Assembly (NCBI GenBank): GCA_013359125.1
Contig: JABWCR010000021.1
Span: 1-54,223, forward strand
Direction of reading: 5' to 3'
Length of the DNA: 54,223 bases
From: Armatimonadota bacterium
Lineage (GTDB): Bacteria > Armatimonadota > Fimbriimonadia > Fimbriimonadales > GBS-DC
In this document: positions 1-54,223 of the stretch, piece after piece
Layout: each line of letters begins with the position of its first letter
How positions within the stretch are numbered: the first letter of the stretch is position 1
The notes under the pieces: generated by a model
The model's database searches: none
What the model saw: the letters and a program-made list of their open reading frames with translations, nothing else
What the model was told of the DNA's origin: nothing
Position numbers and translations under genes: made by a program

Positions 1-174
1 CTTTCGCCTCGCGGGGACGCTCGGCCTCCCGGATCTTTGGCCTCGCCGTCAAAGTACCGCCGGCGTCCCGCCGGCCCCCTGGAACCTTCCGCCCGGCCCA
101 ACCCGCCGCAAAACCCCACTCTCGGCGACGATACGACGACAAATCTATTATACGCCGCTTTGCCCAAAGAGCCC
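1..174. repeat. Left copy of a 174-bp inverted repeat shared with the right end
   Basis: Bases 1-174 are the reverse complement of 54030-54202 with only two substitutions and one single-base indel in a C run (compared by eye). The unit is built from smaller palindromic modules also found inside the window: a GCGGGGACGCTCGGCCTCCC-type module at 9-30 and a TACCGCCGGCG/CCGCCGGC hairpin at 54-75. It also holds a TATTATAC stretch near 147 whose complement reads TATAAT. No credible protein is encoded. Confidence 0.9.
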
Positions 175-390
175 GGCTTATGTTTCAGTTGCAAAAACGG
201 ACGCCAGTCCAGCGCAGATCTCTCCACACCTCCACACCTATGGGCGTGGAGAGATCGTAAAGCGGTGGATGAGACGGCCAGGCAGAAGCCTGGCGTTCCG
301 GCCGTCGCCTCGCGGGGACGCTCGGCCTCCCGAAGGCGCTAGAAACGAACGGGAATCTGCGAAAATGTAGCACAATTTTGAGTACGAATC
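175..390. repeat. Intergenic cluster of palindromic repeat modules upstream of fluC
   Basis: Modules recognised: a CTCTCCA...TGGAGAG hairpin (221-254), a GCCAGGCAGAAGCCTGGC palindrome followed by GTTCC (277-299), the CGCGGGGACGCTCGGCCTCCC module (310-331) and one copy of the 44-bp module (347-390). The same modules recur at 6131-6557, 43032-43594 and 53802-54202. Open frames through this stretch are composed of repeat sequence and look spurious. Confidence 0.8.
347..390 (-). repeat. 44-bp interspersed module A, copy 1
   Basis: This copy runs in reverse relative to the consensus beginning GATTCGTACTC and ending CCCGTTC. It is nearly identical to the copies at 6489, 43032 and 53802. Its distal end lies 10 bases upstream of the proposed -10 of the fluoride channel gene. 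Confidence 0.85.
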
Positions 391-400
391 GCGACCCAGG

Positions 401-406
401 TATCCT
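401..406 (+). promoter_or_regulatory. Putative -10 element (TATCCT) of fluC
   Basis: TATCCT lies 7 bases before the GTG at 414, the spacing expected of a leaderless transcript. The same hexamer occurs before egtD (12349-12354) and meaB (complement of 10640-10645). No good -35 is visible. Confidence 0.4.
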
Positions 407-413
407 TACCGCA

Positions 414-794
414 GTGCATCCACTGGCCAAGGCGGCTTACATCGGCATCGGGGCGGCGGCAGGCGCCAACGCTCGATTTTGGCTCGGACGCTGGGTGCAG
501 GCTAAGTTAGGCCACGACTTCCCCTGGGGCACCTTCTTCGTCAACATGACCGGAACGTTTCTCATCGGTCTGGTCATGGGCCTTATCCTCAAGCGCGAAG
601 GCGGCGAGGCTTGGCGGCTGTTGTTGGCCGTCGGACTATTGGGCGGCTACACGACTTACTCAACGTTCGGCTACGAAACCTTGGGTCTGATGAACTCCGG
701 CATGTGGGGACGCGCCGCGCTCTACACCTTTGGACATCTGTTCGTCGGCATCCTCGCTATCTGGATGGGCGAACAGGCCGCCAGAATCGTCTAG
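414..794 (+). CDS. crcB: Fluoride ion channel/exporter CrcB (FluC)
   Basis: About 126 residues with four predicted membrane helices, the usual size for the dual-topology Fluc fluoride channels that relieve cytoplasmic fluoride toxicity. The conserved asparagine segment (VNMTGTFLIG) and the signature GGYTTYSTFGYET are both present. I chose GTG 414 because a TATCCT sits 7 bases upstream. A TTG at 378 in the same frame would put the start inside the 44-bp repeat and adds residues atypical for the family. The stop is 2 bases from the convergent SIS gene's stop, leaving no room for a terminator. No fluoride riboswitch was recognised upstream. The family call is firm, the start less so. Confidence 0.9.
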   Translation: MHPLAKAAYIGIGAAAGANARFWLGRWVQAKLGHDFPWGTFFVNMTGTFLIGLVMGLILKREGGEAWRLLLAVGLLGGYTTYSTFGYETLGLMNSGMWGRAALYTFGHLFVGILAIWMGEQAARIV

Positions 795-796
795 CG

Positions 797-1528
797 CTAC
801 AAGTACCAAACCCGTCCGCGATACCGTTCCAACAAAGCGCGATTCCACTCGTCTCCACCTTCCATGTTGGCCGACTTGAACACGGGCGGATCGATGCCCC
901 GTTGCTTCAGCAAGAAGCAGGCTTCGGCCATCATCGCGTTCATCAGCGCGGCTCCGGTTACCGTCGATATCGGCGAAACCGGCTGAGGGAAGCCTTCGAT
1001 CTTCACCAGAGCATCCCCAGGCGGCGCGCCGTTATCGATCGTCAGATCGGCGACCTCCAACAGCCGCTTCCCATGTCGATTTCGAGACTCCGTCGAAAGA
1101 CTAAATCGCACCGAGGTCAGCCCGATTACCTTGGCGCCCTTCTCCTTCGCCCCAATCGCCATCTCTACCGGTGCGGCGTTTCGGCCCGATACAGAGTGCA
1201 CGATCATCACATCGCCCTTTTCAATCGGAATGTCCCTCAGATAGGTCTCGACAACGCCATCCTGACGCTCCAGCGATGTCAGCGTAATCGGACGCGAGGC
1301 GCACGTCAAACCGGGCAATAGCAGGGGCGAAACGCACGCCAGCCCGCCCGCTCGATAGAACAGTTCCTCTGTGATAATCGCGGCGTGCGCCGCGCCGAAC
1401 GCCCATACCAGTTTGTCCGCCTCCACCGCTTGGGCGATCCACTCCGCGCCGGTCTCCAGCCGATCCTTTTGCGTCTCCCGCAGTTCGCTCAACAGCGCGA
1501 TCGCCGTGCCCAGATAGTCGGTGTTCAT
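797..1528 (-). CDS. SIS-domain sugar-phosphate-binding protein (UPF0309-like)
   Basis: 243 residues forming one sugar isomerase (SIS) domain, the fold used to bind phosphosugars. Seen in the sequence: an N-terminal helix set, the Rossmann-like stretch VWAFGAAHAAIITEE, the phosphosugar-loop-like MIVHSVSGRNAAPVEMA and the C-terminal VIGLTSVRFS strand. The NGAPPGDALV segment resembles UPF0309 proteins, whose substrate is not established. The frame stays open further upstream, but that part is shadow sequence of the next gene. The ATG at 1528 overlaps the upstream gene's stop as ATGA, so the two are probably translationally coupled. A specific substrate cannot be named. Confidence 0.8.
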   Translation of the reverse strand: MNTDYLGTAIALLSELRETQKDRLETGAEWIAQAVEADKLVWAFGAAHAAIITEELFYRAGGLACVSPLLLPGLTCASRPITLTSLERQDGVVETYLRDIPIEKGDVMIVHSVSGRNAAPVEMAIGAKEKGAKVIGLTSVRFSLSTESRNRHGKRLLEVADLTIDNGAPPGDALVKIEGFPQPVSPISTVTGAALMNAMMAEACFLLKQRGIDPPVFKSANMEGGDEWNRALLERYRGRVWYL

Positions 1529-2436
1529 ACCAGAGCGACGGGGCGACCGATATAGCGCATCGCCTCGCAAACATAGGGCGACAGCGCTCTGCCCCAATCC
1601 GCCCGATCGCGGCCGCGCACAAAGCCAGGCGACACCCCTAGCGACGGACAATCGAAGATATACTCTTCGGGCTCTGCGCCCGCGCGCACGATCAGCATCG
1701 GCATTTCGATCTGCCCAGCATACTCGGCCAACATTCGATCGCGATCCATCGTTATCGGGTCGTCTTGATGGCAATTGTGCAGGTCGATCTTAACTGGCAA
1801 CAGCACGATGCCGTCCGGATCGGTCTCATAACTGATTGTGATCACCACGTCCATTGCGGCGCGGGCTATAGGCTTGGGCATATCCTTACGATAGCCGGTG
1901 GCAAAACCGAACGGCACCTGGTGATGGCATTCGACATGGTGGTCGTGCGCCAGCGTTTCGACAGCGTCGCGCAACAAGCGCTCATGGTAGCTTTGGACCA
2001 AGCGGCCCAACGGCTGCGCCATTCGCTCGCGCACCCAAGAGAGCGGCGCCGCCACCATCTTGCTCAGCTTGTGCGCCGCGCCGTTGACCGACATGCGCAC
2101 CCCGCAATGCTCGCTGACCATGGCCAGTCCGCCCGGCTCCTCGAACACCTCGATCCAGAGAATCTCGTTGTCCAAATAGCTCCGACGCAACGAATCGCTG
2201 ATCGGCTCTGTTTCGATCACAATCTGAGGCTTCTTATCCGGGTCGTTCTTAAACGCCAGCGCGCCAAAGCACGGCTTGTTAAACTCCGGCACGAACTCGC
2301 GCGGCTGGTACTGAGCGTAGAACAGAAACCGCCGAGACGGCCTCAGCAACAGCGTCAGATCGTTAAAAGGACGAACCGATTCAACTATCGTACGGCTAAG
2401 CGGATCCGTAAACAACCTATTCGGTTGATAAGACAT
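1525..2436 (-). CDS. Hypothetical protein, co-translated with the SIS gene
   Basis: 303 residues, soluble, no signal peptide. I do not recognise the family with confidence. A segment near 200-250 (AMDVVITISYET, then LLPVKIDLHN, then MPMLIVRAG) alternates strands in a way faintly like DUF2726/nuclease-type folds, but no clean catalytic D/ExK motif is visible. An AGGAGG lies 11 bases upstream of the ATG and a TATTAT in between, so either SD-led or short-leader initiation is possible. It overlaps the SIS gene by 4 bases (ATGA), implying a shared process. Confidence 0.65.
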   Translation of the reverse strand: MSYQPNRLFTDPLSRTIVESVRPFNDLTLLLRPSRRFLFYAQYQPREFVPEFNKPCFGALAFKNDPDKKPQIVIETEPISDSLRRSYLDNEILWIEVFEEPGGLAMVSEHCGVRMSVNGAAHKLSKMVAAPLSWVRERMAQPLGRLVQSYHERLLRDAVETLAHDHHVECHHQVPFGFATGYRKDMPKPIARAAMDVVITISYETDPDGIVLLPVKIDLHNCHQDDPITMDRDRMLAEYAGQIEMPMLIVRAGAEPEEYIFDCPSLGVSPGFVRGRDRADWGRALSPYVCEAMRYIGRPVALV

Positions 2437-2540
2437 TCGATAATATGCCTCCTACCCAGAGCAATCCTAATCAACGATAAAGGGCGCGGCCAAAGAGACA
2501 ATAAAAGCAAGCGATGTGGGACTAGTTCGATGCGGCTTCG

Positions 2541-3317
2541 TCAGATTCCTTCTTTCGATTCGACAGAACGGACGAAAACGCCGTTTTCTGCCAGGTATTG
2601 CTTGATTCGCTTGATGCTGAGGACCCCGTCATGCAGTGTCGAAGCCAAAAGCGCGGCCGAGGCCCTGCCGTCGGTAAAGGCCTCCAACACATGCTGCGGA
2701 CTGCCAGCGCCGCCGGACGCGATGACCGGAATCGAGACCGCGTCCGCCACCGCTCGCGTCAGCGCCAAATCATATCCGACCTGGCCCCCGTCCCGATCCA
2801 TGCTGGTCAGCAGAATCTCCCCCGCGCCCAAGTCTTGACCCTTGACCGCCCACTCGATCGCATCCAGATCGGTCTCGTGCCGCCCGCCATGAGAATAGAC
2901 CTTCCAGCGATTGCCGACGCGCTTCGCATCGATCGCCAGCACGACGCATTGAGCGCCAAATCGCTCGCTGGCCTCCGTTATCAGTTCAGGCCGCTCGATC
3001 GCCGCCGTGTTCGCACTGATCTTGTCCGCTCCCTCTCGCAAGATTGCTCGGAAGTCTTCAACCGTGCGAATCCCGCCGCCAACCGTGAATGGGATAAAGA
3101 GGCGTTCGGCCACCCGTGCCGCCAACTGCGACGCTGTCTCTCGCCTCTCATGGCTGGCGGTAATGTCCAGGAAAACGAGCTCATCGGCGCCTTCTCGATC
3201 ATATCGCTCGGCCAACTCGACCGGATCGCCGCTGTCGCGCAGATTGACGAATTGGACGCCTTTGACCACACGGCCGTTGTTCACATCCAGGCACGGAATG
3301 ATGCGCTTGGCCAGCAT
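2541..3317 (-). CDS. hisF: Imidazole glycerol phosphate synthase cyclase subunit HisF
   Basis: 258 residues, the full length of HisF. This TIM-barrel subunit uses ammonia delivered by HisH to convert PRFAR to imidazole glycerol phosphate and AICAR in histidine biosynthesis. The catalytic aspartates are visible: D11 in IIPCLDV and the one in VLAIDAKR near residue 130. Phosphate-binding loops [11 protein letters not shown] and IASGGAGS are intact. It stands alone here; no hisH, hisA or other his gene is in the window. A TAGAAT hexamer 6 bases before the ATG suggests a leaderless transcript. Confidence 0.97.
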
Positions 3318-3323
3318 TCCGCC

Positions 3324-3329
3324 ATTCTA
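3324..3329 (-). promoter_or_regulatory. Putative -10 (TAGAAT) giving leaderless hisF mRNA
   Basis: The complement reads TAGAAT, then six bases, then ATG. Identical hexamer and spacing are seen before the AraC-like and PaaI-like genes. No Shine-Dalgarno sequence sits between. Similar architecture is known from Deinococcus-Thermus and Actinobacteria. Confidence 0.5.
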
Positions 3330-3371
3330 CCTTCGCAGGAGCAAGGTACCACAGCGTGAATTGAATAGCCT

Positions 3372-6119
3372 ATGGCCCGCACGCTCTATCTGATCGACGC
3401 CTACGCCCAAATCTTTCGCGCTTACTATGCGATTCGGGGCGGTATGCGCAGCCCGATCACCGGCGAGCCGACGCATGCGGCGTTTGGCATCACTGGCATG
3501 ATGATCAAATTGATGGGACAACTAAAGCCGGACTTTGCCGTCGTTGCCATCGATATGCCGGGCGAGACGTTTCGCGATGAAATGTACGAAGACTACAAAG
3601 GCACTCGCGAAAAGACGCCGGATGATCTGATTACCCAAATCCCGCGCATTTTTGACATCTTTGCCGGCTTCGGGCTGCCAGTGATCGGATCGCCAGGCTT
3701 GGAGGCGGACGATGTGATCGCCACCATCGTCAACCGCGTGCTGTCCGATCCGAATCTAAGCGATGTCCACATCCGCCTCGTTTCTAAAGACAAAGACCTT
3801 GAGCAACTGCTGTGCGATCGCGTCGCGATGTTCGACATTCATACCGACGAAGTTCTAGATGTCGACGGGCTGAGGGAAAAGAAGGGCATTTCGCCCGACC
3901 AGGTGATCGACCTGCTGACCATGACCGGCGACAGCAGCGACAACGTGCCGGGCGTGGCGGGCATCGGCGTTAAGACCGCAGCGCAGTTGATCCAGGAGTT
4001 CGGCTCGCTGGACGGCATCTATCAGAACCTGGACAAACTGACGCCCAAAAAGCGAGAGGCCTTCGAAGAGGCCAAAGCCCATATCGAGATGTCCCGGCGA
4101 TTGGTTACATTAGAACGGAACGGTCCGTTCGAGTTCGATCTGGAGGCCGCCCGCGCCAAGACGCCCGATTTGTCCAAACTGTTGCCGCTGTTCAAAGAAT
4201 TGGGCTTTAACCGCTATCAGGACGAGGTTAAGAAGCTGGGCGGACCGGCCCAGCCTCAGCAATCGCTGCTCGATCTGGAGCCGCCCGTTGTAACCCAAGA
4301 GCGCGGCGAGTATCAGACCATTAGCACGGAGAAAGAACTGACCGATCTGCTGGATCGCTTGGCAAACTGCCCCATCGTCGCCTTCGACACCGAAACGACC
4401 GGCCTGGAAAAGGATGCCGAACTGTGCGGGATCAGCCTCAGTTGGGAGGAAGGGCGCGGTGCCTATATCCCCATGCTCTCGCCCGAGCCGAGCAAGCACC
4501 TAGACCCGCAGGCTGTGTTGGATAAAGTCAAACCGTTCCTAGAAAACGAAGCCGTATCCAAGTGCGGCCACAACATCAAATTCGACGCTCGGCAACTGCT
4601 AAAGCACGGCATTCGAACCATGGGCGCCCAATTCGATACGATGCTGGCGGGCATTCTCATCGATCCGGCGCAAAGCTCGCAGAAGTTGGATCATCTGGCA
4701 GACATGCTGTTGGGCTACAAGATGATCCCCATCACCGATCTGATCGGCGCGGGCAAAGAGCAAGGCTCGATGGCCGATGTGCCCTTGGACAAGATCGCCG
4801 TCTATGCCGCCGAGGACGCCGACATCGCCCTGCGCCTGCGCGCCCGCCTAAAGCCCCAGATAGAGGCAATGGAGATGGCGCGGCTGTTGGAGGAAGTCGA
4901 ATCGCCCCTTTCGGTCGCTATCGCAGAGATGGAGCACACGGGCATACTGTGCGATCCGGACGAACTGCTCCAACAGGGCAAGATTTTGGAAGCCCGCGCC
5001 GCCGAGCTCAAACAGCAAGTGTTCGACGCAGTCGGCGAGGAGTTCTCTATCGAATCGACCCGGCAGTTGGCCGAGGTGCTCTTCGACAAACTCGGGTTCA
5101 AGTCGGTTAAGAACACCAAGACCGGACGCAGCACCGACATTGAAGTTTTGGAAACTTTAGCCGCTCAAGAAGACAAGGGCGATCCGAAATCGGCCGTGCC
5201 GCGATTGCTGATCGAGTATCGCCAGTTGCAGAAGCTGATCAGCACCTATCTGGGCAATCTGCGCGATGCGATCGACCCTAAAGACGGGCGCATTCACAGC
5301 ACGTTTCATCAATTGGTGGCTGCGACGGGCCGGTTGGCCTCACAAAACCCGAATCTTCAAAACATCCCCGTGCGCACCGATGTGGGCCGTCAGATTCGAA
5401 AGGCCTTTGTGGCGCCTCCCGGGTGGTCGCTGATTTGCGCGGACTACTCTCAGATCGAGCTTCGGGTTCTGGCGCACTTTAGCCAGGACGAGGCACTGTT
5501 AGAGGCCTTTAAGCGCGACGAGGATATCCATGCGGCGGTGGCTTCGCAGGTGTTCAATGTGCCGCTCGACAGCGTCAGCCGTCAGCAGCGAGACCGCGCC
5601 AAAACGATCAACTTTGGCATCATCTACGGCGTGACTCCTTATGGCCTGTCGCGCCGGATCGAAGGCCTGGAAGTAAGCGATGCGGCCAAACTGATCGACG
5701 ACTATAAGGCCAAGTTCTCGGGCATTGCGACCTTTATGGAGGAGTGTATCCAACAGGCGCTACAGCACGGCTATGTCTCAACGATCTTGGGGCGGCGCAG
5801 AGCCATACCCGAGATTGTGTCGCCCAACCGGAACACCCGCGCATTGGGCGAGCGGCTGGCTATTAACACCGTTGTGCAAGGCAGCGCGGCGGATTTGATC
5901 AAGGTGGCGATGGTCAATCTCTGGCGGCGCGTGGTGCATGAGGGGCTTCCCATGCGACTCTTGCTACAGATTCACGACGAGCTGATCTTCGAGGCGCCGG
6001 ACGAGAAGGCGTCTGCTATGGCGGAGATTGTGCGGGCTGAGATGGAGCGCGCGCTTGAGCTTCGCGCGCCCCTAAAGGCCGAGGCCGGCCTCGGCAAAGA
6101 CTGGCTTTCGGCGAAGTAG
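3372..6119 (+). CDS. polA: DNA polymerase I
   Basis: 915 residues with all three Pol I domains. The 5'-3' exonuclease (about 1-290) has the [13 protein letters not shown] and [10 protein letters not shown] motifs. The proofreading 3'-5' exonuclease (about 310-500) keeps D339/E341 in AFDTETTGL, the [10 protein letters not shown] motif and YAAED, so it looks active. The polymerase (about 520-915) has motif [10 protein letters not shown] (about 691), O-helix motif [13 protein letters not shown] and motif C HDE at 868-870. It acts in Okazaki-fragment processing and repair. A TTGAAT lies 5 bases before the ATG and could be a weak -10. The gene starts divergently from hisF with 54 bases between them. 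Confidence 0.98.
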
Positions 6120-6594
6120 GGGGGTGCATTGGAACGCCAGGCTTCTGCCTGGCTTGGTGCCGTCTCGAACCTCGGCCACCAAATTCGAGCCGGTTTGTAT
6201 TCAATGCCTCCTTCTTCTCTTGTTGTCATCTCTCAATCTATTATCTGCCTTACGCCAAGATTCCTGCTTTCGGCGCCTTCCCCTTGAAAGGACGTGTGAG
6301 AGCGGGCTGGTCAACCTTCAACCTGCTAAACCCTCCACACCAAACGGCGGGTGCGGAGGGATTGAAGTCTGTCAATGTACCGCCAGCGTCCTCGCTGGCG
6401 GATGTTCGGACCGCCGGGACGGCGGCGGTATTTTGAGAGAATCTGTTGATGCTCTCTGCACAGGCCGCCTATTGCCTGCGCAGGGTCTGATTCGTACTCA
6501 AAATTGTGCTACATTTGCACAGATTCCCGTTTGGCTCGCGGGGACGCTCGCCCTCCCAAAATGTTTATCAAGGGCCAACCGCCCGGGAGGGCGA
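6120..6594. repeat. Gene-free stretch filled with palindromic repeat modules
   Basis: No convincing gene. Recognised modules in order: GGAACGCCAGGC/GCCTGGC hairpin (6131-6153); CCCTCC...GGAGGG hairpin (6331-6360); TACCGCCAGCG/CGCTGGCG hairpin (6377-6400) followed by an inverted partner ending GGCGGCGGTA; one 44-bp module A (6489-6532); GCGGGGACGCTCGCCCTCCC module (6536-6557). The segment 6155-6320 between modules shows no feature I can name. It separates polA from a minus-strand operon that converges on it. Confidence 0.75.
6489..6532 (+). repeat. 44-bp interspersed module A, copy 2
   Basis: Consensus orientation, GATTCGTACTC to CCCGTTT. It differs from the 43032 copy by only about two bases and is followed at once by the GCGGGGACGCTC module. 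Confidence 0.85.
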
Positions 6595-6930
6595 TCAGAC
6601 CCGAAAGGTTCTTGAGATCAACGGTCCCAATCGAGAAACGATCTCGCGGTTAGTGGCCGTCAGATCGCAGCCCAATTCCCGTCCGCGAGCGTGAATCTCC
6701 TTCTCGCGATGCCCCGCATAACCCACAATCTTGCCCGAAAACAATGCCCGAAAGTCGGCCAAGCCTTCCAAAGCACCCAGTTTTCGATTGCCCAAGTTCA
6801 CAAATGCGATATCGGCCGAGCCGACTTGATCGAACGAACCGACGATTCTTACCTCGTGCCCCAATGCGCGCAAGCCCGCCGCCAGCTTGCCGGCCAACAG
6901 CAGATCGTTGTCCACTATCGCCGCTTTCAT
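6595..6930 (-). CDS. Small receiver-like (response-regulator-fold) protein
   Basis: 111 residues. The start MKAAIVDNDLLLAGKLAAGLRALGH resembles the first strand and helix of a response-regulator receiver domain, with an acidic pair near DND. Later strands (ADIAFVNLG, KIVGYAGH) fit the alternating fold, but the phospho-acceptor strand carries asparagine (VNLG) where aspartate is expected, so phosphorylation is doubtful. The ATG overlaps the phosphatase gene's stop (ATGA). It is the last gene of the meaB-acylase-phosphatase operon. Function unknown. Confidence 0.65.
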   Translation of the reverse strand: MKAAIVDNDLLLAGKLAAGLRALGHEVRIVGSFDQVGSADIAFVNLGNRKLGALEGLADFRALFSGKIVGYAGHREKEIHARGRELGCDLTATNREIVSRLGPLISRTFRV

Positions 6931-7328
6931 GAAGCAAGCCGTTCGATCAGCGCTTTGACTTTTGGCTTCAGCATATCGCGCACGCGGCGAAAGGCGTCCA
7001 AATCGCCATATACCGGATCGGGAATGTCCCAACGCTCGGTAACGCCCATGAATCCGGCCGGGCAGACGCTGTCCGTATCGACGCTGCAGACGCTGATTAT
7101 TGCGTCGTATTCTTCTAGGTTCATCGCGTCGATGCCCTTCGATCGGTGGCGGCTGATATCGATGCCGTCCTCGGCCATCACCTGTATCGCTGTGGGATGC
7201 ACGACGCCCGAATGCGCCACGCCCGCGCTGTCGCAGATCACTGTCTCGCCGCCGAAATGGTTGCCATACCCTTCGGCGATTTGGCTGCGGCACGAGTTGC
7301 CCACGCAGATGAAGAGAACCCGCTTCAT
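6927..7328 (-). CDS. Low-molecular-weight protein tyrosine phosphatase / arsenate reductase family
   Basis: 133 residues starting MKRVLFICVGNSCRSQ, with the phosphate loop C8-x5-R14 at the N-terminus and a DPVYGD segment with the general-acid aspartate near the C-terminus. These mark the LMW-PTP/ArsC thioredoxin-coupled family. CVGNSCRS is typical of both phosphatases and ArsC-type reductases, so the substrate (phosphotyrosine, phospho-arginine or arsenate) cannot be decided here. Overlaps by 4 bases (ATGA) both with the acylase gene upstream and with the receiver-like gene downstream. No arsR, acr3 or other arsenic gene is nearby, which favours a phosphatase role. Confidence 0.88.
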   Translation of the reverse strand: MKRVLFICVGNSCRSQIAEGYGNHFGGETVICDSAGVAHSGVVHPTAIQVMAEDGIDISRHRSKGIDAMNLEEYDAIISVCSVDTDSVCPAGFMGVTERWDIPDPVYGDLDAFRRVRDMLKPKVKALIERLAS

Positions 7329-9661
7329 GGTTTGTCGAACTGTTCTCGATAGAACCGCATGGGTTTGAACATCCACCATCCGGACAGCTCGCGCTGGTCG
7401 GAATAATGCTTGGAGCTTGGGTCTTCCGATTGACCGGGCGGCAGTATGTTCTCGCTGTACATCCGATCCTTTCCAACCTCGATCACCTGAATGTAGGAGC
7501 CTCGCTCATCGTAGGGCACGGCGCCGAGCGGAGCCAGGTTCATCCGCCCTGCCCGGTAGCGCCAGTCGGCCATAGCGGGCCCATGCTGACGGGCCAATTT
7601 CGTGCAGGCATCGTTCAGCGCGTCGATGGCGACTTCCTCCGGTTTCTTGCCGTTGAGGAAGTCGTGGATGCGCGGCACAGCGGACGAGCGGCCTTTGAGC
7701 GCGTAGTAGATGAAACTGGGCTGGAGCGCGGTTCTAAAGAGGTTTTGATCGAACAGATTGCCGTAATCGTCCAGGAATATCTTCTCGCGCAGGGAGTTGA
7801 TCCATTGGTCGAAGATCGCCTTGGGCACGCTGCCTTCGTACCCATAGCCGTTCCATGCCTCGATCAGTCGCATAGCCTGTTTGGCATCCGCGCTCAGCGC
7901 TCCCGGCTGCTTTTTGGCGGCGTCCAATAGAATGGGGCGCAGATAGTCGTAGTTCAGGTCGTAGGTGGAGATATCGACCGCGACACGCTTGACGTCGTCC
8001 ACGGTCAGTTTGGCCTTGTTCTTGACCAGCGGGATCATGCGGTGCATGCGGAAGATCGCGCCCCAGACGGGGGTGTCGGCATTGTCCCACCAGACAGCAG
8101 GCTTGTTGTTCCAATTGACGATAAAGCCTTGTTTAGGGTTCATCATCCTCGGCATGGCCTCGAACGGCATGATGCCCAGCCATTCGTATTCGCCCGTGCC
8201 CCACACCGGCAGGCGAGGGTCGAGGCCTTCCGGCCGAATAGGCTGGCGACCGCAGAACCAGTAGCCGATGTCGCCGTCTCGGGAGGCCGCAAAGCAGTTA
8301 AACGATCCGACGTACCACTTGGCCGCTGCGCCAAACTCCTGTAGGTTGTTGGCCCTCAAGAAGCCGGTATAGGCTCGGAGGGAATCGGTCTCTTGCAGCC
8401 ACATGGACGACTTCTTCGCAAGGGCGACGTTGTTCGCCTTATCGACCGCCAAAACAGGGCCGTGCACGCTGCGCAGTACCTCCATCGTAACAGGCTGCCC
8501 GCCTTTGACGGCGATGCGCTCCGTGCGTTTTTCGAACTTGAGCCACTGTCCTTTGTGCCAATACTCGTCTGGATTGGCCGGGTTGATCTTCTCTAGATAG
8601 ACGTCCGCCTGGTCGGCCACGCCCGATGTGAAGGTCCAGGCGATTTTGTCCGTATGTCCGATGAGGATGCCGGGCACGCCCGCGAATCCCATGCCCATCG
8701 CGTTGATGCCTGCGCCCATCAGGTGCATTTCGTGCGCGATATGGGGCGTGCCAAAGCCCATTTGCGGCGCGCCCATTAAGATGGGATTGCCCGAGGCCGA
8801 CTTGGAGGGCGCGACGACCAGAGCATAACTGCCAAATTGAGTAAAGAGACCGTTGGCCAATGCGAACTCGCGCTGGTCGTCTTGGTTCAGCACACGGATG
8901 GTTCGCATTAGCACGTCTAGGCCGATGTTGGGCATGGTAGCCAGCTGCGCGCAAAGCCGCTCTAAGTCCTTCTTGGGGTCGACTTTGGCCGGTCGGCGAG
9001 GATCTTCTTCGGGCGGCACGGTTACCGGCGATGTGGGATCGTTGCGCCAAGCCAATTCGTTGAGCAAGAGGTCGGCCGTGTCCTTGTTCCTCATGCGCAG
9101 ATAGGCGAGCAGACCCATGTTGCGCATTTCGCCGCCGCCGGCCGCCACCGAGCCAAAACGACGCATCATCATAATGCCGATCGCGACGGTATCGGTTACT
9201 TTCCATGGTCGTGGGCTGGCGCCTGCGTCGGCATAGCCCTTGGGAAGTTTTTTCTGGTCGGTCGCCTCCTTGATGTAGGCGTTGATGCCGTCGGCAAAGG
9301 CCTGTAGAATGGTTTGGCCCTCGTCCGTGAGGCGGCGCGCCATGGCTTCCATCTCTGCCTCGGTGTAGCCTTCCAATCGCGTCGCCTGATCTTGGGCGAC
9401 GGCGGATTGACCGAACAGTTCGGCCGCATCGCCGCGGGCTACCCGGCGATTGCGCTCCATCTGCCACAAGCGATCCTGCGCCACCGCATAGCCGTTGCCA
9501 TAGAACAGCGCATAGATCGTATCGGCCATTACGTGAGGCACGCCAAACTCGTCGCGGACGATCGTTACCTTTTCGCCTTTCGCGGTCAGTTCGAGGCGGG
9601 ATTGGGCGAAAGCAAGCAACGGCAAAAGGGCCAAAAGGCTGAGGAGGATTCGTTTGCTCAT
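7325..9661 (-). CDS. Penicillin acylase family (Ntn-hydrolase) secreted amidase
   Basis: 778 residues. A signal peptide (MSKRILLSLLALLPLLAFAQ) is followed by the alpha-subunit start (VTIVRDEFGVPHVMADT, then AVAQDRLWQMERNRR). Family members self-cleave to expose an N-terminal nucleophile. The likely site is G277|S278 in TQFGSYALVVAPSKSASGNPI, which aligns with the usual GSNNW...SGxPLLAND region, although the NNW part is replaced by YAL. Probably a periplasmic amide or acyl-homoserine-lactone-type hydrolase; the substrate is not deducible. Lies 16 bases downstream of meaB and overlaps the phosphatase gene by 4 bases. Confidence 0.9.
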   Translation of the reverse strand: MSKRILLSLLALLPLLAFAQSRLELTAKGEKVTIVRDEFGVPHVMADTIYALFYGNGYAVAQDRLWQMERNRRVARGDAAELFGQSAVAQDQATRLEGYTEAEMEAMARRLTDEGQTILQAFADGINAYIKEATDQKKLPKGYADAGASPRPWKVTDTVAIGIMMMRRFGSVAAGGGEMRNMGLLAYLRMRNKDTADLLLNELAWRNDPTSPVTVPPEEDPRRPAKVDPKKDLERLCAQLATMPNIGLDVLMRTIRVLNQDDQREFALANGLFTQFGSYALVVAPSKSASGNPILMGAPQMGFGTPHIAHEMHLMGAGINAMGMGFAGVPGILIGHTDKIAWTFTSGVADQADVYLEKINPANPDEYWHKGQWLKFEKRTERIAVKGGQPVTMEVLRSVHGPVLAVDKANNVALAKKSSMWLQETDSLRAYTGFLRANNLQEFGAAAKWYVGSFNCFAASRDGDIGYWFCGRQPIRPEGLDPRLPVWGTGEYEWLGIMPFEAMPRMMNPKQGFIVNWNNKPAVWWDNADTPVWGAIFRMHRMIPLVKNKAKLTVDDVKRVAVDISTYDLNYDYLRPILLDAAKKQPGALSADAKQAMRLIEAWNGYGYEGSVPKAIFDQWINSLREKIFLDDYGNLFDQNLFRTALQPSFIYYALKGRSSAVPRIHDFLNGKKPEEVAIDALNDACTKLARQHGPAMADWRYRAGRMNLAPLGAVPYDERGSYIQVIEVGKDRMYSENILPPGQSEDPSSKHYSDQRELSGWWMFKPMRFYREQFDKP

Positions 9662-9677
9662 GGCCGTTTAATACGCT

Positions 9678-10628
9678 TTAGACGCTTGGCTTCCTGCCGT
9701 CCCACAGTTGCATCAGCTCGACAAACGGGTCGCGCTGCTTGGTTAGGACTTGCTCGATCGCGCTTGGCTCGAAGAGTTCCTTTAGCGCGGTCTTCGCTTG
9801 GCTTTCCATGGCTTCGACGGCGAGAGCGCGGAGTTCCCATTCTAACTGCTCCTTGCGACGCTCGGTGAGGCCGTCGTTGCTCAGGGCTTCCTGTCGCTCT
9901 TGAATAAAGCCGAACAGGTCGTCTAGACCGTCGCCCGTAAGGCCGTTGGTCAGCACGATGGGAGGGATCCATTCCATCGATCGACCGCCCAACTCCAAAG
10001 CGGAGCGCAGATCGGTTTTCATGCGTTGGGCGCCCTCTCGGTCGGCCTTGTTGATGACGTAGATGTCGGCGATTTCGATGATGCCAGCCTTCATCGCTTG
10101 GATAACGTCGCCTGCCTCGGGCACCAGCGTTAGAGCGACCACATCGGCCACGTAGCGGACATCGACTTGAAGCTGTCCGGAGCCGACCGTTTCGATGACG
10201 ATGGCGTCGAAACCGGCGGCCTCTAGCACGCGGATGGCGCCGGCCACGCCGCGAGACAGACCGCCCAGGCTGCCTCGACTGGCCATGCTGCGGACATAGA
10301 CGCCTTCTAGCTCCGTCGCTGCTTGCATTCGGATTCGATCGCCCAAGATGGCGCCGCCGCTAAAGGGGCTGGTGGGATCGACGGCAAGCGCGGCGGGTTT
10401 GCGGCCCGCGGCTTGGAGTTTTGAGAGCAAGTGGGTGGTGAGGGTGCTCTTCCCCGCTCCGGGGGCTCCGGTGATGCCGATCTTGAACGCGCCGCCCGAA
10501 TAGGGGAAAAGTCGGTGGAGGAGTTCGAGCCTTGCGCGGCCGGGGGTTTCGGCCAGACTGATGGCGCGGGCGATGGCGCGGATTTCTCGTTTGGCAAGGC
10601 GCGGGATGAGGGCGTCCAGGTCCTGCAT
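9678..10628 (-). CDS. meaB: Methylmalonyl-CoA mutase-associated GTPase MeaB (ArgK family)
   Basis: 316 residues from the chosen ATG, which gives the family-typical start MQDLDALIPRLAKREIRAIA. An in-frame ATG at 10673 is possible but leaves almost no leader. G-domain motifs: Walker A GAPGAGKST, switch region with VDPTSPFSGGAILGDR, ETVGSGQ (usually ETVGVGQ) and the base-specificity NKAD. MeaB protects and reloads the B12-dependent methylmalonyl-CoA mutase. No mutase gene is in the window, though a carboxylase beta subunit lies at 41430. A TATCCT (complement of 10640-10645) is 11 bases upstream. First gene of a four-gene operon. Confidence 0.93.
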   Translation of the reverse strand: MQDLDALIPRLAKREIRAIARAISLAETPGRARLELLHRLFPYSGGAFKIGITGAPGAGKSTLTTHLLSKLQAAGRKPAALAVDPTSPFSGGAILGDRIRMQAATELEGVYVRSMASRGSLGGLSRGVAGAIRVLEAAGFDAIVIETVGSGQLQVDVRYVADVVALTLVPEAGDVIQAMKAGIIEIADIYVINKADREGAQRMKTDLRSALELGGRSMEWIPPIVLTNGLTGDGLDDLFGFIQERQEALSNDGLTERRKEQLEWELRALAVEAMESQAKTALKELFEPSAIEQVLTKQRDPFVELMQLWDGRKPSV

Positions 10629-10662
10629 GACTCGCCGCAAGGATACCCGAGGGTCGCAAAGG

Positions 10663-10668
10663 TATAAT
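10663..10668 (+). promoter_or_regulatory. Putative -10 (TATAAT) of the ARC-type ATPase gene
   Basis: A perfect TATAAT lies 20 bases before the ATG at 10689, predicting a leader of roughly 14 bases. It also lies inside the upstream region of the divergent meaB, so the two promoters are intermingled. No consensus -35 is seen. Confidence 0.5.
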
Positions 10669-10688
10669 CGCATAGAGGGAACGACGGG

Positions 10689-12335
10689 ATGCCGAAAGAG
10701 AAAGACGACCTGCCATTCGAGGACGAATCGCAAGACGCCGTCGAATTGACGGAAGACGCTCTGCGCCAAGCCGCGCCCGAAGACAAAAACCTTCGCAAGA
10801 CCCTCTTTGCGCTCCGCCGACAGCTCGAGCGCGATCAGCGCGAACTGAAAGAAGCGCGAGAAGTTACTCGAGAATACGAGGAAATCTATCAGAAACTCAC
10901 TTCGCCGTCCAACCGCATCGGCGTCTTTCTCAGTTGGACAGACGAGAAACTTGCTATCATCGCGGTCGGCGATTCGGAGTTTTTGGCCAGCGTCGATCCT
11001 AAAATCGACCCTGACGCGCTAAAGACCGGCGACCGCGTGAAGGTGAACGAGGCCTATGCCGTCATCGGGAGTCTGGGCCCGCACCCCGGCGGCGCCGTGG
11101 TCAAGGTAACCGAAGCCTTAGAGGACGGTCGTTTGCGCGTGGCCAGCGATCCGACGGGCGCCGCGGGCCGTCTGGCTTTCCGTTCGGGCGCTTTGGAAGC
11201 CGTCAAAATCGAACCGGGCGACGAGGTGCGCATCGAGCCCAACGGGCGCGTGGCGGTCGAGCACATCCCCAGACAGGGCGCGCGAGATTACTATTTTGAG
11301 GAGATTCCGGCTCTGACCTGGGATCAGGTCGGCGGACAGGACGAGGCGATCCAACTGATCAAAGACACTATCGAACTGCCGATGTTACACGCCGACCTGT
11401 ACAAGAAGTTCGACATGCAGCCCGTGCGCGGCATTCTGCTCTACGGTCCGCCCGGTTGCGGCAAGACACTGATCGGCAAGGCGACCGCCTACAACCTGAC
11501 CCAGCAGTACCGAGAGCGCACCGGCCAAGACGTGAAAGAGTACTTTATGTATATCAATGGCCCCAAAATCTTAAACATGTGGCTGGGCGAGACGGAGCGC
11601 ATGGTGCGCGAAATCTTTAGCATCGCCCGCGACCGAGCCAAAGAGGGCTTCCTCGTTTTCATCTTTATCGACGAGGCCGAATCGATCCTGCGCACGCGAA
11701 GTTCGGGCCGATGGCTCAACATCTCTAACACGGTCGTCCCCCAATTTTGTGCCGAGATGGACGGCTTGGTATCGCTGGAAAACACCGTGGTGATGCTGAC
11801 CTCCAACCGTCCCGACTATATCGATCCGGCCATCTTGCGACCCGGACGCATCGATCGCAAAGTGAAGATCAAGCGGCCTGACAAAGCCGCCGCGCGAGAC
11901 ATCTTCGGCATCTATCTGACACCCGCGCTGCCCTTGGAAAAAGGCGCCGGCCGAGAGGAACTCTTGGACGTTGCGACCGACTTTTTGTGGCGAAAGAGCG
12001 CCGAAACCGAATTTGTGCAGGTCTATCTGCGCAACGGCGGCATCGAGACGCTCCATTGGAAGGACCTGGCCAGCGGCGCGCTGATCAAGTCGGTGGTCGA
12101 TCGGGCGAAGGAACTGGCCATCCACCGCGCCATCGACGACCCGCAGGGCGAGCACGGTCTCTCGGCGGACGACCTGCGCGAGGCGGTGCGGCTGGAGTAT
12201 CGAGAGAACGAAATCTTCCCTAAATCGGACGTGATGGAGGATTGGCTGAAGTTGCTGGACTACGAGCCAGAGGCCGTGGCCAGCGTTCGCCCCATCCGCC
12301 CCTCCGCCACCCCTAAGGCGAGGAATATTGTATAG
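10689..12335 (+). CDS. arc: ARC/Mpa-type proteasomal AAA+ ATPase
   Basis: 548 residues with ARC/Mpa architecture: a charged N-terminal coiled coil (about 33-75), two small beta-barrel OB-like domains (about 76-200), then one AAA+ module with Walker A GPPGCGKT (about 252-260), Walker B VFIFIDEAES (about 325-334), and the second region of homology ending LRPGRIDRK. Actinobacterial relatives unfold pupylated proteins and dock on the 20S proteasome through a C-terminal GQYL-like tail. Here the protein ends KARNIV, with no tyrosine. No pup, dop, pafA or prcAB is in the window. Family certain; coupling to a proteasome uncertain. Confidence 0.9.
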   Translation: MPKEKDDLPFEDESQDAVELTEDALRQAAPEDKNLRKTLFALRRQLERDQRELKEAREVTREYEEIYQKLTSPSNRIGVFLSWTDEKLAIIAVGDSEFLASVDPKIDPDALKTGDRVKVNEAYAVIGSLGPHPGGAVVKVTEALEDGRLRVASDPTGAAGRLAFRSGALEAVKIEPGDEVRIEPNGRVAVEHIPRQGARDYYFEEIPALTWDQVGGQDEAIQLIKDTIELPMLHADLYKKFDMQPVRGILLYGPPGCGKTLIGKATAYNLTQQYRERTGQDVKEYFMYINGPKILNMWLGETERMVREIFSIARDRAKEGFLVFIFIDEAESILRTRSSGRWLNISNTVVPQFCAEMDGLVSLENTVVMLTSNRPDYIDPAILRPGRIDRKVKIKRPDKAAARDIFGIYLTPALPLEKGAGREELLDVATDFLWRKSAETEFVQVYLRNGGIETLHWKDLASGALIKSVVDRAKELAIHRAIDDPQGEHGLSADDLREAVRLEYRENEIFPKSDVMEDWLKLLDYEPEAVASVRPIRPSATPKARNIV

Positions 12336-12372
12336 CGCTCCGTTAGGGTATCCTTAGCGTTCGGAGCCACGG

Positions 12373-13338
12373 ATGCGCCAGCCGACTTTCCCCATTGTTG
12401 ATGAGATTTCGCCTTCTATTCAGGATTTTGGGCAGGATGTGGCGGAAGGGCTATCCAGCACGCCGAAGCGACTGTCCAGCCGACACTTTTACGATGCGCA
12501 CGGCTCTGCCCTGTTCGAACAGATTACGCGGTTGCCCGAGTATTACCTGACGCGCACCGAGCAGGCCATCTTTGACCGGCATGCCGCCGATATTGCCCGT
12601 GCCGGCGGCGAGACGGCCACGCTGATCGAGTTTGGCAGCGGAAGTTCGGCCAAAACGCGAACCTTGTTGCGGACCGTTCGACCCGAAGTTTATTGCCCGA
12701 TCGACATTTCGGCCGAGTTTCTTCGGCTGACGGCCGAGGCGCTGACGTCCGAGCTTGATTGGCTGAGCGTGCGGGCGCTGGCTGCCGAATACAACGACGC
12801 GATGAGCCTATTGCGCGACTTTCCGGCGCCTAGGTTGATCGTGTTTATGGGCAGCAACATCGGCAATTTTACCGAGATGGAGGCGATCGATTTTTTGGGT
12901 CGGATTGCCGCGAACATGGACTCGGACGACCGGTTGCTGATCGGATTTGATCGGTTGAAGGAGCGCGAGACAATCCGGGCGGCCTACAACGATTCGCAAG
13001 GGATCACGGCGGCGTTCAACAAGAATCTGTTAGCGAGGATCAATCGCGAACTGGGCGGGACGTTTATGCTGGACGAGTTCGATCACCAGGCGCCGTGGTT
13101 GGAAGAAGAGAGCCGCATAGAGATGCGATTGATAAGCCGCCGAAACCAGACCGCGCTCGCAGCGGCGCTGGGCATGGAGTTTAGCTTTGTCGAGGGCGAG
13201 ACGATTTTGACCGAAGTGAGCCATAAGTACAGCGATGAGGCCATCGAGCGCATCCTGAGCGCCGCCGGCCTCATCGAGACCGATCGGTGGAGCGATGAAA
13301 GGGCGTGGTTTACCGATGCGATGGCGAGGCCGAAATGA
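12373..13338 (+). CDS. egtD: L-histidine N(alpha)-methyltransferase EgtD
   Basis: 321 residues, the normal length of EgtD, which trimethylates histidine to hercynine using SAM in the first step of ergothioneine synthesis. Family marks: SSRHFYDAHGSALFEQITRLPEYY near the start, the SAM loop FGSGSSAKTRTLL, CPIDISAEFL, and FMGSNIGNF. A TATCCT at 12349-12354 could be its -10, giving a leader of about 12 bases. Its stop overlaps the egtB start (ATGA), so egtD, egtB and the ABC ATPase form one coupled operon. It starts 37 bases after the ARC-type ATPase gene. Confidence 0.96.
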   Translation: MRQPTFPIVDEISPSIQDFGQDVAEGLSSTPKRLSSRHFYDAHGSALFEQITRLPEYYLTRTEQAIFDRHAADIARAGGETATLIEFGSGSSAKTRTLLRTVRPEVYCPIDISAEFLRLTAEALTSELDWLSVRALAAEYNDAMSLLRDFPAPRLIVFMGSNIGNFTEMEAIDFLGRIAANMDSDDRLLIGFDRLKERETIRAAYNDSQGITAAFNKNLLARINRELGGTFMLDEFDHQAPWLEEESRIEMRLISRRNQTALAAALGMEFSFVEGETILTEVSHKYSDEAIERILSAAGLIETDRWSDERAWFTDAMARPK

Positions 13339-14444
13339 AAGAGCGGATCGCCGAACGCATGGCGATCGCTCGCAAGCGGACGCTTGATCTTTTGGATCTT
13401 GTGCCGGATGAGTTTCTTCGTCAGCGCGTGCACGACTTCTATAGCCCGGTCGGTTGGCATTTTGGGCATATAGGCATGACCGAGGAGCATTGGACGGTGG
13501 TTCGTGCGATGGGTCAGGCGCCTATGGACGAAGCGCTTTCTTTCAGATTCGCCAACCTTCCCGAGAACCCAAAGGACGACCGAACCCAAATTCCCGATCG
13601 TGCGGCGATTGTCGAGTATCTGCGCCAGACGCGGGAGCGCAGCCTAAGCCTGTTAGCCGATGCGCGGCTGGACGATGCACAGCCACTGTTGCGCGACGGA
13701 TATGCCTGGGAGTTTGCTCTTCAGCACGAGATGCAGCATCAGGAAAGCATCTTAGAGCTTCTCTGTCTGATCCATCAGGCGATTGGGGCACCGTGCAGCG
13801 AGCCGGGTATGGAGTGGCGATCGGGCGTCGAGCATTCTTGGATCACTGTGCCGGAAGGGGAGACGGAGTTCGGCTCGCGCGATTCGTTTGCGTACGACAA
13901 CGAGCGGCCTGCGTTCGTTGCCCGGATTGACGAGTTTCAGATTTCGCGGTTGCCCGTTACGAACTACGACTGGACTCTGTTTATGGCGGACAGCGGACAT
14001 CGGCGTCCTGAATACTGGCTCGATGGGGACGGTTGGTTCGCCTATTCGCCTTCCGGCCCGCGGCCTTTGCATCCCGACGAACCTGTTATGGGCATTTCTT
14101 GGTACGATGCGGAGGCCTATGCTCGTTGGGCCAGCGCGCGATTGCCAACAGAGTTTGAGTGGGAGCGAGCGGCGCACGGGGCTGACAACGAGCCCGCGTC
14201 TGCGTTTGGGCTGTTAGAAGGAGCGGGCGGCGCATGGGAATGGACATCGTCCAAGTTTCTGCCTTATGAAGGCTTCGTGGCCTATCCTTACGACGGCTAT
14301 TCGAAGGAGCATATGGACGGTTCGTGCTATGTGTGTCGGGGCGGATCGTGGGCGACCGCAAGGCCGATTTTGCGATGCAGTTTTCGCAACTGGTACGTGC
14401 CGACCTATCGCCAGGGCTTTTTGGGCTTGAGGCTTGCGCGATGA
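13335..14444 (+). CDS. egtB: Ergothioneine sulfoxide synthase EgtB (hercynine oxygenase)
   Basis: 369 residues with a DinB-like N-terminal domain and a C-terminal formylglycine-enzyme (SUMF1/FGE) domain, as in EgtB, the non-haem iron enzyme joining a thiol to hercynine. The three-histidine iron site is visible: H42 in GWHFGHIG and H131/H135 in LQHEMQHQE. The FGE part includes PVTNYDW, PVMGISWYDAEAYARWA and the terminal CRGGSW...FRNWY. No egtA or egtC lies nearby, so a shorter pathway using free cysteine is plausible, but the thiol donor cannot be read from sequence. Coupled to egtD upstream and the ABC gene downstream by 4-base overlaps. Confidence 0.94.
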   Translation: MKERIAERMAIARKRTLDLLDLVPDEFLRQRVHDFYSPVGWHFGHIGMTEEHWTVVRAMGQAPMDEALSFRFANLPENPKDDRTQIPDRAAIVEYLRQTRERSLSLLADARLDDAQPLLRDGYAWEFALQHEMQHQESILELLCLIHQAIGAPCSEPGMEWRSGVEHSWITVPEGETEFGSRDSFAYDNERPAFVARIDEFQISRLPVTNYDWTLFMADSGHRRPEYWLDGDGWFAYSPSGPRPLHPDEPVMGISWYDAEAYARWASARLPTEFEWERAAHGADNEPASAFGLLEGAGGAWEWTSSKFLPYEGFVAYPYDGYSKEHMDGSCYVCRGGSWATARPILRCSFRNWYVPTYRQGFLGLRLAR

Positions 14445-15175
14445 TCGAGTTTGATGGCGTCTCGAAGCGATATGGCGAAGCGGTTGCGCTGTATTCCACT
14501 ACGTTGAGCGCGCGGGCTGGCGGATGCACGGCGCTGATCGGCCCCAGCGGTTGCGGCAAGTCGACGTTGCTGCGGCTGGCCATCGGCCTGATCTATCCCG
14601 ATACGGGCGAAACGCGGGTGATGGGCACGGTCGTTTCGCCGGAGACCGCGCTGCAGTTGCGCCACAAAATGGGCTACGTGATTCAGGACGGCGGGCTGTT
14701 TCCGCATTTGACCGCCGAACAGAACGCGGCGATCTTTGCCCGTCGGCAACCGAGGCTGCGAGACGGGTGGCGCAAGCGATTGACCGAACTGTGCGAACTG
14801 ACGCGCTTTCCTGCCGACCTGTTGCCGCGCTATCCGACCGAACTTTCTGGCGGTCAGAGACAGCGGGTGAGCCTGATGCGCGCGCTGATGCACGACCCCG
14901 ATGTGCTCTTGCTGGACGAACCATTGGGCGCGCTAGACCCGATGGTGAGGGTTGCGCTTCAGCAAGACCTTAAGCAGATTTTTGCGGCATTGGGCAAGAC
15001 GACATTGATGGTAACGCACGACTTGGCCGAGGCGGCCTACCTGGCCGATGAGATCGTGCTGATGCGGGAGGGCCGTGTGATTCAGCAAGGGGCATTCTCG
15101 GTTTTGGCCGCTAATCCCGCATCGCCTTTCGTATCGGAGTTCATCGCGGCTCAGAGAAGTCTGGTTGAATTGTAG
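14441..15175 (+). CDS. OpuCA/EgtV-like ABC transporter ATP-binding protein
   Basis: 244 residues, starting MIEFDGVSKRYGEAVAL at an ATG overlapping the egtB stop. Motifs: Walker A GPSGCGKST, Q-loop inside GYVIQDGGLFPHLTAEQNA (this phrase is typical of the osmoprotectant OpuCA/ProV group), signature LSGGQRQR, Walker B VLLLDEPLGALDP and H-loop VTHD. No CBS domains follow, unlike many OpuCA proteins. EgtV, the ATPase of known ergothioneine importers, belongs to the same group, so a role in moving ergothioneine or a precursor betaine (hercynine) is a reasonable inference. No permease or binding-protein gene accompanies it. Confidence 0.88.
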   Translation: MIEFDGVSKRYGEAVALYSTTLSARAGGCTALIGPSGCGKSTLLRLAIGLIYPDTGETRVMGTVVSPETALQLRHKMGYVIQDGGLFPHLTAEQNAAIFARRQPRLRDGWRKRLTELCELTRFPADLLPRYPTELSGGQRQRVSLMRALMHDPDVLLLDEPLGALDPMVRVALQQDLKQIFAALGKTTLMVTHDLAEAAYLADEIVLMREGRVIQQGAFSVLAANPASPFVSEFIAAQRSLVEL

Positions 15176-15374
15176 AGGTTTTTCGCAGCCAGGAATCCCT
15201 CAAACCCTGCGGAATAGAAGCTGCGCGCCGCCAAGAAGCGATATGCCAGGCTACATTCAGACCGAAGAAGGCGCGACCGTTGGTCCCGCCGAGGTTAGGC
15301 GGAGGCGGACAGGCTGGCTTCACCGGATTATACAATCTGTCCAATGATTGTTCGACGGGAGGGAGCGTCGGCGC
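15176..15374. other. Intergenic region between the egt operon and the glyoxalase-like gene
   Basis: No gene and no clear terminator are seen. A TACAAT at 15331-15336 is a -10 candidate for the following gene. An ATG lies 7 bases beyond it (15344), but that frame does not give a recognisable protein. Confidence 0.5.
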
Positions 15375-15779
15375 ATGAGAGCAGCGGCTCACCTGATTCT
15401 ATATGTAGCCGACCAACGGCGGAGCGCGGAGTTCTATGCCGCAGTCTTGGACTGCCATCCGCGGCTCGACGTGCCGGGGATGACCGAATTCGACCTGCCG
15501 GGCGGAGCCGTCCTTGGGCTGATGCCGATCGCGGGGATTCGGCGGCTGCTCGGAGACAGCCTGCCCGACCCGGCCTTGGCGAGCGGCGTGCCGCGGGCCG
15601 AACTGTACCTGTTTCACCCGGCGGCCGAGGCATACCACGCGCGGGCGTTGGAGGCCGGGGCGCGAGAACTGAGCCCGATGCTGGCACGGGACTGGGGGGA
15701 CGCGGCCGCATACAGCCTGGACCCTGACGGCCACGTGCTGGCGTTCGCCCGTGCCTTGGCGCCCGCGCAGGATTTCTGA
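15375..15779 (+). CDS. VOC-superfamily (glyoxalase/bleomycin-resistance-like) protein
   Basis: 134 residues with the paired beta-alpha-beta-beta-beta units of the vicinal oxygen chelate fold. HLILYVADQRRSAEFYAAVL opens the first module. ELYLFHPAAEAYHARALEAGA and DPDGHVLAFA fit the second; the latter is the usual end motif with a metal-ligand position. The enzymatic role is unknown. The start ATG 15375 follows a GGGAGGG stretch; an upstream in-frame TTG at 15348 is less likely. By hand count 15421-15780 holds 256 G+C in 360 bases (71%), well above sampled neighbours (53-65%), suggesting recent acquisition. Its stop overlaps the next mini-gene (TGATG). Confidence 0.85.
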   Translation: MRAAAHLILYVADQRRSAEFYAAVLDCHPRLDVPGMTEFDLPGGAVLGLMPIAGIRRLLGDSLPDPALASGVPRAELYLFHPAAEAYHARALEAGARELSPMLARDWGDAAAYSLDPDGHVLAFARALAPAQDF

Positions 15780-15868
15780 TGAGGCCGGTCTTTATGATTC
15801 GCGAGTTCTTCGCCATGACCCCGGGCGCCAAGAGGCGCAGCCACAAGAACGGCCGATGCGGGCATTAG
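15779..15868 (+). CDS. 29-residue basic mini-protein, coupled to the VOC gene
   Basis: The ATG at 15779 shares a base with the VOC gene's TGA (TGATG), a classic re-initiation arrangement, and the frame runs 29 codons to TAG. The product begins MRPVFMIREFFAM and ends KNGRCGH, rich in Arg/Lys with a single Cys and two His. It overlaps the convergent HAD gene's stop by 4 bases. No family is recognised. It shares the high GC of the VOC gene, so both may have arrived together. It could be an unexpressed tail. Confidence 0.35.
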   Translation: MRPVFMIREFFAMTPGAKRRSHKNGRCGH

Positions 15869-16620
15869 TCAAATTGTAGAAGTTTTTGCAAGCGATCTAT
15901 GACATAGGTTGGATGGGGGTCCAGGCCTAGTCCGTTGCTGACGCCCGTCAAGACCAGCGCCGAATCGCAGCCTAATCGATAGGCCAACTCGATGTCGGTA
16001 TCCATTCGGTCCCCAACGACCAGGCAGTCATGCGGACTCCAATCGGCCCGGTCGATCAGCGACTGCACGATTCGAGTTTCGGGTTTCCCCATACCTATAG
16101 GCGATTGGCCCGAGGCTGCGGCAACCGCCGCGACGAGCGATCCGGCTCCGGGCTGGATGCGACCTCCGTCAGCAGGATAGGTGGAATCGAGATTGGTGGC
16201 GATGAAACGAGCGCCCTTGCGGATGGCGCTCTGAGCGGCGTCCAACTTATCGTACGTGAAGTCTCGATCGATGCCGACGACCACAAAGTCGCTATCCTCG
16301 CCGATCCTAATCCCTGCCTGTTCCAGTTCTGCGATAAGACCTGGGCTGCCAACGACGTAGGCCGTAGCGTTCGGCATCTCGTTCGCGATCCAGGTCGCGG
16401 TGGCCGACGCTGAAGTGTAGAACTGAGACGGCTCGCATTCAAACCCCATTGTTCTTAGTTTCCGAGCATATTCCGTCCGTGTCAGAGAAGAGTTGTTCGT
16501 TACGAACACGATGTCCGCGTCGCGCAGGGCATTTAGAGTCTCGATGGCGCCGGATATCGGTTCAGATCCGCGGTAGACGACGCCGTCCAGATCGAACAGG
16601 TAGGTGGAATAGCGGCGCAT
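15865..16620 (-). CDS. HAD-superfamily IIA phosphatase (NagD/phosphoglycolate phosphatase-like)
   Basis: 251 residues starting MRRYSTYLFDLDGVVYRG, with the nucleophile and acid/base aspartates D10 and D12. Motif II is VFVTNNSS. A large C2 cap lies between, and motif III/IV is MGKPETRI...CLVVGDRMDTDIELAYRLG. This is the HAD-IIA layout of NagD, 4-nitrophenylphosphatase and phosphoglycolate phosphatase; the substrate cannot be specified. The ATG shares a base with the stop of the polyprenyl synthase gene (TGATG). Last gene of the menG operon. Confidence 0.92.
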   Translation of the reverse strand: MRRYSTYLFDLDGVVYRGSEPISGAIETLNALRDADIVFVTNNSSLTRTEYARKLRTMGFECEPSQFYTSASATATWIANEMPNATAYVVGSPGLIAELEQAGIRIGEDSDFVVVGIDRDFTYDKLDAAQSAIRKGARFIATNLDSTYPADGGRIQPGAGSLVAAVAAASGQSPIGMGKPETRIVQSLIDRADWSPHDCLVVGDRMDTDIELAYRLGCDSALVLTGVSNGLGLDPHPTYVIDRLQKLLQFD

Positions 16621-17585
16621 CAGTGGTTTCGCGCCGCTACAAAGTCGGCCGCTGCCAGCAATGCGAGCAACGCATCCGATTCGGGCAGGCGTTGCAAAGC
16701 TTGTTTCGCACGCTCGGCATGTTCGGTCGCGCAATCTCGGACATAGGCCAAACTGCCCGCTGCCGACATCTTGTCCACCATCGAATCCCAATCTGAGGGG
16801 AGCTGGCCTGTGCCGAAAGCCGACCGCCAGCGCCCAGCCTCGGGGTCGTGATGAATCCAGTGAATCAGAGGCAGCGTTGCCGAGCCGTCTTTGAAATCTG
16901 TGCCCAGCGCCTTGCCGGTTTCGGCCTGGGCGCCCTGATAGTCCAACAGGTCGTCCGCCATCTGAAACGCCATGCCAAGGTGATAGCCGTAGTCGGCCAG
17001 CGCGTCTGAATAATTGCCTGCCAACAGCCCGCCGGCGCGAGCGCAGCCCGAAAGAAAGGCCGCCGTCTTGCGTTCGATGACTTGATAGTAGCGGCTCTCG
17101 GGCACGTCCCATTGGCCTCGAAGAAAAACTTGATCGACCTCGCCCTCGCTCATCTGGCAGGTTACGTTGGCCACGCAGCGGATGATCGCTAGATCGCCGT
17201 CTTCCGCCAGAATTCGCATGGCGCGGGATAGCATAAAGTCGCCCGACAACACGGTGGCCGCGTTGCCAAAAGCAACGCCGGCTGTGGGAGAGCCGCGCCG
17301 AGTTTCGGTGCCATCCACCACGTCGTCGTGCACAAGGGTCGCCATATGCACCAACTCCATGGCCGAGGCGATGGCGACCGCGCGTTCGACTTCTCGCCCG
17401 CCCGCCGCTCGGTGAGCCATCAAAGTCAGCGCGGGCCGCAGTCTCTTGCCGCCCGAATGGAGCACATGGCCCCCCAGATCGGCCAAGCGACGGACTGGGG
17501 ATTGCAGTTGACTTTGGATGTAGTCCTCGACTAATCGAAGCTCGTCTTCTACCAGCGCCAAAGGATGGGCGGCAGTGGCGCTCAC
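16620..17585 (-). CDS. Polyprenyl (heptaprenyl/octaprenyl-type) diphosphate synthase
   Basis: 321 residues of the trans-prenyltransferase fold. First aspartate-rich motif LVHDDVVDGTETRRG, second MADDLLDYQG, and the GGKRLRP substrate loop near the start. It makes the all-trans side chain of quinones. Its position directly after menG implies menaquinone tail synthesis. The start is GTG 17585, overlapping the menG stop as GTGA; the longer open frame is shadow. Product chain length cannot be read reliably by eye. Confidence 0.93.
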   Translation of the reverse strand: MSATAAHPLALVEDELRLVEDYIQSQLQSPVRRLADLGGHVLHSGGKRLRPALTLMAHRAAGGREVERAVAIASAMELVHMATLVHDDVVDGTETRRGSPTAGVAFGNAATVLSGDFMLSRAMRILAEDGDLAIIRCVANVTCQMSEGEVDQVFLRGQWDVPESRYYQVIERKTAAFLSGCARAGGLLAGNYSDALADYGYHLGMAFQMADDLLDYQGAQAETGKALGTDFKDGSATLPLIHWIHHDPEAGRWRSAFGTGQLPSDWDSMVDKMSAAGSLAYVRDCATEHAERAKQALQRLPESDALLALLAAADFVAARNH

Positions 17586-18325
17586 CGTTTCGCTCCAACG
17601 TGGATACAGACGACTCCGAGGTTGAGATCGCGCCATTTGACATCGGTCAATCCGGCTTCTCGCATCTTGTCGGCCAGTTCGTCGCGCTCTTCGAAGTTTT
17701 GGATCGAGTTGGGCAGATATTCGTAGGCGTCTCGACGGCTGAGCAAAGCCCCAAGTCGCGGCAAGAGGCGAACCGAGGCAAAATCGAACAGAGCGCGGAC
17801 AATGCGATTGCGCGGACGGCTGCATTCCAGGCAGACCACTCTGCCGCCCGGTTTGACGACCCTTGCCATCTCTCTAAATCCCGCTGTCGGGTCGATCAGA
17901 TTGCGAACGCCAAAGCCTACGGTAACGGCGTCAAAGGTCTCGTTATCAAACGGGAGGCTCAGCGCATCGGCGGCCAGGGTTTCGATGCGGGCTCCTCTAT
18001 CGATAGCTTTAGATGAGCAGATCTTTAACATTTCCGGGCTAAAGTCGGCAGCGACCACTCGGCCTGCTTCTCCGACGACGCGCGAGAGTTCTATCGCAAA
18101 ATCGCCCGTGCCGCAGCAGACGTCCAGGGCCGCTCCGCCCGGTTTGAGGCCGGCCATCCCGACCGCAATGCGCCGCCAACGATGGTGCTGGCCCATGCTC
18201 ATGATAGAGTTGAGGAGATCGTATCGGCCAGCGATGCGGTCGAACATTTGGCACACATAGTCGCGTCGGACCTCATCGCGCCGCTCCCAAACCTTCGGCT
18301 CTGGCAACTTTGTACTAAGTTTCAC
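17582..18325 (-). CDS. menG: Demethylmenaquinone methyltransferase MenG/UbiE
   Basis: 247 residues from GTG 18325. Class I SAM methyltransferase: VCQMFDRIAGRYDLLNSIMSMGQHHRWRR is the family's N-terminal signature, ALDVCCGTGDFAIEL binds SAM, and VTVGFGVRNLIDPTAGFREMARVVKPGG is the characteristic C-terminal run. It catalyses the last carbon methylation of menaquinone or ubiquinone. With the prenyl synthase next in the operon, menaquinone is the likelier product. A TATACT lies 12 bases upstream of the start. It is divergent from the riboswitch-controlled gene. Confidence 0.95.
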   Translation of the reverse strand: MKLSTKLPEPKVWERRDEVRRDYVCQMFDRIAGRYDLLNSIMSMGQHHRWRRIAVGMAGLKPGGAALDVCCGTGDFAIELSRVVGEAGRVVAADFSPEMLKICSSKAIDRGARIETLAADALSLPFDNETFDAVTVGFGVRNLIDPTAGFREMARVVKPGGRVVCLECSRPRNRIVRALFDFASVRLLPRLGALLSRRDAYEYLPNSIQNFEERDELADKMREAGLTDVKWRDLNLGVVCIHVGAKR

Positions 18326-18337
18326 AATCGATTTTGA

Positions 18338-18343
18338 GTATAC
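18338..18343 (-). promoter_or_regulatory. Putative -10 (TATACT) of the menG operon
   Basis: The complement of 18338-18343 reads TATACT, 12 bases before GTG 18325, predicting a leader of only about six bases. No clear -35. Confidence 0.4.
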
Positions 18344-18394
18344 CCCTTGACATCTTTGGGTATATTGAAGCCAGAGGCGCAAGCCGTCCGTCCT

Positions 18395-18540
18395 TCGGTC
18401 TTGTCCGATCCTTGGGTTCGGAACAGCCATGGCGGGGGAACTCCGGTGCGATTCCGGGACTGTGCCGCAGCGGTAATGTCTGGCGACAGGCGAGTCCGAA
18501 TGCCCGCTCTTGACCGATCCATGCCGTTGTTTGGCAGGCT
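18395..18540 (+). promoter_or_regulatory. Cobalamin (B12) riboswitch aptamer
   Basis: The conserved core is readable: GGGGGAACTCCGGTGCGATT, then CCGGGACTGTGCCGCAGCGG, then AGTCCGAATGCCCGCTC, matching the B12-box pattern (GGGAA..GGTG.....CTG..CCGC...GTaA...AGTC.GA..CC.GC). A closing stem TCGGTC/GACCGA pairs 18395-18400 with 18512-18517, GCGGG/CCCGC pairs 18432-18436 with 18503-18507, and a TGCC/GGCA hairpin follows near 18522-18536. By family knowledge it binds adenosyl- or another cobalamin and represses the gene downstream. Confidence 0.9.
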
Positions 18541-18557
18541 TACGTACCCTTCGAGCA

Positions 18558-18637
18558 AAGGGGCGCAGTCCGACGCACAATCCCCTCTGCTCCTTATTGG
18601 AATGCATGCGCCGACATCCAAAAAGGAGGCAGTACAG
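18558..18637 (+). promoter_or_regulatory. Riboswitch expression platform with Shine-Dalgarno sequestration
   Basis: CTGCTCCTT (18587-18595) can pair with AAGGAGGCAG (18623-18632), hiding the strong AGGAGG (18624-18629) that sits 8 bases before ATG 18638. An alternative AGGGG...CCCCT stem uses adjacent bases (about 18560-18586). This points to translational rather than transcriptional control; no run of T follows. The pairing is inferred by eye. Confidence 0.6.
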
Positions 18638-20539
18638 ATGAATCGCGGTTTGGTCGTTACTGCGTTGGCACTTTTATCGCCAGCGCTTTTCGCTCAGGTG
18701 AACGGTTTTACGCCTGCCGAGGGCTATCACGCCGTTCCGCTTTATTTGACCGGTTCCGTGTTGGCCGTTTCTCCCTCTGGCAAGGTAGCAGTGGGAGTCG
18801 GGAGCTTTGGTGGAGGCGGTCGGATCGACGTTTATGATCGAATCGACCCAAACGGTCGCACGCTGCTGCATTCGCTCGTTCGCGATGAGTATCGATTCTT
18901 TGGCGGCATTGCTTGGCGAGACGATTCGACTTTGGTTTTTACCGAGAATGGCGACCTGGATACGGCGTTCAGCTGGACTCCCGGCAATCCCCCGCCTGTC
19001 GAACTCTCGCCGGTCGGCTCGATCCCCGATGCGGGAGAGATCGCGCTGATCAACGGCGCTCCGATCGTGTTTGCCAATGGCGGCCCGGGCACAAATCGGG
19101 TTTATGGCATCGCAAGCGGTTCTGCTTTCGATTTGACGGGCGCTTTTGGCGTTGGATATGGCGGCGGGATGGCGCTGTTCGGCGGCGAGGTTTTTCTTGG
19201 CGATACGGCCGATCCGAACTTCTCCGGCCTACCTGGCCAAGTTTGGCGGGCTCAGCCTCGCTACACGAATGGCGACTTGACCGGCATGGATCTGATCGAC
19301 GCGGCATCGCTTGCGGGCGGACTGGGTTCCGGTTGCGCAGGGCTGGCAACGGACCCTCATGGCGCGATCTATGCGTCTAGCGGGGCAACTTTGACTCGAT
19401 TGTTGGGCGGGTCGGCGATGCCGTTCGGGGTTTTCGATGGCGCGTTTCCGTTTCCCACCGGGTTGACTTTTGTCGGCTCGCGTTTCCTTCCTTTTGATGG
19501 AGACGGCCTGTTGATCGTGAACGGGGAGTTTACCGGCGCGGGAGGCTATTTTGCGATCGCGCCCGTGCCGGAGCCGACGAGCCTTGCAGCGCTGGGCGCC
19601 GGACTGCTGGCTCTGTTGCGACGGCGGCGGACGCTAGCGGTTTGCGCGATAGCGGGATTAACGGCGCTCGCAGCGGCTAACGATCCAACCCCCCGCGACT
19701 TTGCCGCGAGAGTCGTCGATTACAACGGGATCAATGGCGTATCTGGCTATCAGAACCCTACTGCCGCGATCGGATTGCCGAGCGCGGCGGCCACGCCTTT
19801 TGTGCCGGATAACTCCTCAGTCGTTTCTTTCGGCTGGGGAGGCTATCTTACCTTGGGTTTTGACCGACCGATCTTTAACATTCCGCCCGGCATCGACCAA
19901 GCCAACCCATACGGATTTGACTTCATCGTGTTCGGCAATGCTTTTTACGTCGGCAACGAATGCCGCGCATGGGCAGAGCCTGCCTATGTGGAAGCGGGCG
20001 TCGATCTGGACGGAGACGGCCAGCCGGACGAGTGGTTCTTGCTTCTGCCGCAACGCCCAGAGTTTAATATTCCCCTGCAAAACATATACTTTGGAAGCGT
20101 CGGCGTTTGTCCGGACAGTTTTGTCGGCTATGCTGATTGCACGCCGACCGACGGTCGAGGCAACCCATTGGTCCCAGACGATCCTTGGCAACCGGGCCTC
20201 CAGGCGCCATCGGCAGGAGGCGACGCGTTTGACCTTTCTTGGGCTGTGGATAGAACGACGCTCTTGCCAGTCGAACTGACAGTGGCGCACTTTGTCCGTA
20301 TCGTTCATGCAGGCAATGCCTCGTTTGGACCGTTAGGCAACTCATCGACAGAAATTGATGCCGTAGCAATACTGAGACCTTTGGGCGACGTTACCGGCGA
20401 CGGTTGTGTGGACGATAACGACTTGGCGGTCGTCTTGGCGAGTTTTGGCGGATCGGGGCCGGGGGACGCGAATCATGACGGTTTGATCGACGATGTCGAT
20501 CTGGCCATCGTGCTGGAGCGGTTCGGCGCGGGCTGCTAA
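18638..20539 (+). CDS. B12-riboswitch-controlled PEP-CTERM surface protein fused to a dockerin-tailed module
   Basis: 633 residues. Signal peptide 1-19 is followed by a propeller-like beta domain (about 25-305), then a complete PEP-CTERM sorting signal at 310-331 (VPEPTSLAALGAGLL plus RRRR). The frame does not stop. It continues into what looks like a second signal peptide (LAVCAIAGLTALAAA, 333-347), a second beta-rich domain with several cysteines (about 350-580) and two dockerin/EF-hand-like repeats (DVTGDGCVDDNDLAVVL and DANHDGLIDDVDLAIVL, 583-633). TTG 19616 could start the second half separately. The riboswitch suggests a role in cobalamin capture, perhaps analogous to the surface B12-binder BtuG. 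That function is inference only. Confidence 0.75.
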   Translation: MNRGLVVTALALLSPALFAQVNGFTPAEGYHAVPLYLTGSVLAVSPSGKVAVGVGSFGGGGRIDVYDRIDPNGRTLLHSLVRDEYRFFGGIAWRDDSTLVFTENGDLDTAFSWTPGNPPPVELSPVGSIPDAGEIALINGAPIVFANGGPGTNRVYGIASGSAFDLTGAFGVGYGGGMALFGGEVFLGDTADPNFSGLPGQVWRAQPRYTNGDLTGMDLIDAASLAGGLGSGCAGLATDPHGAIYASSGATLTRLLGGSAMPFGVFDGAFPFPTGLTFVGSRFLPFDGDGLLIVNGEFTGAGGYFAIAPVPEPTSLAALGAGLLALLRRRRTLAVCAIAGLTALAAANDPTPRDFAARVVDYNGINGVSGYQNPTAAIGLPSAAATPFVPDNSSVVSFGWGGYLTLGFDRPIFNIPPGIDQANPYGFDFIVFGNAFYVGNECRAWAEPAYVEAGVDLDGDGQPDEWFLLLPQRPEFNIPLQNIYFGSVGVCPDSFVGYADCTPTDGRGNPLVPDDPWQPGLQAPSAGGDAFDLSWAVDRTTLLPVELTVAHFVRIVHAGNASFGPLGNSSTEIDAVAILRPLGDVTGDGCVDDNDLAVVLASFGGSGPGDANHDGLIDDVDLAIVLERFGAGC

Positions 20540-21564
20540 TCGACTTCGAAGACGATTTTGCCGCACTCGCCCTCGGTTATCAGTCGCATCGCCTGATCGA
20601 CCTCGGTGTAGTGCAGCCGGTGCGTAATGGCGGGCGTTATGTCGATGCGCTTGTTGGCCAAGAGCGATCGCATCAGCTCCCATGTTTCATACAGCCGCCG
20701 ACCGATTACACAATAGAGCGTTAGGCCCTTGAAAATCAGTTGGTCCCAATCGGTTGTGAGGGGATTGGAATAGATTCCCAGCAGGCTGACGAAGCCGCCT
20801 GGCCGCACCGCTTCGGCGATCAACGGCAGGGCCGACGGATGGCCGGACATCTCTAGCGCCACGTCTGCGCCGATGCCCGCCGTCGCTCGGTTGACTGCGC
20901 CCGCGGCGTTCTCTTTGGAAGGGTTTATGAGCACGTCCGCACCCATTTTCTCTGCCAGCGCCAATCGAAAGGGGCTGACCTCGGTTACGATCACCTTTGC
21001 GGCGCCCAACGCCTTTGCGACCGCAATGCTAAACAGCCCGATGGGGCCGCAACCCGTGATGAGAACGATAGCGCCATTGACGGGCGCTGCGCTGACCGAA
21101 TGCACCGCGTTGCCCAAAGGGTCCTGAACAGTGGCCACCTCGGGCGGCACGCTCAGATCGGTCTTTTGGCAGTTCGCCGCAGGCGCGACCACATAGGGCG
21201 CAAAGCAACCGTCCACATCGACGCCGAAAATCTTGGTGTTCTGACAGACGTGCCCTTGCCCTAGCCGACATTGCAGGCAGTGCCCGCAAATGATGTGGCT
21301 CTCGCCCGCGATATAGTCGCCCGGCGAAAACCCGGAAACGCCTTCGCCGACTTCCTCGATCACGCCGCAGAACTCATGCCCGACGATCACCGGGGGCTTC
21401 ATGCGACCGGCTGCCCAATCGTCCCATCGATAGATGTGAACGTCGGTGCCGCAGACGGAGGCGCGTTGAACCTTGATTCGAACTTTTCCGGGCGTCAACT
21501 CGGGTTCGGGCGCATCGATCAATTCGACGCCTGGACCTGGCCGTACTTTGGCGATCGCCTTCAT
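20536..21564 (-). CDS. tdh: L-threonine 3-dehydrogenase (zinc MDR family)
   Basis: 342 residues of the zinc medium-chain dehydrogenase family. Catalytic-zinc ligands lie in SVCGTDVHIYRWDDWA and GHEF. The structural-zinc loop is CGHCLQCRLGQGHVC, and the NAD-binding ITGCGPIGLFSIAVAKALGA is intact. The HIYRWDDWA phrase is characteristic of threonine dehydrogenase, which makes 2-amino-3-oxobutyrate. No kbl (glycine C-acetyltransferase) neighbour is present, so another sugar or alcohol substrate remains possible. It shares a base with the M42 peptidase stop upstream, and its stop overlaps the stop of the convergent riboswitch gene by 4 bases. Confidence 0.85.
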   Translation of the reverse strand: MKAIAKVRPGPGVELIDAPEPELTPGKVRIKVQRASVCGTDVHIYRWDDWAAGRMKPPVIVGHEFCGVIEEVGEGVSGFSPGDYIAGESHIICGHCLQCRLGQGHVCQNTKIFGVDVDGCFAPYVVAPAANCQKTDLSVPPEVATVQDPLGNAVHSVSAAPVNGAIVLITGCGPIGLFSIAVAKALGAAKVIVTEVSPFRLALAEKMGADVLINPSKENAAGAVNRATAGIGADVALEMSGHPSALPLIAEAVRPGGFVSLLGIYSNPLTTDWDQLIFKGLTLYCVIGRRLYETWELMRSLLANKRIDITPAITHRLHYTEVDQAMRLITEGECGKIVFEVD

Positions 21565-22649
21565 CAGTAGGCGTAGTTGCCCTCGTGCGCGACCTCTAAA
21601 TAGCGCGCCAAAAGGGTCGCCGTGGCTTCAACGTCCGAAGCGTTCACCATCTCGTTCACAGTGTGCACGTATCGGGTCGGAATGCTGAGCGTGATGCTGA
21701 CCGAGCCGCCGCGCGAGCGCTGAATTGCGCCTGCATCGGTGCCGCCTGCAGGCAAGATTTCCATCTGGTGCGGAATGTTCTCTTTGCGAGCGATCTGTCG
21801 GAAGTGATCGACCAGTTTGGGATGGCAGACCAGCGAACTGTCCATAATCTTGATCGCAGCGCCGCTGCCTAATCTGGTAACCGACTCGAATTCGCTGGGA
21901 CCGGGAAAGTCGTTGGCCAGGGTGATGTCGAGCGCGATGCCGATATCCGGCTCTAGAGCATAGGCGGCGGTGAGCGCCCCTCTCAAGCCGATTTCCTCCT
22001 GCACCGTCGCCACGGCATAGATGTCCGCTTGGTGCGAGCGCAACATCCGAAGCGCTTCCAGCATGACGAACACGCCCACCCGGTCGTCCATCGACTTGCC
22101 GATGTAGCCGTCCCCGCACTGCTCTACCGTACGATCCATCGTAACCATGTCGCCGATCTCGACCAAATTCTTGACCCTGTCGGCCGCTTGACCCACGTCC
22201 ACAAAGAACTCTGTAATATTGGGCGGCTTGTTCGCTTCCTCGGGCGAGAGCATGTGCTTGGGCTTGGTCGCATAGGTCAATACGCCGCGAAGTTGACCGC
22301 CCTTGCCATGAACGATCACGCGCTGAGCGAACATTTGGCGAGGATCAAAGCCCCCCAACTGCTGCAGTCGGATGAAGCCCTTGTCATCGATGTGCTTGAC
22401 GATGAAGCCGATCTCGTCCATATGGGCGGCCAGCATCACCTTGGGGCCAGCGGCGGATTTGCGGCCTATGACGTTGCCCATCACGTCCACTTCGATGCTA
22501 TCGACCAAAGGACGCATGGCTTCGGTTACAACCGACCGTAACGCGCCCTCTTGGCCAGGCACTCCGGGGGTTTCGCAAAGTCTCTTAAGCAGGGAAAAAT
22601 CCAATTCGGGGCGCTCCTTATAGGCAGAGTTCTTGCAACCTTGGAGCAT
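21564..22649 (-). CDS. M42 family metallo-aminopeptidase (TET/endoglucanase-M type)
   Basis: 361 residues from the ATG, or 346 from a TTG at 22604 that has AAGGAG nine bases upstream and yields LDFSLLKRLCETPGVPGQE, the usual family start. Metal ligands and catalytic residues: AAHMDEIG (H, D), SMDDRVG (bridging D), TVQEEIGLRGA (catalytic E plus ligand), ALDIT (D) and RYVHT (final H). M42 enzymes are cytosolic dodecameric aminopeptidases trimming peptides. It overlaps tdh by one base, so both are probably one operon, perhaps for amino acid use. Confidence 0.9.
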   Translation of the reverse strand: MLQGCKNSAYKERPELDFSLLKRLCETPGVPGQEGALRSVVTEAMRPLVDSIEVDVMGNVIGRKSAAGPKVMLAAHMDEIGFIVKHIDDKGFIRLQQLGGFDPRQMFAQRVIVHGKGGQLRGVLTYATKPKHMLSPEEANKPPNITEFFVDVGQAADRVKNLVEIGDMVTMDRTVEQCGDGYIGKSMDDRVGVFVMLEALRMLRSHQADIYAVATVQEEIGLRGALTAAYALEPDIGIALDITLANDFPGPSEFESVTRLGSGAAIKIMDSSLVCHPKLVDHFRQIARKENIPHQMEILPAGGTDAGAIQRSRGGSVSITLSIPTRYVHTVNEMVNASDVEATATLLARYLEVAHEGNYAY

Positions 22650-22687
22650 ACCGAATCGATGGGCCGAATTGCAACTTTGACAGGAGC

Positions 22688-24817
22688 TTAGAATATCTCG
22701 CCGATGCCGCCGACGGGCTGGCCGAATTGGCCGTAGCCAAAGCGGGGCTCGGACGGCAGCGCTTTCAGGCGAAGAAACATCGAAATCTCTCTATCGCGGC
22801 GGAATCCGAACGGATTGTCGATGAAACGCAACTCCAACTCGACGCAGTGCAGATCGTAGGTCGCCATGAATTGACGGCTCTCGAAACGGTTTAGATAGCC
22901 GTTGTAAGAGAGCAGGGCCCAGAGTTTTGTCCGACCGATATTCAACGCTTCGACTCTCAGATTCGCGCTGGCCAAGCGATCGCGCTGAGGATCGAAGCGC
23001 GCATTAAAGTATAAGTTTGATGCGCCGAAATTCCACATAACGTCGGTCAAAATGCCGGTCGTTCGATCGCGGTTCGGGTCGTAGGTCAGGTTCGTTCGCC
23101 AGCGCAGGTGGTTGCTCGGCTCATAGTTCGCGTTCAGCCAGAGCGTGCGCCAAGCGTCTCGTCCAAGTTTGTCGGCTTGGAGGTCGTAGCCCGTCTGTGC
23201 GGATAGGTTCCAATCGCCAAATTTCAGAACGCGCAGGTCGGCGGTCAGCGAGTTGTAGATGCCGGAGCGATCGAATTGAAAGGGCGAGTAGCCGTAGGGC
23301 CGCAGGTAGTTCCAACGCAGCGCAAACTCGCCGCGAGAACCGATCCGTTGCTCCATGTCGCTCCTTAGCACATATTGCGCCGTACCGTCGCTGTAGAACG
23401 ATTGTTGCAGGCCGTATCCGAGCGTGGCCGAGGGATAAGGAAGGTAGGAGCCGTTTGCTTCGGCATAGAGCCTTTCGCCCGATACCGATCTCGAACCTCT
23501 TTCTGCCAAATGGCCGATCGAGCCACGGAACGATGTCGTCGTTGGGCCGATCTTGACCGCTGGGAGAAAGTAAGTGAGTTGCGGCGCCTTCTCCAATCCT
23601 CCGAAGAACGGCGCCGAACTGGCGACCGGGATGCGCCTCAAAACTTCGAACTGAGCACGGCCCCGACCCATTGTTCGATCGACGGTCAGTCCCACGCCGT
23701 ACTCGCGCCGGTCGTTCAGCGCGGTCTGCCCGCTCCTTGCGCTGAACCCCTTAAAATCGATGTTGCCGTTCCAACTCCAATCTTTCGCCGTTCCCGTCTC
23801 TGTGAGCGAAATTGTGGTTGAATCGGAGGTGTATCCGCCGGATTGATTGGCGCTTTGCCGAGCCGACAGCCTTGCCGTTCCCCCTTCGTGCTTCCAGGTC
23901 AGCGCCGTGCCCATGCCAAAAGCGTTGGATGTCTGCAAGAAGCTATTCCGGCTGTATTCCAGCGATGAGAGCGCAAGGATCGAGCCGACAGTCGCCTCGT
24001 GCAGGGCTCGCGCCGTGATGGTCGTGCCGCCTCTCGTTTGATCGCGCAGCGCATAGACGTTCGCCTTCAGCGAACCCAATTGCTGGTCCAGGCCGAATCC
24101 GACCCCCTTTTTGGACATCAGATCGATGCGAGCCTGGCCGTAGCCCGAACCTCTGTCTCCATATCCGACGGCATACTTGAGAAAGAACCCTTCCTCAACG
24201 TTCTGACCGACTTCGGGCAGAATGACTCGATCCGAAGCGCCTGGACGCAACGGAATCACCAACCTGGGCAGTGTAAAGAGAGCAACGCCCAGCGCGCGCA
24301 GGCGGACCCTTCGAAGGATCAGTCGGTCGTCTGCGATCGCGTTCGCTGTGCCCGCCTCTATCTGCCAGTGGGGAGGGTCGTGGTCGCACGTGGTGGCCGT
24401 GCACAGGGTCGCCGATGCCTGATCCGAAACGCCCGATACGGCCTGACCGCTTAGATAGACGCTGGAGACCGTCCGACCTTGTAGAAACTCTGACCGAAGT
24501 TCGACGCGTCCGTCAACGAACCGCCAACTCTCGTTCGGCGCATCGATAAACAGCTCAGCGCCGCTGCCCGTAAGAGATTCGCTCTCGATTCGCGCCCGTT
24601 CGTACAGCCTGTAAAGCCCTGTTTCTCTTGATCCTTCCAATCGGCCGCCAGAAAGCACGAATTCCTTCCATTTGGCAGTCAATGGGCCGACGGCGTAAAC
24701 GCGGTCTTTGTCGATGCGCACCTGGGGCGCGCTGATCTGCTCGATCCAGTCGTCGTTTTGGCCAAACGCAAGGCATCCGACGGCCAGGATCGCCAGTAGC
24801 AGGATGAGCCGGATCAC
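22688..24817 (-). CDS. lptD: LptD/OstA-like outer-membrane LPS assembly protein
   Basis: 709 residues. Signal peptide (MIRLILLLAILAVGCLAFGQ), a short N-terminal OstA-type beta-jellyroll, then the family's cysteine segment SATLCTATTCDHDPPHWQIEA (cf. TTC...PxWxl.A in LptD). The rest is a long run of alternating strands typical of a beta-barrel. It inserts lipopolysaccharide into the outer leaflet, so the cell should be diderm with LPS. The start is GTG. The barrel is divergent in sequence and no LptE-like gene is adjacent. Confidence 0.82.
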   Translation of the reverse strand: MIRLILLLAILAVGCLAFGQNDDWIEQISAPQVRIDKDRVYAVGPLTAKWKEFVLSGGRLEGSRETGLYRLYERARIESESLTGSGAELFIDAPNESWRFVDGRVELRSEFLQGRTVSSVYLSGQAVSGVSDQASATLCTATTCDHDPPHWQIEAGTANAIADDRLILRRVRLRALGVALFTLPRLVIPLRPGASDRVILPEVGQNVEEGFFLKYAVGYGDRGSGYGQARIDLMSKKGVGFGLDQQLGSLKANVYALRDQTRGGTTITARALHEATVGSILALSSLEYSRNSFLQTSNAFGMGTALTWKHEGGTARLSARQSANQSGGYTSDSTTISLTETGTAKDWSWNGNIDFKGFSARSGQTALNDRREYGVGLTVDRTMGRGRAQFEVLRRIPVASSAPFFGGLEKAPQLTYFLPAVKIGPTTTSFRGSIGHLAERGSRSVSGERLYAEANGSYLPYPSATLGYGLQQSFYSDGTAQYVLRSDMEQRIGSRGEFALRWNYLRPYGYSPFQFDRSGIYNSLTADLRVLKFGDWNLSAQTGYDLQADKLGRDAWRTLWLNANYEPSNHLRWRTNLTYDPNRDRTTGILTDVMWNFGASNLYFNARFDPQRDRLASANLRVEALNIGRTKLWALLSYNGYLNRFESRQFMATYDLHCVELELRFIDNPFGFRRDREISMFLRLKALPSEPRFGYGQFGQPVGGIGEIF

Positions 24818-24853
24818 GCGATTTAGACGTTAGACGCCAAACGCCCATTTCCT

Positions 24854-25693
24854 CTAATGGCGCAGGTAGAGCGTCAGGCATTTGCAGGCGCCGCCCGACT
24901 TTAGGAACTCGCTCATGGGGACTTCGTGCGTACAGAAGCCCTCTTCCTCGAGTTGAAACCGCAAAGTTGGACAGTTGGCCGGGAGCACGACCTGCTTACC
25001 GACGACCACAGAGTTGCACGCGAAGCGCAGAGCCTCGTCTTGCGCGACCGGAATCGCCTTGAAATGCTCCTGGATCACGCGCCGGCCGTAGGTGTCGAAC
25101 GCTTCGGGGTAGAACGCCACTAATCGGTTGGTCAAGGGCAAGAAACAGGTGTCGAGGTGATACCATCGGTCGTCCATCAGTTCCACGCTGATCACGTTCT
25201 TGCCGGTCAGTTCGCTCAAGATGCGGTGCGAGCAGATGTCGCTGCGCTTTCGATATCCGGCAATGTAGATATCGCCCATATGAAAGCAATCGCCCTCGCC
25301 TTCGAAGTGGCAGTCGGGATCGATTTTGACAACCTGATAGCCTTGGTCGATGAACCAGCGCTCGAACGGCGCCTCTTCCACTTGCCTTTCGGGGTGTCTG
25401 AACCTCGACAGCACGACGCGCCGATCGGGCAGCAACAGCCCGGCGTTGGCCGTAAAGACCATATCGGGAGCGTTTTTTGCCTGATCGATCAGTTCGATGT
25501 GGAGGCCCACTTTCTGGGTTAGAGTCTCGTACAGCATCGCCCATTGTTCGGCAGCAAGCCGCTTGTCCGGTCGATCCGAAACGTGCATCCAGGCGTTGAT
25601 TTCGTACTTTAGGTCATAGGCCGTGGGCTTGCACATCAGCGCCCGTCGGCAATCGATGAAATCGTGCGTAGGCTTCATTGCCTGTTGAACCAT
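24854..25693 (-). CDS. Amidinotransferase/dimethylargininase-family guanidino hydrolase
   Basis: 279 residues of the pentein fold. DMVFTANAGLLL and FEGEGDCFHMGD carry substrate-binding residues, WYHLDTCFLPL the catalytic His/Asp region, and SGGACKCLTL holds the likely nucleophile C270. Members include dimethylargininase, arginine deiminase relatives and arginine dihydrolase domains. Length fits a single-domain hydrolase; substrate unknown. AAAGGGGAAAG just upstream of the ATG can serve as ribosome site; an ATG five codons later is an alternative start. Confidence 0.85.
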   Translation of the reverse strand: MVQQAMKPTHDFIDCRRALMCKPTAYDLKYEINAWMHVSDRPDKRLAAEQWAMLYETLTQKVGLHIELIDQAKNAPDMVFTANAGLLLPDRRVVLSRFRHPERQVEEAPFERWFIDQGYQVVKIDPDCHFEGEGDCFHMGDIYIAGYRKRSDICSHRILSELTGKNVISVELMDDRWYHLDTCFLPLTNRLVAFYPEAFDTYGRRVIQEHFKAIPVAQDEALRFACNSVVVGKQVVLPANCPTLRFQLEEEGFCTHEVPMSEFLKSGGACKCLTLYLRH

Positions 25694-25753
25694 TACTTTC
25701 CCCTTTACTCAACGACCGCTCTTCAAATAGCGGGGCGAGATAATACCCGGCTT

Positions 25754-26098
25754 TTAGCCGTCCTGGTCCATCAGGCGGCTTTCGGCCAATTGGGCGGCTG
25801 CATAGGCTTCGCCCGCCTGCAGTCGCGTCTGATCGGCCTCCATATCTAACGCTAACTGACGGCGCAAATCGACTAGCAGTTCCTGAACTTTGCGGTCGGC
25901 CTCTAGGCTCTTCTCGAGACCCGGTATCCATTCGGGGTCTGGGTTCAGCGCCTCCAATGCGCTAAGGATGCTGGCTCGCTTTTCCAGGATCGCTGGCGCC
26001 TCGTCCCAAAGCTGCTCTTGCAAGACGTTTCTCAAACAGAGGCTGAGCAGCCACAACTCGTCGATCAAGGCAGCGGCTATTTCCCTTCGGCTACCCAT
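25754..26098 (-). CDS. FliT/FlgN-like flagellar chaperone
   Basis: 114 residues, all helical and acidic, with no catalytic motif. The call rests mainly on position: it overlaps fliS by 8 bases and follows fliD-fliS, where fliT normally lies. Its heptad-like Leu/Ala/Glu pattern is compatible with the helical-bundle export chaperones that hold FliD before secretion. Confidence 0.6.
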   Translation of the reverse strand: MGSRREIAAALIDELWLLSLCLRNVLQEQLWDEAPAILEKRASILSALEALNPDPEWIPGLEKSLEADRKVQELLVDLRRQLALDMEADQTRLQAGEAYAAAQLAESRLMDQDG

Positions 26099-26525
26099 GC
26101 AGGCTCACCTCGCGGACTTGGGGCCTTGCAGCCTCGGCTCCATATTGTTCGGCAATCTGGCGCCAGCCATCCCTTAAGTCGTCCAGCATTGTCAAGACCT
26201 TTTTGGCGCTATCGGCATCGTCCTCTAGGTTCGCCTGCACGAGGCTTTCGTACATGTAGGTGTAGAGTTTGAGCAGATTGGCCGCGATTTCGCCGCCTGC
26301 TTCAAAGTTCAGGCTGCTCATCAGTTCGGCCAGGATGTTCTGGGTCTTGACCAGACAGCGGTTTTGATCGTCGATCCGCCTGGCTTCGATCGCCTCGATT
26401 CCCTGTTGCAAAAATCGAACCGCGCCGTCATAGAGCATTACAATCAGTTGAACTGGATGGGCGGTCTCGACCGAGGTCTCTAGGTACCGCTCTTGAATTG
26501 CGTTTCCACTATACAAATCGCTCAC
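26091..26525 (-). CDS. fliS: Flagellar secretion chaperone FliS
   Basis: 144 residues beginning MSDLYSGNAIQERYLETSVETAHPVQLIVMLYDGAVRFLQQG, the classic FliS N-terminal pattern (Y-x-x-xx-VxTAxPxxLIxMLYDGA). It is a four-helix-bundle chaperone that keeps flagellin unfolded in the cytoplasm before export. GTG start four bases after the fliD stop. The extended C-terminus (EAARPQVREVSLHG) overlaps the fliT-like start. Confidence 0.95.
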   Translation of the reverse strand: MSDLYSGNAIQERYLETSVETAHPVQLIVMLYDGAVRFLQQGIEAIEARRIDDQNRCLVKTQNILAELMSSLNFEAGGEIAANLLKLYTYMYESLVQANLEDDADSAKKVLTMLDDLRDGWRQIAEQYGAEAARPQVREVSLHG

Positions 26526-26529
26526 CTCG

Positions 26530-28800
26530 TCATCTCTGGGCTTGGCCGAGCATCGCTGCCAGCCGCTGGCTTTGCGACTGGAACTGGCTCATTAGCCCCT
26601 CAAGCCGCGAAAACTGCTTCCTCAGTTCGATCGCCTTTCGATCCACTTGTTCCTGTAATTGCGTTATCTGGCGCTCGATCGAATCGACTTGTTCTGTCAA
26701 GAATGTATTGTTGGTCGTAAGGTCGCCCGATATGGAATCGGTCAGGTTGGTGATGTAGGTGCGAATCGCGTCGGCAGAGCCTCTGGAAAAGAAAACTCGA
26801 CCGATCTCGCCGGTCGTGGCTCCGGTAAATCGAATCTGCATGCCTTCTACATCGGTGTTCGATTGTCGAACGACCAAGAACTGACCGTCGCCCTCGCCCA
26901 CAATTCCATTGATCGATCCGGCCACGTCCAGCCCTTCTGCGCCGACTGTGTCCATGCCCAATCCCGTTGTGTTAGGAGCGGCGGCCAAGTCGGAAACGAC
27001 CTCGAAATTGCGCCTTGAACCATATTCTTTGGCTGTCAACACAAGCTTTCCATCGCCATCTTTGCTGGCCGTTATCAGGTTCTTGAGCTTTGCATCGCTG
27101 TTGATCTGATTGATCGTATCGTCAATGGTATTCCCGGCGCTCAACGCGATCGTATAGGGCGTATCGCCAAACATCGCGCCGCTAAACGTCAATCGCTCGA
27201 TCTCGGTAGAGGCTTGGGTTTGGGCTTCATCGGCAGCGGCAACCGCCCTCGTCGCCGCCTGCGTAATGTTGACCAGATAACCATCCGTCGTGGAGGGCCG
27301 CGTCTTGTGGGTGGACGATATGAAAGAGAGCAACGCACTGTCGGAGCGGCCGTTGGCATAGAACAGTTGGCCGATTTGGGCGATGTCGCCGTTCAGAGCA
27401 GCGTCCAAGGCCGTGTCGTTGCTGACCAGTTTGCCCTGATTGTCCAGCGTGATACCGATCTGGGCGAGCGATGTCAGCGTGCCCGACAGGCCCTGCACCG
27501 GTTCGATAAATCGTCGGATAAGGCCGTCGTGAACAGACTGGACGGTCGAATCGCCAAACAGGATTCCCGTACGCTGGGTCTCTTTGTCATAAGTCGCCAC
27601 AGCCTTCAGAAAATCGGCTACCTGGTTGAACGCGCCGACAAAATCGGTGATGTTTTTCTTGATCGAACCGGTATCTCGCTCGAACGTCAGAGTCGATCGC
27701 TTAGGCGTGGTCGCATCGGCTGCGAGCAGCGTTACCGTCGTGCCCTGAATGACGTCCGTTATCGAGTTCTTCGACCGCTTGAACGAGATGCCGTCCAGCG
27801 TAAACTCGGCGTCCTGCGCGGCAACCAACTGATTGCGAAAGCCGTTTTGCAGGATGCCGACGTTCTTAAGCAGGTTTTGGGCGTCGGTGAACGTCGGCGT
27901 CGATGCGCCGGTAATCTTGAGACGGTAGTAGGTCGTTCCGCCATCGGTTTCGGTAACGACGGAGGCGCTGACGCCAGTAATGCCTGCTTCGTTGATCTTG
28001 GTGGCCAGTGAGGTTAGGGTATCGGTCGCGAAGTCGATTGCGATATTTGTACCGTTGATCTGAACTGTGCCGCTGGGGCTGCCCGTGATTCCTAAAAGGC
28101 TCTTGATCGTTTGGTCGGCAGCCGTAAAGCGGTCGGACTGGGCGCCGTTGGCAACGGCATGTTTGATCGAGACCGTCGTGTTTTGGATTTTTAGCCCGTT
28201 CAGCACATTGCCGTTGCCCAGATCGGAGATTCTGAGAGTGTTGGCTGCACCGGTCTCCTTGCTGGAGACGACGAGGAAAGTCTCGGTCGAGGAGCCGTTG
28301 ATGATCGAAGCGTTCACTCCGGCGTTCGCCTGGTTGATCTTGCTGGCGACTGCGGCCAACGTATCGCTTTCGACGACGTCGATCTGTTTGCCATTGATCA
28401 AAAAACTGCCTGCCAACCCTAGCGCGGTCGAACTGGAAGCATGCGATTCGGTGATAACTTTTTGAGCCTGGGCCAGCTTGCTTACGGCCAACTCGTAAAT
28501 GCCGGCCAAGGCATCGGTGGACGCGGTTACAGTGGCCACTGCCGTGTCGGACGAAACGGCCTTCATCACATTGAAGCCGGAAGTCGAACCGAGCGCGCTG
28601 CCCGCGGTCTGAAGCGCCTGGAGTCCTGCCTTAAACTGTTCGAAGGCGGACATTTTGGCCTGAATTTGGCCCTGTCGCTGACGCAGGCGCGCAATTGGGC
28701 GCGACTGGATCTGCATCAGGCGCTGGATGATCGTCTCTGTATCCAGGCCCGAGGCCAAACCCGCAAAGTTTATCCCTGAGAAGCTTCCGCCAATCGCCAT
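26530..28800 (-). CDS. fliD: Flagellar filament cap protein FliD
   Basis: 756 residues, on the long side for FliD. N-terminal IGGSFSGINFAGLASGLDTETIIQRLMQIQSRPI is the FliD_N domain. Flagellin hook IN-type repeats occur in the middle (e.g. INQANAGVNASI and INEAGITGVSASV). The C-terminal coiled coil (LTDSISGDLTTNNTFLTEQV onward) ends LAAMLGQAQR. Caps the growing filament and folds exported flagellin. First gene of fliD-fliS-fliT; flagellin and the basal body lie elsewhere. Confidence 0.95.
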   Translation of the reverse strand: MAIGGSFSGINFAGLASGLDTETIIQRLMQIQSRPIARLRQRQGQIQAKMSAFEQFKAGLQALQTAGSALGSTSGFNVMKAVSSDTAVATVTASTDALAGIYELAVSKLAQAQKVITESHASSSTALGLAGSFLINGKQIDVVESDTLAAVASKINQANAGVNASIINGSSTETFLVVSSKETGAANTLRISDLGNGNVLNGLKIQNTTVSIKHAVANGAQSDRFTAADQTIKSLLGITGSPSGTVQINGTNIAIDFATDTLTSLATKINEAGITGVSASVVTETDGGTTYYRLKITGASTPTFTDAQNLLKNVGILQNGFRNQLVAAQDAEFTLDGISFKRSKNSITDVIQGTTVTLLAADATTPKRSTLTFERDTGSIKKNITDFVGAFNQVADFLKAVATYDKETQRTGILFGDSTVQSVHDGLIRRFIEPVQGLSGTLTSLAQIGITLDNQGKLVSNDTALDAALNGDIAQIGQLFYANGRSDSALLSFISSTHKTRPSTTDGYLVNITQAATRAVAAADEAQTQASTEIERLTFSGAMFGDTPYTIALSAGNTIDDTINQINSDAKLKNLITASKDGDGKLVLTAKEYGSRRNFEVVSDLAAAPNTTGLGMDTVGAEGLDVAGSINGIVGEGDGQFLVVRQSNTDVEGMQIRFTGATTGEIGRVFFSRGSADAIRTYITNLTDSISGDLTTNNTFLTEQVDSIERQITQLQEQVDRKAIELRKQFSRLEGLMSQFQSQSQRLAAMLGQAQR

Positions 28801-28882
28801 GAATCGCCTCCGACTTTCGCCGAGTAGGATTCAAATTATCGGTTGATGGCCAAGCGGCCTTTATCCAGCGAAGTTGACGGGA

Positions 28883-28888
28883 TACAAT
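28883..28888 (+). promoter_or_regulatory. Putative -10 (TACAAT) giving leaderless hyuB-like mRNA
   Basis: TACAAT is followed by six bases and then ATG 28895, so a transcript starting at the usual distance would begin at the start codon. No ribosome-binding site is visible. Confidence 0.5.
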
Positions 28889-28894
28889 AGACCT

Positions 28895-30448
28895 ATGAGC
28901 GCCGACGCGGTTGGGCTTTACGATGAGGTTTTTGCCTCGATCCCCGAGGAGATGGGCGCTGTGTTGGAGCGCAGCGCCTATTCGCCCAACATCAAAGAGC
29001 GGCGCGACTACTCCTGCGCGATTTTTGACGCCCGGGGCCGACTGATCGCCCAAGCGTCCCATATTCCGGTGCATCTGGGCGCTATGCCTCTGCTTGCAAG
29101 GCATTTGGCCGGTCGATTTGAATGGAGAGAGGGCATGGGCGCGCTGACAAACGATCCGTATCAGGCGGGCACGCACCTGCCCGATTGGACGCTCTTTTCG
29201 CCCGTGTTTGCTAGCGGCGACCTCGTGGGGTTTGTGGCCAATCGAGCGCACCATGCCGATACGGGCGGAAAATCGCCAGGGTCTATGGCGCCCTCGCGAG
29301 AATTGTTCGAAGAGGGGCTGGTGATCCCGCCGACCGTGCTGTTAGAAGATTGGTCGCCCCGTCAAGAGATATTGGATTGGATTCTGGCAAACGTCCGCGG
29401 TCGAGACGAGCGTTTAGGCGATCTTCAGGCACAGATCGGTTCCAATCGGATCGGGGTGCGGAGATTCCAAAACTTAGTCGAGCATATCGGTATTGCGGAG
29501 TGCGACCGGCGGATCGACGTTTTGCTCGATTACTCTGCGCGTCTGGCGGAAGCCGTCGTGAACGATCTTGCGCCGGGAGTCTATTCGTTCGAAGACTTCT
29601 TGGACGACGATGGCGCGGGAAGAGAGAGAATCCGCATCGCACTGACCCTGACGATTCATGACGGCCGGCTTACTTTTGACTTTACGGCCAGCGACGACCA
29701 GGCTGCATCGCTCAATGCGACCGAAGCGGTTACACGGTCGGTCTGTTGCTATGCCTTGCGAGCGCTGATGCCGGCCGAATCGCCCACGAACGAAGGCTGT
29801 TGGCGTCCGGTGGAGGTTGCACTGCGACCCGGCAGCGTCGTCTGCGCGGCCTATCCCGCAGCGGTCGCGGGCGGCAACGTCGAAACCTCGCAACGCTTGA
29901 CCGACGTTGTGCTGGGGGCTTTGGCGCAGGCAGCGCCCGGGCGCATCCCGGCAGCCTCGCAAGGAACGATGAACAACTTGCTCATCGGCGGATGGGACCC
30001 GTTTAGACAACGCGACTACGCCTACTACGAGACGATCGGCGGAGGTTGCGGCGCGGGCCCTGGTTGGAATGGAGCTTCCGGCATCCATTGCCACATGACC
30101 AACACGCGCAACACGCCTGCCGAAGCGCTGGAAGCCGAACTGCCGTTAGTCGTTGAAGAATATCGCCTGAAGCGAGACAGCGGCGGCGATGGGCAGTGCA
30201 AAGGCGGCGACGGCGTCATCAAGCGCATCCGGTTTCTCGCGCCTGCTCGAGTAACCCTGTTTGGCGACCGGCGTCGATCCTCGCCCTACGGATTGGCGGG
30301 CGGAATGAACGGCAGCCCGGGGGGCCAGCGTCTAATAAGAGGCAACGAGACGATTGAACTGCCCGCCAAGGGCGAGGCGGACGTTCAGACCGGCGACTTG
30401 CTCATCATAGAAACGCCTTCGGGAGGCGGTTATGGCCCAAAGGTATAA
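28895..30448 (+). CDS. Hydantoinase B/oxoprolinase (HyuB) family protein
   Basis: 517 residues. N-terminal [35 protein letters not shown] and [11 protein letters not shown] are HyuB signatures; [33 protein letters not shown] and the C-terminal GGGGYG-like [12 protein letters not shown] complete it. HyuB is the partner of HyuA in ATP-dependent N-methylhydantoin, 5-oxoproline or acetone-type carboxylase enzymes. No hyuA is adjacent, so the partner is elsewhere or absent. Its TAA stop lies inside a TATAAT preceding the serpin gene. Confidence 0.9.
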
Positions 30449-30449
30449 T
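30444..30449 (+). promoter_or_regulatory. TATAAT overlapping the hyuB stop codon, before the serpin gene
   Basis: A perfect TATAAT whose TAA is the upstream gene's stop. ATG 30462 is 12 bases on, with a GGAGG at 30451-30455. A start seven bases after the -10 would cut off the GGAGG, so either a short-leader mRNA or read-through with SD use is possible. Confidence 0.35.
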
Positions 30450-30461
30450 CGGAGGAGAGCC

Positions 30462-31676
30462 ATGAAGGCTTTGGCATTGATCGCGGCGATGGCAACAATG
30501 GCTGGTTGCGGGACGCCCGCGCCATCCCCAAACCCGCCCAACCGTACCAAACAGCCCGATAAGCCGCTCACGGACCGCGCCATGGAACTTGCACATCACC
30601 AAAATCGATTTGGATGGCGCGTAGCAACCGCGCTAACCGCTGAAGCGCCGGGCGAGAACTTCTTCATGTCGCCCTCTTCGATCGCAGAGGCTTTCGGGAT
30701 GGCCACCCTTGGAGCGTCCGGCAAAACGCTTGCCGAGATGTCGCCGTTGGTCTTTCCGCAAGACGGGCCGATGGCGGTCAAGGAACTCGGCGCTAGTCGA
30801 AACCGCACGATCAAGGACCTTCAACTGTTGAGCGCAAACTCGATCTGGATCCGCGACGGTTTGCAAGTCTTGGAGAGCTACCTACAAAGCACGAAAAAAG
30901 AGTACGGCGCTGAAATTCGATACCTGGACTTTGGCGATCCCAATGCGCCCAATGTGATCAACGCTTGGATCGCGCAAGCCACCAAGAACAAGATCGAGAA
31001 GATGATTGAAAGCATCCCGGACGCGATGGGGCTTTATCTGATCAACGCCGTTTATTTCAAAGCTGCATGGCAGGATAAGTTCGACTCGGTCGCCACGCGC
31101 CCCATGCCCTTTACCAAGTTAGATGGCAAGACGACTGAAGCGCAGATGATGAGCCGGTCGAGCCGATTGCCCTACTTTGAGAACGAGCGGCTTCAGATGG
31201 TGCAGATCCCTTACGCGGATGGTTCGGTCGTTGCCGTCTTTGTGCTGCCCAAAGGCGATCGGGACCCTCGGTCGCTAATTTCTGCTTTTGCCAAGGAAGA
31301 GGACGATCTTTACGCCCGAATGCGCCCGAATCAAGGCCGCGTCCGCATTCCGCGCCACAAGATCGAGTACGAAGCGAACTTGATCGAGGCCATGAAATCG
31401 CTGGGCATAAAGCAGGCCTTCGTCGCAGGCGAAGCCGACTTCAGCCGTATTCGATCTCAGAAAGACCTCTTCATCATGGAAGCGCGGCATAAGGCGGTGA
31501 TAGAGACGAACGAGGAAGGATCGGAAGCCGCCGCCGTAACCGAGATCGGCATCGGGGTTACCAGCGCGCCGGTCGGTCAGCCGTTCGATTTCTTGGCCGA
31601 TCGACCCTTCCTGTTCGTCATCCGCGATCTCAAGTCAGGCAGCAACCTTTTTGTCGGCATTGTTTACGCGCCTTGA
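30462..31676 (+). CDS. Lipoprotein serpin (serine protease inhibitor)
   Basis: 404 residues with a lipoprotein signal ending in MAGC (Cys near 16) and then a serpin domain: NFFMSPSSIAEAFGMATLGASGKTLAEM, NSIWIRD, LYLINAVYFKAAWQDKFD, KPxF-type strand motifs and the final FLFVIRD. The hinge NEEGSEAAAVTEIGIGVTSAP has small residues at P12-P9, so it can probably insert its loop and inhibit. Counting from the hinge glycine puts P1-P1' near Thr-Ser. It would sit on the cell envelope and trap proteases. ATG chosen for the GGAGG six bases upstream. Confidence 0.93.
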   Translation: MKALALIAAMATMAGCGTPAPSPNPPNRTKQPDKPLTDRAMELAHHQNRFGWRVATALTAEAPGENFFMSPSSIAEAFGMATLGASGKTLAEMSPLVFPQDGPMAVKELGASRNRTIKDLQLLSANSIWIRDGLQVLESYLQSTKKEYGAEIRYLDFGDPNAPNVINAWIAQATKNKIEKMIESIPDAMGLYLINAVYFKAAWQDKFDSVATRPMPFTKLDGKTTEAQMMSRSSRLPYFENERLQMVQIPYADGSVVAVFVLPKGDRDPRSLISAFAKEEDDLYARMRPNQGRVRIPRHKIEYEANLIEAMKSLGIKQAFVAGEADFSRIRSQKDLFIMEARHKAVIETNEEGSEAAAVTEIGIGVTSAPVGQPFDFLADRPFLFVIRDLKSGSNLFVGIVYAP

Positions 31677-32063
31677 CCGGCGATTGAGCAATGTCAGACC
31701 GACGATCGAGACCAGAATGCCGCCCAGGGCGCCGTATCGCAACAGCGCGGCAATCTCCTCGACTGTGCGAAGCTGCAACGGATAGATGTCGTGCTCTCTC
31801 AGATAGGCTTCGTTCACATAGTGCGGGCTGCCTTCTTCTTTGAACTCGGGCAGGAAGGCTTTCGGATCGTCGATGATCATAAGGTGCGCCGATCCTATCG
31901 GCGCGCCCGGTTCGCCCATAAGTCGAGCGGTTGCCGGGTCGTGCTCTACTCGCTGGATCAGCTTTGCCCGAGCCGTGTAGTTGGCCAGGATCGGATAGGT
32001 TCCGATCCCGACCACGATCGATGCGACCAGCACGACCTGAAACAGACCGCGCAAGATTTTCAT
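31635..32063 (-). CDS. Hypothetical membrane protein
   Basis: 142 residues with two membrane helices, one at the N-terminus (LFQVVLVASIVVGIGTYPIL) and one near the C-terminus (YGALGGILVSIVGLTLL), bracketing a soluble loop of about 85 residues containing HYVNEAYLREHDIYPLQ. A basic RRSRRVNNADKK tail follows. Family not recognised. Its end overlaps the convergent serpin gene by 42 bases, and it starts 4 bases after yceI, so it belongs to the pcrA-yceI transcription unit. Confidence 0.65.
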   Translation of the reverse strand: MKILRGLFQVVLVASIVVGIGTYPILANYTARAKLIQRVEHDPATARLMGEPGAPIGSAHLMIIDDPKAFLPEFKEEGSPHYVNEAYLREHDIYPLQLRTVEEIAALLRYGALGGILVSIVGLTLLNRRSRRVNNADKKVAA

Positions 32064-32067
32064 AGCC

Positions 32068-32664
32068 TTATCCGGTCTGCCCAAACGCGCTGATCGTAAT
32101 GGTAACGGTTTCGCCCACCTTGCCCTGGTTGATCGACGCATGTTTGATATTGTGATCCGCCAACTTGACCTTAAAGGTTGACTGAACGTGCAGGACATCG
32201 CCTCTGAAACGGGCTGCGCGCGTCTGATCGCTGGCGGGCATATAGCGGACGCGAACATCGATCGTAATTCGCTTGGTTACGCCCTTAAGGGTGAAATCGC
32301 CTGTTACAGCGTAGATGTCGCCGCTTTTGTGACGAACGTTTGTGCTAACAAACTTGATGGTCGGATGCTTGGCCGCGTCGAGCCATCCGACGTCGGTCAT
32401 GTGCTCGTTTCGCATGGCGATGCCGGTGTCGATCGAGGCCACGTTGATCTCGAACGAGCCCGAACCGGTGCGTTTATCGGGATCGAATTGGACGGAGCCT
32501 GTCAATTTGGAACTGCGTCCGGTGAAGGTCTCAAAGGGCGCTTGGCTCTCGACGGTCGCCAACTGTTGCGCGTCGGAGCCCTTGCCGAAAACGAACGTTT
32601 TGGGAGCGGCGAAGGCAGAAGCAACTGCCGCTATAAAAAGCACAGCGGGAACTATTTTTCTCAT
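32068..32664 (-). CDS. YceI family periplasmic lipid-binding-like protein
   Basis: 198 residues with a signal peptide (MRKIVPAVLFIAAVASAFA) and the lipocalin-like YceI domain: SSKLTGSVQFDPDKRTGSGSFEINVASIDTGIAMRNEHM, then VGWLDAAKHPTIKFVST and the DFTLKGVTKRI strand. YceI proteins bind isoprenoid-type lipids. The cargo here might be a quinone precursor, which is inference. It follows pcrA by 7 bases and precedes the membrane protein by 4. Confidence 0.92.
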   Translation of the reverse strand: MRKIVPAVLFIAAVASAFAAPKTFVFGKGSDAQQLATVESQAPFETFTGRSSKLTGSVQFDPDKRTGSGSFEINVASIDTGIAMRNEHMTDVGWLDAAKHPTIKFVSTNVRHKSGDIYAVTGDFTLKGVTKRITIDVRVRYMPASDQTRAARFRGDVLHVQSTFKVKLADHNIKHASINQGKVGETVTITISAFGQTG

Positions 32665-32671
32665 GCTAATA

Positions 32672-34858
32672 TTAACGGCTGGAGCCGCTCAAAGGTTCCA
32701 ACTTCGCCACCGAAGCCAGCACCGTCTTGATCCCTATCTCGCCTGGGAAGACCAACGTTACGTACAGATCGCCATCGGCCGAAGGCTCGCATTTGGTGAC
32801 GATACCCTCGCCATATTTGGGATGGACGGCCACCGAACTGGGAGGGTAAAGGCCGACATCGGCCACAACTTTTGCGGGCTGGGGTCGTTCGGTCGGCTCG
32901 GGCGATCGATCCGGCACGTATTGCCCGAACATCAAGTTCAGCAGGGTCGTTGTGCCGCCAGGCGGCAGGTCGCGCAGAAATCGGGACGGTCTAGACCATC
33001 TCGGCACGCCGTTGAAGCGTCTCGAATTGGCCGTCAGCAGGTGCAGTTCTTCCCTCGCCCGGGTCATTCCGACATAGACCAGCCGCCGTTCTTCTTCGAT
33101 TTCGTGCGGGAGTTCGCTTCGCATATGGGGCGTCAGCCCTTCTTCCAATCCTGCGATGAACACTACTGGGAACTCCAGTCCTTTGGCGGTGTGCAGCGTC
33201 ATCAAGAGCGCCTGCCCCGCTTCGTCGTCTACCGAATCCAAATCGGACGCCAGCGCGGTCTGCTGGACAAAGGCGAGCGTCGACTTGTCGTTCGACTGCT
33301 CCTCGAATTGGGCGGCGACGTTTTCGAGCTCTCTCGCGTTCTCTTTGCGATCTTCGCCTTCTTGGCTGTCGTCCGCATCCAGCCAGGCCTCGTAGCCTGT
33401 CGAGACAATCGCTTGGCGCAAGACGCGGCTGACAGGGCTTCGTTCCGCCTCGGCTTGAAGGTTCTTGATCTTCTCGATGAAAGTCCTAAGGGCGCTGGCG
33501 GGTTTGCCCGTCAGCAGCATTTGCCCTTCGCGGCTGCAGGCTGCCTGCCAAAGACTGATCTCTCGTTCTCTCGAGTAGGCGTCTAGCTTTTGAACAGATG
33601 TATCGCCAATGCCTTTGGGCGGGTTGGCCAAGCATCGGACCAACGCCAGCGTATCGTCGGGGTTGACGATCAGGCGCAGATAGGCCATCAGGTCTTTCAC
33701 GACTTTGCGCTCATAGAACCGGAGCGCCCCGACCACTCGGTGCGGGATGCGGTATCGCAGGAAGGTCTCCTCGAACTGTCGGCTCTGCGCGTTTGTGCGA
33801 TAGAGCACGGCGAACTCCTTAGCCGTTCTCTCGCCTTCTTGCTGCTTCCGGCGGATGTATTCGGCAACCATGCGGGCTTCGGTCGCGTCGTCGTCCGCTT
33901 GGGTGAGGGTTACGGGCGCGCCGCCTTGCCGGTCGGTCCAGAGTTTCTTGGCGGCGCGACTTGTGTTTTTGCGGACGATGCTGTGGGCGGCGTCCAAAAT
34001 GCGTTGGGTCGATCGATAGTTCTGCTCGAGCTTGATCACTTTGGCGTCTGGGTGGTCCCTTTCGAACTCAAGGATCAGTTCTACTCGCGCCCCGCGGAAG
34101 CTATAGATGCTTTGGTCGTCGTCGCCTACGACGCAGAGGTTTCGGCTCTTCTCGGTCAACAAGTGCACCAGTTTGTACTGCACGTAGTTCGCGTCTTGGT
34201 ATTCGTCGACCAGGACGTGCTGAAACTTGTTTTGGTATCGCGCCAGCGCTTCGGGGCTTTCCTCCAAGAGTTGGATGGCCGCGCAGAGCAGGTCGTCAAA
34301 GTCGAGCGCGTTCGATTCTTTGAGCAACCGCGAATAGCGGGCATAGACTTGGGAGAGGAGTTCTTCATAATAACCGGATGCGCGCTTGGCGAACTGCTCC
34401 GGGCCGACCAATTTCTCCTTTTGGGCGCTGATGGCGTAGAGAAGCGGTCGCGGCGGGTGGGCTTTCTCGTCGATGTTCAGCTGTCGCAGCGCCTTTTTGA
34501 CCAGATCGACCTGCTCTCCGTCATCGTAAACGACGAAGTTGCCCGGTATGCCGATGGCCGCGCCCGATTCGCGCAGTATTCGTGCGCAGGTGGCGTGAAA
34601 GGTGCCGACCCAGAGTCCTTCGACCTCCGCGCCCAGCAGCGCTTCGAGCCGGTGTCGCATTTCGGCAGCGGCTTTGTTGGTAAAGGTAACGGCAAGGATG
34701 TTCCAGGGCGGTACGTTGCGCTCGCGAATGAGACAGGCGATGCGATAGGTGATGACGCGGGTTTTTCCGCTGCCGGCGCCCGCAAAGACGAGCAACGGCC
34801 CGTCGCCGTGCTCGACCGCCGCTCGTTGCTGCTCGTTGAGGCTGTTCAGGTAATCCAT
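32672..34858 (-). CDS. pcrA: ATP-dependent DNA helicase UvrD/PcrA
   Basis: 728 residues, SF1A helicase. Motif I AGAGSGKT, Ia TFTNKAAAEM, II VDEYQDANYVQ, III GDDDQSIYSFRGA, IV QNYRST, V LMTLHTAKGLEFPVVFIAGLEEGLTPH, VI EEERRLVYVGMTRAREEL. The C-terminal Tudor-like tail VHPKYGEGIVTKCEPS...GIKTVLASVAKLEPL is typical of PcrA. It acts in nucleotide excision and mismatch repair and in removing RecA. Motif II reads DEYQDAN rather than the more common DEFQDTN, a mild variation. First gene of the unit with yceI. Confidence 0.96.
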   Translation of the reverse strand: MDYLNSLNEQQRAAVEHGDGPLLVFAGAGSGKTRVITYRIACLIRERNVPPWNILAVTFTNKAAAEMRHRLEALLGAEVEGLWVGTFHATCARILRESGAAIGIPGNFVVYDDGEQVDLVKKALRQLNIDEKAHPPRPLLYAISAQKEKLVGPEQFAKRASGYYEELLSQVYARYSRLLKESNALDFDDLLCAAIQLLEESPEALARYQNKFQHVLVDEYQDANYVQYKLVHLLTEKSRNLCVVGDDDQSIYSFRGARVELILEFERDHPDAKVIKLEQNYRSTQRILDAAHSIVRKNTSRAAKKLWTDRQGGAPVTLTQADDDATEARMVAEYIRRKQQEGERTAKEFAVLYRTNAQSRQFEETFLRYRIPHRVVGALRFYERKVVKDLMAYLRLIVNPDDTLALVRCLANPPKGIGDTSVQKLDAYSREREISLWQAACSREGQMLLTGKPASALRTFIEKIKNLQAEAERSPVSRVLRQAIVSTGYEAWLDADDSQEGEDRKENARELENVAAQFEEQSNDKSTLAFVQQTALASDLDSVDDEAGQALLMTLHTAKGLEFPVVFIAGLEEGLTPHMRSELPHEIEEERRLVYVGMTRAREELHLLTANSRRFNGVPRWSRPSRFLRDLPPGGTTTLLNLMFGQYVPDRSPEPTERPQPAKVVADVGLYPPSSVAVHPKYGEGIVTKCEPSADGDLYVTLVFPGEIGIKTVLASVAKLEPLSGSSR

Positions 34859-34910
34859 ATCGGGGAGATAGAGAGGAGTCTACCTGTTTGGGGGCATTGC
34901 TCTGACCCCT

Positions 34911-34935
34911 GGAGCGCGTCGGCTTGCCGACGCTA
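34911..34935 (+). repeat. REP-like palindrome flanking the RAYT gene, left copy
   Basis: GGAGCGCGTCGGCTTGCCGA plus CGCTA contains the perfect palindrome GTCGGC-TT-GCCGAC. It matches the reverse complement of 35560-35584 at 22 of 25 positions. The RAYT stop codon lies inside it. Confidence 0.8.
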
Positions 34936-35490
34936 AAAATCGTCCGGCACTCTTATCAAATCGTACTTAAACGATGTAACCGTCTTGACGTACGAATCGG
35001 GATACCCTTGTTCCATCCACGCATAAGAACACCAGCGATACATCCGCGGATGTTTTTGATAACCATGTCGAACAGGGTTAGCATGCACATAGTGCAACCT
35101 TGCATAGAGCGCCTTGTCCGAGCCTATGATGGTGTCCCAGTATTGCCACCAAACTTGGCAACCCGGTTCGCTGTGAATTCGGTTTATCTCGCGCGCCGAT
35201 TTCGAATGGATAGACCTTATCAACGCGGTCAGGTCGCACTTCTCGGGAGAAATCCCAACAAAGTGATAGTGGTTTGAAAATACTGCCCAAGCTTCGAGCC
35301 GCCACTCGTGGGCTTCAGCTTCTCCGAGCAAGGTGGCGAGTAGTATGTTTCGTTCGTCTGCGCTCCGGAACAATCTCGCCTTCTGGTATGTGGCTCCGGT
35401 TACAATGTAGTGGCGATTCGGTTCAAAGACGTGCGGCGGCTGATGCGGCCAAGTAATGACACGGGTTGAGCGTTCTGCGTCCATAAACAC
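34933..35490 (-). CDS. REP-associated tyrosine transposase (RAYT, Y1_Tnp)
   Basis: 185 residues, the usual RAYT size. The HUH metal motif is visible at H74/H76 in VFSNHYHFVGI. The downstream ARLHYVHANPVRHGY phrase matches the conserved YxHxNPV region of these single-strand transposases, with Tyr129 or Tyr134 the likely nucleophile. RAYTs are domesticated IS200/IS605 relatives linked to spreading of REP palindromes. Here the gene is framed by inverted REP-like palindromes (34911-34935 and 35560-35584), consistent with its own substrate. It sits between pcrA and a cysteine desulfurase gene. Confidence 0.92.
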   Translation of the reverse strand: MFMDAERSTRVITWPHQPPHVFEPNRHYIVTGATYQKARLFRSADERNILLATLLGEAEAHEWRLEAWAVFSNHYHFVGISPEKCDLTALIRSIHSKSAREINRIHSEPGCQVWWQYWDTIIGSDKALYARLHYVHANPVRHGYQKHPRMYRWCSYAWMEQGYPDSYVKTVTSFKYDLIRVPDDF

Positions 35491-35559
35491 CTTGTTTCAA
35501 TGCAATGCGCTTCAAATCCTGCCATTTATCTGAAGGTCTGTACTATTCGCGAGGGCGCA

Positions 35560-35584
35560 TAGCGCCGGCAAGCCGGCGCACTCC
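35560..35584 (-). repeat. REP-like palindrome flanking the RAYT gene, right copy
   Basis: Contains the perfect palindrome GCGCCGGC-AA-GCCGGCGC; as a unit it is inverted relative to the left copy (22 of 25 matches). The three differences include compensated pairs that preserve the hairpin. It abuts the 3' end of the cysteine desulfurase gene. Confidence 0.8.
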
Positions 35585-35590
35585 AAGGAG

Positions 35591-36724
35591 TTACAACAAA
35601 TCCCTCAAACTCTCCAAAAGCGCAACGACAGCCTGATCGATCTGGGCTTCGTCGTTCAGTTTGCCCACGGTCAGGCGCAGGCTGCCCTCTTGGCGTTCGG
35701 GCGGTAAACCCAATGCCGCGACGGCGCCGCTGACGCCGCCCATGCCGCTATGGCAGGCCGATCCCGCCGACGCGCAAACCCCTCGGCGATCCAATGCCGC
35801 TACCAGCGCATCGCCCTGAACGCCCACAAATGTGAAGTGCGCGTTGTGCGGCGTTCTGTGCGTCATCGAGCCGGTCAGTTGCGCGGTCGGCGCGCGCTCC
35901 AATACTTGCTTTATCAGACGATCGCGCAGGCGAGCCAGGCGAGGCGCCTCGTCCTCCATCTCTGCATCGGCCAATGCCGCCGCCATGCCCAAGCCCACGA
36001 TGCCCGGCACGTTGTGCGTGCCCCCGCGCCGTCCGCGCTCCTGCTCTCCGCCCGTCTGAAAAGGCAACATTCGACAACCCTTGCGCACATAGAGCGCCCC
36101 AATGCCTTTAGGTCCATATATCTTGTGCCCAGACAACGACAACAGATCGACATTCAGCGCGTCGACGCAGATCGGCAGTTTGCCCACTGTCTGCACCGCG
36201 TCGGTATGGAACGGTATCCCGTTCAGTTTTGCAATCCGCGCCAATTCTGGAATCGGCTGCACCGTGCCGATCTCGTTATTAGCGTGCATGATCGTAATCA
36301 GCACGGTGTCCGGCCTTATCGCCGCCTCCAATTCTTTCGGACTTACGCGCCCTTCTCCGTCAACCCCCAGGTAGGTAACTTCGTATCCGTCGTGCTCGAG
36401 CTTCTTGCAGGCTTGTTTGACGGCGCCGTGCTCGATTTTGGAGGTTACAATGTGCCGCCCTTTGCCTTTAGAGGCGCAGACCGTGCCGAAAATGGCTAGA
36501 TTGTCCGCCTCGGTGCCGCCGCTGGTGAAGACGATCTCGGCAGGCGATGCCGCGCCGATCAGCGTTGCGATCTGCTCTCGCGCCGTTTCGACCGCCTCGC
36601 GCGATTGTCGCCCGCAACAGTGGATGGAAGAGGGGTTGCCAAAGCAATCGCAAAAGTAGGGCAGCATCGCGTCCAGAACGCGCTTGTCGACCGGCGTCGT
36701 GGCAGCGTGGTCAAGGTAGATCAT
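35591..36724 (-). CDS. Cysteine desulfurase (NifS/IscS family)
   Basis: 377 residues, PLP fold-type I. IYLDHAATTPVDKRV start, FTSGGTEADNLAI, HANNEIGTVQPI, HTDAVQTVGK. The Schiff-base lysine is K201 in SLSGHKIYGPKG, and the catalytic cysteine is C324 in CASAGSACHSG on a longer loop as in group I enzymes. It supplies sulfane sulfur for Fe-S clusters or thio-modified tRNA. It starts 7 bases after the MarR gene and so is probably controlled by it. No iscU or mnmA is adjacent. Confidence 0.95.
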   Translation of the reverse strand: MIYLDHAATTPVDKRVLDAMLPYFCDCFGNPSSIHCCGRQSREAVETAREQIATLIGAASPAEIVFTSGGTEADNLAIFGTVCASKGKGRHIVTSKIEHGAVKQACKKLEHDGYEVTYLGVDGEGRVSPKELEAAIRPDTVLITIMHANNEIGTVQPIPELARIAKLNGIPFHTDAVQTVGKLPICVDALNVDLLSLSGHKIYGPKGIGALYVRKGCRMLPFQTGGEQERGRRGGTHNVPGIVGLGMAAALADAEMEDEAPRLARLRDRLIKQVLERAPTAQLTGSMTHRTPHNAHFTFVGVQGDALVAALDRRGVCASAGSACHSGMGGVSGAVAALGLPPERQEGSLRLTVGKLNDEAQIDQAVVALLESLRDLL

Positions 36725-36731
36725 CGCTTGA

Positions 36732-37313
36732 TTATCGGCAAAACTCGTCCGGCTGTGTCAGGGCGATGGGACAACAGGGGTCGCTGTCCGATCCGCAATG
36801 CAGGCAGAGCCGGTCGGCCGGCAACAGCCCGCCCTGGATGCCCGCCTCGATAAAGACGTTCAGCCCGTGCAAAAACGATTCGCGGTCGGCGTCGTCCATC
36901 CTGGCCAAGATTGTCGCGAATTGCTTGCGCCGGTCCTGGTCTAGTTTGGCCAGGAGTTCGGCGCCGGAATCCGTGAGCCGGAGTCCTACTTGGCGGCGGT
37001 CTTCGGGCATCTCCTCGCGCCCCACATAGCCTTTTTTCTCCAGGCGGTTGATCATGTTGGTCGCCGATGGGTAGCTGATGTGCAACCCTTCCGCCAAGTC
37101 GCCCACCGTGGCGCTGGCATGACTACCGAGGAATCGCAGCGCCTGAAGCTGAGAGTAAGTAATGTCGGTATGCGAGAGGGTCTCGAGCGCTCGCTCGCCC
37201 ATGGTGTGGTAGATGGCGCGGATAAAGATGGCGGCCGCCCGCTCCGCTCGGGCGAGCAGTTCGTCGGACAACGCCATTTTCAGGCGCAACTGGGCGGGCG
37301 AATCGACGGGCAT
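36732..37313 (-). CDS. MarR-family regulator with a five-cysteine C-terminal tail
   Basis: 193 residues. The winged-helix MarR core (about 40-135) includes LQALRFLGSHASATVGDLAEGLHIS, the recognition helix region YPSATNMINRLEKKGYV and the wing EEMPEDRRQVGLRLTDSG. The last 24 residues carry all five cysteines: C170-x2-C173-x6-C180-C181-x10-C192. That spacing suggests a metal or Fe-S site or a redox sensor. It directly precedes a cysteine desulfurase gene in the same operon, so sensing sulfur or Fe-S status is a fair inference. A palindrome over its own promoter suggests autoregulation. Confidence 0.85.
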   Translation of the reverse strand: MPVDSPAQLRLKMALSDELLARAERAAAIFIRAIYHTMGERALETLSHTDITYSQLQALRFLGSHASATVGDLAEGLHISYPSATNMINRLEKKGYVGREEMPEDRRQVGLRLTDSGAELLAKLDQDRRKQFATILARMDDADRESFLHGLNVFIEAGIQGGLLPADRLCLHCGSDSDPCCPIALTQPDEFCR

Positions 37314-37317
37314 TGGA

Positions 37318-37331
37318 ACTAAATTAGTATA
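37318..37331 (-). promoter_or_regulatory. MarR promoter with overlapping palindromic operator
   Basis: The -10-like TATACT (complement of 37326-37331) lies 12 bases before ATG 37313. The perfect 11-base palindrome ACTAAATTAGT (37318-37328) overlaps it and the expected start point, the placement of an autorepressing operator. Confidence 0.5.
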
Positions 37332-37423
37332 CCATGGGTTTAGGTAAGCAGGAATCGCCGCTCATCGCGGAGAATGTATCTATTGCGAGGGCTTCGAGGA
37401 AGTCGTCGCAAAGGAGGACCATC

Positions 37424-38329
37424 ATGGTGCGTCGTGGATTTACCCTTATCGAATTGCTTGTCGTCATTGCCATCATCGCAATCCTGGCCGCGATTCTCTT
37501 TCCTGTCTTTGCGGCAGCCCGAGAGAGCGCCCGACAAATCGACTGCCAAAGCCGATTCTATCAGGCTGGGCGGGCGCTTGTTATGTACATGGCAGACAAC
37601 GACAGCTACCACCCCCCGACCCAATACTACGCTGCATGGGCTGGCCAGTACAACCCTCAGGACATGATCCTGGCCATGCTGATGCAGCCATACATCAAGA
37701 ACTGGACCACATGGCGCTGCCCTTCGGATCCTAACGCCACCGACTACATCCTAGGTCGATGCAACGATCGGAACCCTGGTTCATTGCACGAGAAGCTTTA
37801 CTGCTGGTCGTTGACTACCGATCTTGGCTACAACTACGCCTACCTCAGTCCGATCGTTCGCTACGGCTCGGTTTGGCAGAACAACCCTGCCCACGAAACG
37901 AAAATCGTAAAGCCGGGCGCTACCGTAATGTTCGTGGACAGCATCTGGTTTAGAAACACCCTCACGCGACTGCCTGAGGGCGGCGGAAACTGGATCGTTA
38001 TGCCGCCGTGCCGTTTCTATCAGGCTCCGGGGTCTTCAGCCCGCATCGATACTTTCACTCAGCTATACCACCCTACCGCCAATGCATGGTACGACTATGG
38101 AAGCGCTTGCTGGCGGCTTCAAACGGCGACCGGCTGGTATCTCTGGATGGAGTTTGGCGGGACTTGGCCTTGGCATCGGAACGAGAGGATGATGGTCTCG
38201 TTTGTGGATACCCACGCAAAGCCATACACGCCAAGGCAGCTGACGGTCGGCTGCAACGCGTTGCCGATGTGTCAGGGCAACATCACCGATCCGGACGCCT
38301 ATCTGTGGGACATGGACAACTACTATTAA
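37424..38329 (+). CDS. Type II secretion/type IV pilin-like pseudopilin (DUF1559-type)
   Basis: 301 residues starting [29 protein letters not shown], a perfect class III prepilin signal cleaved between G and F with the conserved Glu at +5. The mature part is a large globular domain rich in Trp/Tyr/Cys, ending in [20 protein letters not shown], reminiscent of the H-x9-DG-like C-terminal motif of DUF1559 proteins. Such proteins are multiplied in Armatimonadota and Planctomycetota; their role is unknown. AAGGAGG lies six bases before the ATG. Confidence 0.9.
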
Positions 38330-38347
38330 GCATCGGAGGACCTGACA

Positions 38348-38593
38348 ATGGAGAAGAACAAGATCCCGATGCCTGTCGTCGCCGGTATCGCTGTCTTGGC
38401 TGTAGCGCTGGCGCTCTACATGGGCTACCAGTACTTTGGCGCTCCGGTCGACGTTGGGCCGGGCGCGGTGGCCGAGAAAGACTACCCGGTTGGCGACCCA
38501 TCTCTGGGTACCACCGACAAGGGTTCGCTCCCTTCAAACCTTGTGCCCTCCGAAGACCCTGCAGGTACTCGGAGCAAGGGATCTGGCCGATAA
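38348..38593 (+). CDS. Small single-pass membrane protein following the pseudopilin
   Basis: 81 residues: a short basic start MEKNKIPMP, one membrane helix (VVAGIAVLAVALALYMGYQYF) and a hydrophilic, Pro/Gly/Ser-rich tail. CGGAGG lies about nine bases before the ATG. It starts 18 bases after the pseudopilin stop and is probably co-expressed. It may hold or chaperone the pseudopilin at the inner membrane; this is inferred from position only. Confidence 0.7.
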   Translation: MEKNKIPMPVVAGIAVLAVALALYMGYQYFGAPVDVGPGAVAEKDYPVGDPSLGTTDKGSLPSNLVPSEDPAGTRSKGSGR

Positions 38594-38654
38594 CAGAAAC
38601 AAACCGGCCTCCGTGTGATAAAATTGAGCCGCAATCATTCGCACGGAGGCCCGA

Positions 38655-40034
38655 ATGCCTGAACTTCGCCTGCTACTAAAGCACGCCGACCATCCCGAAT
38701 CGACCGAGATCGACTTCTACAAAGCCAACGGCGGCTATCAAGCCCTCGAAAAAGCGCTCAAGACCGACCGTCAGGAGATTATCGAAGAGATCAAGAAATC
38801 GGGTTTGAGAGGTCGCGGCGGGGCGGGCTTCCCCACTTGGATCAAGTGGAACGGCATCCCCAAGGACGAAAGCAAACCCCACTATGTGCTGTGCAACGCC
38901 GACGAGGGCGAGCCGGGCACGTTCAAAGATTGGGAACTGATGCGGCGCACGCCTCACCAGTTGGTCGAAGGCATGGCGATCGCGGGCTATGCGACGCTCT
39001 CTAAGACGGGCATCGTCTACATTCGCGGCGAGTTCGTCGAGGCTGCCCAAGCGATGCGCCGCGCCATCGATCAGGCCTACAAAGCGGGCTATTTGGGCAA
39101 GAACATATTGAACAGCGGCGTCGATTTCGATCTTCACATCCACATGGGCGCGGGATCGTACGAGTGCGGCGAAGAATCGGCCATGATGTCGAGCGTGATG
39201 GGCGAGCGCGGCATGCCCCGTCTCAAGTTTCCTCATGTGCCCCTTCCCACCATCAGCGGCCTTTGGGAGAGCCCAACGCTGATCAACAACGTCGAGACCT
39301 TTTGTTGCGCGCCGCACATTATAACGAACGGCGGCGAGTGGTACGCGCAGATGGGCGCATCGACCAAGAACAGCCGCGGTACCAAGATCTTTAGCGTCAG
39401 CGGGCATGTGGCCAAGCCCGGCAACTACGAGATCGAGTTTGGAACGCCACTTTTGGAACTGGTGCAACTGGCGGGCGGCATGACGGGCGGCGGGCTAAAG
39501 GCGATCATCCCGGGCGGGAGTTCGGTGCAGATCATGCCGGCGGAGAATTGCGCCGAGGCGATCGTCGGCTATGAGGAGCTTTGGGACAAGGGCAGCATGG
39601 TTGGCTCGGGCGGCATGATGGTCTTAAACGAGCACACCTGCATTGTAACCTTTATGTGGCGGACGACCGAGTTTTACGCGCACGAATCGTGCGGCAAATG
39701 CACGCCGTGCCGCGAGGGCACGCGCTGGATGGCGCAGATTTATGACCGCATTTTGGAAGGCAAGGGGCGACCGGACGACATCGACGTTCTGTTGGAAATC
39801 TGCGGACAGATCGACGGACGAAGCTTTTGCGGCCTAGGCGATGCGGCTGCCTGGCCCGTGGTCGCCAGCATCAAGCATTATCGCCACGAGTACGAACACT
39901 TTATCCAGCATGGCCGATCGATGCTGGCCGACCGGCCGGAAACCCAGGCGATGATGCCTTACAAAGGCTACAAGCGGTACGACCCGTTTCGATACGAGGT
40001 TACATTTGGCGGGCATCGGCTCGCTCGAACTTGA
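38655..40034 (+). CDS. nuoF: NADH-quinone oxidoreductase subunit F (NuoF)
   Basis: 459 residues of the NADH/FMN-binding subunit. LRGRGGAGFPTWIKWN and NADEGEPGTFKDWELM form the NADH and FMN sites; SLBB-like GHVAKPGNYEIEFGTPLLELV follows. The N3 [4Fe-4S] ligands are C346, C349, C352 (SCGKCTPCREG) and C392 (SFCGLGDAAAWP). The usual CGEETALIESLEG stretch reads CGEESAMMSSVMG, a mild divergence. No nuoE or nuoG is adjacent. A TAAAAT at 38619-38624 and GGAGG at 38645-38649 form a normal promoter/SD pair. Its end overlaps the convergent glycosidase gene by 35 bases. Confidence 0.95.
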   Translation: MPELRLLLKHADHPESTEIDFYKANGGYQALEKALKTDRQEIIEEIKKSGLRGRGGAGFPTWIKWNGIPKDESKPHYVLCNADEGEPGTFKDWELMRRTPHQLVEGMAIAGYATLSKTGIVYIRGEFVEAAQAMRRAIDQAYKAGYLGKNILNSGVDFDLHIHMGAGSYECGEESAMMSSVMGERGMPRLKFPHVPLPTISGLWESPTLINNVETFCCAPHIITNGGEWYAQMGASTKNSRGTKIFSVSGHVAKPGNYEIEFGTPLLELVQLAGGMTGGGLKAIIPGGSSVQIMPAENCAEAIVGYEELWDKGSMVGSGGMMVLNEHTCIVTFMWRTTEFYAHESCGKCTPCREGTRWMAQIYDRILEGKGRPDDIDVLLEICGQIDGRSFCGLGDAAAWPVVASIKHYRHEYEHFIQHGRSMLADRPETQAMMPYKGYKRYDPFRYEVTFGGHRLART

Positions 40035-41388
40035 TAAAGACGATCGAGAGCGGCGGAAGGTCCAGCCGGTATTCTCCGCTCGTTCGCCTGACTCTTAGCG
40101 GCTTGATCAGTCGATCCTCGTCTGCCCAAGCGGGCGAATCGGGGCTGGGTTGGCTCATGGCCTCGGCTTGTGCCTCGCCTGTTCGGACGGCTCGAATGCG
40201 GGCTTCGACTGTTCTCTGGGTAGGATTGACGGTTATCAGGTAGAGCGCGTCTTCGCTCTGGGTCGCCAGCACGGGATGGGTCGGGCCATAAGTGCCTTTG
40301 GCCAGATAGTAAGGACCGCGCCCGGCTATCTCCAGCGCCTGATCGCCCACATAGCGTGCAAACCGATGCTGCAGCCAGTAGAGCACGCCTCGACGCTCCG
40401 GCTCGTTGGTCGGCAAGAACGAATAGCCCGGCAGTTTTGAATTGGTGAGCGCCTGCCAGCCGCACGCTGCCTGAACGACGCCTTCGCGCAGGTAGCAGAT
40501 GAGGCGGACCGCTCGATGCAGCGCCCCTACGATGTTGCCGTTGCGCAGCGCGTCGTCCGCTCGTTCGCCGTCTGGTCCAGGGCTGTGCATCCCCCATTCC
40601 GTATCCATCTGCAGGATCGTACGGCCCGGATTCAGCCTCGCCGCCAGCCTCGTCATGTTGACGATGTGATCTAAGAGCCGATAGTTCTCCGTTATGACCA
40701 GCTGCTCCACCGAGGCTCCCTGATACGCTCTTGCAAAGCCATAGTAGTGTCCGACGATGAAGTCGTAATGGCCTCGGCACCGCGCCATGAGCGATGCGCC
40801 CCAATCTTCCTTGGTGTGCAGGATGGGCAGGCCGACCATCGCATTGGGCTGCAGGCGTCGAACGAGCGGCTCGATGTCGGCCAACCGTTCGGCATAGTGG
40901 CCTGGCGTCGCATAGGCCGCGCCGCGCCGCTTTTCGCCCGGAAAGAGCGCCATATAGGGTTCGTTTGCCACCTCCCAGTGTCGGAAGCCGTAGCCCTTCT
41001 GCAGACAATGTCGGAGGGCGCGCTCGTATGCATTGAGCGGAAGGAGCTTATTGGCGTCCGAATCCTCCAACGTGAGAAAGGTGGAGCCTTCGGGCACGCC
41101 GATCCGACGGACGACCTCGGCGACTTTGTCCAAGGCGTCCTCGACATCGAACGCTTCGTCCGCAACGCCATAGAAGCGCGTGGCCGGAAGGCGAAGCTCT
41201 TTAAGGCCGCGCTCGATCTCGGGCTTTAGCGTCCAGCGCCCCTGCTTGTCGTAGGGCTGGCCCGTCCAACCGGCCAATCGATGGAATGCGAGCCCCAACG
41301 CGCGCCGATCGATGGTCCTGGATGGGGCACCGGTCTCGATTTCCAATCGGGCGCCGCCGGGCTCGATTCGGTGCTGAATGGGCTGCAT
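40000..41388 (-). CDS. Clan GH-A glycoside hydrolase (arabinofuranosidase/xylosidase-like)
   Basis: 462 residues from ATG 41388. TIM-barrel with the clan GH-A acid/base in [12 protein letters not shown] (E143) and a likely nucleophile in [13 protein letters not shown] (E264), then a C-terminal all-beta domain ([15 protein letters not shown]...[14 protein letters not shown]) as in GH51/GH39 enzymes. No signal peptide, so probably intracellular. The family number and sugar cannot be fixed by eye. An in-frame start at 41424 is less likely because it would leave only 5 bases to the divergent carboxylase gene. Confidence 0.82.
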
Positions 41389-41429
41389 ATAAGTCAGTAC
41401 GGATAGGGTACCCTTTCGGCTCAAAAGGC

Positions 41430-43031
41430 ATGGAAGTCATCGAATCCCTGATCGATCCTAGCAGTGACGAATTCAAGCAAAACAGCGCGGCTTACGATCA
41501 GCATCTTGCCGATTTTCGCGCCGCTGTCGATAAGGCGATGGCGGGAGGCGGGACGGAATCCGTTGCCAAGCACAAATCGCGCGGCAAGATGACGGCGCGG
41601 GAGCGAATCGAGACTCTAGTTGATTCGAACGGCTCCTTCTTAGAAATCGGCCGTCTGGCGGCGCACGGGATGTACGACGGCGCGGCGGCTAGCGCAGGGG
41701 TTGTGGCCGGCATCGGCCAGGTGCAAGGCCGACTCTGCATGATCTTGGCGAACGATGCGACGGTCAAGGGCGGAACGTACTACCCCATTACGGTCAAAAA
41801 GCATCTGAGGGCGCAGGAGATCGCACTGGAGAATTGCCTGCCCTGCATCTATCTGGTCGATTCGGGCGGCGCGTTTCTGCCTATGCAGGCCGAGGTCTTC
41901 CCTGATCGCGATCATTTTGGCCGGATTTTTTACAATCAGGCGAGAATGTCGGCACTGGGAATCCCCCAGATCGCTTCGGTAATGGGCTCTTGCACGGCGG
42001 GCGGCGCCTATGTGCCCGCAATGTCCGACCACGCGGTGATTGTGAAGGGCACGGGCACGATCTTCTTGGGCGGGCCGCCGCTGGTGAAGGCCGCGACGGG
42101 CGAAGAGGTAACCGCCGAGGAGCTGGGCGGCGCCGATGCGCACTGCCGGATCAGCGGCGTGGCGGACTACTTTGCCGAGGACGACGAGCACGCCATAGAG
42201 ATTGTGAGAGGGATAGTGGAAACGCTCGAATCGGCTCAGATCGATCCGCCTTACGCGCCCGAGGAGCCTGCTTACGATCCGAAGGAACTCTACGGCATCA
42301 TCCCCGCCGACGCAAGAAAGAGTTTTGACGCGCGAGAGATCATTGCCCGCATTGTGGACGGAAGCCGCTTCTTGGAGTTCAAAGCGCTCTTTGGCACGAC
42401 GCTGGTCTGCGGTTTTGCGCGCATCTACGGCTATCCGGTCGGGATCGTCGCCAACAACGGCATTCTTTTCTCCGAAAGCGCGCAGAAAGGGGCTCATTTT
42501 ATCCAGCTTTGTTGTCAGCAACGAACGCCGCTCGTCTTTCTGCAGAACATCACGGGCTTTATGGTGGGTAAGAAGTACGAGAACGAGGGGATTGCCAAGC
42601 ACGGCGCCAAGCTGGTAACCGCGGTCGCCTCGGCCAACGTACCCAAGTTCACGGTAATTATTGGCGGATCGTACGGAGCGGGCAACTACGCGATGTGCGG
42701 ACGGGCCTATCAGCCCCGGCAGCTCTGGATGTGGCCGAACGCGCGCATCTCCGTGATGGGCGGCGAGCAGGCTGCCAACGTGCTACTGACGGTAAAGATG
42801 GAGCAGCTGGCCGCCAAGGGTCAGACGATGTCTGCCGAGGAGCAGGCAGAGTTCAAGCGGCCGACATTGGAGAAGTATGAAGAGGAGAGCAGCGCGCTGT
42901 ACAGTTCGGCGCGTCTGTGGGACGACGGAGTGATCGACCCCGTCGATACTCGAATGACGCTGGCATTGGGGATTTCGGCGGCGCAGGCGACCAATGATTT
43001 GGACACCTCCTTTGGCGTGTTTCGGATGTGA
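41430..43031 (+). CDS. Acyl-CoA carboxylase beta subunit (methylcrotonyl-CoA carboxylase type)
   Basis: 533 residues, biotin-dependent carboxyltransferase. Start [78 protein letters not shown] and the C-terminal [38 protein letters not shown] are signatures of the 3-methylcrotonyl-CoA carboxylase beta chain (leucine catabolism). The propionyl-CoA type usually lacks the [13 protein letters not shown] form. The biotin carboxylase partner is not in the window. AAAAGG lies directly before the ATG. The stop codon directly abuts a 44-bp repeat. Confidence 0.93.
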
Positions 43032-43075
43032 GATTCGTACTCAAAATTGTGCTACATTTGCGCAGATTCCCGTTC
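43032..43075 (+). repeat. 44-bp interspersed module A, copy 3
   Basis: Best full-length copy, starting GATTCGTACTCAAAATTGTG immediately after the carboxylase stop codon and ending CCCGTTC. Confidence 0.9.
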
Positions 43076-43343
43076 ATTTCGGCACGCCAGGCTTCTGCCT
43101 GGCAGGATGGGATTGCAACGGCACGTTTCGCGCAAAGGGAGCGAAGACCGCCAAGGCGAGCCGCCCGGGAGGGCGAGCGTCCTCGCGAGCCGAATCAACA
43201 GGGAGTTTACATCCCTCCGCGCCTGCGGACGTGGAGGGTCCTGGCCAGGCAGGAGCCTGGCGTTCCGACGGCATGGGCTCGCGGGGACGCTCGCCCTCCC
43301 GTTTGGCGGCTTTGGCTCGCGGGGATGCTCGCCCTCCCGGCTT

Positions 43344-43375
43344 GATTCGTACTCAAAATTGTGCTACATTTTTGC
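43344..43375 (+). repeat. Module A, copy 4 (3'-truncated)
   Basis: Same orientation as copy 3, identical for the first 30 or so bases (to CTACATTT), then diverging. It ends before the CCCGTTC part. Confidence 0.8.
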
Positions 43376-43609
43376 AAAAGGCCACTCAGTGGCTAGCGCT
43401 CGGTCTGACAACATCCCTCCACACCTGCGGGTGTGGAGGGATATAAAAATTCGGCACGCCAGGCTTCTGCCTGGCCCTTTCTTTGCTTCCTCCTTTCTTT
43501 GCTCCCTGTCGTTTCCTTAGCGTCCTTTGCGCGAAATCTGCCGTTGAAGCCTCGCCCTTCGGCGCTGCCCTGCCAGGCGGAAGCCTGGCGTTCCGTTTAG
43601 AGCCAAGGT

Positions 43610-43831
43610 CTACTGGTTCATTCTCTGCAAAAAGCCAGAACGAGCGAGGCCGCCGATCACGTCCTTTGTCTCGGACAGGTTCTTGTTGGTCGTCGCCATT
43701 TCGGCCTCCATTCGATGAAGGCTCCTGATAATCTCCAACTGCGACTGGTACATCATGTGCAGGCCATAGGCCGACGCCCCCATGTGGATGAGCAGCAGAG
43801 CCAAGAAAACCACCCAGATTCGATCCTTCAT
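43610..43831 (-). CDS. Small membrane protein with coiled-coil tail
   Basis: 73 residues: one membrane helix (IWVVFLALLLIHMGASAYGL), then an amphipathic, heptad-like stretch (LEIIRSLHRMEAEMATTNKNLSETKDVIGGL). Its ATG overlaps the glnE stop by 4 bases (ATGA), so it is co-translated at the end of that operon. Family not recognised. Confidence 0.6.
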   Translation of the reverse strand: MKDRIWVVFLALLLIHMGASAYGLHMMYQSQLEIIRSLHRMEAEMATTNKNLSETKDVIGGLARSGFLQRMNQ

Positions 43832-46335
43832 TTGCAGCCTCCTCTCGTCCAGACGCGCTCGACGATGGCCGATGCTTCGGTCATCGCCTCTCGCATAGGA
43901 TTCGCCGTTGCGGGCAAGGCTCCCTCTGTCAGCCACTGCCAGTCGCGCGCTTCGGCCAGTTGGTCGTAGATCGCCCTGAGCCGGTGGTTCTCGGCGGATC
44001 GCTCGAGCACAGCCAGTTGCATGGTCAGTTCGATGTCGGCCATGCCGCCGTCGGCAAACTTAAGGTCGAGCCCCTTCTGCTTGCGCTCGCTCTTCATGCG
44101 AAGACGCAGTCGGTTCATTTCGGTACGGCTCTCGGGCGAGACAGGGCGGCTCATAAGCGCATTTTGGAGACGTTGGCCGTATCCGTGCGGATCGTCGCCG
44201 ATGATGCGCAGATTGACCGCGGCGAGGCGTTCCCACGGTTCGGCATGGCGGGCATAATACTCCTCGTAGTAGTCGATCGAGCGGATGAGGGCGCCCGAAC
44301 GGCCTTCGGGCCGGAGGCGGGAATCGATCGGTGGGATTTCGCCTTTCTCGACCGCTTCGTTGCAGAGTTGTAAAAACTTCTCGGCTGCGGCGCCGTTGTT
44401 GCCGATCAGAACGACGTCCCAGTCGCTGCCCAAGCCTGGTCTGCGAGCCCCCAGGCGTCCCATCGCCGCAATAGCGCTCTCATTGTCGAGACCGGCCTCG
44501 GTCTTTGCGGTCAACAGCACGGCATCGGCGAAGGATGTGAGTTCGAGAGCCAGTTGGCGGCGGTCGATGATGCCCCAGACGAAACGGGCGCCCGATCGCA
44601 GCCGTTCTCGGAAGGCGATTCGGCTCCAAGCACCCGGCTTGATCTCGAATCCGGTTCGGGCTTCCGTGTCGGCTGTCTGTTCGTCAAAGAGCGAGTCGAT
44701 CAATTCCGGTCGGCGCATGAGCATCGACCAGAGGCGCGGGATGGCTGCGAGTTCGGCCAATCGCGAAAGCGTCTGTGGGCTATCGCGAAACATGGCGAAC
44801 ATTTGTCCAGGGTTGGGCGTCGAGGCAGCCAACGATGCGAGACTTTTGAGCGCCAAATCAGGATCGACCGAGCGAGCACAGGCGGCAACGAGCTCGGATT
44901 TGATCTGCGCAAAAGTCTCGGCGGCCTCTGGAAAGGGCACCCCGTAACTGGTTTCCGAACCCATGGATTTAAGGGCTTGTTCCGCTCCGTTCTGATCTTT
45001 GAAGACTGCCAAGTCAAGCGAATCAGTGCGAGATTGGAGCGACTGCCCGCCATAGAAATGTCGCTCCAGGGCTTCTCGCGCGGAGTGGCGGCAGGCGTCC
45101 AATCTTTTTTCAAACGTCTCCGGCGCCCCCATAAGCTTAGCGATGCGCTTCCGTTCGTCGTTGGGCAACAGGTGGGTCTGATGCTCTTCCAACAATTGCA
45201 GGCGATGCTCCACATGGCGCAAAAAGCGGTAGGCGTCGGCAAGGCTTTTTGCTTCATCCGCCTCAAGGAAGCCGGCTTCGGCCAGGCGAGCCAGAGCGGC
45301 CAAGGTCGAACGGGTTTGGAGCCGAGGATTGCGTCCGCCGTGCGCCAGTTGGAGCAGTTGGGCTACAAATTCGATGTCGCGAATGCCGCCGCGTCCCAGT
45401 TTGATGTTCGTTTCGGTTTCGCCCGCTTTCTCGGTCTCCGATTCGGCGCGCCTCTTCATCGCTCTTATGGCTTCGAGCTCTTTTTCCTGCAGGCCCGCAC
45501 GGTAGGCGAACGCTCGCGCAAAGCGCTCGAAATCGCGCCCGGTCTCGGCGTTTCCTGCGCATCGTCTCGCCTTGATCAGCGCTTGTCGCTCCCAAGGCTC
45601 GGCCCAATGCTCGTAGTAGCTTCGAGTCGCCCCAAGGCTTCGCACCAGTCGTCCGAAACGCCCCTCGGGCCGCAGTCGCATGTCGGTGCGGTAGAGAATG
45701 CCGCGCCGCATCTGGCCCGACAGCGCTCGGATCAGCGCTTCGGCGACCTTTAAGTCGTTCGGCGCCGGTTCGTCTTTAGTCAGCATCACCAAGTCGATGT
45801 CCGAACTGTAGTTCAGCTCGCGGCCGCCCAACTTGCCAAAGGCGATTATGCAGACCTGGCTTGGCGCTACAAAGTTGTGCGCGATGTCCAAAGCGGCTTG
45901 GACAACGGCGTCGGCCAGATCGGACAGCCGCTCGACCGTGTCGGTCAGTTCGATGCGATCCAGGCAATCCAGCGCAGCGATGGCGAGGAAGTCTCGCCTC
46001 TTCATCCAGCGCAAGCGATCCAGCGCGGCCTCTAACGTCGGCGCCCCCTGCCAAGCGCGGTCGGCCTCTTCTTGATAGTTCGGTCTGCGGTCGAATCCCG
46101 ATTCAAGCAGGATGCCCGCCAATTCCGGCTCCGTTCGCAGGACGTTCGACAGGCTTTGACTGGCGGCGAAGATCGCCATGAGCGGCTTTATGGCATCGGG
46201 ATGCTCCTCGATGCTCCTTAAGTAGGGCGACGGGGATTGGAACGCGTCAACCCAGGCGTTGAAGTTTGCCAGAGCGCGCTCGGGGTCCGCCGTCTGGTCG
46301 GCCGCATGGGACACGACCGCCGACAGCGAGGCCAT
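43828..46335 (-). CDS. glnE: Glutamine synthetase adenylyltransferase/deadenylylase GlnE
   Basis: 835 residues, shorter than the roughly 950 of enterobacterial GlnE. Two nucleotidyltransferase domains are present: the N-terminal one has AFGKLGGRELNYSSDIDLVML (deadenylylase type), followed by LRPEGRFGRLVRS and the LGRGGIRDIEFVAQLLQL motif. The C-terminal one has AMGRLGARRPGLGSDWDVVLI, SRLRPEGRSGALIRS and DGGMADIELTMQL. Metal-binding D-x-D pairs survive in both. It tunes glutamine synthetase in response to nitrogen. The TAATG junction shows tight coupling to the dehydrogenase gene upstream. Confidence 0.93.
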   Translation of the reverse strand: MASLSAVVSHAADQTADPERALANFNAWVDAFQSPSPYLRSIEEHPDAIKPLMAIFAASQSLSNVLRTEPELAGILLESGFDRRPNYQEEADRAWQGAPTLEAALDRLRWMKRRDFLAIAALDCLDRIELTDTVERLSDLADAVVQAALDIAHNFVAPSQVCIIAFGKLGGRELNYSSDIDLVMLTKDEPAPNDLKVAEALIRALSGQMRRGILYRTDMRLRPEGRFGRLVRSLGATRSYYEHWAEPWERQALIKARRCAGNAETGRDFERFARAFAYRAGLQEKELEAIRAMKRRAESETEKAGETETNIKLGRGGIRDIEFVAQLLQLAHGGRNPRLQTRSTLAALARLAEAGFLEADEAKSLADAYRFLRHVEHRLQLLEEHQTHLLPNDERKRIAKLMGAPETFEKRLDACRHSAREALERHFYGGQSLQSRTDSLDLAVFKDQNGAEQALKSMGSETSYGVPFPEAAETFAQIKSELVAACARSVDPDLALKSLASLAASTPNPGQMFAMFRDSPQTLSRLAELAAIPRLWSMLMRRPELIDSLFDEQTADTEARTGFEIKPGAWSRIAFRERLRSGARFVWGIIDRRQLALELTSFADAVLLTAKTEAGLDNESAIAAMGRLGARRPGLGSDWDVVLIGNNGAAAEKFLQLCNEAVEKGEIPPIDSRLRPEGRSGALIRSIDYYEEYYARHAEPWERLAAVNLRIIGDDPHGYGQRLQNALMSRPVSPESRTEMNRLRLRMKSERKQKGLDLKFADGGMADIELTMQLAVLERSAENHRLRAIYDQLAEARDWQWLTEGALPATANPMREAMTEASAIVERVWTRGGCK

Positions 46336-47408
46336 TACGACTGCAGGACGCGGATGATCTCGTCGGCCATCTCGCTGGTGCCCACGGCAGTCGGATCGTT
46401 TCGATCGGCCTTCATATCGTATGTTACGCGCTTGCCCTCGCGGATGACTTGGGCGACGGCAGATTCGAGGCGATTGGCGGCGCTCTCTTCGCCTAGGTGT
46501 TTCAGCATCAACATTCCAGAGAGGATGACGGCGGTCGGGTTGACCTTGTTCTGGCCTTTATATTTGGGCGCCGAGCCGTGCACGGCCTCAAAGAGCGCTG
46601 TGTCGTCGCCAAAGTTTGCTCCAGGCGCGACGCCCAATCCACCCACCAGCCCGGCGCAAAGGTCGGAGAGAATATCGCCATAGAGGTTGGGCAGGGCGAT
46701 CACGTCGAACTCTTCGGGGCGCATCACCAATTGCATACAGATCGCGTCGATCAGTCGCTCTTCGTACTCGATCTGGCCTTTGTAAGCCTCGGCGGCGTCG
46801 CGAGCGGCCTGGAAGAAGAGGCCGTCCGTAAACTTCATGATGTTGGCCTTGGAGACTGCGGTTACCTTGCGTCGATTGTTGGCAACAGCATAATCAAAGG
46901 CGAACTTGACGATGCGATAGGCACCCTCGTAGGAGATTGGCTTGATGGAGATGGCGGCGCCTTCTCGAATCTTGCCCTTGCCCATCGCAACGATCTGATC
47001 GGCTTCGGGCGTATTGCGGTCGAACTCAACCCCGGCGTAGAGGTCCTCGGTGTTTTCGCGGACGATGACCAGGTCCACGTCGCTGTATCGGCTCCGTACT
47101 CCTGGGTAGCTTTTGCAGGGCCGCAAGCAGGCAAACAGTCCAAGTTCTTGGCGAAGCGCGACGTTGACGGAGCGGAATCCCGAGCCGATGGGGGTGGTGA
47201 TGGGGCCTTTGAGCGCGACCTTGCGCTCGCGGATCGATTCTAAAACGCGGGGCGGCAACGGCGTGCCGTATTTGGCCATGGCGTCCTCGCCCGCTTCGAC
47301 CTCGTCCCATTCTATATCGACGCCGGTGGCGGCCATCACTCTTTTGGTCGCTTCGACGATTTCTGGCCCGGTGCCGTCCCCTGTGATCAACGTTGCCTGA
47401 TAGCTCAA
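46335..47408 (-). CDS. Isocitrate dehydrogenase, NAD-type (isocitrate/isopropylmalate family)
   Basis: 357 residues of the beta-decarboxylating dehydrogenase family. [15 protein letters not shown] start, [31 protein letters not shown] with the isocitrate-binding Ser and Asn, [16 protein letters not shown], then the Mg site [12 protein letters not shown] and [12 protein letters not shown]. The [16 protein letters not shown] run fits isocitrate rather than isopropylmalate dehydrogenase. TTG start with CGGAGG eight bases upstream. Directly coupled to glnE, linking 2-oxoglutarate supply with nitrogen control. Confidence 0.9.
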
Positions 47409-47443
47409 AATTGCGCCTCCGTGAAGGTGAATTGCGGTTAGGG

Positions 47444-47449
47444 ATTCTA
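47444..47449 (-). promoter_or_regulatory. TAGAAT overlapping the wecB stop codon, before the isocitrate dehydrogenase gene
   Basis: The complement reads TAGAAT, its TAG being the epimerase gene's stop. The next gene starts 35 bases downstream with its own CGGAGG, so an internal promoter is plausible. Confidence 0.35.
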
Positions 47450-48544
47450 CCTGAGGACGGTATCGGCGATGCGTTTGGCCGCCTGCCCGTCGCCATAGGG
47501 ATTGACGGCCCGGGCCATGGCGGCATAGGCGTCGCTGTCAGTCAGCAAGCGCTTTGCCTCCTGGACGATCCGTTCGGTGTCGGTTCCGACCAACTTGGCC
47601 ACGCCCGCCTCTACGCCTTCTGGGCGTTCGGTCGTCTCGCGCATTACGAGAACGGGCACGCCGAAACTGGGCGCTTCTTCTTGCACGCCGCCGCTGTCTG
47701 TCAGGATGAGGTCGGCGCGTTTCATAATTTGGGTAAAAGGAGCGTATTCTGCGGGTTCTGTCAGGACGACACGATCCATGCCTTCCAGTCGACTTTTAAG
47801 CGCCTCGCGCACGGTCGGGTTGCGATGCATCGGGACAAAGACGAGCAGGTCGTCGAACTGTGTTGAAAGTTGTGCTACAGCGTCCGCGATTCTCGCCATC
47901 GGTTCGCCCCAGTTTTCTCGCCGGTGGGCGGTTACCAATAACAGACGCCCCGGCCAATCGATGGCGCGGTTCTGCTCGTCGTCCATCTTGCAGGGTTGCC
48001 GAGCAATCCAGAGGGCAGCGTCGATACCCGTGTTGCCCGTTACCCAAATCTGGTCGTCGTTAACGCCCTCGTTCAGCAGATTTTGTCGCGCCAATCGGGT
48101 TGGCGCAAAGTGCAGATCGGCGGTCAGACCGGTCATCAGTCGGTTCATCTCTTCGGGGAACGGGTCGCGCTTATTGCCTGTGCGCAGTCCGGCTTCTACG
48201 TGGCCAAAGGTCGTTTGGCGATAGAAAGCGGCGAGGGAAGCCGCAAAAGTGGTGGTCGTGTCTCCTTGAGCCAGCACGATGTCCGGCTGGTGTTCGGCGA
48301 TGGCTTGATCGATTCCCTCCAAGGCGCGGCAGGCGGTTTGGGCGAGCGTCTGACCGTGCTGCATGATGTTCAGGTCGATGTCGGGCTTTATGCGGAACAT
48401 CGTCATCACCTGGTCGAGCATTTCGCGGTGCTGTCCGGTGGAGAGGCAAATGGTCTGAACGCCTGGGCGCGATTGGAGTTCGAGGATGACCGGCGCCATT
48501 TTGATCGCGTCGGGACGAGTGCCGAAGACAGCCAAAACCTTCAC
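47447..48544 (-). CDS. wecB: UDP-N-acetylglucosamine 2-epimerase (non-hydrolysing)
   Basis: 365 residues of the GT-B-like epimerase. [20 protein letters not shown] start, [57 protein letters not shown], and the C-terminal [29 protein letters not shown]. It interconverts UDP-GlcNAc and UDP-ManNAc for surface polysaccharide. It lies 3 bases after the WecA-like transferase gene, so both serve the same glycan. Confidence 0.96.
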
Positions 48545-48547
48545 GAA

Positions 48548-49570
48548 CTATCCTCTCCTCGTCAGCAGCAGCGCCAAAGCGCCAAATGCCGCTGCGACGG
48601 CGTAAAGCACGATCACGGCTTGGCGCTGGTTGAGGCCGCGTTCCAACAATTGATGGTGGATGTGCCGCTTGTCGGCCTGTGCTATCGGCTGGCCGCTCAA
48701 GGCCCTTCGCACCACGACGACCGCCGCATCCAAGAGGGGCAGCCCGAAGACAAGCACCGGCACCAGGATAGAGAAGGCCGCTGCTGCTTTGAACGCGCCC
48801 AATATGGAGAGGCTGGCCAGCATGAAACCCAAGAATTGCGCGCCGCCCGTGCCCATAAAGACGGTCGCTGGATTGAAATTGTGGCGCAGAAAGCCGGCTG
48901 CCGATCCGGTGATCGCCGCCGCCGCGATCGCGATCAGCCAATGGGGATAGGGCTGATTGGTGGCGTTGGCCGTCTGAAGCGCCAACAGCGCAAGGGTCAT
49001 GCCGGCAATGGCGCCCACGCCTGCCGCCAATCCGTCGATGCCGTCGATCGTGTCCATCGTCTTGCTGACGACGAAGATCCAGATGGCAGTAACGGGCACG
49101 GCCAGCCAGCCCAAGGGAACATAGCGACTGGCGTCAAATCCGCCCGAGGTCGATTGGGCGAACGGGTTGGTAAAGCCGACGATTTGAACGCCAAAAATCT
49201 GGACTAAAAGTCCGGCAAGGAGCAGAAAGCCCGCCTGCACCTTGGGCGAGAGGTTGGCGCGGTCGTCCAGCAGTCCCATTGCCAAGACAAGGCCGCCGAC
49301 CGCAACGATGCCGATAACGGGCAGAGCGCGATCCAAGAAGACGACCAGCGAAGGCGCCAACAGCGACAGCCGCCCCAACCCAAACGCGATGGCGATCAGC
49401 GCTCCGAGATAGATGGCAATGCCGCCCCACAAAGGCGTGGGCGATTTGTGCACTCGGCGGGGGTCGGGGATCGCCAAGACGCCTTTGCGTCTGGCCAGTT
49501 CTCGCGCCCAGGGAGTCAGCCAATAGGTCGAGACGAGCGCGATAAGAAAGACCGCGAAGATGGTTTTCAT
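48548..49570 (-). CDS. MraY/WecA-family undecaprenyl-phosphate sugar-1-phosphate transferase
   Basis: 340 residues with about ten membrane helices. Catalytic motifs are LAMGLLDDRANLSPK, TMDTIDGIDGLAAGV (family N/DxxDGxDGLAxG) and the cytosolic ADKRHIHHQLLERG. It starts lipid-linked glycan synthesis by moving a HexNAc-1-phosphate to undecaprenyl phosphate. The HIHHQLL motif and the wecB neighbour favour the WecA/TagO type over MraY. ATGA overlap with the deaminase gene. Confidence 0.93.
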   Translation of the reverse strand: MKTIFAVFLIALVSTYWLTPWARELARRKGVLAIPDPRRVHKSPTPLWGGIAIYLGALIAIAFGLGRLSLLAPSLVVFLDRALPVIGIVAVGGLVLAMGLLDDRANLSPKVQAGFLLLAGLLVQIFGVQIVGFTNPFAQSTSGGFDASRYVPLGWLAVPVTAIWIFVVSKTMDTIDGIDGLAAGVGAIAGMTLALLALQTANATNQPYPHWLIAIAAAAITGSAAGFLRHNFNPATVFMGTGGAQFLGFMLASLSILGAFKAAAAFSILVPVLVFGLPLLDAAVVVVRRALSGQPIAQADKRHIHHQLLERGLNQRQAVIVLYAVAAAFGALALLLTRRG

Positions 49571-49992
49571 GCGTCGAGAAAGCGAACTAACTCAACTTGC
49601 GCCTGTCCAAAAAGTTCGAGCGCGAAATCGTCCGGGTAATCGCCCTCGAACACGACGCGGCGTATCCCCGCGTTGATGATCATCTTGGCGCAATGGTTGC
49701 ACGGCTGGCAGGTAACGTAGACGGTCGCGCCTTTGGTCGATACGCCGTTCAGCGCGCCCTGCAAAATCGCGTTTTGCTCGGCGTGGAGCGCGCGCAGGCA
49801 GTGCCCGTCCACCAGATGGCAGCCGATTTCGCTACAGTGCGGCAATCCGTGCGGCGCGCCGTTGTATCCGGTGGTCAGAATGCGCTTGTCCAACACGATC
49901 ACGGCGCCGACGCTGCGGCGGGGGCAAGTGGCACGGGTGGCGACCACCTTGGCGATCTGCATAAAGTAAGCGTCCCACGACGGTCGGGGCAT
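49567..49992 (-). CDS. dCMP/deoxycytidylate deaminase (ComEB family)
   Basis: 141 residues. Zinc-binding HAEQNAILQGA and VTCQPCNHCAKMIINAGI, plus SVGAVIVLDKRILTTGYNGAPHGLPHC at the start, are hallmarks of dCMP deaminases that feed dUMP for dTTP synthesis. No HD-type or kinase domain is attached. TAGAAT lies 8 bases upstream of the ATG. First gene of the deaminase-wecA-wecB unit that may run on to glnE. Confidence 0.94.
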   Translation of the reverse strand: MPRPSWDAYFMQIAKVVATRATCPRRSVGAVIVLDKRILTTGYNGAPHGLPHCSEIGCHLVDGHCLRALHAEQNAILQGALNGVSTKGATVYVTCQPCNHCAKMIINAGIRRVVFEGDYPDDFALELFGQAQVELVRFLDA

Positions 49993-50000
49993 CGATGGTG

Positions 50001-50006
50001 ATTCTA
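50001..50006 (-). promoter_or_regulatory. Putative -10 (TAGAAT) of the dCMP deaminase operon
   Basis: The complement of ATTCTA at 50001-50006 reads TAGAAT, 8 bases before the start codon, without an SD between. Confidence 0.45.
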
Positions 50007-50016
50007 CCAGGAGGCT

Positions 50017-50823
50017 TTATCCCGCGCGCCGTTGGCGCGCCGCCTTGAACTCGCTGGGACTAAGGCCGAACTTGGCACGAAAGGCCTTAGAAAAGTGGCT
50101 GAGACTGACGTAGCCGACCTCGATCGCCGATTCGGAGACCGTCGCTCGGCCCGATGCAAGCAACGACGCGGCCTTTTGGAGCCGGATCTCTGCGAGATAC
50201 TCCGACGGCGAACGGCCCAGAACCACGCGAAACAGCCTTTGGGTTTGGCGAGGGCTGAGGCAGATCGCCTGCGCCAAACTTTTGGAAGCGTTCGGATTGT
50301 CTAGGTGCTGGTGCAGAAAGGCGACCGCGCGATCGATCCTCTCATCGATCGGTTTGCGCTCGAAGCAGATAAAGGAGAGAATCTCTCTCAATTTGGCCTG
50401 ATAGAAGAGAGCCATCCCACCGACGTCCGGAGGCTCCAAAATCTGATCCACAATCGGCTTTAGAGCGGCGCCGTCGATGTTAAGCGCAGACCTTTCGTCA
50501 TCGCTGCGCTCAAGAAGTTCCGCTACGGTCGGGCACAGTTTGGCGCGGTCGGCCTCAGCCAGTCGTTGCAACAGTTGGGGATCGATCGAAACGATAAGGT
50601 GATGGTGAAAATAGGTCAGCCCGGCTTCGGCGCGCGCTCGCGGGCAGACCGGCATATCGGGGTCGGGCCGCCGGAGACTGATACAGATCTCGATCCAGTC
50701 GGGCGAGGGCGATAGATCGGTCGCGCGCAACGGATCGTCCGAGGAAAACCGCCTCTCATAGATGACAAAGCCGTCGTCCTGCGCGATGAGGCGCGAGCCG
50801 GGAATCAGAATCGCCTCTTCCAC
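50017..50823 (-). CDS. AraC-family transcriptional regulator
   Basis: 268 residues. The C-terminal AraC/XylS DNA-binding domain (about 165-265) has two helix-turn-helix units: LAQAICLSPRQTQRLFRVVLGRSPSEYLAEIRL and VSESAIEVGYVSLSHFSKAFRAKFGLSPSEF. The N-terminal part is an unassigned sensor domain with a cupin-like strand pattern. GTG start with a TAGAAT 6 bases upstream. It is divergent from a thioesterase gene and their promoters overlap, so regulation of that gene is a natural guess. Confidence 0.92.
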   Translation of the reverse strand: MEEAILIPGSRLIAQDDGFVIYERRFSSDDPLRATDLSPSPDWIEICISLRRPDPDMPVCPRARAEAGLTYFHHHLIVSIDPQLLQRLAEADRAKLCPTVAELLERSDDERSALNIDGAALKPIVDQILEPPDVGGMALFYQAKLREILSFICFERKPIDERIDRAVAFLHQHLDNPNASKSLAQAICLSPRQTQRLFRVVLGRSPSEYLAEIRLQKAASLLASGRATVSESAIEVGYVSLSHFSKAFRAKFGLSPSEFKAARQRRAG

Positions 50824-50829
50824 GCTCCG

Positions 50830-50851
50830 ATTCTACCCGGCGGAGTAGAAT
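50830..50851. promoter_or_regulatory. Overlapping divergent leaderless promoters (AraC-like / PaaI-like)
   Basis: ATTCTA (50830-50835; TAGAAT on the minus strand) sits 6 bases from GTG 50823, and TAGAAT (50846-50851) sits 6 bases from ATG 50858. Expected start points are about 35 bp apart, so the -35 region of each lies over or beyond the other's -10 and the two polymerases should exclude each other. Confidence 0.5.
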
Positions 50852-50857
50852 ATCGGC

Positions 50858-51322
50858 ATGAACTCTATGAGCCTGCAAGAGACCTACGCCCCTACCAGCA
50901 TCTGCTTTGGATGCGGCCCCGCCAACGAAAAAGGCCTGCACATCCGCTCCTTTTTGGCGGACGGCGAGTATGTCTCCGATTGGACGCCGGAGAAGCATCA
51001 CGAGGCGTTTCCTGGGGTGCTGAACGGCGGGATCATCGGCGCGCTTTTGGACTGCCACTCGAACTGGGCGGCGGCACACCATCTGATGGTGCGGACGGGC
51101 GCCGATCACCCTCTTTGCACGGTTACGGCCGAGTTTCATGTAAAACTGACCCGCCCGACGCCGACGGATGGGTCTGTTCATCTGACCGCACGGATCGCAG
51201 AGTCGAGCGACGAGCGAGCGACGGTCGATGCTGAATTGATCGCTGGCGGTAAAGTGTGCGCGACCTGTCGCGGGGTCTTTGTAGCGGTCAAACCCGGCCA
51301 TCCGGCCTACTATCGCTGGTAA
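50858..51322 (+). CDS. PaaI-type hotdog thioesterase
   Basis: 154 residues with the hotdog fold. The helix segment HHEAFPGVLNGGIIGALLDCHSNWAAAHHL carries the family's hydrophobic hairpin and catalytic Asn/Asp region; TVTAEFHVKLTRPTPTDG and VCATCRGVFVAV are the usual strands. ICFGCGPANEKGLHI at the start (CFGCG..N..GL) is common in this subgroup. It would hydrolyse acyl-CoA; the acyl group is unknown. Possibly regulated by the divergent AraC protein. Confidence 0.88.
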   Translation: MNSMSLQETYAPTSICFGCGPANEKGLHIRSFLADGEYVSDWTPEKHHEAFPGVLNGGIIGALLDCHSNWAAAHHLMVRTGADHPLCTVTAEFHVKLTRPTPTDGSVHLTARIAESSDERATVDAELIAGGKVCATCRGVFVAVKPGHPAYYRW

Positions 51323-51331
51323 ACAACGGAT

Positions 51332-52036
51332 CTATCGCGATAGGTAGACTTCATCGACCATGGTGCGGATTTTGCCATCGTAGGCTTGGTAGTAAACGGT
51401 CTTCGGTCCGGCGCCTTCGCTCAGTTCCCATTCCATTTCTGGCTGATAGGGCATCCAGGGCGAGTAGTTTTTGCCATCGTTGCTCAGGCGGACCCAATTG
51501 ACGCGGTTTTGGCCGTGCAGATAGAGCGCTACCCGGCGCGAACGGACTATCGGCGAGTCGTTTTCGATGACGATCGGGTAGACGCCGCTGCGGGCGCCGC
51601 AGTCCAGCACCCAATATCGCCCAGATCGTCCGGCGCCCATCTCGCGCAGACTCGGGCTGAGCAAGGTGGCTCGATGTCCCTCGCTTTCCAGCCATGCTTT
51701 CACCGCGTCGCGAGCGTCTTCGTGTCCTAGGGCGCAGTTCTCCCATATTGCGGCGGGGTATCCGCTCTCGGCAGCTCGCTCGCTGGGTCCATGGCCTTCT
51801 GGAGCGCAGTGATCAAAATAGCCTCGGGCAGCCATATCGTCCGCATGGGATTGGGCTGCCAAAGCTAATCGCGGTTCGATTTTGAGCGGCGGAAGGCCGA
51901 ACTCTCGGCGCGCCTGGTTGACGCTGAGCGCTACCTCGTGGGCAGGAGAGAGAGCAACGGGCGCGGCCGGCGTCGTGCCGGCCCCAACCAGCAATGTGGG
52001 CGTTAGCGCCCATGCGAGAAGAGTGCGCAATGCCAT
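51332..52036 (-). CDS. Secreted CAP/SCP-domain protein with a C-terminal beta domain
   Basis: 234 residues. Signal peptide MALRTLLAWALTPTLLVGAG. The CAP domain (about 30-150) has SVNQARREFGLPPL, AQSHADDMAARGYFDHCAPEGHGPSERA, IWENCAL and WLESEGHRATLLSPSLREMGAG, keeping the His/Glu cavity residues. The tail (about 155-234; VALYLHGQNRVNWVRLSNDGKNYSPWMPYQ, then GPKTVYYQAYD) looks like a small Ig/Fn3-type domain. CAP proteins are often extracellular; their bacterial role is unclear. The stop is 9 bases from the convergent thioesterase stop. Confidence 0.88.
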   Translation of the reverse strand: MALRTLLAWALTPTLLVGAGTTPAAPVALSPAHEVALSVNQARREFGLPPLKIEPRLALAAQSHADDMAARGYFDHCAPEGHGPSERAAESGYPAAIWENCALGHEDARDAVKAWLESEGHRATLLSPSLREMGAGRSGRYWVLDCGARSGVYPIVIENDSPIVRSRRVALYLHGQNRVNWVRLSNDGKNYSPWMPYQPEMEWELSEGAGPKTVYYQAYDGKIRTMVDEVYLSR

Positions 52037-52117
52037 AGGCAAAATAAGCTCGGCGGCCACAGCAATATTGTCGGCCACCAAAGCGAGACGCCATAGTATA
52101 GCCCAGATTTGAACGAT

Positions 52118-53761
52118 TTAGAACAGTCCGGTGATGGTTCCGCGCTCGTCCACGTCGATTTTCTGCGCCGAAGGGGTTGCGCCGAGGCCCGGCATCAGCA
52201 TGATGTCGCCCGCCAATGCGATGAGGAAGCCCGCGCCGGCCGCCAGTTTGACATCTCGTACGGTGATGCGAAAGCCCATTGGCGCATTGAGCTTTTTGGG
52301 ATCGTCCGAGAAGCTGTATTGCGTTTTGGCCACGCAGATGGGCCGATTCGGGTAGCCGTTATCGACCGCCCAGCGGATGGAGCGCCGGGCGGTGGGCGTC
52401 AGTTCGACCCCCTCGGCGCCGTAGGCCAAGCGGGCGATGGAGTCCAGTTTGGTCGCTTCGTCGTCTTCCAATGAATAGAGATGCTGAAACTCGCCCGGCT
52501 CGTCGGCGGCTTTTGCAACGGCTTCCGCGAGATCGACGCATCCTTCGCCTCCCTGGTTCCATGGATCCGCGACGACAACGCTTAGACCCGATTCGGCGGC
52601 GACCGAGCGAATCGCGGTCAGTTCGCCTTCGGTGTCTGAAGGGAATCGGTTGACGGCGACTATGACCGGGCGACCGTATCTCTGAAGATGCGACGCATGG
52701 CGCAGGAGATTGTCCATGCCCGACTTGATTGCGGTTAGATCGTCTCCTTGGCCATGATGCTTGAGCGCTCGAACGGTGCAGACCAGCACGACCGCGTCCG
52801 GTCCTCGGCCTAGGGAGCGCGAGACGATGTTCATGAACTTCTCGGCGCCCAAATCCGCGGCAAAGCCGGCTTCGGTAATCAGATAGTCGGCCAGCGCCAA
52901 GCCGCATCGCGTTGCTATGACGGAAGAACAGCCGTGCGCGATATTGGCGAACGGCCCGCCGTGCACCAGCGCAGGGCCGTGCTCTATGGTTTGCACTAAG
53001 TTGGGCCGGATCGCGTCTCGCAGGATGGCGGCCATGGCGCCGTGCGCTTTAAGATCGGCGGCGGTAACGGCTTTATTATCGGGCGTTAGGGCGACGATGA
53101 TGCGACCAAGGCGCTCTCGCAGTTCGGCAATAGTGTTAGAGAGGCAAAGAGCGGCCATCACTTCGCTGGCGGGGGTGATGACGACGCGATCTTGGCGCGG
53201 ATAGCCGTTGGTCTTGCCGCCCAGGCCGATCACGATTTCTCGCAAGGCTCGGTCGTTCATATCGACCGCCCTGGGCCACCATAGGCTGCGGACATCGATG
53301 TTGAGCGGGTTGCCGTGATAGACCGAAGCATCGAGCATGGCTGAGAGAAGATTGTGCGCGGCGGTGATGGCGGGAAAGTCGCCCGTGAAGCTAAGGTTGA
53401 TCTCCTCCATGGGCAAGACCTGGCTGTATCCGCCGCCGCAAGCGCCGCCCTTAACGCCAAAGATCGGTCCCATGGCCGGTTCGCGGATGGCGGGAATGGC
53501 CGAGCGGCCAATCTTTTGCAAGCCCTGTGCAAGGCCCACGCAGGTTGTGGTTTTGCCTTCGCCGGCAGGGGTTGGCGTGATGGCTGTAATCAGGATCAGC
53601 TTGCCTTTGGGGTCAGCGGCCAGACGCTCCATGGCTTGGTAGGTCAGTTTGGCCTTGTAGCGCCCTAAAGGTTCGTAATCGTCTGGCTGTAGGCCAGCGT
53701 TGTCGGCGATTTGGTCGATGGGAAGGAGCGTTGCGGCTTGGGCGATCTCCAGGTTGGTCAT
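52118..53761 (-). CDS. fhs: Formate-tetrahydrofolate ligase
   Basis: 547 residues, full length. Start MTNLEIAQAATLLPIDQIADNAGL, P-loop TPTPAGEGKTTTCVGLAQGL, REPAMGPIFGVKGGACGGGYSQVLPMEEINLSFTGDFPAI, TKMDNLLRHA-like SGMDNLLRHASHLQRYG, and VAVNRFPSDTEGEL. It makes 10-formyl-tetrahydrofolate from formate and ATP, feeding one-carbon metabolism. The gene stands alone; downstream is the CAP protein gene. The start codon is followed upstream by the repeat cluster. Confidence 0.97.
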   Translation of the reverse strand: MTNLEIAQAATLLPIDQIADNAGLQPDDYEPLGRYKAKLTYQAMERLAADPKGKLILITAITPTPAGEGKTTTCVGLAQGLQKIGRSAIPAIREPAMGPIFGVKGGACGGGYSQVLPMEEINLSFTGDFPAITAAHNLLSAMLDASVYHGNPLNIDVRSLWWPRAVDMNDRALREIVIGLGGKTNGYPRQDRVVITPASEVMAALCLSNTIAELRERLGRIIVALTPDNKAVTAADLKAHGAMAAILRDAIRPNLVQTIEHGPALVHGGPFANIAHGCSSVIATRCGLALADYLITEAGFAADLGAEKFMNIVSRSLGRGPDAVVLVCTVRALKHHGQGDDLTAIKSGMDNLLRHASHLQRYGRPVIVAVNRFPSDTEGELTAIRSVAAESGLSVVVADPWNQGGEGCVDLAEAVAKAADEPGEFQHLYSLEDDEATKLDSIARLAYGAEGVELTPTARRSIRWAVDNGYPNRPICVAKTQYSFSDDPKKLNAPMGFRITVRDVKLAAGAGFLIALAGDIMLMPGLGATPSAQKIDVDERGTITGLF

Positions 53762-53801
53762 TGCTGTTGGTTTCGCCGCGCGGCTCTGGGTTTCCTTTGC
53801 C

Positions 53802-53845
53802 GATTCGTACTCGGTTTTGTGCTACATTTTCGAAGTTTCCCGTTC
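53802..53845 (+). repeat. 44-bp interspersed module A, copy 5
   Basis: Consensus orientation, with CGGTTTT replacing CAAAATT in the middle and CGAAGTTT near the 3' part. Confidence 0.85.
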
Positions 53846-53906
53846 ACCTTGCGGTTCCTGGAGTTTTGCCAGGCAGAAGCCTGGCGTTCCGAATAGCGCC
53901 AAAAAC

Positions 53907-53950
53907 GAACGGGAAACTTCGAAAATGTAGCACAAAATTGAGTACGAATC
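53907..53950 (-). repeat. 44-bp interspersed module A, copy 6
   Basis: Reverse orientation. It shares the CGAAGTTT variant (as AAACTTCG) with copy 5, so the two diversified as a pair. Confidence 0.85.
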
Positions 53951-54029
53951 TCCTTCCTTCCTATCCCTCCACGCCTGCGGGTGCGGAGGGATCAGAATTC
54001 TTTCAGTTTCTGAAACTTACACAAAAGCA

Positions 54030-54202
54030 GGGCTCTTTGGGCAAAGCGGCGTATAATAGAGTTGTCGTCGTATCGTCGCCGAGAGTGGGGTTTTGCGGCG
54101 GGTTGGGCCAGGCGGAAGGTTCCAGGGGCCGGCGGGACGCCGGCGGTACTTTGACGGCGAGGCCAAAGATCCGGGAGGCCGAGCGTCCCCGCGAGGCGAA
54201 AG
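54030..54202. repeat. Right copy of the 174-bp inverted repeat
   Basis: Reverse complement of 1-174 apart from two substitutions and a one-base indel. It contains TATAAT at 54052-54057. A further partial copy of its GGGCGGAAGGTTC segment ends the window (54205-54223). Confidence 0.9.
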
Positions 54203-54223
54203 ACCGGGCCGGGCGGAAGGTTC

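Follow-up and report, generated by a model that had tools for sequence, protein, structure and literature searches.

The window analysed here, a stretch of 54,223 nucleotides from a genome of the phylum Armatimonadota, carries a gene for a MarR-family regulator directly followed by a gene for a cysteine desulfurase (Table 1). The first-pass annotation had described this adjacency, and both open reading frames were confirmed on the minus strand, 7 bp apart. The desulfurase contains the class V domain of the PLP aminotransferases (Aminotran_5, PF00266, E = 4e-83). It passed the cut-off of the subfamily model NF002806 (318.6 bits, cut-off 304) and just missed that of the narrower model TIGR03402 (E = 4.5e-149, 496 bits against a cut-off of 531). 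Directly downstream of nifS lies an IS200/Y1-type transposase gene (34933-35490, minus strand). On the other side of the pair, a type IV prepilin-like gene is transcribed divergently (37424-38329, plus strand; its start, which follows AAAGGAGG, is probably at 37424). Further on lies a gene for a NuoF-type flavoprotein lookalike (38655-40034, plus strand), itself probably an Fe-S protein.

Table 1. Features of the regulator locus, predicted sites elsewhere in the same genome and paralogue pairs used in the analysis
Feature	Position	Strand	Basis or remark
NifS/IscS-type cysteine desulfurase, 377 aa	35591..36724	-	7 bp downstream of the regulator gene; Pfam and subfamily profiles
MarR-family regulator, 193 aa	36732..37313	-	ORF and Pfam profiles, AlphaFold2, Foldseek
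Cysteine tail CX2CX7CX10C (residues 170-192), putative binding site for a cluster or metal	36738..36806	-	conserved in relatives
Recognition helix SYPSATNMINRLEK, residues 80-93, with N86	37035..37076	-	residue 86 covaries with operator half-sites
Palindrome ACTAAATTAGT, 5+1+5 bp	37318..37328	.	named in the first-pass annotation; probably chance
Operator place of sister genera, degenerate here (ACCTAAACCCATGGTATACTA)	37325..37345	-	motif scores
TATACT, -10-like box of the regulator promoter	37326..37331	-	sequence; sister operators overlap TATAC(T) at the same place
Own-genome sufS site TAATTTAGCCAGGCTAAACAA	2 bp before sufS		sufS, then a sufU-like gene
Own-genome sufB site TTATTTTACCATGCTAAATAA	about 34-38 bp before sufB		heads sufB-sufC-sufD-sufU
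Own-genome feoB site TTGTTTAGCATGGCTAAATGT	23 bp before feoB		
Fourth own-genome site, L251	G000:C4:142684		perfect operator across the start codon of a gene for an exported repeat protein
Paralogue pairs in three genomes: L135/L150, L136/L157, L159/L161			differing helices, Fe-S operons and operators

A Pfam search assigned the regulator to MarR (E = 4e-15), and two MarR helix-turn-helix profiles exceeded their curated cut-offs (PF01047, 55.8 bits against 24.6; PF12802, 56.1 against 27). The AlphaFold2 monomer model (mean pLDDT 83) has the MarR fold; in the model and its Foldseek comparison, a winged helix is combined with N- and C-terminal helices, which would form the dimer domain. The closest solved structures were YusO and MepR (TM score for YusO 0.83 by target length). 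Other identities were considered and discarded: the SufR model TIGR02702 scored 15.8 bits against a cut-off of 178.8, the AdcR-type zinc MarR model NF038251 scored 17 bits against 175, and Rrf2 (PF02082), the family of IscR, was not among the Pfam families found at E 0.001.

The regulator has only five cysteines, C170, C173, C180, C181 and C192. Their confinement to the last 24 residues, as first read from the sequence, was borne out by the translation of the open reading frame. In 12 diverse relatives the tail aligned gap-free as CX2CX7CX10C, with C170, C173, C181 and C192 invariant, and C180 was replaced by other residues in most relatives. The conserved set is thus four of the five cysteines. 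Loss of the tail from orthologues, which the first-pass annotation had named as an observation that would speak against its idea, is not what we found in general, since these four cysteines are kept and a His/Cys exchange runs through the phylum. Most other classes have the tail CX2CGX2HX3C, which lacks the terminal Cys. Among 88 aligned sequences, the loop His occurs in 42 and the terminal Cys in 32, never both together; 11 have neither and 3 have no tail. Such mutual exclusion is as expected of ligands to one common metal or cluster. Few changes are needed to explain it on a tree built from the core domain only, where all Cys4 sequences form one clade (support 100/93). In three sequences with neither ligand (L126-L128), His residues stand close to where the terminal Cys would be, and two members of family f5 (L047 and L049) have lost the Cys tail and kept the nifS neighbour, which makes them natural tail-less variants. 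AlphaFold2 predicts for the tail a small knuckle with two short helices. Among the solved MarR sequences listed, none matched the tail and none aligned past profile position 154, so that this part of the protein is structurally unseen. Judged from its sequence, the tail most likely holds an Fe-S cluster, a reading favoured by the ligand exchange and by the regulon described below; zinc is possible too.

One orthologue per genome was present in 17 of 17 same-family genomes searched, mostly at 51-55% identity. Relatives occur throughout Armatimonadota (114 of 291 genomes at E 1e-15, partly more distant MarR proteins), those with names including Fimbriimonadales MAGs, Bacterium HR15, Chthonomonas and other Chthonomonadales. 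The large family f3 of the same order gave only weak matches, of the ordinary MarR kind. Outside the window's family, 59 of 74 non-redundant loci carry a co-directional Fe-S assembly gene after the regulator; it is nifS, iscU (often with nfu), mrp or sufC, and representative neighbours were confirmed by Pfam (NifU_N, NifU, FeS_assembly_P/NUBPL). Inside the family, nifS follows the regulator in the window species only (1 of 13 loci), and no Fe-S neighbour was found in the 12 sister-family loci examined. The nifS linkage is common elsewhere in the order and in the phylum.

A palindromic motif search on 85 regulator promoters returned TTATTTA(A/G)CC.GG(T/C)TAAATAA, a putative operator found upstream of the regulator across the phylum, with the form TTTAGCnnnGCTAAA in the window's family. 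At a shuffle p of 0.05, 62 of 88 regulator promoters match, an overestimate, since this promoter set also served to learn the motif. The independent test therefore used promoters other than those of the regulator, with a model trained on regulator promoters only. This model matched the suf loci of the own genome and of its sister genera in 12 of 12 cases, at 18-22 bits, the next-best separate site in each locus scoring about 12 bits or lower. In f3, a family without the regulator, the 12 suf loci scored at most 7.4 bits; those of f2, f4 and f5 reached at most 11.5 bits, and the motif was absent from the f2 and f5 suf promoters. A reversed-sequence control gave 4 matches at 18 bits or more in 1.5 Mb. 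In the sister genera, 7-20 bp separate the suf sites from the sufC or sufD start codon, and the operators of the regulator promoters run into the -10-like box; these positions suggest repression. We also noted, in a member of Candidatus Aerophobetes (L081, about 6001-6321), a MarR protein that lacks the tail and has a similar helix (TYPSATNM); just upstream of its gene stands a perfect palindrome of 23 bp, TTTATTTAGACTAACTAAATAAA, which resembles the Armatimonadota operator.

In the window itself, autoregulation had been proposed from the perfect palindrome ACTAAATTAGT, a few bp upstream of the regulator start codon and overlapping the TATACT box. The palindrome exists, but when the 110-bp intergenic stretch is shuffled, 8.8% of the shuffled versions contain a 5+1+5 palindrome, and there are 55 such palindromes in the whole window, so that this one carries little weight alone. 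It is also unlike the conserved operator of the relatives, its TTAG/CTAA arms facing outward, opposite to the conserved half-sites, and we rejected it as an operator. The conserved operator was not found in this promoter either (motif score -0.6, shuffle p 0.45; -3.8 with the family-specific model). The window regulator sits on a long branch (0.75, against about 0.02-0.2 in the sister sequences) and its SYPSATN helix is unchanged. Considered together, the long branch, the unchanged helix and the lack of a recognisable operator of its own suggest that the window copy may no longer regulate its own gene, with suf, sufS and feoB still among its targets.

Genome-wide, a pattern search of the own genome (2.8 Mb) returned four exact sites, three of which precede sufS, sufB and feoB (Table 1). 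A site precedes feoB in 5 of the 5 genera checked, the own genus and four sister genera. Sister-genus sites also stand before sufC, sufD, cysteine synthase (in two genera), rhodanese, mrp, an A-type carrier, a Rieske protein, an ABM-domain protein and the regulator itself; the remaining ones are at unrelated genes or in repeats. The operator is thus found at Fe-S assembly genes both in the own genome (sufB, sufS) and in sister genera (suf). Total site counts in the sister genomes were not generally above those of reversed-pattern controls; for this reason we discarded raw counts and used only the positions of the sites as evidence. The distant genome G170 has a perfect palindrome 174 bp upstream of mrp, and its regulator-sufC pair is preceded by a double site. 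Operator-like sequences also occur in a repeated element of the sister genome G003 (L287, G003:C1:152400-154200, and other sites), with fixed spacings of 77 and 116 bp, and several contigs of G006 end in a repeat with TTTAGCATGGCTAAA; these are possibly decoy sites or coincidence.

Residue 86 of the recognition helix covaries with the operator half-sites. In a residue-base table whose statistics ignore kinship, Gln86 pairs with TTAAG (39 of 44 half-sites), Lys86 with TAACC (C in 20 of 22) and Asn86 with a base other than A at the first variable position (29 of 30, as TTAGC or TTATC). Column-wise mutual information was abandoned as a means to single out this residue, because phylogeny makes many columns score high, and the argument rests instead on the table and on paralogue pairs. 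In each of the genomes G227, G228 and G229, a Lys paralogue adjoins nifS and has a TAACC operator, and a Gln paralogue adjoins mrp-iscU and has a TTAAG operator. Such pairs within one genome make a third-party binder unlikely.

The operator could nevertheless belong to an Rrf2/IscR-like, DtxR or Fur protein, with the MarR gene merely one of its targets. Rrf2 proteins are common in the phylum, the own genome encodes two three-Cys members, and feoB is a classic Fur or DtxR target. However, each candidate is missing from genomes that keep the operator: G001, G003 (one contig) and most of genus g4 lack DtxR, the own genome lacks Fur, and G221, G225 and G230-233 lack Rrf2. Moreover, the operator varies with the MarR recognition helix even between paralogues of one genome, and f3, which lacks the MarR protein, has no site at suf. 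We regard this possibility as very improbable. Practically negligible is the probability of an ordinary MarR protein beside a chance neighbour, its cysteines and nifS linkage meaningless: the 12 closest relatives examined have no Fe-S neighbour and the palindrome ACTAAATTAGT is at chance level, but linkage to several Fe-S genes extends across the phylum and the own genome carries the operator at sufB, sufS and feoB.

A more serious alternative keeps the same regulon and assigns to the tail a structural zinc ion, the signal being, for instance, ferrous iron, the oxidation of thiols or a persulfide from the desulfurase. Zinc is commonly bound by knuckles of the Cys3His and Cys4 types, the two tail-less members retain their nifS neighbour, and the predicted targets include rhodanese and cysteine synthase. 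Since the core of the regulon is Fe-S assembly and ferrous iron import, we consider the zinc reading unlikely, at roughly one chance in a handful. In the cluster-sensing scheme that we prefer, a MarR dimer would bind the inverted repeat near the starts of sufB(CDU), sufS(U) and feoB; the targets in sister genera would further include cysteine synthase, mrp, the A-type carrier and the regulator gene itself. The knuckle at the C-terminus (Cys4 here, Cys3His in most classes) would carry a labile Fe-S cluster and thereby sense whether clusters are sufficient; the protein would repress when it holds the cluster and, as apo form, would release the supply genes, a direction proposed by analogy with IscR and SufR. 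The family assignment, the conservation of the tail, the gene linkage, the shared operator and the covariation of helix and operator are computed results, whereas direct DNA binding, repression, the cluster and the direction of the switch are inferred. We think it fairly probable that these proteins are an independently evolved and hitherto undescribed class of Fe-S sensors, in which the ligands of the cluster changed from Cys3His to Cys4 about once, which controls iron import, sulfur supply and assembly genes throughout the phylum and whose paralogues, by a change in the recognition helix, split the regulon into nifS and mrp-iscU parts.

Known MarR proteins are mostly drug, small-molecule or redox sensors, and the known repressors of Fe-S assembly come from few families, Rrf2 (IscR, RirA) and SufR. 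To our knowledge, regulation of Fe-S assembly has been described elsewhere only for regulators unrelated to MarR, such as IscR and SufR, and our literature search, whose coverage is incomplete, found no paper on a MarR regulator of this process. With typical members such as YusO, MepR and MarR the regulator shares the fold and the DNA-binding domain, but not, among the listed solved sequences, the tail. The first-pass annotation had seen the IscR-IscS principle realised with an unrelated regulator, an idea supported by the phylum-wide Fe-S neighbours, the operator at sufB, sufS and feoB and the conserved tail. As with IscR, the regulator adjoins a cysteine desulfurase and Fe-S assembly genes are the predicted targets; moreover, the ligand set of IscR is Cys3His and resembles the tails of most Armatimonadota classes. 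Unlike IscR, the protein has a MarR fold with no Rrf2 match, its putative ligands lie in the C-terminal tail, its operator is different and the predicted regulon includes feoB and cysteine synthase.

SufR of cyanobacteria and actinobacteria is described as an autoregulated repressor, with Cys at 203, 216 and 244 in Rv1460 (PMC6034842). It is likewise a winged-helix suf regulator with C-terminal cysteines; however, TIGR02702 is far under its cut-off here and the cysteines form CX2CX7CX10C in the last 24 residues. ArnR of Corynebacterium, a MarR/ArsR-like winged-helix protein, binds [4Fe-4S] through C-terminal Cys ligands (PMC12343034), but its Cys179, 193 and 223 are spaced differently and it controls nitrate respiration and hmp rather than Fe-S assembly. 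SufR and ArnR are the nearest winged-helix Fe-S regulators that we found, and the regulator matches neither in family model and Cys spacing.

We hold it likely that an Armatimonadota-wide MarR subfamily with a labile-cluster tail regulates Fe-S cluster assembly and the supply of iron and sulfur, as a counterpart of IscR and SufR. This would assign a function to genes known merely by a generic MarR profile. A MarR-based Fe-S regulator in a poorly studied phylum, with operator and regulon predicted from sequence, offers testable sites, residues and genes; it also provides, in the His-to-Cys exchange and in the Lys/Gln/Asn operator code, natural experiments on the evolution of cluster sensing and of DNA specificity.
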